From assembly GCF_014472415.1 (NCBI RefSeq), contig NZ_JACSZV010000009.1, positions 62,001-126,000 on the forward strand: a DNA stretch of 64,000 nt, in the 5' to 3' direction. The DNA is from Pseudomonas sp. N40(2020). Its GTDB lineage: Bacteria; Pseudomonadota; Gammaproteobacteria; Pseudomonadales; Pseudomonadaceae. Under the pieces are notes generated by a model. The model saw only the letters and a list, made by a program, of their open reading frames with translations, had not been told where the DNA came from and ran no database searches. The position numbers and the translations under genes were made by a program. Below, in pieces: positions 1 to 64,000 of this stretch (its first letter is position 1; each line of letters starts with the position of its first letter).

Positions 1-1725
1 TATACCCTGCTGATCATCGCCGGCGCAGCGGTTGCCGCAACGCTCGCCATCCGCCACGCCGAACGTCAGGCGCTGGAAGAAGACGCCGCTCGCGCCAACC
101 AGCAATTGGCGCTCTACGCCAATTCGTTGCACACCCTGATCGACCGCTACCGCGCCCTCCCCGCCGTGCTGGCACTGGACCCGCAGTTACGCTCGGCGCT
201 GGCCGGCCCTGTCGATGCCGAGCAGCAACGCGCACTGAATCTAAAGCTGGAAAAGATCAACGGTGCGGCGCAATCCTCGACCCTTGAACTGCTCGATCAC
301 ACCGGCCTTGCCGTGGCCGCCAGCAACTGGCGCCTGCCGAGCAGCTATGTCGGCCACAATTACGGTTTTCGTCCTTATTTCAGCCAGACCCGCACCCAAG
401 GCACCGGACGTTTCTACGCGGTCGGTGTGACCAGCGGGATTCCCGGTTATTTCCTGTCCAGTGCGGTGCTCGGTGATAACGAGCAGTTCCTCGGGGCGAT
501 GGTGGTCAAGCTGGAATTCCCCGAACTGGAACGCGAATGGAGCCAGGGCAGCGACACGCTGCTGGTCAGCGACGCGCGCGGCATCATCTTTATCGCCAAC
601 CAGCCTGGCTGGCGCTATCGCGCGTTGCGGCCGTTGAGTGCCAGCGATCTGGCAGAGATCAAAACCACGCGCCAGTACGACAAGCAATCTCTGCAGCCAC
701 TGACCCACCTGTCACTGCGCCGCTTCGATGACAACAGCGATCTGCGCCGGGTCGAAGGCCCGCAAGGCACGGCGGACTATCTCTGGGAGTCGCTGCCACT
801 GACGGCCGAAGGCTGGACGCTGCACCTGTTGCGCCGTCCGCAAGTGGCCTTCGAAGACTTGCGTAACGCCGGCCTCGCAGCCGCCGGGGTGTGGCTGGCG
901 CTGGTGTTTCTGCTGCTGTTCCTCAATCAGCGCTGGCGGCTGTCGAAAATCCGCCAACGCAACCGCGAAGAACTGGAGCAGCTGGTCGAGGAGCGCACCC
1001 GCGACCTGCGCACCGCCCAGGACGGTCTGGTGCAGTCGGCCAAGCTCGCCGCACTCGGCCAGATGTCCGCCGCGCTCGCCCACGAGATCAATCAACCGCT
1101 GACCGCCCAGCGCATGCAACTGGCGACCCTGCGCCTGCTGCTCGACCATGGCCGCGTCGATGATGCCTACAAGGCACTCAAACCGGTGGACGAAATGCTC
1201 ACGCGCATGGCGGCCCTCACCGGTCACCTGAAAACCTTTGCGCGAAAGAGCCCCAGCGGTTTGCGCGAGCGTCTGGATCTGGCGACCGTGGTTGATCAAT
1301 CCTTGCAACTGCTTGATGCGCGACTGCGTGACGAACAGGTCAGTCTGGTGCTGCACCTGACGCGTCCGGCGTGGGTACGCGGTGACGCGATCCGCCTGGA
1401 ACAAGTGCTGATCAACCTGCTGCGCAATGCCCTTGATGCGATGCAGGGCAAACCGTGCAAACGTCTGGAAATCCGTCTGCAAGCCGATGAACAACTATGG
1501 CGGCTGAGCATCAGCGACAATGGCGGCGGCATCGCCGAAGAACATCTGGGTCAGGTGTTCGATCCGTTCTTCACCACTAAACCTGTGGGTGACGGACTGG
1601 GCCTGGGGTTGGCGGTGTCGTTCGCCATCATCCATGAATCCGGTGGACGCCTGAGTGTGGAAAATGGCGAGAACGGCGCGGTGTTCGCCCTGACCTTGCC
1701 AATCGATCTGGAGGCACACATCTGA
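1..1725 (+). CDS. dctB: DctB-type sensor histidine kinase (5' end outside window)
   Basis: The frame is open from base 1, so the start codon and first membrane helix lie outside the window. What remains is a periplasmic sensor region (to about base 860), a second membrane helix (about 868-930), a short coiled coil and a complete kinase. The H-box reads ALAHEINQPLTAQ with the phospho-acceptor His codon at 1081-1083, followed by N-box NLLRNALDAM, DNGGG and GLGLGLAVS. This is the DctB family, inner-membrane sensors of dicarboxylates that phosphorylate DctD. The stop overlaps the dctD start by one base (TGATG), so the two are co-translated. The neighbouring alpha-ketoglutarate-type permease, with a sigma-54 promoter, suggests a C5-dicarboxylate circuit like MifS-MifR of P. 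aeruginosa; that ligand assignment is inference. Confidence 0.88.
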   Translation, partial: YTLLIIAGAAVAATLAIRHAERQALEEDAARANQQLALYANSLHTLIDRYRALPAVLALDPQLRSALAGPVDAEQQRALNLKLEKINGAAQSSTLELLDHTGLAVAASNWRLPSSYVGHNYGFRPYFSQTRTQGTGRFYAVGVTSGIPGYFLSSAVLGDNEQFLGAMVVKLEFPELEREWSQGSDTLLVSDARGIIFIANQPGWRYRALRPLSASDLAEIKTTRQYDKQSLQPLTHLSLRRFDDNSDLRRVEGPQGTADYLWESLPLTAEGWTLHLLRRPQVAFEDLRNAGLAAAGVWLALVFLLLFLNQRWRLSKIRQRNREELEQLVEERTRDLRTAQDGLVQSAKLAALGQMSAALAHEINQPLTAQRMQLATLRLLLDHGRVDDAYKALKPVDEMLTRMAALTGHLKTFARKSPSGLRERLDLATVVDQSLQLLDARLRDEQVSLVLHLTRPAWVRGDAIRLEQVLINLLRNALDAMQGKPCKRLEIRLQADEQLWRLSISDNGGGIAEEHLGQVFDPFFTTKPVGDGLGLGLAVSFAIIHESGGRLSVENGENGAVFALTLPIDLEAHI

Positions 1726-3056
1726 TGCTCAATTCGGTGATGGTGGTCGATGACGAAAGCAGCATTCGCAATGCAGTCGAGCAATGGCTAAGCCTGTCGG
1801 GCTTCGACGTGCAGCTGTTCAGCCGCGCCGAAGAATGCCTCGCCGCCCTGCCCGCACACTTTCCCGGGGTGATTGTCAGCGACGTGCGCATGCCCGGCCT
1901 CAGTGGTCTGGAGCTGCTGGCCGAAGTGCAGCGCCGAGACGCCGATCTGCCGGTGATCCTGCTCACCGGTCACGGCGATGTGCCGATGGCGGTCGAAGCC
2001 ATGCGCGATGGCGCCTACGACTTTCTGGAAAAACCCTTCAGCCCGGAAACCCTGCTCGGCAGCCTGCGCCGGGCACTGGAAAAGCGCCGCCTGATTCTGG
2101 AAAACCGTGCCCTGCACGAGCAGGCCGACCACCGTGCCAGACTCGACGCGACGCTGCTGGGCGTGTCCCGTGGTTTGCAGACCTTGCGCCGGCAGGTGCT
2201 GGATCTGGCGACGTTACCGGTCAACGTGTTGATCCGTGGCGAAACCGGCAGCGGCAAGGAACTGGTTGCCCGTTGCCTGCATGATTTCGGCCCGCGTGCA
2301 GACAAGCCGTTCGTGGCGTTGAACTGCGCGGCGATCCCTGAGCAGCTGTTCGAAGCGGAACTGTTCGGCCATGAAAGTGGCGCGTTTACCGGTGCCTCTG
2401 GCAAGCGCATCGGCAAGCTGGAATATGCCGATGGCGGCACGCTGTTTCTCGATGAAATCGAAAGCATGCCGCTGGCCCAGCAGGTCAAACTGCTGCGGGT
2501 GTTGCAAGAGCAGAAGCTTGAACGCCTGGGTTCGAACCAGAGTATTCGGGTGGATTTGCGCATCGTCGCGGCGACCAAACCCGACCTGCTCGACGAAGCG
2601 CGGGCCGGACGTTTTCGTGAAGACCTGGCGTATCGCTTGAACGTCGCCGAGCTGCGTTTGCCGCCGCTGCGTGAGCGTCGCGAAGACATTCCGTTACTGT
2701 TCGAAAACTTTGCCCAGAGCGCGGCTCAGCGTCTTGGCCGCACCTTCCCACCGTTGACGGGTGCGCAGTTGAGTCACCTGCTCAGCCATGACTGGCCGGG
2801 CAATGTGCGCGAACTGGCGAACGTCGCCGAACGCCAGGTGCTGGGGCTGGATGAACCGGCGCCGGGGATTGATCCGGGCCAGTCGCTGGCGGCGCAGCAA
2901 GAGGCGTTTGAAGCGCAATGCTTGCGTGCGGCGCTGACCCGGCACAAAGGCGACGTGAAAGCGGTGCTTGAAGAGCTGCAACTGCCGCGTCGCACCTTCA
3001 ATGAAAAGATGCAGCGGCATGGGTTGAGTCGGGAGATGTTTGTTCCGGACAGCTGA
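1725..3056 (+). CDS. dctD: Sigma-54-dependent response regulator, DctD type
   Basis: The 443-aa product has the three NtrC-family domains. The N-terminal receiver has acidic pocket D9/D10 and phospho-acceptor D53 in VSDVRMPG. The central AAA+ domain has Walker A GETGSGKE, the sigma-54-contacting loop GAFTGA and Walker B GGTLFLDEIE. A short Fis-type helix-turn-helix ends the protein. It should activate sigma-54 RNA polymerase after phosphorylation by the sensor encoded immediately upstream. A sigma-54 promoter with two upstream palindromes lies only 70-175 bases downstream, before the permease gene, making that gene the obvious target. The family is certain; DctD versus MifR-like identity is open. 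Confidence 0.9.
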   Translation: MLNSVMVVDDESSIRNAVEQWLSLSGFDVQLFSRAEECLAALPAHFPGVIVSDVRMPGLSGLELLAEVQRRDADLPVILLTGHGDVPMAVEAMRDGAYDFLEKPFSPETLLGSLRRALEKRRLILENRALHEQADHRARLDATLLGVSRGLQTLRRQVLDLATLPVNVLIRGETGSGKELVARCLHDFGPRADKPFVALNCAAIPEQLFEAELFGHESGAFTGASGKRIGKLEYADGGTLFLDEIESMPLAQQVKLLRVLQEQKLERLGSNQSIRVDLRIVAATKPDLLDEARAGRFREDLAYRLNVAELRLPPLRERREDIPLLFENFAQSAAQRLGRTFPPLTGAQLSHLLSHDWPGNVRELANVAERQVLGLDEPAPGIDPGQSLAAQQEAFEAQCLRAALTRHKGDVKAVLEELQLPRRTFNEKMQRHGLSREMFVPDS

Positions 3057-3126
3057 GTTTTTCGTTGTCGCTGATGGCCTGCTCGCGAAGGGTCTGTTAC
3101 AGCCAACCATTATCCATCTGCCTGAA

Positions 3127-3176
3127 TGAGCAATTTTCCGCTCACCACAATCCAGCCATAAGCGGATTTCCGCTCA
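3127..3176 (+). promoter_or_regulatory. Two tandem palindromes, candidate activator sites
   Basis: Two related 18-bp imperfect palindromes, TGAGCAATTTTCCGCTCA (3127-3144) and TAAGCGGATTTCCGCTCA (3159-3176), start 32 bases apart, about three helical turns, so they lie on the same DNA face. They sit 40-90 bases upstream of the -24/-12 promoter, where NtrC-type activators usually bind. I infer binding by the adjacent DctD-like regulator. Confidence 0.6.
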
Positions 3177-3216
3177 CTCGATCTCCCCGGCCCCTCTAAA
3201 CCGGGCGTCCCCCCGT

Positions 3217-3232
3217 TGGCACAGCTCCTGCT
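3217..3232 (+). promoter_or_regulatory. Sigma-54 (-24/-12) promoter of the permease gene
   Basis: TGGCAC-N6-TGCT places the GG and GC dinucleotides exactly 12 bases apart, as sigma-54 promoters require. It lies 63 bases before the permease start codon and downstream of two palindromes. A sigma-54 activator gene directly upstream supports the call. Confidence 0.75.
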
Positions 3233-3294
3233 ATAGCCCTCGCAGGCTGCGTTTCGACGCGCTCCACAAAAACAATTATACGAAGGATCCTTCA

Positions 3295-4614
3295 ATGGAT
3301 AACTCCAACGCCCTGCCACTTGGGTCGGCTGCCATGCCGGCCAAAGAAAGAACCACCGCCAGCCGGATCAAATCGATCTTCAGCGGTTCCGTCGGCAACA
3401 TGGTCGAGTGGTACGACTGGTACGTGTATGCCGCCTTCTCGCTGTACTTCGCCAAAGCCTTCTTCCCCAAAGGCGACACCACCGCCCAACTGCTGAACAC
3501 CGCCGCGATCTTCGCCGTGGGCTTTTTGATGCGCCCGATCGGCGGCTGGCTGATGGGGCTTTATGCCGATAAGGTCGGACGCAAGAAAGCGCTGATGGCC
3601 TCGGTTTACCTGATGTGCTTCGGCTCGTTGATCATCGCCCTGAGCCCAGGTTATGAAACCATCGGTGTCGGCGCGCCGATCCTCCTGGTGTTCGCTCGCT
3701 TGCTGCAAGGCCTGTCGGTCGGAGGCGAGTACGGCACCTCGGCGACTTACCTGTCCGAGATGGCGACCAAGGAACGTCGCGGCTTTTTCTCCAGCTTCCA
3801 GTACGTGACGCTGATCTCCGGCCAGCTCATCGCCCTCGGCGTACTGATCGTGCTGCAGAACTTCCTCACCACCGAAGAGCTGTATGCGTGGGGCTGGCGT
3901 ATCCCGTTCGCCATCGGCGCACTGTGCGCAGTCGTTGCGCTGTACCTGCGTCGCGGTATGGAAGAGACCGAATCGTTCACCAAAAAAGAGAAAGCCAAGG
4001 AAAGCGCCATGCGCACCTTGATGCGTCACCCCAAAGAACTGTTGACCGTGGTCGGCCTGACCATGGGCGGTACGCTGGCGTTCTACACCTACACCACCTA
4101 CATGCAGAAATACCTGGTGAACACCGTCGGCATGAGCATCTCCGACTCGACCACCATTTCTGCGGCCACGCTGTTCCTGTTCATGTGCCTGCAACCGATC
4201 ATCGGTGGCCTGTCCGATAAAATCGGCCGTCGTCCGATCCTGATCGCCTTCGGCGTGTTGGGGACGATCTTCACCGTACCGATCCTGATGACCCTGCACA
4301 CCATCCAGACCTGGTGGGGTGCGTTTTTCCTGATCATGGCGGCGCTGATCATTGTCAGTGGCTACACCTCGATCAACGCAGTGGTGAAAGCCGAACTGTT
4401 CCCGACCGAAATCCGCGCCCTGGGCGTCGGCCTGCCGTACGCACTGACCGTGTCGATCTTCGGTGGCACCGCCGAATACATCGCGCTGTGGTTCAAGAGC
4501 ATTGGCATGGAAACCGGCTACTACTGGTACGTGACCGCATGCATCGCAGTGTCGTTGCTGGTGTACATCACCATGAAAGACACCCAGAAACATTCGCGGA
4601 TCGTGACTGACTGA
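3295..4614 (+). CDS. kgtP: MHS-family MFS transporter, alpha-ketoglutarate permease type
   Basis: The 439-aa inner-membrane protein has the twelve hydrophobic segments of the major facilitator superfamily. The N-terminus GNMVEWYDWYVYAAFSLYFA and the loop ADKVGRKKALM mark the metabolite:H+ symporter (MHS) subfamily that contains KgtP, ProP and the PA5530-type C5-dicarboxylate carrier. RLLQGLSVGGEYG in helix 4 is also typical. It should import alpha-ketoglutarate or a related acid with protons. A GAAGGATCC ribosome-binding region precedes the ATG. The sigma-54 promoter upstream and the dctB-dctD pair suggest substrate-induced expression. Exact substrate is inferred from similarity and context. 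Confidence 0.85.
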   Translation: MDNSNALPLGSAAMPAKERTTASRIKSIFSGSVGNMVEWYDWYVYAAFSLYFAKAFFPKGDTTAQLLNTAAIFAVGFLMRPIGGWLMGLYADKVGRKKALMASVYLMCFGSLIIALSPGYETIGVGAPILLVFARLLQGLSVGGEYGTSATYLSEMATKERRGFFSSFQYVTLISGQLIALGVLIVLQNFLTTEELYAWGWRIPFAIGALCAVVALYLRRGMEETESFTKKEKAKESAMRTLMRHPKELLTVVGLTMGGTLAFYTYTTYMQKYLVNTVGMSISDSTTISAATLFLFMCLQPIIGGLSDKIGRRPILIAFGVLGTIFTVPILMTLHTIQTWWGAFFLIMAALIIVSGYTSINAVVKAELFPTEIRALGVGLPYALTVSIFGGTAEYIALWFKSIGMETGYYWYVTACIAVSLLVYITMKDTQKHSRIVTD

Positions 4615-4634
4615 TAGTTACGCAAGATCAAAAG

Positions 4635-4688
4635 ATCGCAGCCTTCGGCAGCTCCTACAGGAGGCTGTCGGGGCTGCGATTTTTGTTT
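4635..4688 (+). terminator. Rho-independent terminator after the permease gene
   Basis: ATCGCAGCC (4635-4643) pairs with GGCTGCGAT (4672-4680), with a smaller internal hairpin, and is followed by TTTTTGTTTT. Confidence 0.75.
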
Positions 4689-4913
4689 TATGGCCGATTA
4701 ATCACCGGTTAATGCTGCCTCTGCATCCTGTGCTCACCTGATCGATTACCTGCGCGACGTTCGCTCCTGATGATGGAAGCCAATTAATGCGTCGCCCTTA
4801 ACATCTAGTTAATCGATTGTTTTTAGCATTATTTTGCGATTTTTAATCAATTTAGTTGGCGTAGCATGGAACCCATGCAAGACACACCCGCCAACGAATC
4901 TGGAGCAACAACC

Positions 4914-5147
4914 ATGAAAACCAAACTGATCCTCGCCCTGACCCTGTCCGTACTGGCCGCCAACACCTTCGCTGCCGACGGCTCGGACAAAACCAAATCC
5001 GCCGACTTCATTTCCGGCGCCAGCGCGGCCATTGAAACCAGCCACTCGGGTACATACGCCGCTGATGGCTTTGATAAAACCAACATCGGCAAAACCGTCG
5101 CTGCCGATGGCTTCGACAAAACCGGTACTGCTGCAGCGATCAGCTAA
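4914..5147 (+). CDS. Small secreted protein with three AADGxDKT repeats
   Basis: I do not recognise a family. The ATG at 4914 follows GGAGCAACAACC and begins a 77-aa product; an upstream ATG at 4866 has no good ribosome-binding site. Residues 1-20 are a clear Sec signal peptide (MKTK, hydrophobic core, TFA cleavage site). The mature ~57 residues contain three copies of AADG(S/F)DKT at about 20-27, 49-56 and 63-70, separated by Ala/Ser/Thr-rich linkers. There are no cysteines and no membrane segment after the signal, so it is probably periplasmic or released. Asp/Gly/Lys-rich repeats could bind ions or surfaces, but I assign no function. It is monocistronic, with a GC hairpin 20 bases after the stop. 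Confidence 0.75.
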   Translation: MKTKLILALTLSVLAANTFAADGSDKTKSADFISGASAAIETSHSGTYAADGFDKTNIGKTVAADGFDKTGTAAAIS

Positions 5148-5166
5148 CACTCGGCAATCCCTCTAC

Positions 5167-5186
5167 AGCCCGGCCTCGGCCGGGCT
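5167..5186 (+). terminator. GC-rich hairpin after the small repeat protein gene
   Basis: AGCCCGGCC-TC-GGCCGGGCT forms a near-perfect stem 20 bases after the stop. The T-tract is weak (TTAGT), so it may act as a terminator or an mRNA 3'-end stabiliser. Confidence 0.55.
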
Positions 5187-5300
5187 TAGTCATGTCTGAG
5201 GCATGACAAATATCCCCTAAAGGATCGGCGTCAGACTGGAAATACGCGGTGCGGCCTTGCACTATGGCGTCATTAGAACGCAGCCTCAGGACCACCCTCC

Positions 5301-5930
5301 ATGCCCGATGACATCCACTTCTACGAACCCGCCAACGGCCACGGCCTGCCCCACGATCCGTTCAACGCCATCGTCGGCCCCCGCCCTATCGGCTGGATCT
5401 CTTCACAGGATGCCAACGGCCAGTTGAACCTGGCGCCGTACAGTTTCTTCAACGCCTTCAACTACATTCCACCGATCATTGGTTTTTCCAGCGTCGGGCG
5501 CAAAGACAGCCTGAACAACATCGAACAGACTGGCGAGTTCGTCTGGAACCTCGCCACCCGCCCGCTGGCCGAGCAGATGAATCAGAGCTGTGCGATGGTC
5601 GCGCCTGAGGTCAACGAGTTTGAATTGGCAGGACTGACGACGGTGGCGTCAAAGGTGATTTCAGTGCCACGGGTCGCCGAAAGCCCGGTGTCCTTCGAGT
5701 GCAAGGTCACCCAGATCATTCAGTTGCAGCGCGCCGATGGCGAGACGGTGCCGAGCTGGCTGATCCTCGGCGAAGTGGTCGCCGTGCATATCGCCAAGTG
5801 GTTGTTGAAGGATGGGATTTACGACACCGCCGCGGCAGAACCGATTCTGCGCGGCGGCGGGCCGGCGGATTACTTCCAGTTGGGGCCTGAAGCCCTGTTC
5901 AAGATGTGGCGACCGGGTGCCGTCAAGTAA
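5301..5930 (+). CDS. Flavin reductase-like FMN-binding split-barrel protein
   Basis: The 209-aa protein matches the flavin reductase-like (FMN-binding split-barrel) family. Diagnostic features are the N-terminal RPIGWISSQDANGQLNLAPYS, the FSSVGRKDSLNNI loop and the EFVWNLA strand, where FMN phosphate and isoalloxazine contacts usually lie. These cytosolic enzymes either reduce flavin with NAD(P)H for a monooxygenase partner or use bound FMN themselves. The gene stands alone on the plus strand and converges on the short gene at 5935. An ABM-type monooxygenase is encoded nearby on the other strand, but nothing shows that the two cooperate. The substrate is unknown. Confidence 0.8.
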   Translation: MPDDIHFYEPANGHGLPHDPFNAIVGPRPIGWISSQDANGQLNLAPYSFFNAFNYIPPIIGFSSVGRKDSLNNIEQTGEFVWNLATRPLAEQMNQSCAMVAPEVNEFELAGLTTVASKVISVPRVAESPVSFECKVTQIIQLQRADGETVPSWLILGEVVAVHIAKWLLKDGIYDTAAAEPILRGGGPADYFQLGPEALFKMWRPGAVK

Positions 5931-5934
5931 CTGA

Positions 5935-6177
5935 TTACCAGATCAGCTCGGCGTCTTCAGTGACGCCCTTGAGGCTGTCCAGCTCATTGATGGCCGCCTC
6001 ATCGGCAGCGATGGCGCCGGGGAAAACCTGATCATCCAGCAGTTTGTGAAAGCGTGGTGCACCGCCATCGACCAGAGCCTTGACCGCGATTGCCGCGTGA
6101 TAGCCCTTGTTGCCACCCAACTCGACGGGGACGACTGCGGAGACTGCTTCGAAGTGTTCGAACTCTTTACGTGCCAT
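5935..6177 (-). CDS. Short conserved-looking protein of unknown function
   Basis: I do not recognise this 80-aa product. I place the start at ATG 6177 (MARKEFEHFEAV), with GGGA about 10 bases upstream; another ATG three codons earlier has no ribosome-binding site. The sequence is soluble and mixed alpha/beta in look, with an acidic C-terminal half and no signal peptide, cysteines or membrane segments. Its stop is 4 bases from the stop of the convergent flavin-reductase-like gene. It probably shares a transcript with the ABM monooxygenase gene upstream (43-base gap). Codon use matches the surroundings, so it is likely real. Confidence 0.6.
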   Translation of the reverse strand: MARKEFEHFEAVSAVVPVELGGNKGYHAAIAVKALVDGGAPRFHKLLDDQVFPGAIAADEAAINELDSLKGVTEDAELIW

Positions 6178-6220
6178 GTCACACATCCCGGCTCAGACAA
6201 ATAAGCCGGACATTAAACCC

Positions 6221-6574
6221 TCAACCGGCGAGTTTGTGTACCGGTGCCGAACACTGGCCGAGAGCCTGCGCCGCAGAGACTTCTTTGAAAGTGTGGAAAT
6301 CCAGACTGTTGACCACCAGCTCCTGCACCAGCTCGGCGAAGATTTCCATCGACGGACTATTGAAGTACGCGGTCATCATCTGTTGATTGCTCCAGAAACC
6401 GGAGACCAGCCACAACTCGGGATCACACTGCGAATGCTGCAAGGCAAAGCTCAGGCAACCGGGGGCGGCGCGGGACGGTTCGATCAGCGCGCTCAGGCGT
6501 ACACCGAGTTCCGCCGAGCGCCCGGCACGCGCTCGGACGAAGGCCATATGACTGACGGGAATCTGCTTGGACAT
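6221..6574 (-). CDS. Antibiotic biosynthesis monooxygenase (ABM) domain protein
   Basis: The 117-aa protein is one ABM (dimeric alpha/beta barrel) domain: an N-terminal strand (HMAFVRARAG), a helix with a conserved Leu/Ile face, then the hallmark PGCLSFALQHSQCDPELWLVSG and FWSNQQMMTAYFNSP. ABM proteins are small cofactor-poor oxygenases or quinol-modifying enzymes; many chromosomal ones have no known substrate. The gene is transcribed away from the AraC gene, about 340 bases apart, and is followed by a short unknown gene on the same strand. Regulation by that AraC protein is plausible from the divergent layout only. Confidence 0.75.
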   Translation of the reverse strand: MSKQIPVSHMAFVRARAGRSAELGVRLSALIEPSRAAPGCLSFALQHSQCDPELWLVSGFWSNQQMMTAYFNSPSMEIFAELVQELVVNSLDFHTFKEVSAAQALGQCSAPVHKLAG

Positions 6575-6912
6575 TGTTCAACCCTCCCAGGGAGTCGCGT
6601 GGCAGCCAGCGGACGGGCTGCGACAGGATCAAAGGTTAAGGGCCTCGCGCCAGACGCCGTTAGTCGATTCCTGCCGTCGCGTTGCACAATCCTGCGAGAC
6701 TGCACGCAAGACCTGTAACAACCTGTAAATTGCGGTCACATGGCTGTCATACGAGGTTCAAGCAAGTTAAGCGGCCTGTGTCCTGCTATGCCTGGGCACA
6801 TCAGCGACCCCGTGCAGAATCAGGCAAGCATTTCGCAGAATGTGTCTACCGCTCTCGATTGCACAAACATATGCTCTGCTCCATTCCACCTCCCTTGCCG
6901 AGGATGCCGTGC

Positions 6913-7842
6913 ATGACGTCATTCGATCGTTTTCAAGCCGAACCCACCGCAGACATGGAAAAGCAGCGCGCGGAACTCGCGGCGATCATCCGCCGCAACA
7001 CCACGGACGATGGTAGTTACGCCACCGCTGTCGGTTCGCTGTTCATGTCACGCCATACCCGATCCCACGACTTCGCCCCGGTACTGGCGCAACCGGCGCT
7101 GTGCATCATGGCCCAGGGCCGTAAAGAGGTGCGACTGGCGGATGAGTTCTTCAATTACGACCCACTGAATTACCTGGTGGTCTCGGTATCGATGCCGTTG
7201 AGCGGGCGCGTGGTCAATGTCTCACCGCAAGATCCCATCCTCGCCGTGCGCCTGGATATCGACCCGGCGGAAATCACCGCGCTCATCGCCGACGCTGGTC
7301 CCCTGGGCGTGCCGACCCGCCCGACCGGACGCGGTTTGTACGTCGAAAAAATCGACAGCGCCATGCTCGACGCCGTGCTGCGCCTGGCGCGTTTGCTCGA
7401 TGCGCCAAAAGACATCGCCATGCTCGCGCCGCTGATTCGCCGGGAGATCCTCTATCGCCTGCTGCGCAGTCCGCAGGGCCATCGTTTGTATGAAATCGCG
7501 ATTGCCAACAGCCAGAGCCATCGCATCAGCCAAGCGATCAAATGGCTCAACGGCAACTTCGAACAACCGCTACGCATTGATGATCTGGCCAAAGAAGTGA
7601 ACCTCAGCGTGTCGACATTGCATCACCGCTTCAAGGCGATGACGGCGATGAGTCCGTTGCAGTATCAGAAGCAATTGCGCCTGCAAGAGGCGCGGCGCTT
7701 GATGCTGGCCGAAGGGCTGGAGGCTTCGGCGGCGGGGTATCGGGTGGGGTATGAGAGTCCGTCGCAGTTCAGCCGTGAGTACAGCCGCTTGTTTGGTGCG
7801 CCGCCGTTAAGGGATCTGGCGCGGTTGCGGCAGTCGGTCTGA
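6913..7842 (+). CDS. AraC-family transcriptional regulator (AraC_N type)
   Basis: I set the start at ATG 6913, which has GAGG 9 bases upstream; the frame stays open upstream but without a better site. The 309-aa protein has an N-terminal AraC-type arm domain (PALCIMAQGRKEVRLADEFF, then YLVVSVSMPLSGRVV) and a C-terminal pair of helix-turn-helix motifs, the second ending YESPSQFSREYSRLFGAPP. This combination is typical of cytosolic AraC regulators that sense small organic molecules. The divergent ABM monooxygenase gene is the likeliest target. The ligand is unknown. Confidence 0.85.
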   Translation: MTSFDRFQAEPTADMEKQRAELAAIIRRNTTDDGSYATAVGSLFMSRHTRSHDFAPVLAQPALCIMAQGRKEVRLADEFFNYDPLNYLVVSVSMPLSGRVVNVSPQDPILAVRLDIDPAEITALIADAGPLGVPTRPTGRGLYVEKIDSAMLDAVLRLARLLDAPKDIAMLAPLIRREILYRLLRSPQGHRLYEIAIANSQSHRISQAIKWLNGNFEQPLRIDDLAKEVNLSVSTLHHRFKAMTAMSPLQYQKQLRLQEARRLMLAEGLEASAAGYRVGYESPSQFSREYSRLFGAPPLRDLARLRQSV

Positions 7843-7870
7843 TCCAGAATCCGCAGTGAGGCTTATGACC

Positions 7871-7940
7871 CTATCGCGAGCAGGCTCACTCCTACATTTG
7901 GAATGCGTTCCCCCTGTAGGAGTGAGCCTGCTCGCGATGG
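7871..7940. repeat. REP doublet (REPIN-like inverted repeat)
   Basis: CTATCGCGAGCAGGCTCACT starts the left arm at 7871; the inverted copy ends at 7940, separated by 18 bases. It lies between two convergent genes and shares its core with elements near 19558 and 33343. It could also help end transcription from either side. Confidence 0.8.
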
Positions 7941-7968
7941 CGTCGGCAAGGCCGACATCAAACTCGGA

Positions 7969-9024
7969 TCAAGCCCCCAACACCCGACACGCCTCCACCG
8001 GCAACGTCACCGACACCGGATGCCCGATCCCCAAGCCGATCCCCTGACACGGTGTACTCAACGCCGTAAACGTCACCCCCGAACACTCCACCGTGGTTTC
8101 GATGGTCGCGCCGATATCGCGCACAAACGTCACTTTGCCCAGCAACCGGTTGCCCGCTGTTGCCTGCGCTGGCGACAGTTGCAGGTCTTCCGGACGAATC
8201 AGCATTTTCAACTTCTGCCCGACCACGATGCTGTTGCAGATCGGCACTTGCAATGCGTCACCACCCGGCAAACTGACCATGCCGTCGCCCAGCGCGGTGG
8301 CCGGGAAAATGTTGCCCGAACCGATGAAGTCAGCGACGAATTCGTTGGCCGGATGCCGGTAGATTTCAATCGGCGTACCGACCTGCTGCACCTTGTGCTC
8401 GCCCAGCACCACGACGATGTCGGCCATGGTCATCGCTTCGCGCTGATCGTGGGTGACCATGATCGTGGTGATGTTCAGGCGTTGTTGCAGTTGGCGGATT
8501 TCCACCTGCATCGATTCGCGCAGCTTGGCGTCGAGCGCCGACAGCGGTTCGTCGAGCAAGAGGATTTTCGGATGCGAGGCAATCGCCCGGGCAATCGCCA
8601 CGCGTTGGCGTTGGCCGCCGGAGAGTTTGGCCACCGGACGGTCGATCATCGCCTGCAACTGGATCAGCTCAAGCAGTTCAACCACCCGTGCCTGCTGATC
8701 GGCCTTGCTGACGCCGCGCAGTTTCAGCGGGTAAGCGATGTTTTCGCCGACAGTCATGTGCGGGAACAGCGCCAGCGACTGGAACACCATGCCGAAGTTG
8801 CGCAGGTGCGCCGGGGTGTGGGCGATGTTTTCGCCGTCCAGACGAATCTCGCCGCTGGTGAGGGTTTCCAGCCCGGCGATCATCCGCAGCAAAGTGGTTT
8901 TGCCGCAGCCCGAAGGGCCTAGAAAACACACCAGTTTGCCTTCCGGCAAATGCAGATTGACGTCTTTGACCGCGCAAGCCGAGCCGTAGAATTTCTCGAC
9001 GTTTTCCAGAATCAGACCAGTCAT
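7969..9024 (-). CDS. ABC transporter ATP-binding protein, PotA-like
   Basis: The start is ATG 9024 (MTGLILENVEKFYG), preceded by GAGGTGCAAC. The 351-aa product has Walker A GPSGCGKTT, signature LSGGQRQRVAIARA, Walker B ILLLDEPLSALD and an H-loop in MVTHDQREAM. A C-terminal TOBE-type domain follows (about 235-351, starting VQQVGTPIEIYRHPANEFVADFIGSG), as in PotA-class importers. It powers the two permeases encoded just upstream. With the Tat-dependent binding protein it makes a complete polyamine/opine-type importer. The substrate is unproven; adjacency to AruI-like and aldehyde dehydrogenase genes suggests a guanidino compound or polyamine. Confidence 0.88.
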   Translation of the reverse strand: MTGLILENVEKFYGSACAVKDVNLHLPEGKLVCFLGPSGCGKTTLLRMIAGLETLTSGEIRLDGENIAHTPAHLRNFGMVFQSLALFPHMTVGENIAYPLKLRGVSKADQQARVVELLELIQLQAMIDRPVAKLSGGQRQRVAIARAIASHPKILLLDEPLSALDAKLRESMQVEIRQLQQRLNITTIMVTHDQREAMTMADIVVVLGEHKVQQVGTPIEIYRHPANEFVADFIGSGNIFPATALGDGMVSLPGGDALQVPICNSIVVGQKLKMLIRPEDLQLSPAQATAGNRLLGKVTFVRDIGATIETTVECSGVTFTALSTPCQGIGLGIGHPVSVTLPVEACRVLGA

Positions 9025-9037
9025 GTTGCACCTCAAA

Positions 9038-9886
9038 TCAAAAGGAAACGCCGCCCTCGCCCACCAGCTTCTCCAGCGCCCAGATCAGGACGAAGTCGAT
9101 CAGCACGATCAGCACGGCAAACGAGAACACGGTAGGGTCGAGCGATGACACGGTGCGGCTGTACATCCAGATCGGCACGGTCATGACGTCGATGGTGTAG
9201 AGGAAATAGGTCACGGTGAATTCGTTGAACGAAACGATGAACGCCAGCAGCATGCCCGCCAGAATCCCCGACTTCATCAGTGGCACCACCACATCGACAA
9301 TCGCCCGCAACGGTGAGGCGCCGAGCATCTGCGCCGCTTCTTCGACTTCGCTGCCGATGGAAAGCATCGCGGCGGTGCAGTTTTTCACCACGAACGGCAA
9401 CGCCAAAATCACGTGGGCAATCACCAGACGCGAGGTGGTCATGTGGAACGGCAGGCTGTCGAACACCAACAGTAACGCCAGCCCCAACACCACCATCGGA
9501 AACACCAGCGGCAGCGACATCAGTTGCAGCGCCACGGCTTTGCCGCGGAATTCGCAACGGGTCAGTGCATAAGCGGCCGGCACCGCGATCAACGTGGCGA
9601 AGATCATGGTCAGGCAAGCCACCAGCAGGCTGGTGCCCATGGCCTGGCCGAGGCTCAGCACATCGCTGGCGTCCGGCGAGACAAAGGTGTGCCAGGCCGC
9701 TTTGTACCATTGCAGGCTGTAGCTGCTCGGCGGGAAGTCGAGGTTCGACGCACCGCTGAACGACATCACGATCATGGTCAGGATCGGCAACACCGCCAGC
9801 AGCAGAATGAACCCGGAAAGGATGCCGGCGAACTTGCCCGTGTCGCCGGGCAACAGCGACTGACGCTTCTTGAACAGGACACTCAT
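9038..9886 (-). CDS. ABC transporter permease, PotC-like
   Basis: This 282-aa inner-membrane protein has six predicted helices. The cytoplasmic loop EEAAQMLGASPLRAIVDVVVPLMKSGI is the EAA motif that docks on the ATPase. It begins with the ATG of an ATGA overlap with the upstream permease stop, so the two permeases are translationally coupled, and it ends 13 bases before the ATPase gene. Its length and order (PotD, PotB, PotC, PotA) match the PotABCD class. It would form half of the transport channel. Confidence 0.87.
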   Translation of the reverse strand: MSVLFKKRQSLLPGDTGKFAGILSGFILLLAVLPILTMIVMSFSGASNLDFPPSSYSLQWYKAAWHTFVSPDASDVLSLGQAMGTSLLVACLTMIFATLIAVPAAYALTRCEFRGKAVALQLMSLPLVFPMVVLGLALLLVFDSLPFHMTTSRLVIAHVILALPFVVKNCTAAMLSIGSEVEEAAQMLGASPLRAIVDVVVPLMKSGILAGMLLAFIVSFNEFTVTYFLYTIDVMTVPIWMYSRTVSSLDPTVFSFAVLIVLIDFVLIWALEKLVGEGGVSF

Positions 9887-10791
9887 TGCGAAGCCTCCAG
9901 CAAACGCCGACGACGGCCGGTGATGTATTCGGACAGGGTCATGATCGCCAGTGTGGTGATGATCAGCACCACCCCGGCGGCGGAGGCGGCAGGCCAGTTC
10001 ATCAGCGGGGCGATCTGGTCATGCACCATCACCGCGAGCATCGGCACGCGCCGACCACCGAGCAGTAACGGCACGACAAAGCTGCTGGCGTTGTAGGCGA
10101 ACACCAGTGTCGCGCCGGTGATGATGCCCGGCAGGCTCATCGGCAACACCACTTGGCGGAACACCTGGAAGCGGCTGGCACCGAGGGTGGCGGCGGCCTC
10201 TTCGTAGCTGCGGGCGACGCCGCGCATGGCGCTGGCAATCGGCAACACCGCGAGGGGAAACGCCGTCTGCACCAGGCCCATCAACACACCGTTCTGGTTG
10301 TACAGCAGCATGATCGGCCGCTTGATCAGACCCAGGCCCATCAGCGCCTGGTTCAACATGCCGCCGGGGCCGAGAATCACCAGCCAGCCGTAGCTTTGCA
10401 GCAACAGATTGACCAGTAATGGCAGCAGCACCGCCGCGAGAAAAATCCGCCGCAGAAAGGGCGAAGTCAGCCGCGACATGGTGTACGCCACCGGGATCGC
10501 CAACACCACGGCGATCACCGCGCTGATCAGCGCCAGCCGCAGGGTCAGCAGCAAGGATTTGAGGTAATAGGGCTCGAGCAATTGCGCGTAACTGGCCAGG
10601 CTGAAACCCGACCACTCCGCGCCTTTGGTGCCAACGCTCATGCGCAGCACCAGCAGGCTCGCGGCAATCAGCACACCAAGAAACAGCATCGACGGGGTGA
10701 GGAAAAACCACGCCCGGGCAGTCGGCGAAATACCGCGCGCCGGACGCACGTCGCCGGCGCCAACCGGTTGGGTCAGGGATTGATGTTCCAT
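9883..10791 (-). CDS. ABC transporter permease, PotB-like
   Basis: I use ATG 10791 (MEHQSLTQPVG) because the hydrophilic N-terminus fits the family and GAGATCATTGCT lies upstream; a longer frame to 10845 has no convincing ribosome-binding site. The 302-residue product has a first helix at about 26-48, five more helices, and EAA loop EEAAATLGASRFQVFRQVVLPMSLPG near residue 205. It is the partner of the PotC-like permease, whose ATG overlaps its stop. A REP doublet separates it from the binding-protein gene upstream, so the two ends of the operon may be expressed at different levels. Confidence 0.86.
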   Translation of the reverse strand: MEHQSLTQPVGAGDVRPARGISPTARAWFFLTPSMLFLGVLIAASLLVLRMSVGTKGAEWSGFSLASYAQLLEPYYLKSLLLTLRLALISAVIAVVLAIPVAYTMSRLTSPFLRRIFLAAVLLPLLVNLLLQSYGWLVILGPGGMLNQALMGLGLIKRPIMLLYNQNGVLMGLVQTAFPLAVLPIASAMRGVARSYEEAAATLGASRFQVFRQVVLPMSLPGIITGATLVFAYNASSFVVPLLLGGRRVPMLAVMVHDQIAPLMNWPAASAAGVVLIITTLAIMTLSEYITGRRRRLLEASQ

Positions 10792-10854
10792 AGCAATGAT
10801 CTCGTCAATGGAAGAACAACTGACAAACACAACCTTCAAATTCACTGAGAAACC

Positions 10855-10943
10855 TGTGGGAGCTGGCTTGCCAGCGATAGCAATCTGTCAGTGACATCAT
10901 TGTCGACAGGAAGGCCGTCATCGCTGGCAAGCCAGCTCCCACA
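10855..10943. repeat. REP doublet inside the ABC transporter operon
   Basis: TGTGGGAGCTGGCTTGCCAG at 10855 is repeated inverted, ending at 10943. It lies between the binding-protein stop and the first permease start. In other importer operons a REP hairpin here protects the upstream mRNA from 3' exonucleases and raises binding-protein yield; the same role is inferred. Confidence 0.8.
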
Positions 10944-10977
10944 AGGGTTTGCGGTGTTCTGAAGGTTTGTGTTCGGA

Positions 10978-12081
10978 TCAGGAAGAGAAGATTTCCGTAT
11001 AGCGACGAATCCATTGGTCATGCACGGTGGCCAGGAAGGCGTTGTCGTGCATGATCGCCTTCTCGGCAATCTGCTCCGGCGTCAGGATGTACGGGCTCTT
11101 GCGCGCTTCGGCAGAGATGATCGCCTTGGCGTTGACCGGGCCGTTGAAGATGTCTTCGGCCATCTTGCCCTGCACCAGCGGGTCGAGAGAGTGGTTGATA
11201 AAGGCGTAAGCCAGATCGGTATCGCCCGGACGATTCTTCGGCATCACCGAGAGCATCAGGTCGGTGTAGAAACCTTCCTTCATGCCGAACGTGGCGCCCA
11301 GACCATAGTTCGGATCGCGGATCTGCTTGGGGAAAAACGCCGGGGCGTAGAGGCCGCCCATGTCCAGCGAACCGGTACGGAACAGCTCGGCAATCTGGTT
11401 GGGGTTCTCGCCCAGGGTGATCACGCGGTCCTTGAGTTCGGCGAGTTTCTTGAAGCCCGGCTCGATGTTGTGCTCGTCACCACCGGCCAGTTTGGCGGCG
11501 ATGATGATCAGGTCCATCGCCTCGGTCCAGTTCGGTGGCGGGAGGAAAATGTTCGGCGCCAGATCGGCGTCCCACAACGCGGCGTAACTGTCCGGCGCTT
11601 CTTTCAACGTGCGGGTGCTATAGACCAGACTGTTGCACCACAGCAGATAACCGATGCCGTGACCGTTGGCCCCGGTGCGGTATTTTTCCGGTACGTCGAC
11701 CAGATTGGGAATGCGGTTGAGGTCGGGTTTTTCCAGCAGCCCGGCGGCGGCCAGGCCTTCGGCGCCGACGCCGGCCAAGGTGATGATGTCGTATTGCGGA
11801 CGGTCACCACCGGCCTTGAGTTTGGCGACCATTTCCGAGGTGCTGCCGGTGCGGTCGGCGATCACCTTGGCACCGGTCTTGGCCTCGAAGGTCGCGGCAA
11901 TATTGCGCAGTGCGGCGAGGCCGGTGTCATCCGACCAGGTCAGCAAACGCAGAGTCTTGCCGGCAAAACGCGTGTCGCTGGCGCTGGCCCGGATGAAGGG
12001 CATGCTCATGGCCGCTGCGGCCACGGACGCCACGCCGACGGTTTTAATGAATTGACGCCTGTTCAGATCGTGCTCGCCCAT
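10978..12081 (-). CDS. Periplasmic ABC substrate-binding protein, PotD-like, Tat-exported
   Basis: The start is ATG 12081, with AGGGAG upstream. The 367-aa protein begins MGEHDLNRRQFIKTVG, a twin-arginine motif followed by a moderate hydrophobic stretch and an ASA cleavage region, so it is probably exported folded by the Tat system. The mature part fits family-1 solute-binding proteins of the spermidine/putrescine type (LRLLTWSDDTGLAALRNIAA near its start). It captures substrate for the PotBC-like permeases encoded downstream. It is the first transporter gene after the aldehyde dehydrogenase gene, about 220 bases away. Confidence 0.86.
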   Translation of the reverse strand: MGEHDLNRRQFIKTVGVASVAAAAMSMPFIRASASDTRFAGKTLRLLTWSDDTGLAALRNIAATFEAKTGAKVIADRTGSTSEMVAKLKAGGDRPQYDIITLAGVGAEGLAAAGLLEKPDLNRIPNLVDVPEKYRTGANGHGIGYLLWCNSLVYSTRTLKEAPDSYAALWDADLAPNIFLPPPNWTEAMDLIIIAAKLAGGDEHNIEPGFKKLAELKDRVITLGENPNQIAELFRTGSLDMGGLYAPAFFPKQIRDPNYGLGATFGMKEGFYTDLMLSVMPKNRPGDTDLAYAFINHSLDPLVQGKMAEDIFNGPVNAKAIISAEARKSPYILTPEQIAEKAIMHDNAFLATVHDQWIRRYTEIFSS

Positions 12082-12298
12082 GAAGGACTCCCTTTGTTCT
12101 TTTAAGTATGAGGTTGGTCGCAACCGTTGCATCCGCGCGGCCGGTTCGGCTCAAAGCCCCGTTTTCAAAGGGCTTGAGCGCTGCCGACGGGTTCATCCTG
12201 AGGTCGTGCAAAACACCTGACTATCGATAAAAACTCATTGAAGCCATGACGCCGACGCATGCCTCGTTGCGAGGCATGCGCTCACCTTTTTCGGGCGT
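12082..12298. other. Intergenic stretch with a perfect hairpin
   Basis: There is no gene here. At 12258-12280, GCATGCCTCG-TTG-CGAGGCATGC forms a perfect 10-bp stem with a 3-base loop, but no T-run follows on either strand. It may be a processing or attenuation hairpin between the aldehyde dehydrogenase and the transporter genes. Confidence 0.5.
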
Positions 12299-13750
12299 TC
12301 AGAGCGCCCGGATCACGTGTTTGATTTCCTGAAACGCCGCCAGCCCCCATGGGCCCAATTCGCGGCCGATGCTGCTCTGCTTGTAACCGCCCCACGCCGT
12401 TTGCGGGAAGATCACTTGCGGCGCGTTGAGCCACACCAGCCCCGCCTGCAGGGCGTTGGCGACACGGTCAGCGGTCTCGGTGTTACGCGTCACCACACTG
12501 GCGACCAGACCGAACTGACTGTCGTTGGCCAGCGCGATTGCCTCGGCTTCACTGCTGAAACTGCGCACGCACAACACCGGGCCGAAAATCTCTTCACACC
12601 ACAACGCACTGTCGAGGGGCACGTCGGTGAAGATCGTCGGCTGCAAAAAATAGCCGCGCGGTAGATCGGCGGGACGATTGCCGCCGCAAATCAGCTTCGC
12701 CCCGGCACTCAACCCTCGGTCGATGTGGCCCAGCACGCGCTGGTACTGCGCCTGATTGACCAAAGCGCCCATTTCCACGTCCGGATCAAACGGTTCGGCC
12801 ACACGGATTTTTTCCGCACGGGCCTTCAGACGCAGGAGAAACTCATCCGCCAGTTCATCGGCGACCAATACGCGGCTGGTGGCTGAACACATTTGCCCGG
12901 CGTTAAAGAAACCGCCACCGCACGCCAGCTCCACCGCCAGATCGAGATCGGCATCTTCGAGCACCAACAGCGAGGATTTACCGCCCAGCTCCAGGCTCAC
13001 GCCTTTCACGGTTTCGGCGGCGCGCTGCATCACCTGCACACCGACGGCGTTGCTGCCGGTGAAGGAAATCTTGGCGATACGCGGATCCGCCGACAGCGGC
13101 GCACCGACCGCCAGCCCGGTACCGCAGACCACGTTGAACACGCCTTTGGGCAGGCCGGATTCAGCAATGATCGCCGCCAGTTCCAGCTCCGGCAGCGGCG
13201 TGACTTCCGACGGCTTGAGCACCACGCAGCAACCGGCAGCCAGGGCTGGCGCGAGCTTCCAGGCAGTGGTGACCATCGGGAAATTCCACGGCACGATCAG
13301 CCCGACCACGCCGCACGGCTCGCGACGCAGGCGTGCGCTGAAATCATCGCTGGGCAGCGGCACATTGCTGTCCTGTTTGCCATCGAGGCCTTCGGCCAAC
13401 TCGGCGTAATACTCGAACGTGGCGATCACATCGTCGACATCGATGGCCGCTTCGAATTGCGGTTTACCGTTGTTGCTCGACTGCAATTTCATCAAGTGGT
13501 CACGACCGTTACGCACGCCATTGGCGATGTTGCGCAGGATCGCGCCACGCTCGGCGCCGGTGGTTTTCGACCAATCCTTGAACGCTTCGACGGCCGCGGT
13601 CACCGCGTGTTCGACCGCCAGCTCATCACCGCCATTGACCGTGGTCAGCAGCGCTTCAGTGGCTGGGTTGATCACCCGCAAATGCTCGCGGCCGGCGGAC
13701 CATTGGCCGTTGATGTAGAGGCCATCGAGTGTGGTGGGGAAATTGATCAT
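12299..13750 (-). CDS. NAD(P)-dependent aldehyde dehydrogenase
   Basis: The 483-aa length, the cofactor/general-base region VSLELGGKSS and the catalytic cysteine in FFNAGQMCSATSR identify the ALDH superfamily. The C-terminal WGGYKQSSIGRELGPWGL resembles betaine/aminoaldehyde dehydrogenases. It should oxidise an aldehyde to an acid in the cytosol. Its ATG overlaps the stop of the AruI-like decarboxylase gene (ATGA), so the two are made together. If that enzyme makes 4-guanidinobutyraldehyde, this one would give 4-guanidinobutyrate. That substrate is inferred from coupling; the sequence alone does not fix it. Confidence 0.85.
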   Translation of the reverse strand: MINFPTTLDGLYINGQWSAGREHLRVINPATEALLTTVNGGDELAVEHAVTAAVEAFKDWSKTTGAERGAILRNIANGVRNGRDHLMKLQSSNNGKPQFEAAIDVDDVIATFEYYAELAEGLDGKQDSNVPLPSDDFSARLRREPCGVVGLIVPWNFPMVTTAWKLAPALAAGCCVVLKPSEVTPLPELELAAIIAESGLPKGVFNVVCGTGLAVGAPLSADPRIAKISFTGSNAVGVQVMQRAAETVKGVSLELGGKSSLLVLEDADLDLAVELACGGGFFNAGQMCSATSRVLVADELADEFLLRLKARAEKIRVAEPFDPDVEMGALVNQAQYQRVLGHIDRGLSAGAKLICGGNRPADLPRGYFLQPTIFTDVPLDSALWCEEIFGPVLCVRSFSSEAEAIALANDSQFGLVASVVTRNTETADRVANALQAGLVWLNAPQVIFPQTAWGGYKQSSIGRELGPWGLAAFQEIKHVIRAL

Positions 13751-15384
13751 TTGGCCACCGCCTGCATCCAGCGGTTCTGATCGATTTCAATCACGGTCGG
13801 GCCTTGGCGGTCGGTTGCGGCACGCAGCGCAGCGCGCAGTTGTTCAACCGAGCTGATCGCTTCAGCCGCGCAACCCAGGGCCTTGGCCACACCGATGAAG
13901 TCCGGTGTGTAGATGTCGACACCGACCGGTTCAATGGCGCGGTTGACCATGTACTTCTTGATCTCTTCGTAACCCTGGTTATTCCACAGCAGGACGATCA
14001 CCGGCGTGCGCGCTTCGACAGCGCTGGCCAGTTCCGGCAGGGTGAATTGCAAACCACCGTCGCCGATCAGGCACACCACTGGCGGGCGCGCACCTTTGTC
14101 GGAATGGCCACCGAGCCATGCACCGATGGCCGCCGGCAAGGCGTAGCCGAGGGTGCCGTAACCGGTGGACGAGTTGAACCAGCGGCGCGGGCGCTCCGGG
14201 TTGAAGGTGAGGTTGCCGGTGTACACCGGTTGCGTGGAATCGCCGACGAACACGGCGTCCGGCAATTCGTGCAGAACGGTTTCGAGGAACCGGGTCTGAG
14301 CCAGCGTCGGTGCATCCCAAGTGGCGGCCAGATCATCGCGCAGACGCGCAGCACGCACCTGCCCCCAATCGTTGCGCCGCTCGGCCAAGGACTTGTGCGA
14401 CAACGCGCTGAGCAGCGCTTGTGCGGCGTTGCGCGAATCGGCGACCAGCGCCACATGCGGCGGATAGTTGCGCACGGTCTGATCGGCGTCGATGTCGATG
14501 CGCAGCAGCTTGCCGGGAATCTCGAAACCGCCGGCGAAAGTGACGTCGTAATCGGTCTCGGCCAGTTCGGTGCCGATCGCCAACACCACGTCGGCATCGG
14601 CGACCAGTGCGCGGGTCGCAACCAGACTCTGCGTCGATCCGATCAACAGCGGATGGCTGGACGGCAACATGCCTTTGGCGTTGATGGTCAGCGCGACAGG
14701 GGCGTCGAGCAGTTCGGCCAGTTCAGTCAGCTCGGCGGCGGCATCGATGGCACCGCCACCGGCGAGGATCAGCGGACGCTGTGCGCCGGCGAGCAGCTCG
14801 GTCATGCGGCTCACAGCGGCTGGGGCGGCTCCGGCGCGATCGATATTGACCGGGATGCTGGCGAGCAGCTCATCGGCGTTTTCCACCAGCACGTCCAGCG
14901 GAATTTCAATGTGCACCGGACGCGGACGACCGGCCTGGAACAGGGCGAAGGCGCGAGCCAAAACAACCGGCAATTCCGCCGCCGACATCAAGGTATGGGA
15001 GAACGCCGCGACGCCAGCGACCAGCGCGCTCTGGTTCGGCAATTCGTGGAGCTTGCCGCGACCGCCGCCCAACTGACTGCGCGACTGCACGCTGGAGATC
15101 ACCAGCATCGGGATCGAGTCGGCGTAAGCCTGGCCCATCGCCGTGGTGATGTTGGTCATGCCCGGGCCGGTAATGATGAAGCACACGCCCGGCTTGCCAC
15201 TGGTGCGCGCGTAGCCGTCGGCCATGAACCCGGCGCCCTGCTCATGCCGTGGCGTGACATGGTTGATGCTCGAACGGGCCAGCCCGCGATACAGCTCCAC
15301 GGTATGCACCCCGGGAATGCCGAACACCTGCTCGACCCCGTAACCTTCGAGTAACTTGACCAGTACTTCGCCACACGTCGCCAT
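13747..15384 (-). CDS. aruI: ThDP-dependent decarboxylase, AruI-like (5-guanidino-2-oxopentanoate decarboxylase)
   Basis: I start at ATG 15384 (MATCGEVLVKLLEGYG), with AAGGGC upstream; the 32 extra residues of the longer frame look untranslated. The 545-aa protein has the three ThDP domains of the acetolactate synthase fold: PYR domain with catalytic Glu in RHEQGAGFMADGYAR, central domain, and PP domain with GDGGLQF...NNQGY, the GDG-N ThDP/Mg motif. FGIPGVHTVELYRGL resembles proteins I recall annotated as AruI, which decarboxylates 2-ketoarginine in the arginine transaminase route. No transaminase gene is in the window, so the name is tentative within this superfamily. Confidence 0.75.
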   Translation of the reverse strand: MATCGEVLVKLLEGYGVEQVFGIPGVHTVELYRGLARSSINHVTPRHEQGAGFMADGYARTSGKPGVCFIITGPGMTNITTAMGQAYADSIPMLVISSVQSRSQLGGGRGKLHELPNQSALVAGVAAFSHTLMSAAELPVVLARAFALFQAGRPRPVHIEIPLDVLVENADELLASIPVNIDRAGAAPAAVSRMTELLAGAQRPLILAGGGAIDAAAELTELAELLDAPVALTINAKGMLPSSHPLLIGSTQSLVATRALVADADVVLAIGTELAETDYDVTFAGGFEIPGKLLRIDIDADQTVRNYPPHVALVADSRNAAQALLSALSHKSLAERRNDWGQVRAARLRDDLAATWDAPTLAQTRFLETVLHELPDAVFVGDSTQPVYTGNLTFNPERPRRWFNSSTGYGTLGYALPAAIGAWLGGHSDKGARPPVVCLIGDGGLQFTLPELASAVEARTPVIVLLWNNQGYEEIKKYMVNRAIEPVGVDIYTPDFIGVAKALGCAAEAISSVEQLRAALRAATDRQGPTVIEIDQNRWMQAVAK

Positions 15385-15543
15385 GTCATTGCCCTTCTTG
15401 TTCGTTTGAGACGCCGGGCCTGCGCTGTGTTTATGATGCGCGGGCAAGCCCAGGGATGGCCTCATTGGAACGGGCGACACCTAGCCGCAACAATGGATAA
15501 AAAATCATACTAGCCATGTCCTCACGTCATACCTCGGATCGCC

Positions 15544-16425
15544 ATGAAACGAATGCCACCCTTGCCCGCGCTGCATACCTTTCTGATTACCGCGCAGTGC
15601 TGCAACTTCACCCGGGCGGCCGAGCAGTTGCACATCACCCAGGGTGCGGTGAGCCGGCAGATCGCCGGGCTTGAGGATCATCTGGGTTATGAATTGTTTA
15701 TCCGCCAAGCCCGTGGTCTGGAACTGACGGCCGAAGGTCGCGAATGGCTGCCGCGCGTGGAAAAGGTGTTCGGCTTGATCAGCGAAGCCACCGAGCAGAT
15801 CGGCCTCAAGCGTGAAACCCTGCAAATCAAGGCCCCAAGCTGTGTGATGCGCTGGCTGGTGCCGCGCCTGTTGCAATGGCAGAAAGAGCGCCCGGATGTA
15901 CCGGTCAAACTGACCACCACCCTGGCCCACGGCGTGGATTTTGCGCGTGAGCCATTCGATGCCGCCGTCATTTATGGCACGCCACCGGACAACTCATCGA
16001 CCGCCCTGCATCTGTTCGATGAGCAACTGACACCGGTCTGTTCGCCCGCGCTATTGCAAGGCCCACCGGCGTTAGCCACACCGGCGGATCTGCAACACCA
16101 TCTGCTGCTGCATCCGACCCGCGACACCCAGGACTGGACGGCGTGGCTGACCGCCGCCGAGCAGCAATTGAACAACGTCAACACGGGCCAGCATTTCGAG
16201 ACGCTGGATCAGGCAATGTCGATGGCGTCGCACGGGACGGGGGTGGCGATCGGGGACTGGTCGTTGATCGGCGACGACCTGCGCGCCGAAAGACTGGTGA
16301 TGCCGTTCGAGCTGAAGGTGAAGACGGGATTGGCGTATTACGTGGTGGTGCCGCAGGGCGGAGAACCGTCGCCGCTGCTGGAGGAGTTGATGATCTGGCT
16401 GGTGGAGCAGGCGCATTTGCGTTGA
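15544..16425 (+). CDS. LysR-family regulator, GcvA-like
   Basis: The 293-aa protein has an N-terminal winged helix (FTRAAEQLHITQGAVSRQIAGLEDHLGYELF) and a C-terminal periplasmic-binding-like sensor domain. The class resembles GcvA/AmpR regulators. It is transcribed away from the decarboxylase gene with about 160 bases between the two starts, a classic layout for a LysR protein that controls its divergent neighbour. It therefore probably regulates the decarboxylase, aldehyde dehydrogenase and perhaps transporter genes. The inducer is unknown. Confidence 0.87.
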   Translation: MKRMPPLPALHTFLITAQCCNFTRAAEQLHITQGAVSRQIAGLEDHLGYELFIRQARGLELTAEGREWLPRVEKVFGLISEATEQIGLKRETLQIKAPSCVMRWLVPRLLQWQKERPDVPVKLTTTLAHGVDFAREPFDAAVIYGTPPDNSSTALHLFDEQLTPVCSPALLQGPPALATPADLQHHLLLHPTRDTQDWTAWLTAAEQQLNNVNTGQHFETLDQAMSMASHGTGVAIGDWSLIGDDLRAERLVMPFELKVKTGLAYYVVVPQGGEPSPLLEELMIWLVEQAHLR

Positions 16426-16432
16426 GGCCTTT

Positions 16433-16680
16433 CCCCTCACCCTAGCCCTCTCCCGAAGGAGAGGGGACCGATCGGGGGATGCTCAAGAAGTACGCCGACC
16501 TGAACGTGCTCTGCCGAATCCATAATCGGCTCGATCCCTCAGGTCGATGTATCCCGCAAGACACCTCGGTCGGCTCCCTCTGCCGAATCCATAATCGACT
16601 CGATCTTTCAGGTCGATGTATCCCGCAAGACACCTCGGTCGGCTCCCTCTCCCTCCGGGAGAGGGCTGGGGTGAGGGGGG
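16433..16680. repeat. Inverted-repeat element holding two 69-bp direct repeats
   Basis: CCCCTCACCCTAGCCCTCTC at 16433 has an inverted copy ending at 16678 (one mismatch), and each end carries its own small hairpin. Inside are two direct copies of a 69-bp unit (16509-16577 and 16578-16646) that differ at only about four positions. There is no convincing coding frame. It looks like a non-autonomous MITE-like or REP-related element between convergent genes. Confidence 0.75.
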
Positions 16681-16683
16681 CTG

Positions 16684-17298
16684 TCAGTACCCGACCGTAA
16701 ACCGCTGCCGCGAATGCTTCGGCGCTTCCACTTCGTCGATCAACGCAATCGCGTAATCGGCAAAAGTGATCCAGCTGCGCCCTTCTCCACTCACCAGCAA
16801 ATAATCCTTGCCGACACGGAACGTACCGCTGCGCTCACCTTCGACAAACTCCGCCGACGGCGACAGAAAACTCCAGTCCAATTCCTTTTCCTGACGCAAC
16901 GCCTCAAGAAACGCCGCACCGGCGCTGGCCTCGGTTTTGTACTCGGCCGGGAAACCTGCGCTGTCGATAACCCGAGTGTCGTCCGGCAACAACAGCGAAC
17001 CGGCACCGCCGACCACCAACAGGCGTTTCACACCCGCCTGCTTCACTGGCCCGACAATCGCGCTGGCCGGCACCGTCGCGAAATGCGCGGCGGTGATCAC
17101 CACATCATGCCCCGCCACCGCCGCTTGCAGCGCCACCGAATCCAGCACATCGACATTCTGGCTGACCACACCGGCACGGCCGCCGATCTTCGAGGTGTCC
17201 CGGGCGATGGCGGTAACGCTGTGGCCGCGACGCAGGGCTTCTTCCAGCAGTTGGCTACCGGCACGACCGGTGGCACCGATGATTGCGATCTTGCTCAT
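16684..17298 (-). CDS. NAD(P)-binding oxidoreductase, atypical SDR (NmrA-like)
   Basis: The 204-aa protein starts MSKIAIIGATGRAGSQL, the GxxGxxG dinucleotide motif of the Rossmann fold. It lacks the YxxxK pair of classical SDR enzymes and is short, matching the atypical SDR-a5 or NAD(P)H-binding family. PSAEFVEGERSGTFRVGKD in the C-terminal part is typical of this group. Members act as small reductases or redox-sensing regulators, usually with unknown substrates. The gene is followed by the repeat element and lies 45 bases after the metallo-beta-lactamase-fold gene on the same strand, so the two may form an operon. Confidence 0.8.
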   Translation of the reverse strand: MSKIAIIGATGRAGSQLLEEALRRGHSVTAIARDTSKIGGRAGVVSQNVDVLDSVALQAAVAGHDVVITAAHFATVPASAIVGPVKQAGVKRLLVVGGAGSLLLPDDTRVIDSAGFPAEYKTEASAGAAFLEALRQEKELDWSFLSPSAEFVEGERSGTFRVGKDYLLVSGEGRSWITFADYAIALIDEVEAPKHSRQRFTVGY

Positions 17299-17343
17299 GA
17301 CATTCTCCAGTTGGCTTGAGAGTGCTGCGTTTTCAGAATCGGG

Positions 17344-18222
17344 TTACCACTGCATTTCGCCTTTGGCGACTTTGGCGCTCAGCTCCAGCGAGCTTTCCTC
17401 GCCCAGCTTCGGGTAGCGCTTTTTCATTGCCGCGATCAGGGCGGCGGAATCCTTGGCCTTGAGGGTTTCTGCGTCGAACGCCTTGATGTAATCGGCGGTG
17501 AATTTCACGCTGGTCAGCGAACGGCTGCTGTTACCCAGGTAATGACCCGGCACCACGGTGTTCGGCTTCAGGGTTTCGATCGAGTGCAGGGTTTCCAGCC
17601 AGTCAGCGTGGGATTGTGCGGTCTGGGTGTCGGCCATCCACACGTGGATGTTCTCGGCAACGACAACGCCACCAACCACGGCTTTAAGCGATGGAATCCA
17701 CACAAAGCTGCGATCCGGTTGTTTGCCCGCAAGACCGATCACCTGCAACTTCTGCCCTTCGAGCATCAGGCTGTCGCCCTTGAGCACGCCCGGCACGATG
17801 GTTTTCGCCGGTACGTCGGCGCCCATTTTCGGGCCCCAGAACGCCAGTTTGCCTTCGACGGTTTTGTTGATGTGATCAACGGTCGGCTGCGAAGCCAGCA
17901 CCTTTGCATCGGGGAAGGCTTTGGTCAGGGTGTCGAGGCCGAAGTAGTAATCCGGGTCACCGTGGCTGATGTAAATGGTGGTCAGATGCTTGCCGCTGGC
18001 GCGGATCTTTTCCACCACTTGCTCGGCCTGGGATTTACCGAATTGTGCATCGACCAGGATTGCGTCTTTTGCGCCGCTGACCAGCACCGAGGTCACCGGA
18101 AAAATGGCGTTGGTGCCCGGGTTGTAGACATCGAGGGTCAGGTTGGCAGCCGCTGCGTGGGCAGCAAAACCGAGGGAAGCGGTGGCGAGTAAAACGCGTT
18201 TGATTGCGGTGAAACCGATCAT
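17344..18222 (-). CDS. Exported metallo-beta-lactamase-fold protein with altered metal motif
   Basis: I start at ATG 18222, with GGAG upstream. The 292-aa product opens with a signal peptide (MIGFTAIKRVLLATASLGFA, cleavage after AHAAA) and should be periplasmic. The fold is that of MBL hydrolases: FGKSQAEQVVEKIRASGKHLTTIYISHG, then VVPGHY. The usual HxHxDH motif reads HGDPDY here, so the second and third ligand histidines are replaced by Asp and Tyr. It may bind metal differently or have another activity. It is transcribed divergently from a LysR gene 114 bases away, which probably regulates it. Confidence 0.8.
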   Translation of the reverse strand: MIGFTAIKRVLLATASLGFAAHAAAANLTLDVYNPGTNAIFPVTSVLVSGAKDAILVDAQFGKSQAEQVVEKIRASGKHLTTIYISHGDPDYYFGLDTLTKAFPDAKVLASQPTVDHINKTVEGKLAFWGPKMGADVPAKTIVPGVLKGDSLMLEGQKLQVIGLAGKQPDRSFVWIPSLKAVVGGVVVAENIHVWMADTQTAQSHADWLETLHSIETLKPNTVVPGHYLGNSSRSLTSVKFTADYIKAFDAETLKAKDSAALIAAMKKRYPKLGEESSLELSAKVAKGEMQW

Positions 18223-18336
18223 CTGTTGCTCCGGTGTCCGAATGCCGTGTCTGGCGAGGGGACAGAGCTTAGTTGCCTGAGTCAGTACAAAAAATGCGAT
18301 GCTTGGACATAGTTTGTTTCTGAAAGCGGGCAAATC

Positions 18337-19242
18337 ATGGATCGTCTCCAAGCAATGCGGGTGTTTGTCACGGTGGTGGACCTGGGCAGTCAGTCGGCAG
18401 CGGCCGATCACCTGGACCTTTCACGCCCGGTGGTATCGCGTTATCTGGCCGAGCTGGAAGACTGGGTCGGCGCACGCCTGATGCACCGCACCACACGCAA
18501 GTTGAGTCTGACGGCCGCCGGCAGTGAAATCCTGCCGCGCTGCCGGCAGATGATTGAACTGTCGAGCGATATGCAGGCCGCCGTGAGCGAACCCCACGAC
18601 GCCCCGCGCGGACTGCTGCGGATCAGCGTCAGCACCTCGTTCGGCCAGGCGCAACTGGCCGATGCGATGGCGGCGTACGTCAAGCGCTACCCCGGCGTCA
18701 GCATCGATATGCAGATGCTCGATCGCACGGTGAATCTGGTGGATGAGCGCATCGATCTGGCGATCCGCACCAGCAATGACCTCGATCCGAACCTGATCGC
18801 CCGGCGCCTGACCGTTTGCCGCTCGGTGGTCTGCGCGGCCCCGGATTATCTGCAAGCACATCCGGCGCCACAGCGGGTTGAAGAGCTGAGTCGACACAAC
18901 TGCCTCACTCACTCCTACTTCGGCAAAAGCCTGTGGCATTTCGAAGAGGACGGCGAGCCCGTCTCGGTGCCGGTTCAGGGCAATATCAGCGCCAACGAAG
19001 CAAGCACGCTGTTGCGAGCGACGTTGGCCGGTGCGGGGGTGGCGATGCTGCCGACCTATCAGGCCGGGGTGCACATTCACGCAGGTGAGTTGATTCGCTT
19101 GCTGCCCGACGCCGAACCCCGGCAGATGAACATCTACGCGGTCTATGCCTCGCGCAAGCACATGCCGGCGGCATTGCGCAGCATGCTGGATTTTCTGGTG
19201 CTCAGATTCCCGGAAAACCCGGCGTGGGATATCGACCTGTAA
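18337..19242 (+). CDS. LysR-family transcriptional regulator
   Basis: The 301-aa protein has a LysR winged helix (MRVFVTVVDLGSQSAAADHL, then LSRPVVSRYLAELEDWVGARLM) and a substrate-binding-like C-terminal domain from about residue 90. It belongs to the large group close to CrgA/DmlR. It is divergent from the metallo-beta-lactamase-fold gene, with a 114-base shared promoter region. The likely targets are that gene and the NAD(P)-binding reductase after it. The inducer cannot be read from the sequence. Confidence 0.87.
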   Translation: MDRLQAMRVFVTVVDLGSQSAAADHLDLSRPVVSRYLAELEDWVGARLMHRTTRKLSLTAAGSEILPRCRQMIELSSDMQAAVSEPHDAPRGLLRISVSTSFGQAQLADAMAAYVKRYPGVSIDMQMLDRTVNLVDERIDLAIRTSNDLDPNLIARRLTVCRSVVCAAPDYLQAHPAPQRVEELSRHNCLTHSYFGKSLWHFEEDGEPVSVPVQGNISANEASTLLRATLAGAGVAMLPTYQAGVHIHAGELIRLLPDAEPRQMNIYAVYASRKHMPAALRSMLDFLVLRFPENPAWDIDL

Positions 19243-19362
19243 ACCCGGTCATCAGTGTTCTGAATGTCGCGTTAAATGTGCAACCGCTGGTGCTGGCAAG
19301 TCTTCATGGCTGACCTATGCTGAAAGCAGTACCCAAGGGTATTCGTTCAGAGGTCGAACACC

Positions 19363-19539
19363 ATGAACATCAAAACAAGAAGATACTTCGCGATTTTCAT
19401 CACCTGCGCTGCCACGCTGGCGTTGTACGGCACCGCGGCCTGGCGGGTCGAGCAACTGCGGCAACTGCCCCGCGAATACGCGAGTTGTAACTTCGAGCGC
19501 TGTATTCCGCACAACGCCACGCTGAATGCGCTGCGCTGA
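19363..19539 (+). CDS. Very small single-pass membrane protein, unknown
   Basis: The ATG at 19363 has AGAGG 9 bases upstream, and the frame encodes 58 residues. A basic N-terminus (MNIKTRRYF) precedes one hydrophobic segment at about 9-26, then a polar tail with two cysteines in CNFERC. The layout suggests an inner-membrane protein with its tail in the periplasm, where the cysteines could form a disulfide. No family is recognised. Good ribosome-binding site and GC-type codon use support it. It is followed within 20 bases by a REP doublet. Confidence 0.6.
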   Translation: MNIKTRRYFAIFITCAATLALYGTAAWRVEQLRQLPREYASCNFERCIPHNATLNALR

Positions 19540-19557
19540 TGTAGCTGAAGCGAATCC

Positions 19558-19648
19558 TGTAGGAGTGAGCCTGCTCGCGATAGCGGTCTGTCAGTCACCT
19601 GCAATATTGATCATGATGGCGCTATCGCGAGCAGGCTCACTCCTACAA
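19558..19648. repeat. REP doublet (REPIN-like inverted repeat)
   Basis: TGTAGGAGTGAGCCTGCTCG at the left and its inverted copy at the right enclose about 36 bases. It matches the elements at 7871 and 33343 and lies between convergent genes. Confidence 0.8.
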
Positions 19649-19670
19649 GGCATTTGTGGTGGTTAAAGAT

Positions 19671-20555
19671 TTACTGCTCGGCCTTCAGCCTGTCACGAAA
19701 CGCCTTGGGCGAAATCCCCACCCGACGCCTGAACAGGCGCGTGAAGTTGGTCGGATCGGAAAACCCCAACAATTCCGACATCTCGTAAATGGTCATGCTG
19801 GTATAGGTCAGCAGGCGCTTGGCTTCCAGTAACTGGCGTTCGTGCATGATCTGCAACGCCGGTTGCCCCGCCAGTTCACGGCACGTGCCGTTGAGGTGAG
19901 AAACCGAAATGCCCAATCGATGGGCCAGATCCTCGACCTTCACATGCTGGCGGTAAGTTTCCTCCACCAATTGAATAAACCCGGCGAGGTATTCGCGCTG
20001 GCGTTGCGGCCGCTGGCTGGCGTTATGGCGCACGATCGCCTGGCGGCTGACCCAGACCATGATCACGCTGACCAGCGAATGCATGAGCATTTCCCGCGCG
20101 GGTTGATGGCCGTTGTACTCGGCCTGCAACGCCGTAAACAAGCTATTCAGGTAATCGCCGTCATTGCCCGCCGGATAGCTATCGGCCTGGGCAAGCGCGT
20201 GAACCGCGTTGCCCAGTTGCGCCTGCAAGTGATTGATCAGCGGCGTGGCGAGCGTGACGACGAATCCTTCGATGTCCTCGGAAAAACGGAAGCCATGTAC
20301 CGATAGCGGTGGCAGTACTTGAATGGCAGGCGTTTGAAGCTGAGTGCGCTGACCTTCGATCTCAAGCTCTGCCTGACCTTTGAAGACGAAGAGCAGCTGG
20401 CACAAATCGGCGTGGCGGTGGGGTTTGATTTCCCATTGATGTTCGCGACTGCGTGAGGAAATGGTTTCACAGTGCAGCAAGTCCGGGGTCGGCCAGTCCA
20501 GGCTTTCACCGTAGAGCTTGAACACCGGAATCGAAGGCAGCTCAGGCTTGTTCAT
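19671..20555 (-). CDS. pobR: AraC-family regulator of pobA (PobR/PobC-like)
   Basis: I use ATG 20555 (MNKPELPSIPVF); the frame extends 14 codons further upstream. The 294-aa protein has an N-terminal cupin sensor (HRHADLCQLLFVFKGQAELEIEG) and a C-terminal double helix-turn-helix ending SDPTNFTRLFRRRVGISPKAFRDR. It is divergent from pobA with a 178-base gap. In pseudomonads an AraC-type protein encoded here activates pobA in response to 4-hydroxybenzoate, unlike the IclR-type PobR of Acinetobacter. Role is assigned from context and family. Confidence 0.83.
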   Translation of the reverse strand: MNKPELPSIPVFKLYGESLDWPTPDLLHCETISSRSREHQWEIKPHRHADLCQLLFVFKGQAELEIEGQRTQLQTPAIQVLPPLSVHGFRFSEDIEGFVVTLATPLINHLQAQLGNAVHALAQADSYPAGNDGDYLNSLFTALQAEYNGHQPAREMLMHSLVSVIMVWVSRQAIVRHNASQRPQRQREYLAGFIQLVEETYRQHVKVEDLAHRLGISVSHLNGTCRELAGQPALQIMHERQLLEAKRLLTYTSMTIYEMSELLGFSDPTNFTRLFRRRVGISPKAFRDRLKAEQ

Positions 20556-20712
20556 CACTTCAATCCAGGCCTCTAGGGTTACGGGCGATAATCGCACCGA
20601 TTGGCAGAATGTACAGGTATCGGCTCAGTTTTCACCTTCAATTGACAGACCCGCAAGGGAAAAATGCAAGCACTCGATCCATAAAAATCATTCACCGGCC
20701 TTGGCCGCGTGA

Positions 20713-21927
<1,215 letters not shown>

Positions 21928-22001
21928 CCTGCTATCGACTTACACTGGCGAGCATCCACCCCGCTCGCCAGCGGGTTCATCTCTGCCCGCAGGTCCTGCC
22001 C

Positions 22002-23519
22002 GTGTCCAATCTCAACCAGCCTGAAACGCCCAAACCGGCCATTCGCAGCGTGCTGGTCGCGCTGATGATGGCAATCTTCCTTGGCGCGCTGGACCAGACC
22101 ATCGTCGCCGTGTCGATGCCGGCCATCTCCGCGCAATTCAAGGACGTCAGCCTGCTGGCCTGGGTGATTTCCGGGTACATGGTGGCGATGACCGTGGCGG
22201 TGCCGATCTACGGCAAGCTCGGCGATTTGTACGGGCGGCGCAAACTGATGCTGTTCGGCATGGGCCTTTTCACGCTTGCTTCACTGTTTTGCGGCATGGC
22301 CCAAAGCATGGAACAACTGGTGCTCGCGCGGATTCTCCAAGGCATCGGTGCCGGCGGGATGATTTCGGTGAGCCAGGCGATCATCGGCGACATCGTGCCG
22401 CCGCGCGAGCGCGGGCGCTATCAGGGGTATTTCAGCAGCATGTACGCGGTCGCGAGCGTAGCCGGCCCGGTGCTCGGCGGCTACATGACCGAGTACCTGT
22501 CGTGGCGCTGGGTGTTTCTGATCAACCTGCCGCTGGGCCTCGGCGCCTGGTGGGTGGCCAATCGCAACTTGCGCGGGCTGCCGATTCCACAACGCAAGCC
22601 GATCATCGATTACCTCGGCACAGTGCTGATGATCATCGGCCTGACGACCCTGCTGCTCGGTATCACTCAGGTCGGTCAGGGCCATTCATGGCGCAGCAGC
22701 GAAGTGCTTGGGCTGTTCGCTTGTGCGGTCGTGGTGTTGGCGATTTTTGTCTGGCATGAGCGGCGTGCGCGTGAGCCGTTGCTGCCAATGCACCTGTTCG
22801 CCAATCGCAACGCCCTGCTGTGCTGGTGCACGATTTTCTTCACCAGTTTCCAGGCGATTTCGCTGATCGTGCTGATGCCGCTGCGCTTTCAAACGGTCAC
22901 CGGGGCCGGGGCCGACAGCGCCGCGTTGCACTTGCTGCCATTGGCCATGGGCCTGCCGATCGGCGCCTTCTTTGCCGGCCGTCGCACCTCAGTGACCGGG
23001 CGCTACAAACCGCAGATTCTGACCGGCGCGATCCTGATGCCAATCTCGATTCTCGGCATGGCGTTCAGTCCGCCGGAGGCCACAGTCATGAGTGGTCTGT
23101 TCATGTTGCTCAGCGGGATTGCCGGTGGCATGCAGTTCCCGACGTCACTGGTCGGCACGCAGAACTCGGTGGAGCAACGCGACATCGGTGTGGCCACCAG
23201 CACCACCAACCTGTTCCGCTCGCTGGGCGGCGCGGTGGGTGTGGCGTTGATGTCCGCGCTGTTGCTGGCATTTTTACAGGACTCAAACTTTGTCCATCTG
23301 ACGAGCAGCTCACTGATGAGCGAGGGGCACTCGGGCAACGTACTGCTCGATGGTCTGAACGCGGCACCGGGTGATGCGCAGAACGCCTTGCGCGCGGAGC
23401 TTTCGGTGACCTTCCGGCATTTGCTGTGGGTCAGTGCGGCGGTGTCGCTGCTGGGGCTGGCGGCGGCGATTGCGATGCCGAACCACTTGCTGCGTGGGCG
23501 CGAGCACGGCGCCAAATAG
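22002..23519 (+). CDS. DHA2-family MFS drug or solute exporter (EmrB/QacA type)
   Basis: I choose the GTG at 22002 (VSNLNQPETPKPAIRS) because it follows GCAGGTC and begins just before the first helix; the frame runs upstream into pobA. The 505-aa protein has the 14-helix pattern of DHA2 exporters, with LDQTIVAVSMPAIS in helix 1, the GKLGDLYGRRKLML loop, and motif C in helix 5 (SVAGPVLGGYMTEYLSWRWVF). It should export a small molecule by proton antiport across the inner membrane. It starts 74 bases after pobA, so it may be co-transcribed and export aromatic acids, but that is inference. Confidence 0.83.
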   Translation: MSNLNQPETPKPAIRSVLVALMMAIFLGALDQTIVAVSMPAISAQFKDVSLLAWVISGYMVAMTVAVPIYGKLGDLYGRRKLMLFGMGLFTLASLFCGMAQSMEQLVLARILQGIGAGGMISVSQAIIGDIVPPRERGRYQGYFSSMYAVASVAGPVLGGYMTEYLSWRWVFLINLPLGLGAWWVANRNLRGLPIPQRKPIIDYLGTVLMIIGLTTLLLGITQVGQGHSWRSSEVLGLFACAVVVLAIFVWHERRAREPLLPMHLFANRNALLCWCTIFFTSFQAISLIVLMPLRFQTVTGAGADSAALHLLPLAMGLPIGAFFAGRRTSVTGRYKPQILTGAILMPISILGMAFSPPEATVMSGLFMLLSGIAGGMQFPTSLVGTQNSVEQRDIGVATSTTNLFRSLGGAVGVALMSALLLAFLQDSNFVHLTSSSLMSEGHSGNVLLDGLNAAPGDAQNALRAELSVTFRHLLWVSAAVSLLGLAAAIAMPNHLLRGREHGAK

Positions 23520-23536
23520 CGGCAATACCCCAAAAC

Positions 23537-23628
23537 ATGTGGGAGCGAGCCTGCTCGCGAAGACGGTGAATCAGTCGAAGAATGTATCGACTGATATTCT
23601 GCCTTCGCGAGCAGGCTCGCTCCCACAA
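23537..23628. repeat. REP doublet (GTGGGAGCGAGCC type)
   Basis: TGTGGGAGCGAGCCTGCTCG and its inverted copy enclose about 38 bases between two convergent genes. It is a sequence variant of the GTAGGAGTGAGCC elements elsewhere in the window. Confidence 0.8.
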
Positions 23629-23641
23629 GGGAGGATGCGTT

Positions 23642-24490
23642 TCAAGGGCTGTAGTAACCCACCGCCACCAGAAAGTGCCCGACCTTCTTCAGGTAGGCAT
23701 GCTTGTCCTCGACCTTGCCGGTCACCGGGTTTTTCCAGCGGTATTGGTAGTCGCCATAATCCTGCTTGGCGATCAGCGCCAGAATCGGCTCGCCCACCGG
23801 TTTGCCTTCCGGGTCCTTGATCTTGCTGAAGTCGGTATTGATCAGCCGCAAATTGGTGCCATGTGCGACATAGCGCTGGGTATCCAGATCGACTACGAAC
23901 ACGTACAGGTCATCCTGCAAATAGCCGCCCTTGAGCGAGTTGATCGCCATCAGCGTGCCCTTCTCGTCTTTGCCCAGATCCGTCGCTGCCTTGTTCAGCA
24001 ATGCCATCGCCTGCTCGGCCGACGCCCGGGGCAAGTAATAACCGACCGCCAGAATCCGCTGACCGACGCGCTGATAGAACACATGCTTGCGCTCGACCTT
24101 GCCGTCAGCCCAGTTCTGCCAGCGGTACTCGGCTTGCTGGATGCCGTTGCCCTCCGGCACTTTCAAGGCGTCCTTGAAGGTTTTTTGCAGATCCGGGCCG
24201 AGCACATCGCTCACATCACGACCGATCAACGCTGACGATGGCCCGCCGCTGGCGAGCATCACGCCTTTGGTGTCGACCACGAACACGTAGCGATCCTTGT
24301 CGACAAACTCGCCCTGACGACTGAATGCGGCGAACGCCTTGTCGCCGTTGTCGTGGTAATAGGCCAGGGCCTTTTCCAGCAAGGCGATGGCGGCCTGGCT
24401 GTCATCCTTGGCGGTGGTTGCGGCGCTGGCCTGGCCGAACCCCGCCAGTAACATCACGCCGAGCCAGGCCACTTTATGCAAAAACCCCAT
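23642..24490 (-). CDS. Periplasmic protein with two tandem cache domains
   Basis: The 282-aa protein has an N-terminal signal peptide (MGFLHKVAWLGVMLLAGFG, cleavage after ASA) and no later membrane helix or output domain. It contains two copies of a single-cache module. Each has a YVFVVD strand (DRYVFVVDTKG; DLYVFVVDLDT) and ends in a similar K-H...VG...AVGYY segment, so the protein arose by internal duplication. Cache domains bind small ligands, usually as sensors fused to kinases or chemoreceptors. A free soluble version may present ligand to a membrane partner; none is obvious nearby. Confidence 0.8.
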   Translation of the reverse strand: MGFLHKVAWLGVMLLAGFGQASAATTAKDDSQAAIALLEKALAYYHDNGDKAFAAFSRQGEFVDKDRYVFVVDTKGVMLASGGPSSALIGRDVSDVLGPDLQKTFKDALKVPEGNGIQQAEYRWQNWADGKVERKHVFYQRVGQRILAVGYYLPRASAEQAMALLNKAATDLGKDEKGTLMAINSLKGGYLQDDLYVFVVDLDTQRYVAHGTNLRLINTDFSKIKDPEGKPVGEPILALIAKQDYGDYQYRWKNPVTGKVEDKHAYLKKVGHFLVAVGYYSP

Positions 24491-24605
24491 AGCGCATCCC
24501 TCGTTCTTGTTGGTGTTTCAAGAGCGTAGACGGCTTGGAGTCATGTATGGATATTCACAATGATGCAGGGGATTACACAATCCCCTCACCAGAGTTGATC
24601 AATCA

Positions 24606-25460
24606 CTACGGTCGGGCGTTGATTTGCTGCTGCAAATTCTGGATCTGCGCCGACAGCGTATTGATGTTGCGGGTCATCTGCCCACGGAACGCATCGAACT
24701 CGGCCGTGTTGCCGCCACCCTGAGGGGCTGCCGGACGGTTGTCCTGCTCGCTTTTGAGAACGACGATTTCCTGTTCCAGACGATCAATCGCCGCGCTCGG
24801 ATTGCCCTGTTTCTTCAGTGCCGCGATGTCGGCGCCAAGGCTCTTGAACTGGGCATCGAAGGCCTTGAGCTGGGCGTCGACCTTGCTGGTATCGGCCGGG
24901 GTGCTTTTCACGCTCGCCAGTTCGGTGCTGAGGGCTTTGACCTGCGCCTGCAACTGGGTATTGGCGTTCTGCTGTTCTGTGGTCTGCGCGGTCATCTGCG
25001 CCAGACGTTTGTCCAGGTCGCTGGCCTGACCGGCCACGCCCTGCTGCTGCTTGCTCTGATCCAGCAGTTTGCCTTCCAGCTGTTTGATCTGCAGCTTCAA
25101 GGCTTCGCTGTCGCTGCTGACGTTGCTCTGGCTGGCCACGACCTTGCCGGAAATATCCTGCAGGCGCCCGGCCGCTTCCTCACTGATACGCGCGAAACTT
25201 TCCTGGGTCGCCACCAGTTGCTGCTCCATCAGCGAAATCTGCTGAAAGCTCCACCAGGCCAGACCGATGAAGGCAAAAAACAAGGCGCCGACCAGCGCCC
25301 ACAACGGCCCGGTGCTGGCCGCCTTGACCTTGACCACCGGCGGCGTACGCGAGTGCACGGCGGTGCGGGCAGTGGTCGGAATGTCATCGTCGTCGAAGGT
25401 GTCGGCACGCAGGCTCGGTACATCATCGAAATCGTCGTGGGCATCATTACGCATGGACAT
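24606..25460 (-). CDS. Single-pass inner-membrane protein with long periplasmic coiled coil
   Basis: ATG 25460 is preceded by AAAGG. The 284-aa protein has an acidic cytoplasmic N-terminus rich in Asp (about 1-47), one helix at about 51-69 (LWALVGALFFAFIGLAWWSF), and then about 190 residues of nearly continuous heptad pattern rich in Gln, Ala and Leu. The Gly-rich break at QGGGNTAEF precedes a last short coiled coil. I know of no defined domain. The architecture suggests an envelope tether or scaffold. It stands alone between the double-cache gene and the epimerase gene, both on the same strand. Confidence 0.7.
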   Translation of the reverse strand: MSMRNDAHDDFDDVPSLRADTFDDDDIPTTARTAVHSRTPPVVKVKAASTGPLWALVGALFFAFIGLAWWSFQQISLMEQQLVATQESFARISEEAAGRLQDISGKVVASQSNVSSDSEALKLQIKQLEGKLLDQSKQQQGVAGQASDLDKRLAQMTAQTTEQQNANTQLQAQVKALSTELASVKSTPADTSKVDAQLKAFDAQFKSLGADIAALKKQGNPSAAIDRLEQEIVVLKSEQDNRPAAPQGGGNTAEFDAFRGQMTRNINTLSAQIQNLQQQINARP

Positions 25461-25576
25461 TGAGGCAACCTTTGTGAAACGCGGTGATGGCAGATTGCGG
25501 CGAAGTATAAACCCCGCAGCCGCAGGGATTGACCCTCAACCTGCAGTGCGGTTCATTGCCGCCCGGCCGAATCGTT

Positions 25577-26569
25577 TCAACGAATGTCCTGGGCTTTCCA
25601 CCAGCCGCAGAACTCGTCGAGGGCCGTCCACAGGCTGACTTTCGGATCGTAATCCAGATAATGCCGGGCGCGGCTGATGTCGAGGGTGAAATTTTTGTTC
25701 ATTACCTGCATGCCCAAGCGCGACAGCGTCGGCTCCGGACGTCCCGGCCAGAGTTTGCACGCGCCTTCGTTGAGCGCCGCGACGCTGTAGGCCAGCCCGT
25801 ACGAACGGTACTTGGTGACCTGTGGGACTTCCATTTTGCGCATCACGTAATTGACCACATCCCACAGCGGCACCGGCGCACCATTACTGATGTTGTACGC
25901 CTTGCCCAGCGCGGAGCCGGCGGCCAGCAAGCTGCTGAGCATGACTTCGTTGAGGTTGTGCACGCTGGTGAAATCGACCTTGTTCAAACCGTTGCCGATG
26001 ATCGCCAGACGGCCCTTGCGCTGCATGTTCAACAGGCGCGGAAAAATGCTCATGTCGCCGGCACCGGTAACAAAACGCGGACGCAGCGCGATGGTTTCCA
26101 GACCGAACTCCTGCGCGCCGAAGACCTTTTGCTCGGCCAGATACTTGGTCGCGGCGTAGTGATGTTTGAAGCGCTTGGGCACTTGTTCTTCGGTCAGGTC
26201 GAAGTGGTCACGGCCATCGAAATAGATCGACGGCGATGACAGATGCACCAGCCGTCGAACCCGCTGCTTCAGGCAAGCCTCGACGACATTTTCAGTAACC
26301 TGCACGTTGCCTTGATGAAAGTCCTGATAACGCCCCCACAGCCCGACAGCGCCCGCACAATGCACCACGGCTTCGACGTCGGCGCAGAGTTCACGCACCA
26401 GATCCGGGTCAGTCAGATCGCCGGGGACAAACTCGGCGCCACGACGCACCAGATGCTCGACGCTCTCGGCCCGGCGACCGTTGACCCGCACGTCAAGGCC
26501 CTGCTCCAGAGCGAAACGCGCAAAGCGCCCGCCAATGAAGCCGCTTGCGCCGGTGACCAGAATTTTCAT
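25577..26569 (-). CDS. NAD-dependent epimerase/dehydratase, 3-beta-HSD-like extended SDR
   Basis: The 330-aa protein begins MKILVTGASGFIGGRFARFA, the GxxGxxG motif of extended SDR enzymes. It has the catalytic YAATK (YxxxK) with upstream serines in VHLSSPSIYF. NADP-type contacts near VNGRRAESVEHL and the length fit the NAD(P)-dependent epimerase/3-beta-hydroxysteroid dehydrogenase family. It should oxidise, reduce or epimerise a hydroxyl group on a sugar nucleotide or lipid-like substrate. No sugar or lipid gene cluster surrounds it, so the substrate cannot be inferred. Confidence 0.8.
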   Translation of the reverse strand: MKILVTGASGFIGGRFARFALEQGLDVRVNGRRAESVEHLVRRGAEFVPGDLTDPDLVRELCADVEAVVHCAGAVGLWGRYQDFHQGNVQVTENVVEACLKQRVRRLVHLSSPSIYFDGRDHFDLTEEQVPKRFKHHYAATKYLAEQKVFGAQEFGLETIALRPRFVTGAGDMSIFPRLLNMQRKGRLAIIGNGLNKVDFTSVHNLNEVMLSSLLAAGSALGKAYNISNGAPVPLWDVVNYVMRKMEVPQVTKYRSYGLAYSVAALNEGACKLWPGRPEPTLSRLGMQVMNKNFTLDISRARHYLDYDPKVSLWTALDEFCGWWKAQDIR

Positions 26570-26623
26570 GTAAAGCTCCGATGTCTTTCGTTTTGCCTGA
26601 TTCGTGTGTCTTGACGCTGGCCG

Positions 26624-27517
26624 TCAGTTCAACGGCACCAACCATTGGGGTGAAGAACGCACCAATTGCTCGGTCAGCAAGCCCAGCAGCTGACCGCCAT
26701 TGCGCCAATGATGCCAGTACAACGGCACGTCGATCGGTTTATCTGGCAACAGTTCGCGCAACACCCCGCGTTGCAATTGCTCGCGCACTTGCAGTTCCGG
26801 TACCAGGCCCCAGCCCAATCCGGCCTCAGTCAGGCGGATAAAACCCTCGGAAGACGGGCACAAATGGTGCTCGAAACCGCCATCGACGCCGAGGGATGCC
26901 AGGTAGCGATGCTGGAGGAAATCGTCCGGGCCAAACACCAGCGCCGGGGTTCGCGGCAGTTGTTCGGCGCGCACGCCATCGGGGAAATGCCGTTCGATAA
27001 ACGCCGGGCTGGCGAGCGCGCGATAACGCATCGCCCCTAGCAACACGCTGCGCGCGCCAGCCACCGGTCGCTCGCTGGCGCAGACGCACGCCGCCACTTC
27101 ACCGGCGCGCATGCGTTTGAGGCCGACGGTCTGGTCTTCCACCACCAGATCCAGCAACAAATGCTGGTCGGCGCAGAAATCCCCCACCGCCTCGGCCCAC
27201 CAGGTCGCCAGGCTGTCGGCATTGATTGCGATGCGCAGACGTTCCGGTAGCCCCTCTTCGTCCAACGCGGGCACAAGCGTCTGCAAATCGCGCTCGAGCA
27301 GACGCACTTGCTGCACATGGTTGAGCAGACGTCGGCCAATCTCGGTCGGCGATGGCGGCGTAGCGCGCACCAACACCGGCTGACCGACCCGCGCCTCAAG
27401 CAGTTTGATCCGCTGCGAAATCGCCGATTGCGACAAACCCAGCACCTGCGCCGCGCGTTCGAATCCAGCCTGCTCGACCACGGCGGCCAGAGCGGAGAGT
27501 AATTTGTAGTCGAACAT
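26624..27517 (-). CDS. argP: LysR-family regulator ArgP (IciA)
   Basis: The 297-aa protein has an N-terminal LysR helix-turn-helix (MFDYKLLSALAAVVEQAG, FERAAQVLGLSQSAISQRIKLLEARVGQPVLVR) that closely matches ArgP. ArgP senses intracellular arginine and lysine and activates the exporter gene argO (lysE family). That exporter is encoded nearby, in the divergent two-gene unit with the ACT-domain protein. The about 96-base gap should hold the operator. The match of regulator and exporter makes this assignment firm. Confidence 0.88.
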   Translation of the reverse strand: MFDYKLLSALAAVVEQAGFERAAQVLGLSQSAISQRIKLLEARVGQPVLVRATPPSPTEIGRRLLNHVQQVRLLERDLQTLVPALDEEGLPERLRIAINADSLATWWAEAVGDFCADQHLLLDLVVEDQTVGLKRMRAGEVAACVCASERPVAGARSVLLGAMRYRALASPAFIERHFPDGVRAEQLPRTPALVFGPDDFLQHRYLASLGVDGGFEHHLCPSSEGFIRLTEAGLGWGLVPELQVREQLQRGVLRELLPDKPIDVPLYWHHWRNGGQLLGLLTEQLVRSSPQWLVPLN

Positions 27518-27613
27518 CAGTTTTCCTAATGAGCGATCAGCACTATTGGTTTTTCTTATACAACGTCAGGTCGGAGAATAGCCAGCAAGCACTCTTTATC
27601 AAGGACAACGTCA

Positions 27614-28015
27614 ATGGCTGGCGAAACATCACTCTCGACCTTGCTGCGCAGCATGAGCCCGCAGCTCAACGCCGGCGAATACGTGTTCTGCACCCTGCCC
27701 GACGGCCAGTTGCCGCGCGGCCTGGAGGTTGTCGGCAGCTTCCGTGAGCAGGAAGGCCTGACGGTGATCTTGCAACGCTGCGATGCCGAACAGGCCGGTT
27801 TCAACTTCGACTATGTGGCCGCGTGGATCACCCTGAACGTGCATTCGGCGCTGGAAGCCGTCGGCCTCACCGCCGCGTTTGCCACCGCACTGGGCAAGGC
27901 CGGGATTAGTTGCAACGTGATCGCCGGTTACTACCACGACCATTTGTTTGTCGGTCAGGCCGACGCCGAACGCGCCATGCAAGTGCTGCGCGATCTGGCA
28001 GCCAACGCGGAGTAA
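27614..28015 (+). CDS. ACT-domain-like protein
   Basis: The 133-aa cytosolic protein is annotated in related genomes as an ACT-domain protein. It has the pattern GEYVFCTLPDGQLPRG, then VAAWITLNVHSALEAVGLTAAFATALGKAGISCNVIAGYYHDHLFV, resembling the beta-alpha-beta-beta-alpha-beta ACT unit that binds amino acids. It is the first gene of a divergent unit with argO, 5 bases before its start. A role in sensing basic amino acids for the exporter or its regulator is plausible but unproven. Confidence 0.78.
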   Translation: MAGETSLSTLLRSMSPQLNAGEYVFCTLPDGQLPRGLEVVGSFREQEGLTVILQRCDAEQAGFNFDYVAAWITLNVHSALEAVGLTAAFATALGKAGISCNVIAGYYHDHLFVGQADAERAMQVLRDLAANAE

Positions 28016-28020
28016 ATCTT

Positions 28021-28623
28021 ATGTGGCAAAGCTATGTGAACGGCTTGTTAGTGGCACTGGGGCTGATCATGGCGATCGGTACGCAGAACGCATTTGTGCT
28101 GGCGCAGAGTCTGCGGCGTGAGCATCACCTGCCCGTCGCCGCGCTTTGCGTCGCCTGCGATGCATTGCTGGTGGCCGCCGGGGTGTTTGGCCTGGCGACC
28201 GTGTTGGCGCAAAATCCGACATTGCTGGCGGTCGCGCGCTGGGGTGGTGCGGTGTTCCTGATCTGGTACGGCAGCCAGGCCCTGCGCCGGGCGTTTTCGA
28301 AGCAGAGCCTGAATCAGGGTGAAAACCAGACCGTACGCTCGTTGCGGGCGGTGATGCTCAGTGCCTTGGCGGTGACCTTGCTCAACCCGCACGTTTATCT
28401 CGATACCGTGCTGTTGATTGGTTCGCTGGGGGCTCAGCAGTCGGTGCCGGGGGCTTATGTGGTCGGCGCGGCAAGCGCTTCTTTGCTGTGGTTTTTCACT
28501 TTGGCGCTGGGTGCCGCGTGGCTCGCACCGTGGCTGGCTCGCCCGAGTACCTGGCGGATTCTCGATCTGCTGGTGGCGTTAATGATGTTCACGGTGGCAG
28601 GACAGCTGATATTGGCGTCCTGA
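28021..28623 (+). CDS. argO: LysE-family basic amino acid exporter (ArgO)
   Basis: The 200-aa inner-membrane protein has five to six helices and the signature GLIMAIGTQNAFVLAQSLRR of the LysE/ArgO family, with LNPHVYLDTVLLIGSLG in the second half. ArgO exports arginine and lysine analogues when the cell pool is too high. It begins 5 bases after the ACT-protein stop and is divergent from argP, the regulator expected to activate it. Confidence 0.9.
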   Translation: MWQSYVNGLLVALGLIMAIGTQNAFVLAQSLRREHHLPVAALCVACDALLVAAGVFGLATVLAQNPTLLAVARWGGAVFLIWYGSQALRRAFSKQSLNQGENQTVRSLRAVMLSALAVTLLNPHVYLDTVLLIGSLGAQQSVPGAYVVGAASASLLWFFTLALGAAWLAPWLARPSTWRILDLLVALMMFTVAGQLILAS

Positions 28624-28799
28624 CTTATTCCAAACAGCTCTGGAACCTCTATCCCACACAGTTGTTGCGTGGTTAAGCCGCAACCCCGGTGCTATGATCC
28701 GAACCCTGCGCCGCAAAGAGTAAAAACTCGCCGGTGCATTTCTGGCCGCCCGTGATCGGCCTTGCGCTCACCGCAACAGACCTGATTAGGAGAATCATC

Positions 28800-29396
28800 A
28801 TGGCTTTCGAATTGCCGCCGCTGCCTTACGCACACGATGCCCTGCAGCCGCACATTTCCAAGGAAACCCTGGAATTTCACCACGACAAGCACCACAACAC
28901 CTATGTCGTGAACCTGAACAACCTGGTGCCAGGCACCGAGTTCGAAGGCAAAACCCTGGAAGAAATCGTCAAGACTTCCTCGGGCGGCATCTTCAACAAC
29001 GCCGCTCAGGTCTGGAACCACACTTTCTACTGGAACTGCCTGGCACCAAACGCCGGCGGTCAACCAACCGGCGCGCTGGCTGAAGCCATCAACGCTGCGT
29101 TCGGTTCGTTCGACAAGTTCAAGGAAGAGTTCAGCAAAACCTCGATCGGTACCTTCGGTTCCGGCTGGGGCTGGCTGGTGAAAAAGGCTGACGGTTCCCT
29201 GGCTCTGGCCAGCACCATCGGCGCCGGCAACCCGCTGACCAGCGGCGACACCCCGCTGCTGACCTGCGACGTCTGGGAACACGCTTACTACATCGACTAC
29301 CGCAACGTTCGTCCTAAGTATGTCGAAGCGTTCTGGAACCTGGTCAACTGGAAGTTCGTTGCTGAGCAGTTCGAAGGCAAAGCCTTCACCGCTTAA
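28800..29396 (+). CDS. sodB: Iron superoxide dismutase
   Basis: The 198-aa protein matches SodB over its full length. Metal ligands are visible: H27 in [11 protein letters not shown], the His of WNHTFYWN, and Asp and His of [11 protein letters not shown]. The Gln in AAQVWNH marks the iron-dependent class. It removes superoxide in the cytosol. TTAGGAGAATCATC supplies a strong ribosome-binding site. The neighbouring bifA and imelysin genes match the order in P. aeruginosa. A terminator follows 15 bases after the stop. Confidence 0.97.
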
Positions 29397-29410
29397 GCTG
29401 CGCGCCAGAC

Positions 29411-29437
29411 AAAAAACCCGGCTTTTGCCGGGTTTTT
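29411..29437 (+). terminator. Terminator of sodB
   Basis: ACCCGGC-TTTT-GCCGGGT preceded by an A-run and followed by TTTTC. Confidence 0.85.
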
Positions 29438-29738
29438 CATGCCTGTGATTTATGTCCACAGGGAGAGCATTTCTCTCACGAGGAAAGCTGGCTTTGACTG
29501 CTTGTCGCCGAGCCACAGCGGGCTAACATCAAACAGAGGAAAATTTCTTGCGCACCGCTCAAGTTGGGGGCCGAAACTACCGACATAGTACAAATAGGAC
29601 TAATACTCCAGACAGCAGCATTTCGGCCAAGACCACAGGCGAATGACTTGAGGCCTGATTGTCCCTTTGACTGCAAACACGGGATTGCCAATACTCATGG
29701 CAAACTGACGCTACCCGCACGGAACAAGGAATAACCCT
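29438..29738. other. Upstream region of bifA
   Basis: These 301 bases separate the sodB terminator from the bifA start. They should hold the bifA promoter, but I cannot pick a convincing -10/-35 pair. A 71-codon antisense frame here has no family resemblance and I do not call it. Confidence 0.4.
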
Positions 29739-31790
29739 TTGAAGCTGGAACTCAAGAACAGCTTGTCGGTGAAGTTGCTCCGGGTCGTGCTCCTGTCAGC
29801 ATTGATCGTCGGCGTGGTCTTGAGCTGCGCGCAGATCGTTTTCGACGCCTATAAAACCCGTCAGGCCGTGGCGGGCGACGCCGAGCGCATCCTCGACATG
29901 TTCCGTGATCCCTCCACTCAGGCCGTCTATAGCCTGGATCGGGAGATGGGCATGCAGGTGATCGAAGGCCTGTTTCAGGACGATGCCGTGCGCCAGGCCT
30001 CCATTGGCCACCCCAACGAAGCGATGCTGGCGCAGAAGTCCCGTGAGTTGCAGCATTCCAACAGTCGCTGGCTGACCGACCTGATTCTTGGGCAAGAACG
30101 CACCTTCACCACCCAACTGGTGGGACGTGGACCGTACAGCGAGTACTACGGCGACTTGAGCATCACCCTCGACACCGCCACTTATGGCGAGGGTTTTATC
30201 GTCAGCTCGGTGATCATCTTCATTTCCGGTGTGCTGCGGGCGCTGGCCATGGGTCTGGTGCTGTATCTGGTTTATCACTGGCTGTTGACCAAACCGCTGT
30301 CGCGGATCATCGAGCATCTGACCGAAATCAATCCGGATCGCCCCAGCGAACACAAGATTCCGCAACTCAAGGGCCACGAAAAGAACGAACTCGGCCTCTG
30401 GATCAACACCGCCAACCAGTTGCTCGAATCCATCGAACGCAATACCCACCTGCGCCACGAAGCGGAAAACAGCCTGCTGCGCATGGCCCAGTACGATTTC
30501 CTCACCGGCCTGCCGAACCGTCAGCAATTGCAGCAGCAACTGGACAAGATTCTGGTCGACGCCGGCAAGTTGCAGCGTCGGGTCGCAGTGTTGTGTGTAG
30601 GGCTGGATGATTTCAAAGGTATCAACGAGCAGTTCAGCTACCAGACCGGCGACCAATTATTGCTGGCCCTGGCTGATCGCCTGCGCGCCCACAGCGGCCG
30701 CCTAGGCGCCCTCGCCCGTTTGGGCGGCGACCAGTTCGCCCTGGTGCAGGCCGATATCGAACAGCCTTACGAAGCTGCCGAACTGGCGCAAAGCATTCTC
30801 GATGACCTGGAAGCGGCGTTTGCCCTCGATCATCAGGAGATCCGCCTGCGCGCGACCATCGGCATCACCCTGTTCCCGGAGGACGGCGACAGCACTGAAA
30901 AGCTGTTGCAGAAAGCCGAGCAGACCATGACCCTGGCCAAAACCCGCTCGCGTAACCGATATCAGTTCTACATCGCCAGCGTCGACAGTGAGATGCGCCG
31001 CCGTCGTGAGCTTGAAAAAGACCTGCGTGACGCACTGATTCGCGATCAGTTCTACCTCGTCTATCAACCGCAGATCAGCTACCGCGATCACCGCGTGGTC
31101 GGGGTCGAGGCGCTGATTCGCTGGCAGCATCCGGAGCACGGTCTGGTGCCGCCGGACTTGTTCATTCCGCTGGCCGAGCAAAACGGCACGATCATTGCCA
31201 TCGGCGAATGGGTGCTCGATCAGGCCTGCAAGCAGTTGCGCGAATGGCACGATCAGGGCTTCGCCGATCTGCGCATGGCGGTCAACCTGTCCACCGTGCA
31301 ACTGCACCACGCCGAGTTGCCGCGGGTGGTCAACAACCTGTTGCAGATGTACCGTCTGCCACCGCGCAGCCTGGAACTGGAAGTCACCGAAACCGGCCTG
31401 ATGGAAGACATCAGCACCGCCGCCCAGCACCTGCTGAGCCTGCGTCGCTCCGGCGCGTTGATCGCCATCGACGACTTTGGCACCGGGTATTCGTCACTGA
31501 GCTATCTGAAAAGTCTGCCGCTGGACAAGATCAAGATCGACAAGAGCTTCGTCCAGGATCTGCTGGATGACGACGATGACGCGACCATCGTTCGCGCGAT
31601 CATTCAACTGGGCAAGAGTCTCGGCATGCAGGTGATTGCCGAGGGCGTGGAAACCGCCGAGCAAGAGTCCTACATCATCTCCGAAGGCTGCCACGAAGGT
31701 CAGGGTTACCACTACAGCAAGCCGCTGCCGGCGCGGGAGCTCAGTGCCTACCTCAAGCAGGCGCAGCGCAGTAACGCGGCGATTCTTTGA
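29739..31790 (+). CDS. bifA: c-di-GMP phosphodiesterase BifA (degenerate GGDEF, EAL)
   Basis: Translation starts at TTG 29739; AAGGA lies 8 bases upstream and there is no nearby ATG in frame. The 683-aa inner-membrane protein has a helix at about 10-30, a periplasmic region, a second helix near 160-185 and then GGDEF and EAL domains. The GGDEF signature reads GGDQF (329-333), so diguanylate cyclase activity should be absent. The EAL domain looks intact: EAL at 457-459, TETGLMED, DDFGTGYSS, KIDKSF and EGVET. Next to sodB this matches BifA, which lowers c-di-GMP to promote motility and limit biofilm. Confidence 0.92.
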   Translation: MKLELKNSLSVKLLRVVLLSALIVGVVLSCAQIVFDAYKTRQAVAGDAERILDMFRDPSTQAVYSLDREMGMQVIEGLFQDDAVRQASIGHPNEAMLAQKSRELQHSNSRWLTDLILGQERTFTTQLVGRGPYSEYYGDLSITLDTATYGEGFIVSSVIIFISGVLRALAMGLVLYLVYHWLLTKPLSRIIEHLTEINPDRPSEHKIPQLKGHEKNELGLWINTANQLLESIERNTHLRHEAENSLLRMAQYDFLTGLPNRQQLQQQLDKILVDAGKLQRRVAVLCVGLDDFKGINEQFSYQTGDQLLLALADRLRAHSGRLGALARLGGDQFALVQADIEQPYEAAELAQSILDDLEAAFALDHQEIRLRATIGITLFPEDGDSTEKLLQKAEQTMTLAKTRSRNRYQFYIASVDSEMRRRRELEKDLRDALIRDQFYLVYQPQISYRDHRVVGVEALIRWQHPEHGLVPPDLFIPLAEQNGTIIAIGEWVLDQACKQLREWHDQGFADLRMAVNLSTVQLHHAELPRVVNNLLQMYRLPPRSLELEVTETGLMEDISTAAQHLLSLRRSGALIAIDDFGTGYSSLSYLKSLPLDKIKIDKSFVQDLLDDDDDATIVRAIIQLGKSLGMQVIAEGVETAEQESYIISEGCHEGQGYHYSKPLPARELSAYLKQAQRSNAAIL

Positions 31791-31844
31791 TACAGCGCAT
31801 AAGCGTTGGCTAAATAAGAAATATTTCCAAGCACAACCCTTTAC

Positions 31845-31871
31845 ACATAATGCGAAAGATTTGCATTATGT
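31845..31871. promoter_or_regulatory. Fur-box-like palindrome upstream of the imelysin operon
   Basis: ACATAATGC-N9-GCATTATGT is a perfect 9-bp inverted repeat, and its core TGCGAAAGATTTGCA resembles Pseudomonas Fur boxes (10 of 14 positions of the 7-1-7 model). It lies about 57 bases before the icmP start, next to a candidate promoter region (TAAATAAGAAATATT). Iron-repressed control of imelysin genes is known, so Fur is the likely binder. Confidence 0.6.
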
Positions 31872-31927
31872 CGCAGTTTTGCGCCCCCAGCGCGAGTCCA
31901 CTCAACTACCGAAGCAGGATGTTCGCC

Positions 31928-33274
31928 ATGATTCGTATGCCTCTGGCTACCGCCAGTCTGCTGGCCATCGCTATTTCCCTCGCCGGTTGCGGCGAAGGCA
32001 AAGACAAGGCTGCCGCCCCGGCCACGCCGACTCCAGCCGCCACCGCCGCCGCTCCAGCAGCCGCGCCTGCCGCTGCCGGTAAAGTCGACGAAGCCGCTGC
32101 CAAGGCAGTGGTCGCGCACTACGCCGACATGGTCTTCGCCGTTTACAGCGATGCCGAATCCACCGCGAAAACCCTGCAAACCGCCGTTGACGCTTTCCTC
32201 GCCAAGCCGAACGCCGACACCCTGAAAGCCGCCAAGGCTGCGTGGGTTGCTGCTCGCGTTCCTTACCTGCAGAGCGAAGTGTTCCGCTTCGGCAACACCA
32301 TCATCGATGACTGGGAAGGTCAGGTTAACGCCTGGCCACTGGACGAGGGTCTGATCGACTACGTCGACAAATCCTACGAGCACGCACTGGGTAACCCGGG
32401 CGCCACCGCCAATATCATCGCCAACACTGAAGTACAGGTCGGCGAAGACAAGGTCGATGTCAAAGACATCACCCCGGAAAAACTCGCCAGCCTGAACGAG
32501 CTGGGCGGTTCCGAGGCCAACGTTGCCACCGGCTACCACGCGATCGAATTCCTGCTCTGGGGCCAGGACTTGAACGGCACCGGCCCTGGCGCTGGCAACC
32601 GTCCTGCTTCGGACTACCTGGAAGGCGCCGGCGCCACTGGCGGCCACAACGATCGTCGTCGTGCCTACCTGAAGTCCGTGACCCAACTGCTGGTCAGCGA
32701 CCTGGAAGAAATGGTCGGCAACTGGAAGCCGAACGTGGCTGACAACTACCGCGCCACCCTGGAAGCCGAGCCGGGCGAAACCGGTCTGCGCAAAATGCTC
32801 TTCGGCATGGGCAGTCTGTCCCTGGGCGAACTGGCGGGCGAGCGCATGAAGGTTTCCCTGGAAGCCAATTCCCCGGAAGACGAACAGGATTGCTTCAGCG
32901 ACAACACCCACTACTCGCACTTCTACGATGCCAAAGGCATTCGTAACGTTTACCTGGGCGAGTACACCCGTGTTGACGGCACCAAGATGACCGGCGCCAG
33001 CCTGTCGTCGCTGGTGGCCAAGGCCGACCCGGCTGCCGACACCGCGCTGAAAGCTGATCTGGCCGCTACCGAAGCCAAGATCCAGGTCATGGTTGATCAC
33101 GCCAAGAAAGGTGAGCACTACGACCAACTGATCGCGGCCGGCAACACCGCTGGCAACCAGGTCGTTCGCGACGCTATCGCATCGCTGGTCAAGCAGACCG
33201 GTTCGATCGAAGCCGCTGCCGGCAAACTGGGCATCAGCGACCTGAACCCGGACAACGCTGATCACGAGTTCTGA
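31928..33274 (+). CDS. icmP: Imelysin-family lipoprotein (IcmP-like)
   Basis: I start at ATG 31928, with AGGA 8 bases upstream. The 448-aa protein has a lipoprotein signal with lipobox LAGC, then an Ala/Pro-rich linker and an imelysin domain. The GxHxxE motif of that family reads GYHAIEFLLWGQDL. Imelysins are iron-linked surface proteins; the P. aeruginosa homologue was described as an insulin-cleaving metalloprotease, although peptidase activity is debated. It sits behind a Fur-box-like site and before a di-heme lipoprotein, a second imelysin and a DUF1513 gene, pointing to envelope iron handling. It has its own terminator. Confidence 0.88.
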   Translation: MIRMPLATASLLAIAISLAGCGEGKDKAAAPATPTPAATAAAPAAAPAAAGKVDEAAAKAVVAHYADMVFAVYSDAESTAKTLQTAVDAFLAKPNADTLKAAKAAWVAARVPYLQSEVFRFGNTIIDDWEGQVNAWPLDEGLIDYVDKSYEHALGNPGATANIIANTEVQVGEDKVDVKDITPEKLASLNELGGSEANVATGYHAIEFLLWGQDLNGTGPGAGNRPASDYLEGAGATGGHNDRRRAYLKSVTQLLVSDLEEMVGNWKPNVADNYRATLEAEPGETGLRKMLFGMGSLSLGELAGERMKVSLEANSPEDEQDCFSDNTHYSHFYDAKGIRNVYLGEYTRVDGTKMTGASLSSLVAKADPAADTALKADLAATEAKIQVMVDHAKKGEHYDQLIAAGNTAGNQVVRDAIASLVKQTGSIEAAAGKLGISDLNPDNADHEF

Positions 33275-33291
33275 TCAACCGCGGCTGACTG

Positions 33292-33319
33292 AAAAAGGCG
33301 ACCTGCGGGTCGCCTTTTT
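33292..33319 (+). terminator. Terminator of icmP
   Basis: AAAAAGGCGACC-TGCG-GGTCGCCTTTTT is a near-perfect hairpin ending in a T-run, 18 bases after the stop. Confidence 0.88.
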
Positions 33320-33342
33320 CATGCCTGCCCTACACGGCCCAT

Positions 33343-33431
33343 TGTAGGAGTGAGCCTGCTCGCGATAGCGGAGTGTCAGTTGAAGAATTAGTGCCTAATA
33401 CACCGCTATCGCGAGCAGGCTCACTCCTACA
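33343..33431. repeat. REP doublet (REPIN-like inverted repeat)
   Basis: TGTAGGAGTGAGCCTGCTCG and its inverted copy enclose about 37 bases between the icmP terminator and the di-heme lipoprotein gene. It is nearly identical in its arms to the elements at 7871 and 19558. Confidence 0.8.
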
Positions 33432-33550
33432 GGGATTTGCATTGGCTTGAAGGTTTGCCTCACATCAAGCAAACGATAATTCCTCTTATTCAAACTCCCT
33501 CGCCCTGTTAGACTTTGCGCCTTTGTTTTCGCACGTTTTCAGGATGTCTG

Positions 33551-34978
33551 ATGCCCTCGTTGCCTCTTCGCTTGTCCGCACTGTTTCTGGCCCTGGGCCT
33601 GAGTGCCTGCGATGACGCCCCGCGCTTTACCCAGGCCGAGCCGGGTGAAGCACGCTCGGGTGGTGCGGCGACCGTGCGCAAGACCGATCAGAACGCGTTC
33701 TCCCTGCCTTCGGCCAACCTGCCGCCGTCACGCCGGGTGGATTTCAGCGTCGGCAACAGCTTCTTCCGCAGCCCTTGGGTAATCGCCCCGTCGACCACCA
33801 CCGCGCGCGACGGCCTCGGCCCGCTGTTCAACACCAACGCCTGCCAGAACTGCCACATCAAAGACGGTCGCGGCCATCCGCCGGAAAACGGCGCGACCAA
33901 CGCGGTATCGATGCTGGTACGCCTGTCGATTCCCGATTCGCCAGAGTTTGCCAGGCTGATCGAGCAGGTCGGTGTGGTACCGGAGCCGGTCTACGGCGGC
34001 CAGTTCCAGGACATGGCGGTGCCCGGCGTCACTCCGGAAGGCAAAGTGCGAGTCGACTACACGCCGGTGCCTGTTCGCTTCAAGGACGGCACCGAAGTCG
34101 AGTTGCGTAAACCGGTGTTGCAGATCACCCAACTTGGCTACGGGCCGATGCACCCGGATACGCGTTTCTCCGCGCGGATCGCGCCGCCGATGATCGGCCT
34201 CGGCCTGCTCGAAGCGATCCCCGAAGACGCAATCCTCGCCAATGCCACCGCGCAGGCCAAAGAGAAAAACGGCATCAACGGTCGGCCAAACCGGGTTTGG
34301 GACGACGAGTTGCAGAAAACCGTGATCGGTCGCTTTGGCTGGAAAGCCGGACAGCCAAACCTCAATCAACAGAATGTTCACGCGTTTTCAGGTGATATGG
34401 GCCTCACGACCAGCCTGAGACCCTTCGATGACTGCACCGACGCGCAAACCGCTTGCAAGCAGGCACCGAATGGCAATGGCCCGGACGGCGAGCCGGAAGT
34501 CAGCGACAACATTCTGCGCCTGGTGCTGTTCTACAGCCGCAACCTCGCTGTTCCTGCGCGCCGTGGCATCAACGATGAACAAGTGCTGGCCGGCAAAAAC
34601 CTGTTTTTCCAGGCTGGGTGCCAGTCCTGCCACACTCCGAAATACACCACCGCCGCCAACGCGGCCGAACCTGAACTGGCCAATCAAGTGATTCGCCCGT
34701 ACAGCGATCTGCTGCTGCATGACATGGGCGACGGTCTGGCCGACAACCGCACGGAATTCCAGGCCTCCGGCCGCGACTGGCGCACGCCGCCGTTGTGGGG
34801 GATCGGCCTGACGCAAGCGGTCAGTGGCCACACCCAATTTTTGCATGACGGTCGCGCGCGCAATCTGCTCGAAGCGGTGCTCTGGCACGGCGGCGAAGCG
34901 AAAGCGGCCCAGCAACAGGTTTTATCGTTCAATGCCGGGCAGCGTGCCGCGCTGCTGGCGTTTCTGAATTCACTTTAA
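33551..34978 (+). CDS. Di-heme c-type cytochrome-like lipoprotein (DUF1111, 'thiol oxidoreductase')
   Basis: The start at ATG 33551 follows AGGAT. The 475-aa product carries a lipoprotein signal with lipobox LSAC. Two c-type heme sites are visible, CQNCH (NACQNCHIKDGRGH) and CQSCH (AGCQSCHTPKY), as in the di-heme peroxidase-related DUF1111 family often annotated as thiol oxidoreductase. It would sit in the envelope and move electrons. It starts a compact set with an imelysin gene (27-base gap) and a DUF1513 gene; the first imelysin is upstream, beyond a terminator and a REP doublet. A role in changing iron oxidation state for imelysin-bound iron is inference. Confidence 0.83.
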   Translation: MPSLPLRLSALFLALGLSACDDAPRFTQAEPGEARSGGAATVRKTDQNAFSLPSANLPPSRRVDFSVGNSFFRSPWVIAPSTTTARDGLGPLFNTNACQNCHIKDGRGHPPENGATNAVSMLVRLSIPDSPEFARLIEQVGVVPEPVYGGQFQDMAVPGVTPEGKVRVDYTPVPVRFKDGTEVELRKPVLQITQLGYGPMHPDTRFSARIAPPMIGLGLLEAIPEDAILANATAQAKEKNGINGRPNRVWDDELQKTVIGRFGWKAGQPNLNQQNVHAFSGDMGLTTSLRPFDDCTDAQTACKQAPNGNGPDGEPEVSDNILRLVLFYSRNLAVPARRGINDEQVLAGKNLFFQAGCQSCHTPKYTTAANAAEPELANQVIRPYSDLLLHDMGDGLADNRTEFQASGRDWRTPPLWGIGLTQAVSGHTQFLHDGRARNLLEAVLWHGGEAKAAQQQVLSFNAGQRAALLAFLNSL

Positions 34979-35004
34979 ACACTTAAAAGAATCGGGAGCC
35001 CGAC

Positions 35005-36069
35005 ATGTTCCGTCCCAAGTTGTTGTTCACCAGCCTTGCCGCGCTCGCCCTCGGCGCTTGCTCGCCGCAGGATCCGCAAGCCGTCACTTCGGCCGCTATC
35101 GCCAAATCGGTGATTCTGCCGACCTACACCCGTTGGGTTGAAGCCGACAAGCAACTGGCCGTCAGCGCCCTCGCCTACTGCCAGGGCAAAGAAACCCTGG
35201 AAACCGCCCGCGCCGACTTCCTGCACGCGCAGAAAGCCTGGGCCGAGTTGCAACCGCTGCTGATCGGCCCACTGGCCGAAGGCAACCGTTCGTGGCAGGT
35301 GCAGTTCTGGCCGGACAAGAAAAACCTCGTCGGCCGTCAGGTCGAGCAACTGGTCGTCGCCCAGCCGCAGATCGATGCTGCCGCACTGGCCAAATCGAGC
35401 GTGGTGGTTCAGGGCCTGTCGGCTTACGAGTACATCCTGTTCGATGCCAAGCCTGACGTTGCCAACGAAGAACAGAAAGCCAAGTACTGCCCGCTGCTGA
35501 TCGCCATCGGCGAACGCCAGAAGCAACTGGCCGAAGAGATTCTGCAAAGCTGGAACAACACCGACGGCATGCTCGCGCAGATGAGCAAGTTCCCGAACCA
35601 GCGTTACGCCGACTCCCACGAAGCGATCGCCGACCTGCTGCGTGTGCAAGTCACCGCACTCGACACCCTGAAGAAAAAACTCGGCACGCCGATGGGCCGC
35701 CAGAGCAAAGGCGTGCCACAGCCGTTCCAGGCCGATGCCTGGCGCAGCCAATCTTCCCTGACCGCACTGGAAGCGAGCCTTGCCGCCGCCAAAACCGTTT
35801 GGGAAGGCGTCGACAACAAAGGCCTGCGTGGCCTGCTGCCGGCCGAGCAAAAGCCGTTGGCTGACAAGATCGACGCTGCTTATGCCGCTTCGCTGAAACT
35901 GTTCGACAGCACCCAGCGTTCGCTAGGCGAAATGCTCGAAGACGACGCCGGTCGCCAGCAATTGAACGACATCTACGACAGCCTCAACGTCGTCCATCGC
36001 CTGCACGAAGGCGAACTGGCAAAGGCGCTGGGCATCCAACTGGGCTTCAACGCCAACGACGGTGACTGA
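35005..36069 (+). CDS. Second imelysin-family lipoprotein
   Basis: The 354-aa protein begins with a lipoprotein signal and lipobox LGAC (ALALGACSPQ). The mature part is all-helical and matches imelysin-domain proteins: TYTRWVEADKQLAVSALAYC near the start and GLSAYEYILFD, which replaces the GxHxxE of the first imelysin by GLSAYE. The altered metal motif suggests a different role or metal site. It follows the di-heme gene by 27 bases and its stop overlaps the possible longer start of the DUF1513 gene, so it is in the middle of an operon. The protein should be periplasmic or outer-membrane anchored. Confidence 0.85.
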   Translation: MFRPKLLFTSLAALALGACSPQDPQAVTSAAIAKSVILPTYTRWVEADKQLAVSALAYCQGKETLETARADFLHAQKAWAELQPLLIGPLAEGNRSWQVQFWPDKKNLVGRQVEQLVVAQPQIDAAALAKSSVVVQGLSAYEYILFDAKPDVANEEQKAKYCPLLIAIGERQKQLAEEILQSWNNTDGMLAQMSKFPNQRYADSHEAIADLLRVQVTALDTLKKKLGTPMGRQSKGVPQPFQADAWRSQSSLTALEASLAAAKTVWEGVDNKGLRGLLPAEQKPLADKIDAAYAASLKLFDSTQRSLGEMLEDDAGRQQLNDIYDSLNVVHRLHEGELAKALGIQLGFNANDGD

Positions 36070-36083
36070 TGAGGGCAAGTGCC

Positions 36084-37184
36084 ATGCTGCGACGCCAGGC
36101 TCTGACTTTAGGTAGTTTGCTGCTGGGAGCAGTGACACTGGGCGGCTGGACGCTGTTCAAGCGCAAGGATCAGAGCCCGTTGTTGCTCTCGGCGCGCGAC
36201 GATACCGACGGCAAACACTACGCCGTCGGCTACCGACTGGACGGCACGCGGGTATTCGCCACCGAAGTCGGCCAGCGTTGCCACGACATCATCAACCACC
36301 CGACGCTGTCGATTGCGCTGTTCGTCGCCCGCCGCCCGGGCACCGAAAGCTATCTGATCGACCTGCGCGACGGCACGTTGCTGCAAACCGTGACGTCGCA
36401 GCCGAACCGGCATTTCTACGGCCACGCCGTGGTGCACAAGGACGGCGAATACCTGTACGCCACCGAAAACGACACCACTGATCCCGGTCGTGGCCTGCTC
36501 GGGGTGTACAAGTTCGAAGGCGAGCGGCTGGTGCACAGCGGCGAAATTTCCACCCACGGCCTCGGCCCGCATCAGGTGTCATGGATGCCGGATGGCGAGA
36601 CGCTGGTAGTGGCCAACGGCGGGATTCGTACCGAGGCGGAAAGCCGCGTCGACATGAACCTCAACGCCATGGAGCCGAGCCTGGTATTGATGCAGCGCGA
36701 CGGCACCCTGCTGAGCAAGGAAACCCTCGCCCAGCAGATGAACAGCGTGCGCCATCTGGGGATTGCCAGCGACGGTACCATCGTCGCCGGTCAGCAGTTC
36801 ATGGGCGCGTCCCACGAGCGTTCGGAGCTGCTGGCGATCAAGCGTCCGGGCCAACCGTTCACGGCGTTCCCGGTGCCGGAGCATCAGTTGCAATCGATGG
36901 GTCACTACACCGCCAGTGTCGCGGTGCACAGCGATTTGCGTCTGGTGGCGTTGACCGCACCGCGCGGCAATCGCTTCTTCATCTGGGATCTGGACACCGG
37001 CGAAGTGCGCCTCGACGCACCGTTGCCCGATTGTGCCGGCGTCGGTGCCGTGCAGGACGGTTTTGTCGTGACCTCGGGTCAAGGGCGCTGCCGTTACTAC
37101 GATTGCCGTCAGGATGAACTGCTGGCCAAACCGCTGGAATTGCCGGCGGGGCTCTGGGACAACCATCTTCATCTGATGGCCTGA
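36084..37184 (+). CDS. DUF1513 protein, predicted exported beta-propeller-like
   Basis: I prefer ATG 36084 (MLRRQALTLGSLLLGA), which has GAGG 9 bases upstream; an ATG at 36069 overlaps the previous stop as TGATG. The 366-aa protein has an N-terminal twin-arginine-like stretch and hydrophobic segment, so it may be Tat-exported. The rest repeats short strands with GD/DG turns (HAVVHKDGEYLYATEND; HQVSWMPDGETLVVANGG), as in the DUF1513 family of seven-blade-like proteins. Function unknown. It closes the di-heme/imelysin operon, pointing to envelope iron metabolism. Confidence 0.78.
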   Translation: MLRRQALTLGSLLLGAVTLGGWTLFKRKDQSPLLLSARDDTDGKHYAVGYRLDGTRVFATEVGQRCHDIINHPTLSIALFVARRPGTESYLIDLRDGTLLQTVTSQPNRHFYGHAVVHKDGEYLYATENDTTDPGRGLLGVYKFEGERLVHSGEISTHGLGPHQVSWMPDGETLVVANGGIRTEAESRVDMNLNAMEPSLVLMQRDGTLLSKETLAQQMNSVRHLGIASDGTIVAGQQFMGASHERSELLAIKRPGQPFTAFPVPEHQLQSMGHYTASVAVHSDLRLVALTAPRGNRFFIWDLDTGEVRLDAPLPDCAGVGAVQDGFVVTSGQGRCRYYDCRQDELLAKPLELPAGLWDNHLHLMA

Positions 37185-37214
37185 CCATCCTGCCTATCTG
37201 GAAAGCGTTACCTG

Positions 37215-37250
37215 AAGGGTGAAGGGGTTTCATGCCCCCTCACCCTTTTT
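37215..37250 (+). terminator. Terminator after the DUF1513 gene
   Basis: AAGGGTGAAGGGG pairs with CCCCCTCACCCTT and ends in TTTTT, about 30 bases after the stop. Confidence 0.75.
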
Positions 37251-37342
37251 ACTCCCCTGTAAAAACTGCCAGTTGGAATCCCCCCAGCACTCGGAGTAAT
37301 GTTCCCGCCTGTCTCGCCTGATTTATCCAAGGAAATGGAAAT

Positions 37343-38491
37343 ATGCTGCGTCGCCGCATGCTGATCATGTTGGGTGTTGTCTTGCTGATCGTCCTGGTGC
37401 TGGGCGGTTATAAAGCCTTTTCGATCTACACCATGATCCAGGGTTTCTCCAAGCCGAAACCGCCGATCAGTGTCGCCGTGGCCAATGCCAGCGAGCAGCC
37501 GTGGCAGATGCGCCTGCCCACCGTCGGCACGCTCAAGGCGCTGCAAGGCGTCGAACTGAGCCTGGAAGTCGCCGGCACCGTTACCGAACTCAAGTTCGAA
37601 TCCGGGCAGAAGGTCAAGGCCGGGCAACCGCTGCTGCAACTCGACAGCGCCGTGGAAACCGCCCTTCTGGAAACCGCCAGGGCTGACCTGGGCCTGGCGC
37701 AACTGGACTTCGGCCGTGGCAGCCAACTGGTCGACAGCCGCGCGATTTCCAAAGGCGAGTACGACCGGCTCTCGGCGGTACTGCAAAAGAACAAGGCCAC
37801 GGTCAACCAGCTCAATGCCTCGCTGGCAAAAAAACGCATCCTCGCCCCCTTCAGCGGCACCATCGGCATCCGTCAGGTCGACGTCGGCGACTACCTCGCC
37901 AGCGGCACCAAAATCGCCACCCTGCAGGATTTGAGCAGCCTCTACGCCGACTTCTATGTGCCCGAGCAATCGGTGCCGAAACTGGCCATCGGCCAACCGG
38001 TGAATATCTCGGCCGGCGCTTACCCCGGGCAAAATTTCCCGGGCAAGATCAGCGCGATCAACCCGATCGTCGAAAGCAGCACCCGCAATATTCTGGTGCG
38101 CGCCACCCTCGCCAACCCCGACAGCAAATTGCTGCCGGGCATGTTCGCCAGCCTCGAAGTGCTGCTGCCCAATCCACAGAAGCACGTCGTGGTACCTGAG
38201 AGTGCGATCACGTACACCCTCTATGGCAATTCGCTGTACGTGGTCGAACAGAAGAAAGCCGAGGACGGCAGCGTCGAGAAAGACGACAAGGGCCAACCGG
38301 TGCTGATCGCCGAACGCCGCTTCATCGAAACCGGTGAGCGCCGCGATGGCCTGGTAATGATCAACAAGGGCGTGCAGAGCGGCGAACAAGTGGTGACGGC
38401 CGGCCAGATCAAACTGGACAACGGCGCCCACATTGCCATCAGCGACGACAAGACCCTCGGCGAGCAGAACAGTCCGCGCCGCGCCGACTGA
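37343..38491 (+). CDS. mexV: RND efflux periplasmic adaptor, MexV-like
   Basis: The 382-aa protein is a membrane fusion protein of an RND pump. It has an N-terminal hydrophobic anchor (residues about 6-26, LIMLGVVLLIVLVLGGYKAF), a lipoyl/biotinyl-like half (EVAGTVTELKFESGQKVKAG, then LAPFSGTIGIRQVDVGDYL), a helical hairpin between them and a beta-barrel domain. The sole pump gene follows 14 bases downstream. Gene order after the imelysin/DUF1513 set matches mexV in P. aeruginosa, where MexVW uses OprM for the outer-membrane channel. No outer-membrane gene is present here either. Confidence 0.85.
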   Translation: MLRRRMLIMLGVVLLIVLVLGGYKAFSIYTMIQGFSKPKPPISVAVANASEQPWQMRLPTVGTLKALQGVELSLEVAGTVTELKFESGQKVKAGQPLLQLDSAVETALLETARADLGLAQLDFGRGSQLVDSRAISKGEYDRLSAVLQKNKATVNQLNASLAKKRILAPFSGTIGIRQVDVGDYLASGTKIATLQDLSSLYADFYVPEQSVPKLAIGQPVNISAGAYPGQNFPGKISAINPIVESSTRNILVRATLANPDSKLLPGMFASLEVLLPNPQKHVVVPESAITYTLYGNSLYVVEQKKAEDGSVEKDDKGQPVLIAERRFIETGERRDGLVMINKGVQSGEQVVTAGQIKLDNGAHIAISDDKTLGEQNSPRRAD

Positions 38492-38504
38492 TCAAGGAAT
38501 CCTC

Positions 38505-41500
38505 ATGGCTTTTACTGATCCGTTCATCCGCCGCCCGGTGCTCGCCACCGTGGTCAGCCTGCTGATTGTGCTGCTGGGCTTCCAGGCCTGGAGCAAGCTG
38601 CCGCTGCGCCAATACCCGCAAATGGAAAACGCCCTGATCACGGTGACCACCGCGTATCCCGGGGCCAACGCCGAAACCATTCAGGGCTATATCACCCAGC
38701 CGATGCAACAGAGCCTGGCCAGCGCCGAGGGCATCGACTACATGACGTCGGTCAGTCGGCAGAACTTCTCGACGATTTCGATCTACGCGCGCATCGGTTC
38801 CAACACCGACCGCTTGTTCACCGAGCTGCTGGCCAAGGCCAACGAGGTGAAGAACAAGCTGCCGCAGGACGCCGAAGATCCGGTGCTGAGCAAAGAGTCT
38901 GCCGACGCCTCGGCGCTGATGTACATCAGCTTCTTCAGCAAGGATCTGAGCAACCCGCAGATTACCGATTACCTGTCACGGGTTATCCAGCCGAAACTGG
39001 CGACCCTGCCGGGCATGGCCGAAGCGGAGATTCTCGGCAATCAGGTGTTTGCCATGCGCCTGTGGCTCGACCCGGTGAAGCTCGCCGGTTTCGGCCTCAG
39101 CGCCAGCGACGTGACCAACGCGGTACGCCAATACAACTTCCTCTCCGCTGCGGGCGAAGTGAAAGGCGAGTACGTGGTCACCAGCATCAACGCCAACACT
39201 GAATTGAAATCCGCTGAAGCGTTCGCGGCGATTCCGCTCAAGGTCAGTGGCGACAGCCGTGTGCTGCTCAGTGATGTGGCGCGGGTCGAAATGGGCGCGG
39301 AAAACTACGACTCGGTCAGCTCGTTCGGTGGCACGCCGTCGGTGTACATCGGCATCAAGTCGTCGCCGGGGGCCAACCCGCTGGATGTGATCAAAGAAGT
39401 GCGCAAGATCATGCCGGAGCTGGAAGCCCAACTGCCGCCCAATCTCAAGAGCGAGATTGCCTACGACGCCACACTGTTCATTCAGGCCTCCATCGACGAA
39501 GTGGTGAAAACCCTCTTCGAAGCGGTACTGATCGTGATCGTGGTGGTGTTCCTGTTCCTCGGCGCACTGCGTTCGGTGGTGATCCCGGTGGTGACCATTC
39601 CACTGTCGATGATCGGCGTGATGTTCTTCATGCAGATGATGGGCTACTCGATCAACCTGCTGACCCTGCTGGCGATGGTGCTCGCCATCGGTCTGGTGGT
39701 CGACGATGCGATTGTTGTGGTGGAAAACATTCACCGACACATCGAGGAAGGCAAGACGCCTTACGACGCAGCGCTTGAGGGCGCCAGGGAAATCGCCATG
39801 CCGGTGGTGTCGATGACCATTACTCTGGCGGCCGTTTACGCACCGATCGGCTTCCTCACCGGGCTGACCGGGGCGCTGTTCAAGGAGTTCGCCCTGACCC
39901 TGGCCGGGGCCGTGGTGATTTCCGGGGTGGTCGCCCTGACCCTGTCGCCGATGATGTGCGCCTTCTTGCTGCGCCACGAAGAAAACCCCAGCGGTCTGGC
40001 GCATCGCCTCGACCGCATCTTTGACAGCCTCAAGCGCCGCTACCAGAGCATGCTCCACGGCACGCTGAACACCCGGCCCGTGGTGCTGGTGTTCGCGGTG
40101 ATCGTGCTGTGCCTGATCCCGGTGTTCCTGAAATTCACCAAATCGGAACTGGCGCCGGACGAAGACCAGGGCATCATTTTCATGATGGCCAAAGCCCCGC
40201 AACCGACCAACCTCGATTACCTGAACACCTACACCGACGAGTTCATCAAGATCTTTAAGGAATTCCCGGAGTACTACTCCTCGTTCCAGATCAATGGCTA
40301 CAACGGCGTTCAGGCCGGGATCGGCGGTTTCCTGCTCAAGCCGTGGAACGAGCGCAGTCGCACCCAGATGGAAATCCTCCCCGAGGTGCAAGGAAAACTG
40401 GAAGGCATCCCCGGTTTGCAGGTCTTCGGCTTCAACCTGCCCTCCCTGCCCGGCACCGGTGAAGGCTTGCCGTTCGAATTCGTGATCAACACCGCCAACG
40501 ACTACGAACTGCTGCTGCAAGTGGCCGACCGGATCAAGAAGCGCGCCATGGAATCGGGAAAATTCGCCTTCGTCGACCTTGATCTAGCCTTCGACAAGCC
40601 GGAGGTGGTGGTCGATATCGACCGCGCCAAAGCTGCGCAGATGGGCGTGTCGATGCAGGATCTGGGCGGCACCCTGGCAACGCTGCTCGGCGAGGCGGAA
40701 ATCAACCGTTTCACCATTGAAGGCCGCAGCTACAAGGTCATCGCCCAGGTCGAACGGCCGTACCGCGACAACCCGGACTGGCTGAACAATTACTACGTGA
40801 AAAACACCCAGGGCGAGCTGCTGCCCCTGTCGACCCTGATCAAGGTCAGTGATCGCGCACGACCGCGTCAGCTCAACCAGTTCCAACAGCTCAATGCGGC
40901 CAAGATCTCCGGATTCCCTTTGGTGAGCATGGGCGAAGCGATCGACACCGTGCTCCAGATCGCCCGGGAAGAAGCGCCGGCCGGTTTTGCCTTCGACTAC
41001 GGCGGCGCGTCGCGCCAGTTCGTGCAGGAAGGCAGTGCGTTGTGGGTGACGTTCGGGTTGGCCTTGGCGATCATTTTCCTGGTGTTGGCGGCGCAGTTCG
41101 AAAGCTTCCGCGATCCACTGGTGATTCTGGTGACGGTACCGCTGTCGATCTGCGGCGCGCTGATTCCGCTGTTCCTTGGCTGGTCGAGCATGAACATCTA
41201 CACCCAGGTCGGGCTGGTGACGCTGATCGGGCTGATCAGCAAACACGGGATCCTGATCGTCGAATTCGCCAATCAGTTGCGCAAGGACAAGGGCCTGACT
41301 GCGCGCGAAGCGGTGGAAGAAGCGGCGGCGATTCGCCTGCGGCCGGTGTTGATGACCACGGCGGCGATGGTCTTCGGCATGGTGCCGCTTATTCTGGCAA
41401 CGGGCGCGGGGGCAGTCAGCCGGTTTGATATTGGTACGGTGATTGCGACGGGGATGTCGATCGGGACGTTGTTTACGTTGTTTGTGTTGCCGTGCATCTA

Positions 41501-41540
41501 CACCCTGCTGGCGAAACCTGATCCCAAACCATCCGCGTAA
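38505..41540 (+). CDS. mexW: RND efflux pump inner-membrane transporter, MexW-like
   Basis: The start is ATG 38505 (MAFTDPFIRRPVLATVVS), with AAGGAA upstream. The 1011-aa protein has the RND layout: two sets of six helices, each with a large periplasmic loop. Helix 4 carries the proton-relay pair DD in GLVVDDAIVVVENIHRH. HAE1-type features include the N-terminal FIRRPVLA and the C-terminal LTLIGLISKHGILIVEFANQL. It uses the proton gradient to expel drugs with MexV. A terminator follows 37 bases later. The substrate range cannot be read from sequence. Confidence 0.92.
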   Translation: MAFTDPFIRRPVLATVVSLLIVLLGFQAWSKLPLRQYPQMENALITVTTAYPGANAETIQGYITQPMQQSLASAEGIDYMTSVSRQNFSTISIYARIGSNTDRLFTELLAKANEVKNKLPQDAEDPVLSKESADASALMYISFFSKDLSNPQITDYLSRVIQPKLATLPGMAEAEILGNQVFAMRLWLDPVKLAGFGLSASDVTNAVRQYNFLSAAGEVKGEYVVTSINANTELKSAEAFAAIPLKVSGDSRVLLSDVARVEMGAENYDSVSSFGGTPSVYIGIKSSPGANPLDVIKEVRKIMPELEAQLPPNLKSEIAYDATLFIQASIDEVVKTLFEAVLIVIVVVFLFLGALRSVVIPVVTIPLSMIGVMFFMQMMGYSINLLTLLAMVLAIGLVVDDAIVVVENIHRHIEEGKTPYDAALEGAREIAMPVVSMTITLAAVYAPIGFLTGLTGALFKEFALTLAGAVVISGVVALTLSPMMCAFLLRHEENPSGLAHRLDRIFDSLKRRYQSMLHGTLNTRPVVLVFAVIVLCLIPVFLKFTKSELAPDEDQGIIFMMAKAPQPTNLDYLNTYTDEFIKIFKEFPEYYSSFQINGYNGVQAGIGGFLLKPWNERSRTQMEILPEVQGKLEGIPGLQVFGFNLPSLPGTGEGLPFEFVINTANDYELLLQVADRIKKRAMESGKFAFVDLDLAFDKPEVVVDIDRAKAAQMGVSMQDLGGTLATLLGEAEINRFTIEGRSYKVIAQVERPYRDNPDWLNNYYVKNTQGELLPLSTLIKVSDRARPRQLNQFQQLNAAKISGFPLVSMGEAIDTVLQIAREEAPAGFAFDYGGASRQFVQEGSALWVTFGLALAIIFLVLAAQFESFRDPLVILVTVPLSICGALIPLFLGWSSMNIYTQVGLVTLIGLISKHGILIVEFANQLRKDKGLTAREAVEEAAAIRLRPVLMTTAAMVFGMVPLILATGAGAVSRFDIGTVIATGMSIGTLFTLFVLPCIYTLLAKPDPKPSA

Positions 41541-41577
41541 CCCTGTGGGAGCGGTGCCGGACGCAAATTTCGTGCAT

Positions 41578-41608
41578 AAAAAAGGCCTCGCATTTGCGAG
41601 GCCTTTTA
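41578..41608. terminator. Bidirectional terminator between mexW and the small exported protein gene
   Basis: AAAAGGCCTCGCA pairs with TGCGAGGCCTTTT, with A- and T-runs on both sides. It serves mexW on the plus strand and the orf222-inaA operon on the minus strand. Confidence 0.85.
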
Positions 41609-41625
41609 TGTGGGCTTCAATCGGT

Positions 41626-41853
41626 TCAACTCTGTGGCCTCATCCCTTGAGAAAGTCCGAACATGAACAGCAGCAAATCATGATCGGGCTTGGACGCCAC
41701 GGAGGCTTTCGCCACCCGTGGTACTGCGCAGTAAGCATCGTCTATCGACGCGCCAACCACCTGCATGCGGGGCTGCTCCCAGGCAGCCACCGCCAGTGAA
41801 GCAACTGCCAAGGCTCCAACCAAAAACAAACCTCGTGCAATTTCGAGTTTCAT
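41626..41853 (-). CDS. Small exported protein of unknown function
   Basis: The 75-aa product begins MKLEIARGLFLVGALAVASL, a signal peptide or N-terminal helix with a likely AWA-type cleavage near residue 24. The mature ~50 residues are polar with a single Cys and end in a Gln/Met-rich tail. No family is recognised. The ATG is 2 bases after the inaA stop, so it ends the orf222-inaA operon, which in other pseudomonads is under ColR control. A link to outer-membrane maintenance follows from context only. Confidence 0.7.
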   Translation of the reverse strand: MKLEIARGLFLVGALAVASLAVAAWEQPRMQVVGASIDDAYCAVPRVAKASVASKPDHDLLLFMFGLSQGMRPQS

Positions 41854-41855
41854 CG

Positions 41856-42572
41856 CTATAAACCTTTGATAGCGCTGCCAAACGCCGTCTCGTAAAAGTA
41901 GACGAGTTTCTTCCAGTCCGCGTCGCGGAACGACGAGTGGCGACGCAATTGCTTCATGTCATGGGAGGCGGCGCGATAGGCGGTCAGGCGCTGGCGGCAT
42001 TTCTCCAGATCGATCAGTGCGACTTCGACTTTGGCCGACTCGCCTTCGCCGGTCACTCGCACAAACACGTGTTTGATGTAGATGCAGCTGTGCTGCCAGC
42101 GGCCCTTGTGCATCCGCGCCAGGTTTTCGGCAAGATCCTTGAGCACGCGCTCATAGATCGCATCGCCACAATGATCACGACCACCAGCCGCCGCCAGCCA
42201 ATGTTCCAGCTCCTGAAAACCGTCCAGGGACTTGGTCACTAACAATGCGCGCCACTTGTGCTGCGGATCAGGCTGAGCACCGCAGAAGACGATTTGCGGC
42301 ACGCGCACACCAAGTTTGCTGACGCCGGTCAGGGCGTCGAGTTCGCGCAATACCGTCGGACGTCCGAACGGATGCAACCAACTGCGATAGATGTGTCCAG
42401 TCTGGCGCTTGGCATACAGCAGTTGGCCGTCCTTGCCCACGATCCGTTGCACACCACTTTCACCGCCACGACGAACGTTGGGCTCTTCGACCCACTCGCC
42501 GCGCTGACTCCAGTAGTAGTCGAAGCTATCCTGGGAAGCGACTTCCGTTTCTGCTGCAAATTGCACTGCCAT
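41856..42572 (-). CDS. inaA: InaA/WaaP-type lipopolysaccharide kinase
   Basis: I start at ATG 42572, with AGAGG upstream. The 238-aa protein is a small kinase-like fold of the Kdo/WaaP family: an N-terminal ATP-binding half (LLYAKRQTGHIYRSWL), a catalytic loop with HKGRWQHSCIYIKHVFV (H-x-C/D-x-Y-x-x-H pattern), and IDLEKCRQRLT as the DFG-like segment. InaA/WapQ-type proteins act on the lipopolysaccharide core at the inner face of the membrane. The gene follows orf222 by 4 bases. The pair is the conserved partner of colRS in fluorescent pseudomonads, where it protects the outer membrane. Confidence 0.85.
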   Translation of the reverse strand: MAVQFAAETEVASQDSFDYYWSQRGEWVEEPNVRRGGESGVQRIVGKDGQLLYAKRQTGHIYRSWLHPFGRPTVLRELDALTGVSKLGVRVPQIVFCGAQPDPQHKWRALLVTKSLDGFQELEHWLAAAGGRDHCGDAIYERVLKDLAENLARMHKGRWQHSCIYIKHVFVRVTGEGESAKVEVALIDLEKCRQRLTAYRAASHDMKQLRRHSSFRDADWKKLVYFYETAFGSAIKGL

Positions 42573-42576
42573 CCTG

Positions 42577-43245
42577 TTACCTCTTGCGTAATACGTAAAC
42601 CCGCCACATCGCATAGAGCGGAATAAAGTCCAGTTGTTCCTGAATGCGGAAACCCGCTTCTTCAAATTCTTTTTCGACTGTTGCCGCCGGTAACAAAAAG
42701 CGATTTTGGTAATCGCGGTTGGGACGATCCTTCTCCGCACGCTTGCGTTTCCAGGCTTTGAAATTGCCGTCGACCCACAATGAAACGATGACGCTGTCAC
42801 GGGTTACGCGTTCGAATTCGCGAAGAATCGCCCGGCGGTGCTCGGCCTCACCGATGTGATGAAGCAAACGCATGCAGAAAATGCTGTCGACGGCGTTATC
42901 CGGCAAGGCAATGTCGAACGCAGAAGTGTGCAAAGGTTGTACCCGTTTCACCACTTCTGCCGGTTGTCCTTCCATCGCCGTCTTGATCATCGATTCGGAA
43001 TTGTCCGCACCGATGATCACCCGGTTGGGTTTTTCCGCCAGTAACGGCCAGAAACGTCCGGCGCCGCACGGCAAATCCAGCACCAGGCCGGGTTCGCCGG
43101 CCAGCGCCAGCGCCTTGCGGGCCAGCTGTTCGTCACGCAAATGAGACAGGCGACGCCCTAGGCTTGCCTTATGCTTGCGCAAATATTTCTGCGCATGTTG
43201 ATCGTCGTACTTTTCGGAAAAATCGAGTTTGATCGGGCCGGTCAT
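42577..43245 (-). CDS. Class I SAM methyltransferase, orf222 of the colRS locus
   Basis: The start ATG 43245 follows AGGAGTCCAGGTG and gives exactly 222 codons, as in the gene called orf222 at the colRS locus of P. fluorescens and P. putida. The protein has SAM motif I LVLDLPCGAGRFWPLLA, motif II VIIGADNSESM and motif III/IV FDIALPDNAVDSIFCMRLLHHI. The methyl acceptor is unknown, probably a lipid or lipopolysaccharide component. It opens an operon with inaA and a small exported protein. A weak match to a ColR box lies at 43314-43334 in its promoter region. Confidence 0.85.
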   Translation of the reverse strand: MTGPIKLDFSEKYDDQHAQKYLRKHKASLGRRLSHLRDEQLARKALALAGEPGLVLDLPCGAGRFWPLLAEKPNRVIIGADNSESMIKTAMEGQPAEVVKRVQPLHTSAFDIALPDNAVDSIFCMRLLHHIGEAEHRRAILREFERVTRDSVIVSLWVDGNFKAWKRKRAEKDRPNRDYQNRFLLPAATVEKEFEEAGFRIQEQLDFIPLYAMWRVYVLRKR

Positions 43246-43406
43246 CACCTGGACTCCTGAATGACTGATGACACCACCTTAAGGAGCGGCATGTCAGCGC
43301 CAGGTCATCCAGTTGTGAAAATTTTGTCAGGTAAACCGGCAAATTATTACAGCGTTATACAGGATTTGGACAGGTTGGCGGGAGTAGCATGGAGCCACTA
43401 TTTGCG

Positions 43407-44681
43407 TCAGATTTTGCCGAGATCTACCTCGAAGCGGCAGCCATTGGGCTCCATCGTACTTAAACTGACAACCCAGCCCTGGTTTTCGCAGATTCGCTGC
43501 ACCAGCGACAAGCCAAGCCCCAGGCCTTCGCCGCGCTTTTCACTGCCACGGACAAACGGCTCGAACATCGCCTCGCGTTTCTCCTCGGGAATGCCCACGC
43601 CAGAGTCCTCGACCACAAACCCGTTGGCGCTGAGCGTCAGGCGAATGAAACCCTGCTCGGTGTAATGGCAAGCATTGCGCAACAGGTTACCCATCACCGC
43701 CGTCAGCAACGTCGCGTTGTAGCAGGTCGCGGTGGGGTTGCCGGCTTCGAACTGCAAATTCAAACCTTTGCTTTCGATCGGTTCGCGCCAGACACACAGC
43801 AGGCTGTCAGCCACTTGGGCAAGATTCTGTTGCGGTGCCGCCCCCGCGTCTTCGCGCTGGGCACGGGCGAGCATCAGGAAGGTTTGCACCAGTTCACGCA
43901 TCTCCTCACTGGCCCGGGCAATACGCTCGACCTGTGAGCGACCGCGTTGATCGATCGCCGGGTTTTCCAGCAGCAGCTCGCAAGAGCTGGCCAACACCAT
44001 CAGCGGTGTGCGCAATTCGTGGCTGACATCGCTGGTGAACAGCCGTTCACGGGTCAATGCCTGACGCAAACGCCCCAGCGTGGCGTCGAACGCCACGGCC
44101 AGTTCTCCGACTTCATCAGCCGCATAGTCCGGCGCCAGTGGGGGTGCCAGCCCCAGCAGTTGATCGCGATGGCGAACCTGGCGAGCCAGCCGCACCACCG
44201 GCGCCATCACTTTGCGCGCAAGCACCCAGCCGAGGAATACCGCCAACGCCAGACTGAGCACAAAACCCACCAGCACCACGGCAAACAACACGCGCTCGCG
44301 TTCTTCGAAATCGCTTTGGTCCTGCAGCAGCACATAACGCCGACCATCGACGATTTCGACCATCGCGTGATACGACAGCTGCTCGCGGAACACTTCGTGG
44401 AACCCCGCATCGAGATGCCGCAAATCCTTGGGCAAATCGAAATCGCCCGGGCCGCCGCTGAAATAGAACAACTGGTCCGGCTCTGGGCGATGGCTCCAGT
44501 CCGAGACATTGTCCATCAGCAACAGACGCTGCAAATCGCCGCCCAGCACCGCTGAAATCAGTTTTTCCTCTACCAGATGCACCGTCGCGACGATACCCAT
44601 GGCGAATGCACCGGCCACCAGTGCGCTCATCAGCGCGAAAGCAATGATGATCCGTTGGGAAAGGCTTTGCTTAAACTCCAT
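43407..44681 (-). CDS. colS: Sensor histidine kinase ColS
   Basis: I start at ATG 44681; the gene overlaps the colR end by 11 bases. The 424-aa inner-membrane protein has helices at about 11-32 and 135-158, enclosing a periplasmic sensor of about 100 residues, then HAMP, HisKA (FTSDVSHELRTPLMVLASS) and HATPase (NLLRNACHY; DSGVGIPEEKR; GEGLGLGLSLV). The sensor keeps H35, E38 and an ExxE motif at 126-129 (EERE), matching the metal-binding residues I recall for ColS, which senses excess Fe(III) and Zn(II). Position beside orf222-inaA agrees. Confidence 0.9.
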   Translation of the reverse strand: MEFKQSLSQRIIIAFALMSALVAGAFAMGIVATVHLVEEKLISAVLGGDLQRLLLMDNVSDWSHRPEPDQLFYFSGGPGDFDLPKDLRHLDAGFHEVFREQLSYHAMVEIVDGRRYVLLQDQSDFEERERVLFAVVLVGFVLSLALAVFLGWVLARKVMAPVVRLARQVRHRDQLLGLAPPLAPDYAADEVGELAVAFDATLGRLRQALTRERLFTSDVSHELRTPLMVLASSCELLLENPAIDQRGRSQVERIARASEEMRELVQTFLMLARAQREDAGAAPQQNLAQVADSLLCVWREPIESKGLNLQFEAGNPTATCYNATLLTAVMGNLLRNACHYTEQGFIRLTLSANGFVVEDSGVGIPEEKREAMFEPFVRGSEKRGEGLGLGLSLVQRICENQGWVVSLSTMEPNGCRFEVDLGKI

Positions 44682-45354
44682 CACGGCCCTCGGCCAAGCG
44701 GTAACCCACGCCGTGCACGGTGTGCAGCAGTGGCTTGGCGAATGGTTTGTCGATCACCTGACGCAATTGGTGGACATGGCTGCGCAGGCTGTCGCTGTCC
44801 GGGCAATCATCTCCCCACAACGCTTCTTCAAGAATTTCCCGGCGCAGCACGTGTGGGCTCTTTTGCATCAACACCGCGAGCAGCTTGAGGCCAACCGGGT
44901 TGAGTTTCAGAAACTTGCCTTCACGCGTCACTTCCAGAGTGTCGAGGTCGTAGCTCAGATCACCGACCTGCAATGCCCGACGCCCACCGCCCTGGGTACG
45001 ACGCATTACCGCTTCCACCCGCGCGGCCAGTTCGGACAAAGCGAATGGTTTGATCAGGTAATCGTCCGCCCCGGACTTGAAGCCCTGCAAACGGTCGTCC
45101 AGTTGATCGCGGGCCGTGAGCATGATCACCGGGGTGTCGCGGCGGGCATCTTCGCGCAGGCGTTTGCACAGGGTGTAGCCGTCAATGCCGGGCAGCATGA
45201 TGTCGAGCACGATCAGGTCGTAATGCTCGGTGGCCGCCAGATGCAGACCCGACAGTCCGTCCTGGGCGCAATCGACGGTATAGCCCTTGAGCCCAAGGTA
45301 ATCGGCCAGATTGGCCAGGATATCGCGGTTGTCTTCGACCAATAGAATTCGCAT
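44671..45354 (-). CDS. colR: Response regulator ColR (OmpR family)
   Basis: The start ATG 45354 follows GGAGGAGGTGCCC and gives 227 aa, the ColR length. The receiver has phospho-acceptor D51 in LIVLDIMLPG and Lys in DYLIKPF; the C-terminal winged helix ends TVHGVGYRL. ColR with ColS controls genes for lipopolysaccharide and membrane upkeep, including the neighbouring methyltransferase-inaA operon, and supports root colonisation and metal tolerance. The order colR-colS-orf222-inaA is conserved among fluorescent pseudomonads. Confidence 0.92.
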   Translation of the reverse strand: MRILLVEDNRDILANLADYLGLKGYTVDCAQDGLSGLHLAATEHYDLIVLDIMLPGIDGYTLCKRLREDARRDTPVIMLTARDQLDDRLQGFKSGADDYLIKPFALSELAARVEAVMRRTQGGGRRALQVGDLSYDLDTLEVTREGKFLKLNPVGLKLLAVLMQKSPHVLRREILEEALWGDDCPDSDSLRSHVHQLRQVIDKPFAKPLLHTVHGVGYRLAEGRDGV

Positions 45355-45573
45355 GGGCACCTCCTCCGTACACGGTAACGGCCGTCGTGGCCCGCGCAGC
45401 TTACGGCCAAGTGTGGCTCAGGGCTAGGCGTGTGTCGGGTTGTTTATCGATAAAGATACGGATTGCGCCAGCCAACGTTTTTTTCACTTTCGGTTAACAA
45501 ATCAGCAACGCCATCACGCGCAGACTCCGCGCAATTGCGCTCATCGAACCCACTTACCGACCAAGGAATTGCC

Positions 45574-46317
45574 ATGGTGTCGACCTCTGCCCGTCCTGTT
45601 TCAAGGCCGCTGAATCTCTGGCTGTGCCTGGGCGTTCCCGCCTTCGCGGCGTTGATTCTGGTGCTGCTGGAACTGACCGATCTGGACATGGATCTGGCCA
45701 GGCTGTTTTACGACCCGGTCGCGGGCGACTTCATCGGCCGCCACAGTTTCTTCCTTGAAGACATCCTGCATGACCGCGCCAAGCAGGTGGTGATCGCTTT
45801 TTCAGTGTTTGCCATTCTCGGCTTCATCGGTTCGTTTTTCATCGAGCGGCTGAAACCGTTCAAACGCGAGTTGGGCTGCCTGGTGCTCTCGCTCGGTTTG
45901 GCCACTTCATTCGTGACACCAGTCAAAGCGGTGACAGCCGTGCAATGCCCATGGAGCCTGGAGCAATTCGGCGGCCATGAAACCTATAGCAAACTGCTCG
46001 ACCATCGCCCGCCTACCGACAAGCCTGGCCGTTGCTGGCCCGGCGGTCATGCAGCCACGGGGTTCACTTTGTTTGCGCTGTTCTTTGTGCTGCGTGACCG
46101 GCGTCCGCGTCTGGCCAGACAAGCGTTCATCTTTGCCTTCGCACTGGGTTCGGTGTTCTCGATCAGCCGGATGATGCAGGGCGCGCACTTCTTTTCGCAC
46201 AACGTGTGGACGGCGATCTTCTGCTGGCTGATTTGTCTGGGATCGTATTACTGGGTGCTGTATCGCCCGGCGGCGAGGGTTGATGCAGAAGTCAAAACAC
46301 AACCGGTCAGCGTCTGA
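45574..46317 (+). CDS. PAP2-type membrane phosphatase
   Basis: The start ATG 45574 follows AAGGAATTGCC. The 247-aa inner-membrane protein has about six helices and the three PAP2 phosphatase motifs: motif 1 around KRELGCLVLSLGLATSFVTPVKAV, motif 2 CWPGGHAATGF (PGGH where PSGH is usual) and motif 3 SRMMQGAHFFSHNVW. The family removes phosphate from lipids such as lipid A, undecaprenyl diphosphate or phosphatidate. It is divergent from colR with a 219-base gap, so ColR control is plausible but no site is obvious. Confidence 0.82.
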   Translation: MVSTSARPVSRPLNLWLCLGVPAFAALILVLLELTDLDMDLARLFYDPVAGDFIGRHSFFLEDILHDRAKQVVIAFSVFAILGFIGSFFIERLKPFKRELGCLVLSLGLATSFVTPVKAVTAVQCPWSLEQFGGHETYSKLLDHRPPTDKPGRCWPGGHAATGFTLFALFFVLRDRRPRLARQAFIFAFALGSVFSISRMMQGAHFFSHNVWTAIFCWLICLGSYYWVLYRPAARVDAEVKTQPVSV

Positions 46318-46325
46318 ACTGACGT

Positions 46326-46420
46326 CATCGCTGGCAAGCCAGCTCCCACAGGGATCTGCAGTGTTCACAGATGCCATGAGCAGCAGTGATAACTGTGGGA
46401 GTCTGGCTTGCCAGCGATGG
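46326..46420. repeat. REP doublet (GTGGGAGCTGGC type)
   Basis: CATCGCTGGCAAGCCAGCTC at 46326 and its inverted, slightly divergent copy ending at 46420 enclose about 43 bases. It matches the element at 10855 and lies between convergent genes. Confidence 0.78.
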
Positions 46421-46460
46421 CCGCGCCTCGGTTTCAGGTGAACCTCAAATCAGAGGCAAT

Positions 46461-46495
46461 AAAAAACCCCACTGGCTTTCGCCAGCGGGGTTTTT
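46461..46495 (-). terminator. Terminator of groES-groEL
   Basis: AAAAACCCC-ACTGGC-TTTC-GCCAGC-GGGGTTTTT is a strong hairpin with A/T runs, 22 bases past the groEL stop. Confidence 0.88.
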
Positions 46496-46517
46496 GCGTT
46501 ACGGGGGTAAGGCTGGC

Positions 46518-48173
<1,656 letters not shown>

Positions 48174-48210
48174 TTAAATACTTTGTAGTAGCGGGAAAAT
48201 GAGCGGGAAA

Positions 48211-48501
48211 TCAGCCTTCCAGTACAGCGAGAATCTCGTTCTCAGCCATTACCAGCAGGTCTTCGCCGTCGACTTTCACAGTGTTGCTGCCGGAGTAAGG
48301 ACCAAACACAACCTTGTCGCCCACTTTCACGGACAGTGCGTGCACTTCACCACGCTCACGTTTACCCGGACCTACAGCGAGGATCACACCGTGGTTGGCT
48401 TTTTCAGCAGCCGAACCTGGCAGGACGATACCGCCAGCGGTTTTCTTTTCTTCTTCGCTGCGACGGATTACGACGCGGTCATGCAGAGGACGAAGCTTCA
48501 T
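48211..48501 (-). CDS. groS: Co-chaperonin GroES, 10 kDa
   Basis: The 96-aa protein is Gro[16 protein letters not shown] at the start, the mobile-loop region [15 protein letters not shown] that contacts GroEL, and the roof [12 protein letters not shown]. Seven subunits form the lid of the GroEL chamber. It is transcribed first, from a heat-shock promoter about 140 bases upstream; the intervening leader is unusually long and can form a small hairpin (TCCGAC-GTCGGA). Confidence 0.98.
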
Positions 48502-48643
48502 TGTCGATCTCTCCTAATTGTGGTTTTCATCGGCCGGTGTAGTCCCGGCGGGTTTAACAAATCCGGCCTGCGCCGGTTGCGATTCGTCGAGCGAACCGCG
48601 GAAGTCTGTCCGACTCGAATGTCGGAAACCTTTCGGTGACCTT

Positions 48644-48674
48644 TACATAGGGGCGCATAAGCTTATTACAAGGG
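48644..48674 (-). promoter_or_regulatory. Sigma-32-type heat-shock promoter of groES-groEL
   Basis: On the minus strand, CCCTTGTAA (-35, 48674-48666) and CCCCTATGTA (-10, 48653-48644) are 12 bases apart and match the sigma-32 consensus CTTGAAA / CCCCAT. Transcription would start about 135 bases before the groES ATG. Confidence 0.72.
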
Positions 48675-48721
48675 CGCAGCTAAAAAAATTTCGCAGTTGC
48701 TCGTCGTAAAAGGAGCGCAAA

Positions 48722-48752
48722 AACGAGCACGGCACCCGAAGGTGCCGTGTCG
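48722..48752 (-). terminator. Terminator of fxsA
   Basis: On the minus strand GACACGGCACC-TTCG-GGTGCCGTGCTC is followed by GTTTTT, 9 bases after the fxsA stop. Confidence 0.8.
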
Positions 48753-48761
48753 ATGCAGACG

Positions 48762-49241
48762 TTATTTGGTGTCGCGGTGTTCGAACTCGCCTTCGATCAC
48801 ATCACCTTCGCGGCCAATAGGCTCGCGCGGTGCAGGACCGCCACGGGGTTGCAGGTCGTCAGCAAAGGCACGCTGACGCATGGCCTGATCTTCGGCGCGC
48901 TGGCGCATTTTGTTCGCCAGCAGACGACGGGTGAACGGCAGCAGCATCACCAGACCGACCACGTCGCTGATGAAGCCAGGCAGGATCAACAGGCCACCGG
49001 CCAGTGCCAGCATCAAGCCTTCAAGCATGGTTTGCGCAGGCAGTTCGCCGCGGTTCAGGCTTTCACGGGCACGCAGTGCGGTGGCCAGACCGGCGACGCG
49101 CAGCACGAACACACCGAACATCGAGCCGAGAATGATCAGCAGCAGGGCCGGGAAAAACCCGATAGACCCTGCCACTTTGACGAATACGAACAGCTCCAGC
49201 ACCGGAAACAGCAGAAAGAGCAACAAAAAAGGGCGCATCAA
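48762..49241 (-). CDS. fxsA: FxsA family membrane protein
   Basis: The 159-aa protein fits FxsA: two N-terminal helices (about 4-20, 26-50), a cytosolic amphipathic stretch (GLATALRARESLNRGELPAQ), then LEGLMLALAGGLLILPGFISDVVGLVMLLPF with a fourth helix, and a charged tail. FxsA proteins are inner-membrane and were first found as suppressors of phage exclusion in E. coli; the cell function is unclear. The gene lies upstream of groES in the same order as in P. aeruginosa. It ends with its own terminator, so it is probably transcribed separately. Confidence 0.88.
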   Translation of the reverse strand: MMRPFLLLFLLFPVLELFVFVKVAGSIGFFPALLLIILGSMFGVFVLRVAGLATALRARESLNRGELPAQTMLEGLMLALAGGLLILPGFISDVVGLVMLLPFTRRLLANKMRQRAEDQAMRQRAFADDLQPRGGPAPREPIGREGDVIEGEFEHRDTK

Positions 49242-49303
49242 AGATTCCTCAACGCAAGAAATGCCTTGCAGTAAGCCTTAGATGACGTCGCCCTTTCGTG
49301 AAT

Positions 49304-50035
49304 TCAAGCGTCGACCCCTGCATTTTTTGGCCAAACCTCTGCGTGAGCCAGAGAAACCAAGGCTTCGCGCACTTGTATCGGCGTATGACATGGCGCTTGA
49401 AACGGTAGCCAGTACAGCGCCTGACCGATGCGCAGGTGCATGCCTTCGCTGTCGATCCCGGCCAGTAGCGCCAGCTCGGTTTTCGGCAGCCCGGCCAGAT
49501 CGACGTAGTGCGCGATGGCCTTGGCGTGGTCGCTGTTCATGTGCTCGACCATGCTGATCTCGGCTTTGCCGGCAAACGGGTTGGCCAGGGTCAGTTGATC
49601 AATCCAGTGAATCGCACCAAAACCGCCAATGTAGCGATGGCGCACCGGGTTCAGTACCCAGAAATCGAAGTCGTGGGCCTTGTGGTAGTTCTTTGAATCC
49701 GGGAAATAGCGGTAGTACCGCTGCGCCGCCGCTTCGATGGCCGCCGGGTCTTCGAGCTTTTGCGCCTCAGCCAGATACGTCAGGCGACCAACGGCTTGTA
49801 CGTCGTCGGCCTCACGCTCGCCCACCAACATCGAGCATTTCGGGTCTTTTTGCAGATTGTGGGTGTGCTGGGCGATACGGCTGATCAGGATCAGCGGCCG
49901 GCCCTGCTCGTCCAGGCAATACGGCACGACGGAGCCAAAGGGAAAACCGGGCATCGATTTGGAGTGGGTCGACAGCACGCCCCGGTATTCCTTGAGAAGC
50001 AATTCTCGGGCATTCTTGGCCGCTTCAACGCTCAA
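49304..50035 (-). CDS. HugZ-like heme/PNPOx-family protein with DUF2470 tail
   Basis: Translation starts at TTG 50035; AAGGAGT lies about 7 bases upstream on the minus strand and no ATG or GTG is nearby in frame. The 243-aa protein has an N-terminal FMN-barrel-like half (LSTHSKSMPGFPFGSVVPY, SRIAQHTHNLQKDPKCSMLV) and a C-terminal DUF2470 domain (MVEHMNSDHAKAIAHYVDLAG). This is the HugZ/HutZ class, which binds heme and in some bacteria degrades it to release iron. Other family members have no known heme role. No Fur site is evident. Confidence 0.8.
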   Translation of the reverse strand: MSVEAAKNARELLLKEYRGVLSTHSKSMPGFPFGSVVPYCLDEQGRPLILISRIAQHTHNLQKDPKCSMLVGEREADDVQAVGRLTYLAEAQKLEDPAAIEAAAQRYYRYFPDSKNYHKAHDFDFWVLNPVRHRYIGGFGAIHWIDQLTLANPFAGKAEISMVEHMNSDHAKAIAHYVDLAGLPKTELALLAGIDSEGMHLRIGQALYWLPFQAPCHTPIQVREALVSLAHAEVWPKNAGVDA

Positions 50036-50190
50036 TTTATGACTCCTTAATTAGAATCCGTCGAAAAAACGGACAGGTGCCTTGGATAAGTTCCAGTCAC
50101 CTTCGGGGCAATTCTCATGTGCAGCCAGGCCATGTCGGGCGCAGATCGAGAGGCTTCTAAAGGACCACCACTCTGACCTGCTATCGGGGC

Positions 50191-50955
50191 ATGCGAATGC
50201 AACTCAACGACAAAGTAATCATTATCACTGGCGGTTGCCAAGGTCTGGGCCGCTCGATGGCCGAGTATTTCGCCGGCAAAGGCGCGAAGCTGGCGCTGGT
50301 CGATCTGAACCAGGAAAAACTCGACGACGCGGTGGCCGCCTGCAAAGCCAAAGGCGTCGAGGCGCGCAGCTACCTGTGCAACGTTGCCAATGAAGAACAG
50401 GTCGAGCACATGGTTGCTCAGGTCGCCGAGGATTTCGGCGCGATCCACGGCTTGATCAACAACGCCGGGATTCTGCGTGACGGACTGCTGCTCAAGGTCA
50501 AGGACGGCGAAATGACCAAGATGAGCCTGGCCCAGTGGCAGGCGGTGATCGACGTCAACCTGACCGGCGTGTTCCTGTGCACCCGTGAAGTGGCAGCAAA
50601 AATGGTCGAGCTGAAAAACAGCGGCGCGATCATCAACATCTCGTCGATCTCCCGCGCGGGCAACGTTGGCCAGACCAACTACTCCGCCGCCAAGGCTGGC
50701 GTAGCGGCGGCCACCGTGACCTGGGCCAAGGAGCTGGCGCGTTATGGCATTCGTGTGGCGGGCATTGCCCCGGGCTTCATCGAAACCGAGATGACCCTGG
50801 GCATGAAGCCCGAAGCGCTGGAGAAGATGACCGCAGGCATTCCGCTCAAGCGCATGGGCAAGCCGGAAGAGATCGCCCATTCGGCGGCGTACATCTTCGA
50901 GAACGACTACTACACCGGTCGGGTTCTGGAGATGGATGGCGGGTTGCGCATCTAA
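50191..50955 (+). CDS. SDR-family oxidoreductase, FabG-like
   Basis: The 254-aa protein is a classical short-chain dehydrogenase: GGCQGLGRS cofactor motif, LINNAGIL (NNAG), catalytic Ser in [15 protein letters not shown] (YxxxK), and [10 protein letters not shown]. It resembles FabG-type beta-ketoacyl reductases in length and in the C-terminal [12 protein letters not shown]. It should reduce or oxidise a hydroxyl/keto group with NADP(H) in the cytosol. The MRMQLND start at 50191 could be shortened by two residues. It stands alone; no fatty-acid genes are beside it, so the substrate is unknown. Confidence 0.84.
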
Positions 50956-50966
50956 CTGGCGGCATG

Positions 50967-51002
50967 AAAACCTGTGGGAGCAAGCTCGCTCCCACAGGTT
51001 TT
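50967..51002. terminator. Bidirectional terminator built from a REP-like palindrome
   Basis: AAAACCTGTGGGAGC-AAGCTC-GCTCCCACAGGTTTT is a long perfect hairpin between the convergent SDR and apbC genes. Its arms are the same GTGGGAGC core as the REP elements. Confidence 0.82.
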
Positions 51003-51018
51003 CAGCTTTACGAACGTA

Positions 51019-52113
51019 TCAATCGTCGCTGATGGTGATATTCGGCATCGCCGGCGTTGCCGCTTCCTGCAACACAATCCGCGCGCCGACATGGCGGGCC
51101 AGTTCCTGATAGACCATGGCTATCTGGCTGTCCGGTTCGGCGATTACCGTGGGTTTGCCGCCATCGGCCTGCTCGCGGATCAGCATCGACAACGGCAGCG
51201 AAGCCAGCAGTTCGACGCCGTATTGAGTCGCCAGCTTCTCACCACCACCCTCGCCGAACAGATGCTCGGCATGGCCGCAGTTCGAGCAGATGTGCACAGC
51301 CATGTTTTCAACCACACCGAGCACCGGGATGTTGACCTTGCGGAACATTTCCACGCCTTTGCGCGCGTCGAGCAGCGCCAGATCCTGCGGGGTGGTGACG
51401 ATCACGGCGCCAGCCACCGGGACTTTCTGCGCCAGAGTCAGCTGGATGTCACCGGTACCTGGCGGCATGTCGATGACCAGATAATCCAGATCGCCCCACG
51501 CGGTTTGCGTGACCAGTTGCAGCAGCGCGCCGGAAACCATCGGCCCGCGCCAGACCATCGGCGTGTTGTCGTCGGTCAGGAATGCCATCGACATGACTTC
51601 GACGCCATGGGCCTTGAGTGGCACGAACCATTTCTGATCCTTGACCTCTGGGCGAGTGCGCTCGGGGATACCGAACATGATGCCCTGGCTCGGGCCATAG
51701 ATATCGGCGTCGAGAATCCCGACCTTGGCGCCTTCACGGGCCAATGCCAGTGCGAGGTTGGCCGCGGTGGTCGATTTGCCCACACCACCCTTGCCCGATG
51801 CCACGGCGACCACGTTCTTGACGTTGGCCAGGCCCGGAATCTGCGCCTGGGCCTTGTGCGCGGCGATCACGCTGTTGACTTCAACCCTGGCGATCACCAC
51901 GCCGTCGATGTTTTCGATGGCCAGTTGCAGCAATTGCGCCCAGCCGCTCTTGAACAGACCGGCGGCATAGCCGATTTCCAGCTGAACATTGACGCGGTCA
52001 CCGATGATCTCGATGTTTTTCACGCAACCGGCGCTGACCGGGTCCTGGTTCAGGTAAGGGTCAGTGTATTGGCTGAGGACGGCTTCCACCGCTGCGCGAG
52101 TGACGGCACTCAT
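51019..52113 (-). CDS. apbC: Iron-sulfur cluster carrier protein ApbC (Mrp/NBP35)
   Basis: I start at ATG 52113 ([16 protein letters not shown]), with GGAG upstream. The 364-aa protein has an N-terminal MIP18-like domain (about 1-90) and a P-loop ATPase of the Mrp family: Walker [16 protein letters not shown], switch region IDMPPGTGD and the CxxC of ICSNCGH that holds a bridging [4Fe-4S] cluster. It carries clusters to target enzymes in the cytosol. It is divergent from metG with about 155 bases between the starts, an arrangement common in proteobacteria. Confidence 0.93.
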
Positions 52114-52268
52114 GGGCAACTCCGATAACAAGACTGGGAAAAGATGGCCGCTATCCTACCCCTTCTATCCTCCAGACGGCATGCCCGGCAACGATTTGCA
52201 GGGGTGAAATATCTTGGCCGGCGCTTTATAGTGGCCGACCTCCGTTTCATCAAGTAGCGAAGCCCCAC

Positions 52269-54320
52269 ATGTCCGAACCACGCAAGATCCTCGTCACCAG
52301 CGCCCTGCCCTACGCCAACGGTTCGATTCACCTTGGCCACATGCTGGAATATATCCAGACCGATATGTGGGTGCGCTTCCAGAAGCATCGCGGCAATCAA
52401 TGCATTTATGTCTGCGCCGACGACGCCCACGGTTCGGCGATCATGCTGCGCGCGGAAAAGGAAGGCATCACCCCGGAACAACTGATCGCCAACGTGCAGG
52501 CTGAACACAGCGCCGACTTTGCCGAGTTCCTGGTCGGCTTCGACAACTTCCACTCCACTCACGCCGAAGAAAACCGTGAGCTGTCGAGCCAGATCTATCT
52601 CAAGCTGCGTGACGCCGGGCACATCGCCCAACGCTCGATCACCCAGTATTTCGACCCGGAAAAGAAAATGTTCCTGGCCGACCGCTTCATCAAGGGCACC
52701 TGCCCGAAATGCGGCACCGAAGACCAGTACGGCGACAACTGCGAAAAATGCGGTGCGACCTACGCACCAACCGACCTGAAGGATCCGAAGTCGGCAATCT
52801 CCGGCGCCACCCCGGTGCTCAAGGATTCCCAGCACTTCTTCTTCAAGCTCCCGGACTTCCAGGAAATGCTGCAGGCATGGACCCGCAGCGGCACGCTGCA
52901 AGACGCCGTAGCCAACAAGATCGCCGAGTGGCTGGACGCCGGCCTGCAACAGTGGGATATCTCCCGCGATGCGCCGTACTTCGGCTTCGAGATCCCGGAC
53001 GAGCCGGGCAAGTATTTCTACGTGTGGCTGGATGCGCCGATCGGCTACATGGCCAGCTTCAAGAACCTTTGCGACCGCACGCCTGAGCTGGACTTCGACG
53101 CGTTCTGGGGCAAGGACTCCACCGCCGAGCTGTACCACTTCATCGGCAAGGACATCGTCAACTTCCATGCGCTGTTCTGGCCAGCGATGCTCGAAGGTGC
53201 GGGCTACCGCAAGCCAACCGGCATCAACGTGCATGGTTACCTGACCGTCAACGGTCAGAAGATGTCCAAGTCCCGCGGCACCTTCATCAAGGCCCGTACT
53301 TATCTTGATCACCTGTCGCCGGAATACCTGCGCTACTACTACGCGGCCAAACTGGGCCGTGGCGTCGATGACCTCGACCTGAATCTCGAAGACTTCGTGC
53401 AGAAGGTCAACTCTGACCTCGTCGGCAAAGTGGTCAACATCGCCAGCCGTTGCGCCGGCTTCATTCAGAAAGGCAACGCCGGCCTGCTGGTCGACAACAA
53501 TGCCGCGCCAGAGCTGACCGAAGCTTTCCTCGCCGCCGCGCCAAGCATTGCCGACGCTTATGAAGCCCGCGACTTCGCCCGCGCCATGCGTGAAACCATG
53601 GCCCTGGCCGATCGCGCCAACGCCTGGATCGCCGACAAGGCTCCATGGTCGCTGAACAAGCAGGAAGGCAAGCAGGATGAAGTCCAGGCGATCTGCGCCA
53701 CCGGCATCAACCTGTTCCGCCAACTGGTGATCTTCCTCAAACCGGTGCTGCCGCTGCTGGCCGCCGATGCCGAGGCGTTCCTCAACGTCGCGCCGCTGAC
53801 CTGGAACGACCACACCACCCTGCTGGCCAACCATCAGCTCAACGAGTTCAAGCCGCTGATGACCCGCATCGACCCGGTAAAAGTGCAAGCCATGAGCGAC
53901 GCCTCGAAAGAAGACCTGACCGCCAGCCAGACCGACACCGGTGCAGCCGCCCCGGCAGGTAACGGCGAACTGGCCAAGGATCCGCTGTCGGCGGAAATCG
54001 ACTTCGACACCTTTGCTGCCGTCGACCTGCGCGTCGCGCTGATCGTCAAGGCTGAACACGTGGAAGGCGCCGACAAACTGCTGCGCCTGACCCTGGACAT
54101 TGGTGATGAGCAACGCAACGTGTTCTCGGGGATCAAGAGTGCTTACCCAGACCCGTCCAAGCTCGACGGTCGCCTGACCATGATGATCGCCAACCTCAAG
54201 CCACGGAAAATGAAGTTCGGTATCTCTGAAGGCATGGTGATGGCGGCAGGTCCTGGCGGTGAAGAGATCTACCTGCTGAGCCCGGACAGCGGCGCCAAGC
54301 CGGGTCAGCGCATCAAGTAA
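52269..54320 (+). CDS. metG: Methionyl-tRNA synthetase
   Basis: The 683-aa protein is a full-length class I synthetase. Signature HIGH appears as HLGH in [11 protein letters not shown], the zinc knuckle as CPKC...CEKC (about residues 146-162), and KMSKS as [14 protein letters not shown]. The anticodon-binding helical domain is followed by a C-terminal tRNA-binding EMAP-like domain from about residue 580 ([21 protein letters not shown]), which makes the enzyme a dimer. It joins methionine to tRNA-Met for initiation and elongation. A terminator follows 18 bases after the stop. Confidence 0.98.
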
Positions 54321-54337
54321 GTCTATGCGTTAGATCG

Positions 54338-54375
54338 ATCCCACAGACGTGCTCCGCATGCCTGTGGGATTTTTC
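54338..54375 (+). terminator. Terminator of metG
   Basis: ATCCCACAG pairs with CTGTGGGAT across a 15-base loop and is followed by TTTTC. Confidence 0.82.
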
Positions 54376-54451
54376 ATATCTGGCCCACCCTTCGCGGCAG
54401 CCGGATAATGCCTAACCTTATGAGACACCCGCCCGTTTCGCCGGCAGAACC

Positions 54452-55021
54452 ATGACCGAACTTGTGCTTACGCTTTTCAGTGCTGCGCTGCTCAACAACT
54501 TCGTGTTGCACTGGCCGCTGGGCGTCGATCCGCTGCTGGCCAGCAGTCGCCGACAAGTGCATGCGCTGGGACTGGCAACGTTGTGCCTGATGGTGGTGGT
54601 CGGCGTGTTCAGTTATGCGGTCTGGCACTGGCTGTTGGTGCCGCTGCAACTTGAAGCCCTGCGCCTGTTCGTGTTTCTACCGCTGAGCGTGCTGTTGATC
54701 GCGCCGATCCTGAAATTGCTGGCGCGCGGACTGCCCGACTGGCCGTTCGAAGGTTTGTGGCCGCTGTTACTGGGCAATGCCGGCGTGCTCGGCCTGGCGC
54801 TGATCAATGCGCAGAACGATCAGGGCCTGTTGCAGGCGACGGCGCTGAGTCTCGGTGCCGGGTTGGGCTTCTGGCTGGTGCTGAGCCTGTTCAGTGATTT
54901 GCGCGAACGCAGCGCCGACAACGATATTCCACTGCCCTTTCGCGGTTTGCCGATCGATCTGATAAGCGCCGGACTGATGGCTGTGATTTTTCTCGGATTC
55001 AGTGGACTGATCAAAACATGA
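54452..55021 (+). CDS. rnfA: Rnf subunit A homologue lacking the iron-sulfur cysteines
   Basis: The 189-aa six-helix protein aligns without gaps to RnfA at both key regions. In RnfA the LGLCP of helix 1 and the TTNCAVLG of helix 4 supply cysteines for a membrane-embedded iron-sulfur cluster. Here they read LGVDP (Asp26) and LLGNAGVLG (Ala110), so both ligands are lost. The rest is conserved, e.g. LLNNFVL near the start and [20 protein letters not shown] at the end. Its stop overlaps the rnfB start (ATGA), so it opens a five-gene rnf unit that lacks rnfC. The subunit would keep the fold but cannot bind that cluster. Confidence 0.88.
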
Positions 55022-56226
55022 GTCTGATTCAACGCATCGATGCCCTGCTGCCCCAGACCCAATGCGGCAAATGCGGCCATCCCGGATGCAAACCCTACGC
55101 ACAAGGCATCGCCGAGGGCGAGCCGATCAACAAGTGCCCGCCGGGCGGTGACGAAACGGTCGCGGCGCTGGCCGAGTTGCTGAAAGTGCCGGTGCTGGAA
55201 CTGGATATCAGCCGTGGCTCGGCACCGCCCCAAGTCGCCTACATCCGCGAAGCCGAATGCATCGGCTGCACCAAGTGCATTCAGGCCTGCCCGATCGACG
55301 CGATCGTTGGCGCCGCCAAATTGATGCACACGGTGATCATTGACGAATGCACCGGTTGCGACCTGTGCGTGGCGCCTTGCCCGGTGGACTGCATCGAAAT
55401 GCATCCGCTGCCGCTCGGCACGCTGCCGGTGGTCGGTGGCCTGGCCTTCAGCCTTGAAGAACAGCGCGCCCGCGCCGCCAAACGCGATCACGCCCGCCAG
55501 CGCTTTGAGCGACGCAACGATCGCTTGCTGCGCGAAGAACAACAGAAGCAGGCTGAGCGAGAGGCTCGAGCGAAAAAAGCGGCGCAACCTGAAGTCACTG
55601 CAACTGACCCGGTGCACGCTGCACTTGAACGTGTGCGCGCGCAGAAAACCGCGACCGCCGATGCCGCGTTGAAAAAAGCCAAGATCGATGTGGCGATGAG
55701 CCGCGCACAATTGCATAAATCCCTGAAAGCCTTCGGCCATCCGCCGACTTTTGAGCAGCAGTCGCAATTGATCGTCTTGCAGCAGCAATTCGAAGCGGCC
55801 GAACAGGCTCTGGCGAAACTTGAAAGCAACGCACCCGGTGCTCCGGTCGCGCCAGTCCCGGCGAAGGACGCTGATCTTAAACGGGCGAAGATCCAGTTGG
55901 CCATGCGCCGCGCCGAGCTGAAAAAGGCCCAGACCGCCGAGGCGCCCGCGCAGCAGATCGCCACGCTGGAACAGGCCCTGCGTGACGCCGAGCAGGCACT
56001 GCACGCTGCCGAAGTCGCCAGTGATCAGCCCGTGCCTGACCTCGTACGCGTGGAAAAACATCCGATCGACAGCCAGCTTCGACAGCTGAAAACCGAATTG
56101 GCCTACGCCCGCGCCGACCTCAATAAGCTCGAACGCCGCGCCGATACGCCGGGCGAAACCCTCGACAAGGCCCGCGCCCGCCTGCAAGACGCCGAGCGCC
56201 AGGTGCAAGACCATGTCGCCCCTTGA
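55018..56226 (+). CDS. rnfB: Rnf subunit B homologue: soluble, with long coiled-coil tail
   Basis: The 402-aa protein begins directly at [15 protein letters not shown], so the ~35-residue membrane anchor of normal RnfB (about 190 aa) is missing. Iron-sulfur ligands are intact: C16, C19, C24, C40 (first cluster), C81/84/87/91 and C111/114/117/121 (two ferredoxin clusters). After about residue 145 comes a 250-residue charged coiled coil with near-copies [17 protein letters not shown] and [17 protein letters not shown]. Similar AK-rich repeats normally end RnfC, which is absent here. The tail overlaps rnfD by 14 bases. It may serve as a ferredoxin arm docked to the complex. Confidence 0.9.
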
Positions 56227-57196
56227 GACGCCGGACGATCGCCTGCAACAGGCGATGAAGCTGGTGCTGTTGGCCATGCTGCCGGGGCTGCTGGCGCTGT
56301 TCTGGATGTACGGTTGGGGGGTGTTGATCAACTTGTTGTTGGCCGTCGGCGGCGCATTGATCGTCGAGACTGGCGTCACACGCCTGCGCCGACAGCCTTT
56401 GCAGCCGACACTGAGCGACGGCAGCGCACTGGTCAGCGCCACACTGCTCGCCGCTGCCCTGCCGCCTTATTGCCCGTGGTGGCTGACGGTGATCGCGATT
56501 GCTTCGGGCTTGCTGTTTGGAAAACACCTGTACGGTGGTGTTGGCAAAAACCCATTCAACCCGGCCATGCTCGGTTTTGCGCTGGCCATTGTGATGTTCC
56601 CGCAACCGATGACCCACTGGCCGGCCCAAGGCATGGGGCTGCTCGACACCGTGCAGCAGGTGTTCAATCCAAGTCAGGCACCTGACGCCTGGGTTCAGGC
56701 GACAGCACTGGACAGCCTGCGCATCAACAAAAGCCTGACCATCGATGAACTGTTCGCCGCCAATCCAGCCTTCGGGCGCTTCGGCGGACGTGGCGTGGAA
56801 TGGGTGAATCTGGCGTTTCTCGCCGGCGGGCTGTTTTTGCTGCAACGTCGGGTGTTCGGCTGGCATGCACCGGTTGGCATGCTTGCCAGTCTGTTTGTGG
56901 TCAGTTTGCTGTTCTGGAATGGCTCTGGCTCCGATTCTCACGGCTCGCCACTGTTTCATCTGCTGAGCGGGGCGACCATGCTCGGCGCGTTTTTCATCAT
57001 TACCGAACCGGTATCCGGGGCAAAAAGCGCACTCGCTCGCCTGCTGTTTGGTGTCGGTGTCGGGCTGCTGACTTATCTGATCCGCACCTGGGGCGGTTAC
57101 CCGGACGGTGTCGCGTTTGCGGTGTTGCTGATGAATCTCTGCGTGCCGGCCCTGGAGCGTTTTGCCGCAAACCGACAAGCCCAGGTGACCCCATGA
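56213..57196 (+). CDS. rnfD: Rnf subunit D, flavin-carrying membrane protein
   Basis: The 327-aa protein has about ten helices and aligns over its length with RnfD/RsxD. The covalent-FMN Thr region SQATPLD of RsxD reads VQATALD, keeping the Thr; [13 protein letters not shown] and [15 protein letters not shown] near the C-terminus are also conserved, as is [21 protein letters not shown]. In standard operons rnfC lies between rnfB and rnfD, but here rnfD starts inside the rnfB end with no room for it. It should still carry electrons between the iron-sulfur and RnfG flavin. Confidence 0.9.
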
Positions 57197-57798
57197 ACCG
57201 CACGACCAGCATACTCATACTGCTGCTGTTGGCCGGGGTCGGCATCGGTGCGACGTATCTGGTGCAACGCAGCAATGCGCCGCAAATTGCTGCCGAGCAA
57301 CGTCTGCTCGACAGTCGCAAACTGCTCGATGTGCTCGCTTCAGAAACTTATGACAATCAACCGCTGCAGCAGCCGCTGGCATTGGCCGACATTGCCCTGA
57401 GCCACAGCACGCTGAGCGGCGGTTATCGCGCGACCAATGCCGGGCGAACGGTCGCAGTGCTGCTGCGTAGTCAATCGCAGGGTTATGCCGGGAGCATCGA
57501 GCTGCTGATTGCCATTGATGCGAACGGAAAATTGTTGGGCGTGAAAACCCTCAAACAAACCGAAACCCCGGCGTTTGGTGGCGTGATCGGCGACTGGCCT
57601 AATACCTGGCTCCAGGCATTCGTTGGCAAATCGAGCAACGAGCCGACGGATTCAGGTTGGGCGTTGAAAAAGGATCAGGGACAATTTGATCAAATGGCCG
57701 GTGCGACCATCACGTCCCGCGCGGCGATCAACGCAATCCATGATGCGCTGCGTTACTTCGATGAGCATCGCGCGGCGTTGCTGGGAAGTGGAACATGA
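57193..57798 (+). CDS. rnfG: Rnf subunit G, periplasm-facing flavoprotein
   Basis: The start ATG 57193 overlaps the rnfD stop (ATGA). The 201-aa protein has one N-terminal helix (about 6-24) and an FMN-binding periplasmic domain. The covalent-FMN motif is MAGATITSRAA, with Thr at about 172; the usual first residue Ser (SGAT) is Ala here. ETPAFGGVIGDWPNTWL fits the family. In Rnf, RnfG passes electrons at the outer side of the inner membrane. The frame continues upstream inside rnfD, but that part is not coding. Confidence 0.88.
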   Translation: MNRTTSILILLLLAGVGIGATYLVQRSNAPQIAAEQRLLDSRKLLDVLASETYDNQPLQQPLALADIALSHSTLSGGYRATNAGRTVAVLLRSQSQGYAGSIELLIAIDANGKLLGVKTLKQTETPAFGGVIGDWPNTWLQAFVGKSSNEPTDSGWALKKDQGQFDQMAGATITSRAAINAIHDALRYFDEHRAALLGSGT

Positions 57799-58364
57799 AT
57801 CTGTCGAATGCTCTGATGCTGGTCCTGCTACTTGGCACCACACAAACGTTGGCCGGTGCGCTGGGCACGCTGATGATGTTTGCCACCGTCGTGTTGGTCT
57901 ATGGCGTCTGCATGGCACCCCTGCGTTCGCGCCTGAACGGTTCAAGTGCGTTGCTGGCAAGCCTGTTGCTCGCCGCCACGTTGACCAGTTGTGTAGAAAT
58001 TTTTACGCAACGCTTTTATCTGCCCTGGCATCAGAACTTTGGTCTTTATGCTGGCCTGATTGCCTTGCAGTGCGTGGTGCTGGAACAGCATGGATTTTTC
58101 CGCCAGACGCGGATCGAGCGGCTCAAACTCTGCGGTTTGTTCAGCACATTGATGCTGGTACTCGCTGTAATGCGTGAACTGCTCGGTCATGGCAGCCTCG
58201 GTCGCGGACTATCAGAACACTGGCAAGGTCTTGTTTTATTCAGTGAGGGGCTGCACCTGGTCACTCTGGTTCCCGGCGCCTTCATTGTATTGGGGCTGCT
58301 GCTTGCGGCCCGTCAGGCATGGACTCGCTCGAACTCAATTCCCAAGGAAACGCATCGCCCATGA
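57795..58364 (+). CDS. rnfE: Rnf subunit E homologue, shortened
   Basis: The 189-aa protein is about 40 residues shorter than E. coli RsxE (231). It keeps the order of helices and the segments GLYAGLIALQCVVLEQHGFF (RsxE: TNCIVVGRAEAF), VMRELLGHGSLGRG and LVPGAFIVLGLLLA. The first iron-sulfur cysteine (LLGLCP) is replaced by LLGTTQ; the second is retained as QC. Its start overlaps rnfG (ATGA) and its end overlaps the nth start. Together with RnfA it would form the membrane pair that normally holds a cluster between two Cys from each subunit; only one of four remains. Confidence 0.82.
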   Translation: MNLSNALMLVLLLGTTQTLAGALGTLMMFATVVLVYGVCMAPLRSRLNGSSALLASLLLAATLTSCVEIFTQRFYLPWHQNFGLYAGLIALQCVVLEQHGFFRQTRIERLKLCGLFSTLMLVLAVMRELLGHGSLGRGLSEHWQGLVLFSEGLHLVTLVPGAFIVLGLLLAARQAWTRSNSIPKETHRP

Positions 58365-58999
58365 ATGCCGCAAAACGTCTTGAGATTTTTCGCCGACTGC
58401 ATGAAGACAATCCCGAGCCGAAAACCGAATTGGCCTACTCCTCGCCCTTCGAATTGCTGATTGCGGTGATTCTCTCGGCGCAGTCGACTGATGTCGGCGT
58501 CAACAAGGCGACGGCGAAGTTGTTCCCGATCGCCAACACCCCGGCGGCGATCTATGCGCTGGGTGTCGAAGGCCTTTCCGAATACATCAAGACCATCGGC
58601 CTCTACAACAGCAAGGCCAAGAACGTCATCGAGACCTGCCGCATGCTGGTCGAACGCCACAACAGTGAAGTGCCGCAAACGCGTGAAGAGCTGGAGGCCT
58701 TGCCCGGCGTAGGCCGAAAGACCGCAAACGTGGTGCTGAATACGGCGTTCCGTCAACTGACCATGGCGGTCGACACGCACATTTTCCGGGTCAGCAACCG
58801 CACTGGCATTGCACCGGGCAAAAACGTGGTTGAAGTGGAAAACAAGCTGATGAAATTTGTGCCGAAGGAATTCCTGCTCGACTCCCACCATTGGCTGATT
58901 CTTCACGGACGCTACGTTTGCCTGGCGCGCAAGCCACGCTGTGGCAGTTGCAGGATCGAAGACTTGTGCGAGTACAAGGCCAAAACATCGGACGATTGA
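58361..58999 (+). CDS. nth: Endonuclease III
   Basis: The start ATG 58361 follows AAGGAAACGCATCGCCC and gives 212 aa, the Nth length. Visible features are the helix-hairpin-helix LPGVGRKTANVVL with catalytic Lys, the catalytic Asp in MAVDTHIFRVSNR, and the C-terminal [4Fe-4S] loop CX6CX2CX5C in CLARKPRCGSCRIEDLCEY. It removes oxidised pyrimidines from DNA and cuts the resulting abasic site. It is the last gene of the rnf operon, an arrangement conserved in gammaproteobacteria. Confidence 0.97.
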   Translation: MNAAKRLEIFRRLHEDNPEPKTELAYSSPFELLIAVILSAQSTDVGVNKATAKLFPIANTPAAIYALGVEGLSEYIKTIGLYNSKAKNVIETCRMLVERHNSEVPQTREELEALPGVGRKTANVVLNTAFRQLTMAVDTHIFRVSNRTGIAPGKNVVEVENKLMKFVPKEFLLDSHHWLILHGRYVCLARKPRCGSCRIEDLCEYKAKTSDD

Positions 59000-59105
59000 C
59001 CGGCTATTAGATTTATTAACTGATCGATTGAAAAAATCTTTTTTACCCGTCGCTGCATTACCGATATAAGGGGCGCCAAAGGCAGTCTTAGCCGGAGTTA
59101 ACCTT

Positions 59106-59285
59106 ATGAGTAGCGACAAAGAGCAACTGGACGTAGAAGACGACGTTGACACCGCGGACGCTGACGCTGAGGAACCGGTAGTCGAAGTCGCCAAAACCAA
59201 TCTGAGCAAACGCCGCACTATCGACAATCTGCTTGAAGAGCGCCGACTAAAAAGGCGATTGGCCGATTACGACTTTGATCTCTGA
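59106..59285 (+). CDS. Small charged protein, PA3496-like
   Basis: The ATG at 59106 (MSSDKEQLDVEDD) starts 59 codons. The N-terminal half is very acidic (VEDDVDTADADAEE) and the C-terminal half basic (KRRTIDNLLEERRLKRRL), ending in DYDFDL. It matches, by position after nth and by its charge pattern, the small family annotated in Pseudomonas as PA3496-like putative envelope-integrity proteins; I cannot verify that role. A terminator follows 7 bases after the stop, and an AT-rich stretch upstream (59020-59050) may hold its own promoter. Confidence 0.72.
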   Translation: MSSDKEQLDVEDDVDTADADAEEPVVEVAKTNLSKRRTIDNLLEERRLKRRLADYDFDL

Positions 59286-59291
59286 CACTTG

Positions 59292-59316
59292 AAAGCCTCC
59301 CGAAATGGAGGCTTTT
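59292..59316 (+). terminator. Terminator after the PA3496-like gene
   Basis: AAAGCCTCC-CGAAAT-GGAGGCTTTT ends in a T-run. Confidence 0.8.
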
Positions 59317-59374
59317 CACTTTCTGCGACTAACTGAATCAGATCGGCCCATGACCCCGTCAGCTACCGAGACAT

Positions 59375-60001
59375 TCAGACCAGTCCATTACGCTGCGCCA
59401 ACTCGATCAAGTCCACCAGTGAACGCGCATTGAGTTTGAGCAACAAGCGGGTCTTGTAGGTGCTCACGGTTTTGTTACTCAAAAACATGCCATCGGCGAT
59501 TTCCTTGTTGGTCTTGCCACGGGCCAACTGTTGCAACACCATCATTTCGCGCCCGGAAAGGCGATCCACCATGTCGGCTTCACTGGCATTACCCAGACTG
59601 GTGCGCACTGTATGCAACGCCTGATTGGGGAAATAACTGTAGCCGGAGAGCACGGCCTTGATCGCGCTGAGTAATTCGGTCAGATCCTGCTGTTTACATA
59701 CATAACCCGCCGCGCCCGACTGCATGCAACGCATTGAAAAATGGCCAGGCGCCTGGGAAGTCAACACCAGCACTTTAATAGGCATGGCGACCGAGGTAAG
59801 GCGCGCAATAACTTCCAACCCATCAAGTTTCGGTATTCCAATATCCAGAATGACAATATCCGGCATTTGTTCGCGAGCAAGTTGTAACGCATCCACACCG
59901 TTATCTGTTTCTGCAATGACTTCGTAGCCATGACGTTCCATCAGCATACGTACCGCAAGTCGAATGACGGGGTGGTCATCCACGATCAGCACTTTATTCA
60001 T
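59375..60001 (-). CDS. NarL/LuxR-family response regulator, orphan
   Basis: I start at ATG 60001 (MNKVLIVDDHPVIRLAVRML); the frame stays open upstream through A/T-rich DNA without a ribosome-binding site. The 208-aa protein has a receiver with phospho-acceptor D53 (IVILDIGIPKLDG) and a C-terminal LuxR helix-turn-helix (LSGREMMVLQQLARGKTNKEIADGMFLSNKTVSTYKTRLLLKL). It resembles BvgA/FimZ-type regulators. No histidine kinase gene is near, so its sensor is elsewhere. Target genes are unknown. Confidence 0.85.
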   Translation of the reverse strand: MNKVLIVDDHPVIRLAVRMLMERHGYEVIAETDNGVDALQLAREQMPDIVILDIGIPKLDGLEVIARLTSVAMPIKVLVLTSQAPGHFSMRCMQSGAAGYVCKQQDLTELLSAIKAVLSGYSYFPNQALHTVRTSLGNASEADMVDRLSGREMMVLQQLARGKTNKEIADGMFLSNKTVSTYKTRLLLKLNARSLVDLIELAQRNGLV

Positions 60002-60488
60002 GGGCAAGTCCAGTTTCGCTGTTCGAATTTTTAGAGCACGCACAATATCCCAGTCACTTGCTCCATGGCATACCGGGGCTCTGATGCACTCGCATCGAGA
60101 GACATACCCTACGGGCATTGAGGATAATTCCTACAAAAAATCTGTCTCCCTCTAAACATCTGACAAAACCCACCTTTCAATCCCATGCAATATTTCAGCT
60201 TTGAACTTGTAACCGCGTGCAACCGACTTCTCTGGAGACTCCCTGTCCGAGCAGCTATTCGTTGCATTCGTCACATGGGCAAGTGAATGAATATCCGCAT
60301 CACGTCATACGGAGATTACACATCCGAAACATCAGGAAATAGCCGCAATTTCTTACAGCGCCAATATACTCCCCACCCAACCATAAAGACTTGAAACAAG
60401 CTATTTATACTTAAGAGAACAGTTTTGCTATAAATAGAAACACCAACTACCCACTCACGACAATCAAGAACATATAAAGCGACTAACA
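60002..60488. other. AT-rich intergenic region, no gene seen
   Basis: These 487 bases between two divergent genes are clearly richer in A and T than the rest of the window, especially 60340-60480. They contain several poor TATAAT-like sequences but no coding frame I would trust. They should hold the promoters of the response regulator and the unknown membrane protein. Confidence 0.5.
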
Positions 60489-61235
60489 ATGAGAAAAATC
60501 AAAAACGAGAAAACACCCATGTTTAAAATAAAAAACAAAATCACCAACCCCATGACAGTTATCGCTATATTTGCAGCCATCTCCGAGACATCAGCTGCTA
60601 TCTCTCTGCCGTTCCTCAACAATGAAGATCGCGAAATATACGTCTGGTTTCTGATCAGTTTTCCGTTTTATTTGTTACTTCTATTTTTTATTACCCTGAA
60701 CTTCAACCACCGCTCACTTTACTCACCCTCTGACTTTGGCAAAGACAAGAGTTTTCTAAAGGCCAACGACCACAATGATCGCGACAACAAACGAAACATG
60801 CCGATGCAGGACACAATCGCACATTGCACGTTCGGCATATCAAGTAGTGTCGTGCCCAGCGAAACCGCTGCAGCCCAATGCGCCAACACGGGAAAAATCC
60901 ATAATACGCTCGATCCGCCTCCTGGCATCATTACGAAGTCACACCGGACGCTTCAATACAATATTCAGTTGTCCGCTTCCGTAAGCAACCTGCACATCAT
61001 CGATGCACGGGATATTGATGCATCGAGAGAGTTCGCCACGATTGTGGAAAAAATCCAACGCACCGACAAAAAAGCCACCCGTGTGATCGTGTTTCTTTCC
61101 AATCACGTGTCGGACGTTTCGCTGACGGAAAATGTGTTGCTGCACATCAAGCACGCGAAGAAAGGCTCAGGCACCACACTCTGCGTGGTTTACAACCTGT
61201 GCTCACAAGCGGTAACGCTGTTGGCGCGGGCCTGA
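60489..61235 (+). CDS. Two-helix membrane protein of unknown function, AT-rich
   Basis: The frame could start at ATG 60489 or, more in keeping with the domain, at ATG 60519 (MFKIKNKITNPMTVIAIFAA). The first ~80 residues hold two helices (VIAIFAAISETSAAISLPFL; YVWFLISFPFYLLLLFFITL) and the motif NFNHRSLYSPSDF. A polar linker (residues ~95-155) leads to a C-terminal soluble domain with alternating strands and helices (NLHIIDARDID; RVIVFLSNHV; TLCVVYNL). The TM-plus-NFN...APSDF-like front end is one I associate with uncharacterised Pseudomonas proteins. AT-rich codon use suggests transfer. The gene has no obvious operon partner. Confidence 0.68.
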   Translation: MRKIKNEKTPMFKIKNKITNPMTVIAIFAAISETSAAISLPFLNNEDREIYVWFLISFPFYLLLLFFITLNFNHRSLYSPSDFGKDKSFLKANDHNDRDNKRNMPMQDTIAHCTFGISSSVVPSETAAAQCANTGKIHNTLDPPPGIITKSHRTLQYNIQLSASVSNLHIIDARDIDASREFATIVEKIQRTDKKATRVIVFLSNHVSDVSLTENVLLHIKHAKKGSGTTLCVVYNLCSQAVTLLARA

Positions 61236-61306
61236 AGAAAGAAGCATTGCCGAGAAGCAGATGCAGCGGAAAAACGCTCGATAAGAGCCAGACAAAGAAT
61301 TTAAAA

Positions 61307-61343
61307 AAAGGGCGGCCTTGTCTCGAAGACAAGGCCGCCCTTT
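61307..61343. terminator. Bidirectional terminator between the unknown gene and argG
   Basis: AAAGGGCGGCCTTGTCT pairs with AGACAAGGCCGCCCTTT through a 3-base loop, with A-runs on the left. It serves argG on the minus strand and the membrane protein gene on the plus strand. Confidence 0.88.
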
Positions 61344-61367
61344 CATTGGCGCGTCAGTCTGTAAAAA

Positions 61368-62585
61368 TCAGAACAGCTTGCGGCCCTTGTTGGCAGCAAT
61401 ACGCATGCGCAGGGCGTTGAGCTTGATGAAGCCCGCCGCGTCGGCCTGGTTGTATGCACCGCCGTCTTCTTCGAAGGTCGCGATGTTGGCGTCGAACAGC
61501 GAATCGTCGGACTTGCGGCCGGTGACGATCACATTGCCTTTGTACAGCTTCAAACGAACAACGCCATTCACGTTGACCTGCGAAGCGTCAATCATCTGTT
61601 GCAGCATCAGACGCTCAGGGCTCCACCAGTAGCCGGTGTAGATCAGGCTGGCGTACTTTGGCATCAGCTCGTCTTTGAGGTGAGCGACTTCACGGTCCAG
61701 AGTGATCGATTCGATGGCGCGGTGAGCGCGCAGCATGATGGTGCCGCCCGGGGTTTCATAGCAGCCACGGGACTTCATGCCGACATAACGGTTCTCGACG
61801 ATGTCCAGACGGCCAATGCCGTGCTCGCCACCAATCTTGTTCAACGTCGCCAGCACGGTGGCCGGGGTCATTTCGACACCGTCCAGTGCAACGATGTCGC
61901 CGTTGCGGTAGGTCAGTTCCAGGTATTGCGGCTTGTCAGGCGCGTTCTCCGGGGAGACGGTCCAGCGCCACATGTCTTCTTCGTGCTCGGTCCAGGTATC
62001 TTCCAGCACGCCGCCTTCATAGGAGATGTGCAGCAGGTTGGCGTCCATCGAGTACGGGGATTTCTTCTTGCCGTGGCGCTCGATCGGGATCGCGTGCTTC
62101 TCTGCATAGTCCATCAGCTTCTCGCGGGACAGCAGGTCCCACTCACGCCATGGCGCAATCACTTTCACGCCTGGCTTGAGCGCGTAGGCGCCCAGCTCGA
62201 AACGTACCTGGTCGTTGCCCTTGCCGGTGGCGCCATGGGAAATGGCGTCAGCGCCGGTTTCGTTGGCGATTTCGATCAGACGCTTGGCGATCAGCGGACG
62301 TGCGATGGAGGTACCCAGCAGGTACTCGCCTTCGTAAACGGTGTTGGCGCGGAACATCGGGAACACGAAGTCACGCACGAATTCTTCGCGCAGGTCGTCG
62401 ATGTAGATTTCTTTGACGCCCATGGCCTGAGCCTTGGCGCGGGCCGGCTCGACCTCTTCGCCCTGACCCAGGTCAGCGGTGAAGGTCACCACTTCACAGT
62501 TATAAGTATCCTGCAGCCACTTGAGGATCACCGAAGTGTCCAGGCCGCCGGAATACGCCAGAACGACCTTGTTTACGTCCGCCAT
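61368..62585 (-). CDS. argG: Argininosuccinate synthase
   Basis: The 405-aa protein matches bacterial argininosuccinate synthases over the full length. The ATP-binding P-loop is [19 protein letters not shown], followed by the conserved [15 protein letters not shown] that binds citrulline and aspartate. It joins citrulline and aspartate with ATP, the seventh step of arginine synthesis, in the cytosol. It lies downstream of motY on the same strand, 129 bases away, and ends at a strong bidirectional terminator. Confidence 0.98.
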
Positions 62586-62714
62586 GCCATCACTCCACGG
62601 GGTTCTACGGAAAGCCGAGGAGTCTACCGCCCAAACGCGATAATTTACAGAGGCGCGACAGCTTAAGACGACAAAGCGACAGAATCTGTCGAGAGCGCGA
62701 CGATGACTGGCAGG

Positions 62715-63623
62715 TCAGGAAGTCGCTGCGGTGTTGGCCGGAGTGCTCGCTTGCGGTGCCGGAGCGGTGGTTGGCGCCACTCGCGCCAGTTTGACATTGA
62801 CCCGACGGTTTTTCGCACGATTGGCCGCATTAGTGTTCGGCACAATAGGATATTGCTCGCCGTGGAAACGCACCGTGATCTGCGATTCCTGAATCCCATT
62901 GGCCTTGAAAAAGTCGACCACCGCCAGCGCCCGGCGGCGTGACAACTCACGGTTGGTCAGGCGATTTCCGCTGTTGTCGGAATGGCCGTCGAGCTCGATG
63001 TGATTGACCGTAGGATCGGCCTTCATGAATTCGAGCATAACTTGCAGCTTGGCTTTGGCGGCGGCGTCGAGGTCTACGCCTTCCCCGGGGAAACCGATCT
63101 GCGACTGCTTGATCTGGTCGAAATTCTGCGGCAGCAATTTCGCCACACAGGTCTGGTAGTCGTTAAACGCCTTGCTGAACTTGACCGGCAACAAACGCAC
63201 TTCCGACACTCGGCCATCACCCGATGCACGGCGCACGACAGGACTGCGACCGTCCAGCAGGCCACTGATAAGACCGCCAGCCTGAGACTGCGAGCTGTTA
63301 AACAGGACATTGCCGCTACCGAGCCTGACGCTGCCCAGATTGATGTCACCACGGCCCGGTTGCCATGGTGCTGCGGCCGCGAGCAATGTCGCCGACCCGC
63401 CGCCCAACATGGCGTTGTAGGCGTTCAGACGGAATATCGCCTGCTCACCGGCCTTGCGCACGAATTCACCCGAGCCGAAGTCGGTGATCGGTTGTGTCAG
63501 GCGGCATTCGAACTTGTCGCCGGCGACCGTCCACTCAATGTTCTCCAGGCGAGTCTGGTAGGTGAGCGCCATCGCAGGAAGGCTGGCAAACACACTGAGC
63601 AAGGCTAAATAACGCTGGCGCAC
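62715..63623 (-). CDS. motY: Flagellar stator ring protein MotY (OmpA-like)
   Basis: I prefer GTG 63623 (VRQRYLALLSVFASLPAMA), with GGAG 6 bases upstream, over ATG 63635, because it begins the signal peptide directly. The 302-aa protein has a signal peptide cleaved near AMA, an N-terminal MotY-specific domain (LTYQTRLENIEWTVAGDKFECRLTQPI) and a C-terminal OmpA peptidoglycan-binding domain (IELDGHSDNSGNRLTNRELSRRRA). MotY forms the T ring that holds stators of polar flagella. The order pyrC-motY-argG matches P. aeruginosa. Confidence 0.9.
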   Translation of the reverse strand: MRQRYLALLSVFASLPAMALTYQTRLENIEWTVAGDKFECRLTQPITDFGSGEFVRKAGEQAIFRLNAYNAMLGGGSATLLAAAAPWQPGRGDINLGSVRLGSGNVLFNSSQSQAGGLISGLLDGRSPVVRRASGDGRVSEVRLLPVKFSKAFNDYQTCVAKLLPQNFDQIKQSQIGFPGEGVDLDAAAKAKLQVMLEFMKADPTVNHIELDGHSDNSGNRLTNRELSRRRALAVVDFFKANGIQESQITVRFHGEQYPIVPNTNAANRAKNRRVNVKLARVAPTTAPAPQASTPANTAATS

Positions 63624-63783
63624 GGGAGGCTCCATTGGCTTCTGAAACACAAAGACCGATTCACACTATGTTTACGGCATACCTACGGGATATCGGAAGC
63701 TTCCCGCAAAACTTGATAGCGAGTGCCTGCAAGAGTCTTTTCCGGTAGCATTCGCCTCAGTTTGACCCGCCTGGAATCCCCTC

Positions 63784-64000
63784 ATGTCCGACCGCCTGAC
63801 CCTGCTGCGTCCCGACGACTGGCACATTCATCTTCGCGATGGTGCCGTGTTGACCAATACCGTTGCCGATGTTGCGCGCACTTTTGGTCGCGCCATCATC
63901 ATGCCCAACCTGGTACCTCCGGTGCGCAACGCCGCTGAAGCCGACGGCTATCGCCAGCGGATTCTCGCTGCCCGCCCGGCCGGCAGTCGTTTCGAGCCGT
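63784..64000 (+). CDS. pyrC: Dihydroorotase, 3' end outside window
   Basis: Only the first 72 codons are present: [21 protein letters not shown], with the metal-binding HxH (HIH) of the amidohydrolase fold, then [12 protein letters not shown]. This is the class II (PyrC) dihydroorotase, which closes carbamoyl-aspartate to dihydroorotate in pyrimidine synthesis. It is divergent from motY with a 160-base gap. The window edge cuts the gene, so later catalytic residues cannot be checked. Confidence 0.95.

What the first reader, a model, noticed from the sequence alone, without database searches (positions are those of the whole stretch)
31845..37184. Under-described envelope iron set: two imelysins, a di-heme lipoprotein and a DUF1513 protein
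Four successive exported proteins, three of them lipoproteins, lie downstream of a Fur-box-like palindrome. The first imelysin has GYHAIE, the second has GLSAYE in the same position, so they may bind metal differently. A di-heme protein in the same set suggests redox chemistry on iron. Together this looks like a surface system for taking up or holding iron, with no known mechanism.
Basis: partly seen in the sequence, partly recalled or inferred. Interest (0 to 1): 0.58.

Follow-up and report, generated by a model that had tools for sequence, protein, structure and literature searches.

The report
Known iron cassette with invariant tail
This is the Pseudomonas copy of an already described, iron-regulated set of four exported proteins of unknown mechanism; one of them ends in the same three amino acids (Asp-Gly-Asp) in nearly every copy examined, which gives a concrete handle on how the set works.

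Summary
Two imelysins (PF09375), a di-heme protein (PF06537) and DUF1513 (PF07433) lie at 31919-37184, with a Fur-like palindrome at 31849-31867. The set is the counterpart of P. aeruginosa PA4370-PA4373, described by Xu et al. 2011 (two imelysins, a di-heme protein, Fur control, GxxxxE in the second imelysin), so it is not a new system. It is probably not one simple operon: the first imelysin is followed by a strong hairpin, a REP pair and a second conserved promoter-like element.

What I add. (1) In 42 of 42 genomes of a 199-genome phylum sample that hold DUF1513, all four genes are present. (2) The second imelysin, the most divergent of the four, ends exactly in Asp-Gly-Asp in 160 of 161 cassettes, 45 of 45 in a held-out sample, with all 16 synonymous codings used; this tail is disordered in the one relevant crystal. 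(3) The di-heme protein is predicted to have the CcP/MauG fold. (4) DUF1513 is predicted to be a twin-arginine seven-bladed propeller with five invariant His and one Tyr at blade starts. (5) Seven copies of another family carry an Irr-like box; six of them also carry bacterioferritin.

Function stays inferred: envelope iron handling with a redox step.

The parts
31849..31867 (+). Fur-box-like palindrome AATGCGAAAGATTTGCATT, inside a sigma-70-like promoter (TTTACA at 31840, CATTAT ending 31869)
   Evidence: conserved upstream of imelysin 1 in relatives
31919..33274 (+). imelysin 1 (ICMP/PA4370 type, Peptidase_M75), lipoprotein by lipobox; GYHAIE at 32531-32548
   Evidence: phmmer E 2e-198 to PDB 7xrx_A, named insulin-cleaving metalloproteinase outer membrane protein
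33290..33321 (+). strong terminator-like hairpin just after imelysin 1 (its T run lies in the stem; the consensus scan does not list it)
   Evidence: -26.9 kcal/mol for 33280-33325, z -5.58, 0 of 200 shuffles as good
33343..33431 (.). REP doublet (inverted pair; name recalled) between imelysin 1 and the di-heme gene
   Evidence: z -13.7; same element at three places in the window
33471..33491 (+). conserved box AAACGATAATTCCTCTTATTC, followed by a -10-like TAGACT at 33509-33514: probable second promoter, possibly Fur-controlled (not listed by the consensus scan)
   Evidence: kept also in loci where imelysin 1 is not upstream
33551..34978 (+). di-heme protein (DHOR, PA4371 type), lipoprotein by lipobox; CXXCH at 33842-33856 and 34619-34633
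   Evidence: predicted CcP/MauG fold
35005..36069 (+). imelysin 2 (PA4372/IPPA type), lipoprotein by lipobox; GLSAYE at 35413-35430
36043..36066 (+). invariant C-terminal tail of imelysin 2, GFNANDGD directly before the stop
   Evidence: disordered in PDB 3pf0
36069..37184 (+). DUF1513 protein (PA4373 type): twin-arginine leader (RR at 36090-36095), predicted seven-bladed beta-propeller with invariant His72, 119, 168, 229, 366 and Tyr280
37214..37248 (+). terminator-like hairpin at the end of the set
   Evidence: z -4.59 for 37205-37255

Best explanation
This is the Pseudomonas copy of the known, iron-regulated imelysin / di-heme / imelysin / DUF1513 cassette (PA4370-PA4373 type). Most likely it handles iron in the envelope in a way that resembles EfeUOB without its permease. 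Imelysin 1 keeps the His/Glu site of the M75 fold and binds iron. The di-heme CcP/MauG-fold protein changes a redox state, of the iron or of a partner. Imelysin 2, which has lost the motif His, acts as an adaptor whose free C-terminal peptide (GF[N/S]xxDGD) docks into a partner. DUF1513, a twin-arginine-exported propeller with a ring of invariant His, is the docking or metal-handling platform. Shown here: gene identities, phyletic and physical coupling, regulation-type sites, conservation of the tail and of the His positions, and predicted folds. Inferred: every step of binding, redox change, docking and transfer, and the export routes.
For: Family membership. Coupling: of 199 genomes in the phylum sample, 42 hold DUF1513 at 200 bits or more and all 42 also hold imelysin 1, DHOR and imelysin 2; DHOR, imelysin 2 and DUF1513 are neighbours in all 42, and imelysin 1 lies in the same cluster in 39 and elsewhere in the genome in 3. 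Iron link: Fur-like sites before imelysin 1 in 49 of 104 loci against 5.3% background; exact TTTAGAANNNTTCTAAA in 9 loci, 7 of them 128-316 bases before imelysin 1 and 2 in the imelysin 1-DHOR gap; bacterioferritin-like genes in 15 cassette loci (one confirmed as bacterioferritin). Published responses of likely orthologues: PMC5435343, PMC5816637, PMC7600106, PMC4324432 (passages read). Metal sites: imelysin 1 has the motif His and Glu in 38 of 38; imelysin 2 has the Glu but no His in 41 of 41. Tail: 160 of 161 end in DGD. Folds: DHOR model pLDDT 92.7, hydrazine synthase gamma Z 16.1 and MauG Z 15.5, tied; DUF1513 model pLDDT 89.5, seven-bladed propellers at Z about 30.
Against: Xu et al. found no stabilisation of PIBO or IPPA by zinc, heme or ferric ion in thermofluor assays, so iron binding by these families is unproved. 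A D-x-D ending also occurs in imelysins of another gene set that has no DHOR or DUF1513 beside it (5 loci), so the tail's partner need not be in this cassette. Two DHOR-associated imelysins lack any such tail (L058, L227). No inner-membrane permease is among the genes scanned, so uptake as such is not supported by the anatomy. More than half of the imelysin 1 upstream regions (55 of 104) show no Fur-like site of 13/19 by this simple score, and DHOR upstream regions are at background (7 of 120).
Confidence: 0.48

Rival explanations
1. Maturation model: the di-heme protein is a MauG-like enzyme that oxidatively modifies a residue of a partner (imelysin 1, imelysin 2 or DUF1513), making a metal site. 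The DGD tail of imelysin 2 is the recognition peptide or part of the substrate.
For: Predicted CcP/MauG fold with MauG/pre-methylamine dehydrogenase complexes and the MauG-like copper-homeostasis protein 6e1c among the matches. A di-heme protein plus a propeller recurs in hydrazine synthase: its gamma chain is the first match of DHOR (tied with MauG and CcPs) and its chain B (beta, by recall) is the fifth row for DUF1513. In L055 a second di-heme protein (CCP_MauG) lies in the same cluster. The MbnH/MbnP and CorB/CorA precedents for copper are recalled, not read.
Against: Propeller matches are generic. No modified residue is known. The distal heme ligands were not assigned. No substrate residue stands out.
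Confidence: 0.25
2. Protection model: the di-heme protein is a peroxidase and the set detoxifies peroxide or holds iron safely at the envelope during iron stress, without uptake.
For: CcP fold; bacterioferritin-like genes in 15 cassette loci.
Against: Iron-limitation-type control fits acquisition better than detoxification; it does not explain two imelysins, the tail or the propeller.
Confidence: 0.12
3. Peptidase model: imelysin 1 is a cell-surface metallopeptidase (ICMP) and the others are accessory.
For: The original characterisation of PA4370 as an insulin-cleaving protease, as retold in PMC3143127.
Against: Xu et al. argue from structures that M75 proteins are not peptidases and suggest contamination.
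Confidence: 0.04

Closest known systems
P. aeruginosa PA4370-PA4373 (ICMP operon) and V. cholerae VC1264-VC1266
   Same: Two imelysins with GxHxxE and GxxxxE, a DUF1111 (now DHOR) di-heme protein, Fur regulation, as described in PMC3143127; same gene types and order here
   Different: Here imelysin 1 is followed by a hairpin, a REP pair and a second conserved promoter-like element; whether PA4370-PA4373 has these was not examined. That PA4373 is a DUF1513 protein is recalled
EfeUOB / EfeUOB-M
   Same: An M75 protein plus a heme protein linked to iron; imelysin 1 keeps the HxxE site
   Different: No EfeU permease and no cupredoxin domain among the genes scanned; the heme protein is a two-c-heme CcP/MauG-fold protein. 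A separate locus in this genome (L003/L004) has two further M75 proteins and, by eye, an EfeB-like protein
MauG / di-heme cytochrome c peroxidases
   Same: Predicted fold, two CXXCH motifs
   Different: Own Pfam family (DHOR), no PF03150 hit, beta-rich middle region, distal ligands unassigned
IPPA (PDB 3pf0)
   Same: Same imelysin family, same kind of end, GFNSTDGD
   Different: Distant (phmmer E 4e-17); crystal without partners, last six residues disordered

Membership tests
PA4370-PA4373-type imelysin cassette | imelysin (GxHxxE), DUF1111/DHOR, imelysin (GxxxxE), DUF1513 in this order | tested here: met
PA4370-PA4373-type imelysin cassette | iron/Fur control | tested here: inconclusive
   Fur-like site present and conserved, imperfect match; no expression data for this strain
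IPPA/PA4372 imelysin family | M75 protein with GxxxxE and loss of the motif His | tested here: met
EfeUOB iron transporter | EfeU/FTR1 permease in the set | tested here: not met
   none among the six genes of 29739-38491 scanned with Pfam
EfeUOB iron transporter | EfeO with cupredoxin domain and DyP-type EfeB | tested here: not met
   Pfam shows M75 only and DHOR
bacterial di-heme CcP/MauG superfamily | two c-type heme motifs in a CcP/MauG fold | tested here: met
   (prediction, Z 15-16)
bacterial di-heme CcP/MauG superfamily | match to Pfam CCP_MauG (PF03150) | tested here: not met
   one search lists DHOR and Cytochrom_C, and Cytochrome_CBB3 below its cut-off
bacterial di-heme CcP/MauG superfamily | peroxidase or protein-oxidising activity | not testable with these tools
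   needs enzyme assays
M75 metallopeptidase | peptidase activity | not testable with these tools
   argued against by PMC3143127
nitrous-oxide-reductase-like metal propeller | seven-bladed propeller carrying a ring of metal-binding His | tested here: inconclusive
   fold matches at Z 28.8 among many propellers; five invariant His and a Tyr at blade starts, geometry not measured

The most novel reading that the evidence does not exclude
The invariant C-terminal Asp-Gly-Asp peptide is the working end of imelysin 2. It is inserted into a partner's site, the heme pocket of the di-heme protein or the His/Arg ring of the DUF1513 propeller, either carrying iron on its carboxylates or offering itself for oxidation. 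This would be a tail-directed hand-over in envelope iron metabolism, of a kind I know no example of.
Probability: 0.27. Interest if true: 0.72.

Novelty: new member of a known kind. Interest (0 to 1): 0.42.

Why it matters
The cassette occurs in about a fifth of the genomes of its phylum that were sampled (42 of 199) and has been tied to iron in print at least since 2011, but no step of its work is known. A three-residue tail conserved at the protein level and a set of invariant His in an uncharacterised propeller turn 'function unknown' into simple truncation, binding and point-mutant experiments. If the di-heme protein acts on a partner, it would extend MauG-type protein oxidation to iron.

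Tried and rejected
Considered and dropped, or left open. (1) The tail as a by-product of overlap with the DUF1513 start codon: rejected, because all 16 synonymous codings of DGD and all three stop codons occur, and the tail persists where the DUF1513 frame begins downstream (L018, L040; L213, about 1.2 kb away) and in L055 and L158, where no DUF1513 lies beside it. (2) The tail as specific to DUF1513 or to DHOR: not settled. DHOR without DUF1513 keeps LDADGD (L055, L158); two DHOR-linked imelysins have no tail (L058, L227); imelysins of another gene set (DUF4856 protein, imelysin, TonB-dependent receptor, fatty acid hydroxylase) end in DND. (3) Natural imelysin-DHOR fusions, which Xu et al. 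mention, did not turn up among the loci read; no dedicated search was made. (4) Single-sequence search of DHOR and DUF1513 against solved structures gave nothing; a DHOR profile gave only short cytochrome c stretches and weak hits to a CcP (E 0.0036) and hydrazine synthase gamma (E 0.13). (5) Rfam: nothing at gathering scores in 29000-39000. (6) PADLOC: nothing. (8) The Efe site IV ligands could not be aligned confidently; only the site III His/Glu is claimed. (9) A small gene beside bacterioferritin in seven loci looks like Bfd by its Cys pattern but has no Pfam or NCBIfam hit. (10) Literature: no paper held contains the word DUF1513 and no held paper pairs imelysin with the word DGD; 'DGD' does not occur in the main text of PMC3143127. 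Other searches. Only openly licensed PMC papers are held. Papers that mention PA4372 or PA4373 and were opened at the passage: PMC9718400 (the PA4373-mexV intergenic region), PMC8959810 (PA4373 in a surface-protein list), PMC12893005 (PA4372 in a vesicle list); PMC10210962, also listed for PA4372, was not opened.

Limits of the counts. One search found matches in 112 of 397 genomes; for set C I read 50 loci of genomes not in the first sample (40 stretches fetched, 10 loci from the call), not all. Those loci were found with a profile that includes the tail, a mild bias. Set B (L073-L152) is the best 80 of 579 hits of a DHOR query, so it leans to close relatives; sets may overlap (L022 and L086 look like the same contig). 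Dropped from the set B count of 75: L142 (score just under the limit; ends in GFNNFDGD) and a second, contig-cut imelysin in L144. One search set aside near-duplicates: 67 of 122 kept, 61 of which end in [GS]F[NS]xxDGD. The random windows include coding DNA. In one search, 4 of the 68 four-gene loci (L078, L082, L093, L094) have imelysin 1 some 3-5.5 kb upstream of DHOR. In one search, 119 DHOR upstream regions were scored and 60 printed; a Vibrio locus (L121) also reached 15 of 19, probably by chance, and several Pseudomonas-type loci (L023, L025, L031, L107, L108, L110) fall to 12-14.
Full report
What is there. Between 31919 and 37184 four exported proteins are encoded on the plus strand: an imelysin of the ICMP type, a di-heme DHOR protein, a second imelysin and a DUF1513 protein. 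GYHAIE in the first imelysin and GLSAYE in the second stand at the same aligned place. The first three have lipoboxes by eye; DUF1513 has an invariant twin arginine instead. A regular-expression tally over the sample finds lipobox-like starts in 55 of 107, 61 of 121 and 72 of 115 of the first three proteins, and twin-arginine motifs in 108 of 116 DUF1513 proteins. So lipid anchoring is not a constant of the set, while the twin arginine nearly is. No signal-peptide program was run.

It is a known set. Xu et al. 2011 (PMC3143127; abstract, sections 9 and 10 and passages read) describe the Fur-regulated operon PA4370-PA4373 of P. aeruginosa with two imelysins and a DUF1111 di-heme protein, define the IPPA/PA4372 family by GxxxxE, and call the biochemical functions poorly understood. 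Imelysin 1 here matches PDB 7xrx, named insulin-cleaving metalloproteinase outer membrane protein; imelysin 2 matches IPPA, 3pf0.

Transcription. The consensus scan of 31700-37400 finds two sigma-70-like promoters (0.8 expected by chance); both touch the palindrome at 31849-31867. After imelysin 1 comes a hairpin with a T-rich arm (33290-33321, z -5.58) and a REP doublet (33343-33431) that recurs at two other places in the window. Upstream of the di-heme gene, a 21-base element AAACGATAATNNCTCTTATTC (19 specified bases) is found unchanged in 23 other loci and with at most four differences in 20 further Pseudomonas-type loci, among 119 DHOR upstream regions; it is kept in loci where imelysin 1 is not upstream, such as L084-L088. 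Neither this element nor the hairpin is listed by the scan. The element resembles the imelysin 1 site and may be a second Fur site, but by the simple Fur score DHOR upstream regions are at background (7 of 120). I read this as two transcription units in this strain; it is not proved. Imelysin 2 and DUF1513 overlap by one base.

Iron link. Upstream of imelysin 1, 49 of 104 regions reach 13 of 19 to a recalled Fur consensus, against 5.3% of 1,040 random windows; regions before DHOR, imelysin 2 and DUF1513 reach it in 7 of 120, 3 of 112 and 3 of 116. An exact TTTAGAANNNTTCTAAA, which I recall as the Irr box of alphaproteobacteria, occurs in 9 of the loci held: in 7 it lies 128-316 bases before imelysin 1, in 2 (L016, L056) in the gap before DHOR. 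The 7 are loci of one genus (g75 of family f42 in the listing; taxa of these genomes are not given). They also hold a Bfd-like small gene between imelysin 1 and DHOR, and 6 of them a bacterioferritin-like gene there; one was confirmed as bacterioferritin by Pfam and NCBIfam. Counting all loci, a bacterioferritin-like gene lies in 15 cassette loci. In print: an imelysin-like gene of P. fluorescens is listed among induced iron-uptake genes under EGCG (PMC5435343); VC1264 and VC1266 are placed in the iron regulon of V. cholerae (PMC5816637); VC1264 and VC1266-7 are among the genes changed in an iurV deletion, most of which are known to rise in low iron (PMC7600106); the VC1264 and VC1265 counterparts of A. 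salmonicida appear among shared transcripts of iron-limitation studies (PMC4324432). Of these papers I read only the matching passages, and I did not test orthology.

Coupling. In 199 genomes of the phylum sample, 42 hold DUF1513 at 200 bits or more. All 42 hold DHOR and imelysin 2 next to it, and all 42 hold imelysin 1, in the cluster in 39 and elsewhere in 3. Among the 80 best named relatives, 68 show the four genes in order (in 4 of them with imelysin 1 some 3-5.5 kb upstream), 8 show the last three, and 4 are cut, isolated or rearranged. So the last three genes are the fixed unit and the first is a loyal but movable partner.

The tail. Imelysin 2 is the most divergent of the four (mean column identity 31%, against 35% for DUF1513, 39% for DHOR and 45% for imelysin 1, on alignments of 30-40 sequences). 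Yet it ends in GF[N/S]xxDGD directly before the stop. By one rule (DUF1513 within 600 bases), 40 of 41, 75 of 75 and, in genomes not used before, 45 of 45 end exactly in DGD; 39, 75 and 43 have the whole GF[N/S]xxDGD. The exception, L066, has two more residues after DGD. All 16 synonymous codings and all three stop codons are used, so selection is on the protein. Xu et al. report that residues 384-389 of 389 of IPPA were disordered; by the alignment these are NSTDGD. A segment that is among the best conserved of a protein and disordered when the protein is alone is best explained by a partner. Ten imelysin-2-like proteins of the three sets have no DUF1513 within 600 bases: five end in DND, three end otherwise (L058, L227, L203), one is frame-shifted (L056), and one (L213) is a normal cassette with DUF1513 about 1.2 kb away and ends in DGD. 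Outside that count (L055 scores under its limit, L158 was not in the sets), two imelysins with DHOR but no DUF1513 beside them end in LDADGD.

The metal sites. The HxxE His of EfeM (PMC9174327, passages) is His in 38 of 38 imelysin 1 and in 0 of 41 imelysin 2; the Glu is kept in all of both.

The other two. DHOR is predicted with pLDDT 92.7 and matches hydrazine synthase gamma (Z 16.1), MauG complexes (15.5) and CcPs (15.4), which are ties, with a MauG-like copper-homeostasis protein at 14.7. DUF1513 is predicted with pLDDT 89.5 as a seven-bladed propeller; the listed matches lie at Z 27-30, among them 6-phosphogluconolactonase, hydrazine synthase chain B and nitrous oxide reductase, so the match names a fold, not a function. 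His72, His119, His168, His229, Tyr280 and His366 are invariant in the sample. By sequence they sit at the start of a similar strand in six of seven blades (my reading), which would place them around one mouth of the central channel; I could not measure this.

Mechanism. I favour an envelope iron-handling set that works like EfeUOB without its permease: imelysin 1 binds, the di-heme protein supplies a redox step, imelysin 2 and its tail link the parts, DUF1513 is the platform. The strongest rival is a MauG-like maturation of a partner. Neither is shown. Results that count against a simple story: no metal or heme binding by IPPA or PIBO in print, D-x-D ends in another gene set, and two DHOR-linked imelysins without a tail.

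Verdict. The set is real and already described; its Fur control is likely. The tail, for which I found no report, and the propeller's His positions are what deserve attention.

Noticed in passing
L060:2126-8861, L061:2953-9304, L062:4039-10055, L226:2909-9278, L228:1175-7693: A second, different conserved gene set: DUF4856-like protein, imelysin ending in D-N-D, TonB-dependent receptor, fatty acid hydroxylase, in this order in 5 of 5 loci. Two of the genomes (G007, G299) also hold the main cassette.
   Followed up: partly
L055, L056, L059, L157, L158: A fatty acid hydroxylase gene lies near imelysin 1-DHOR sets that lack DUF1513 (these 5 loci, but not L057), and near none of the DUF1513 cassettes read.
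   Followed up: partly
L055:2528-4571: In a set without DUF1513, imelysin 2 is followed by a fatty acid hydroxylase and a CCP_MauG di-heme peroxidase.
   Followed up: no
window 7868-7943, 19558-19647, 33343-33431: Three inverted REP doublets of one family.
   Followed up: no
L003, L004 (own genome): A separate locus with two further M75 proteins (EfeM/EfeO-like) and, by eye, an EfeB-like twin-arginine protein.
   Followed up: no
L056, L057: Two genomes with a decayed imelysin 2 (frame change, in-frame stop) and no DUF1513 match; perhaps the two are lost together.
   Followed up: partly
window 31919-33274 and loci: Imelysin 1 also has lineage-specific conserved acidic ends: NPDxADHxF in Pseudomonas and relatives, GSDSLDNPxAVF in many others.
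   Followed up: no
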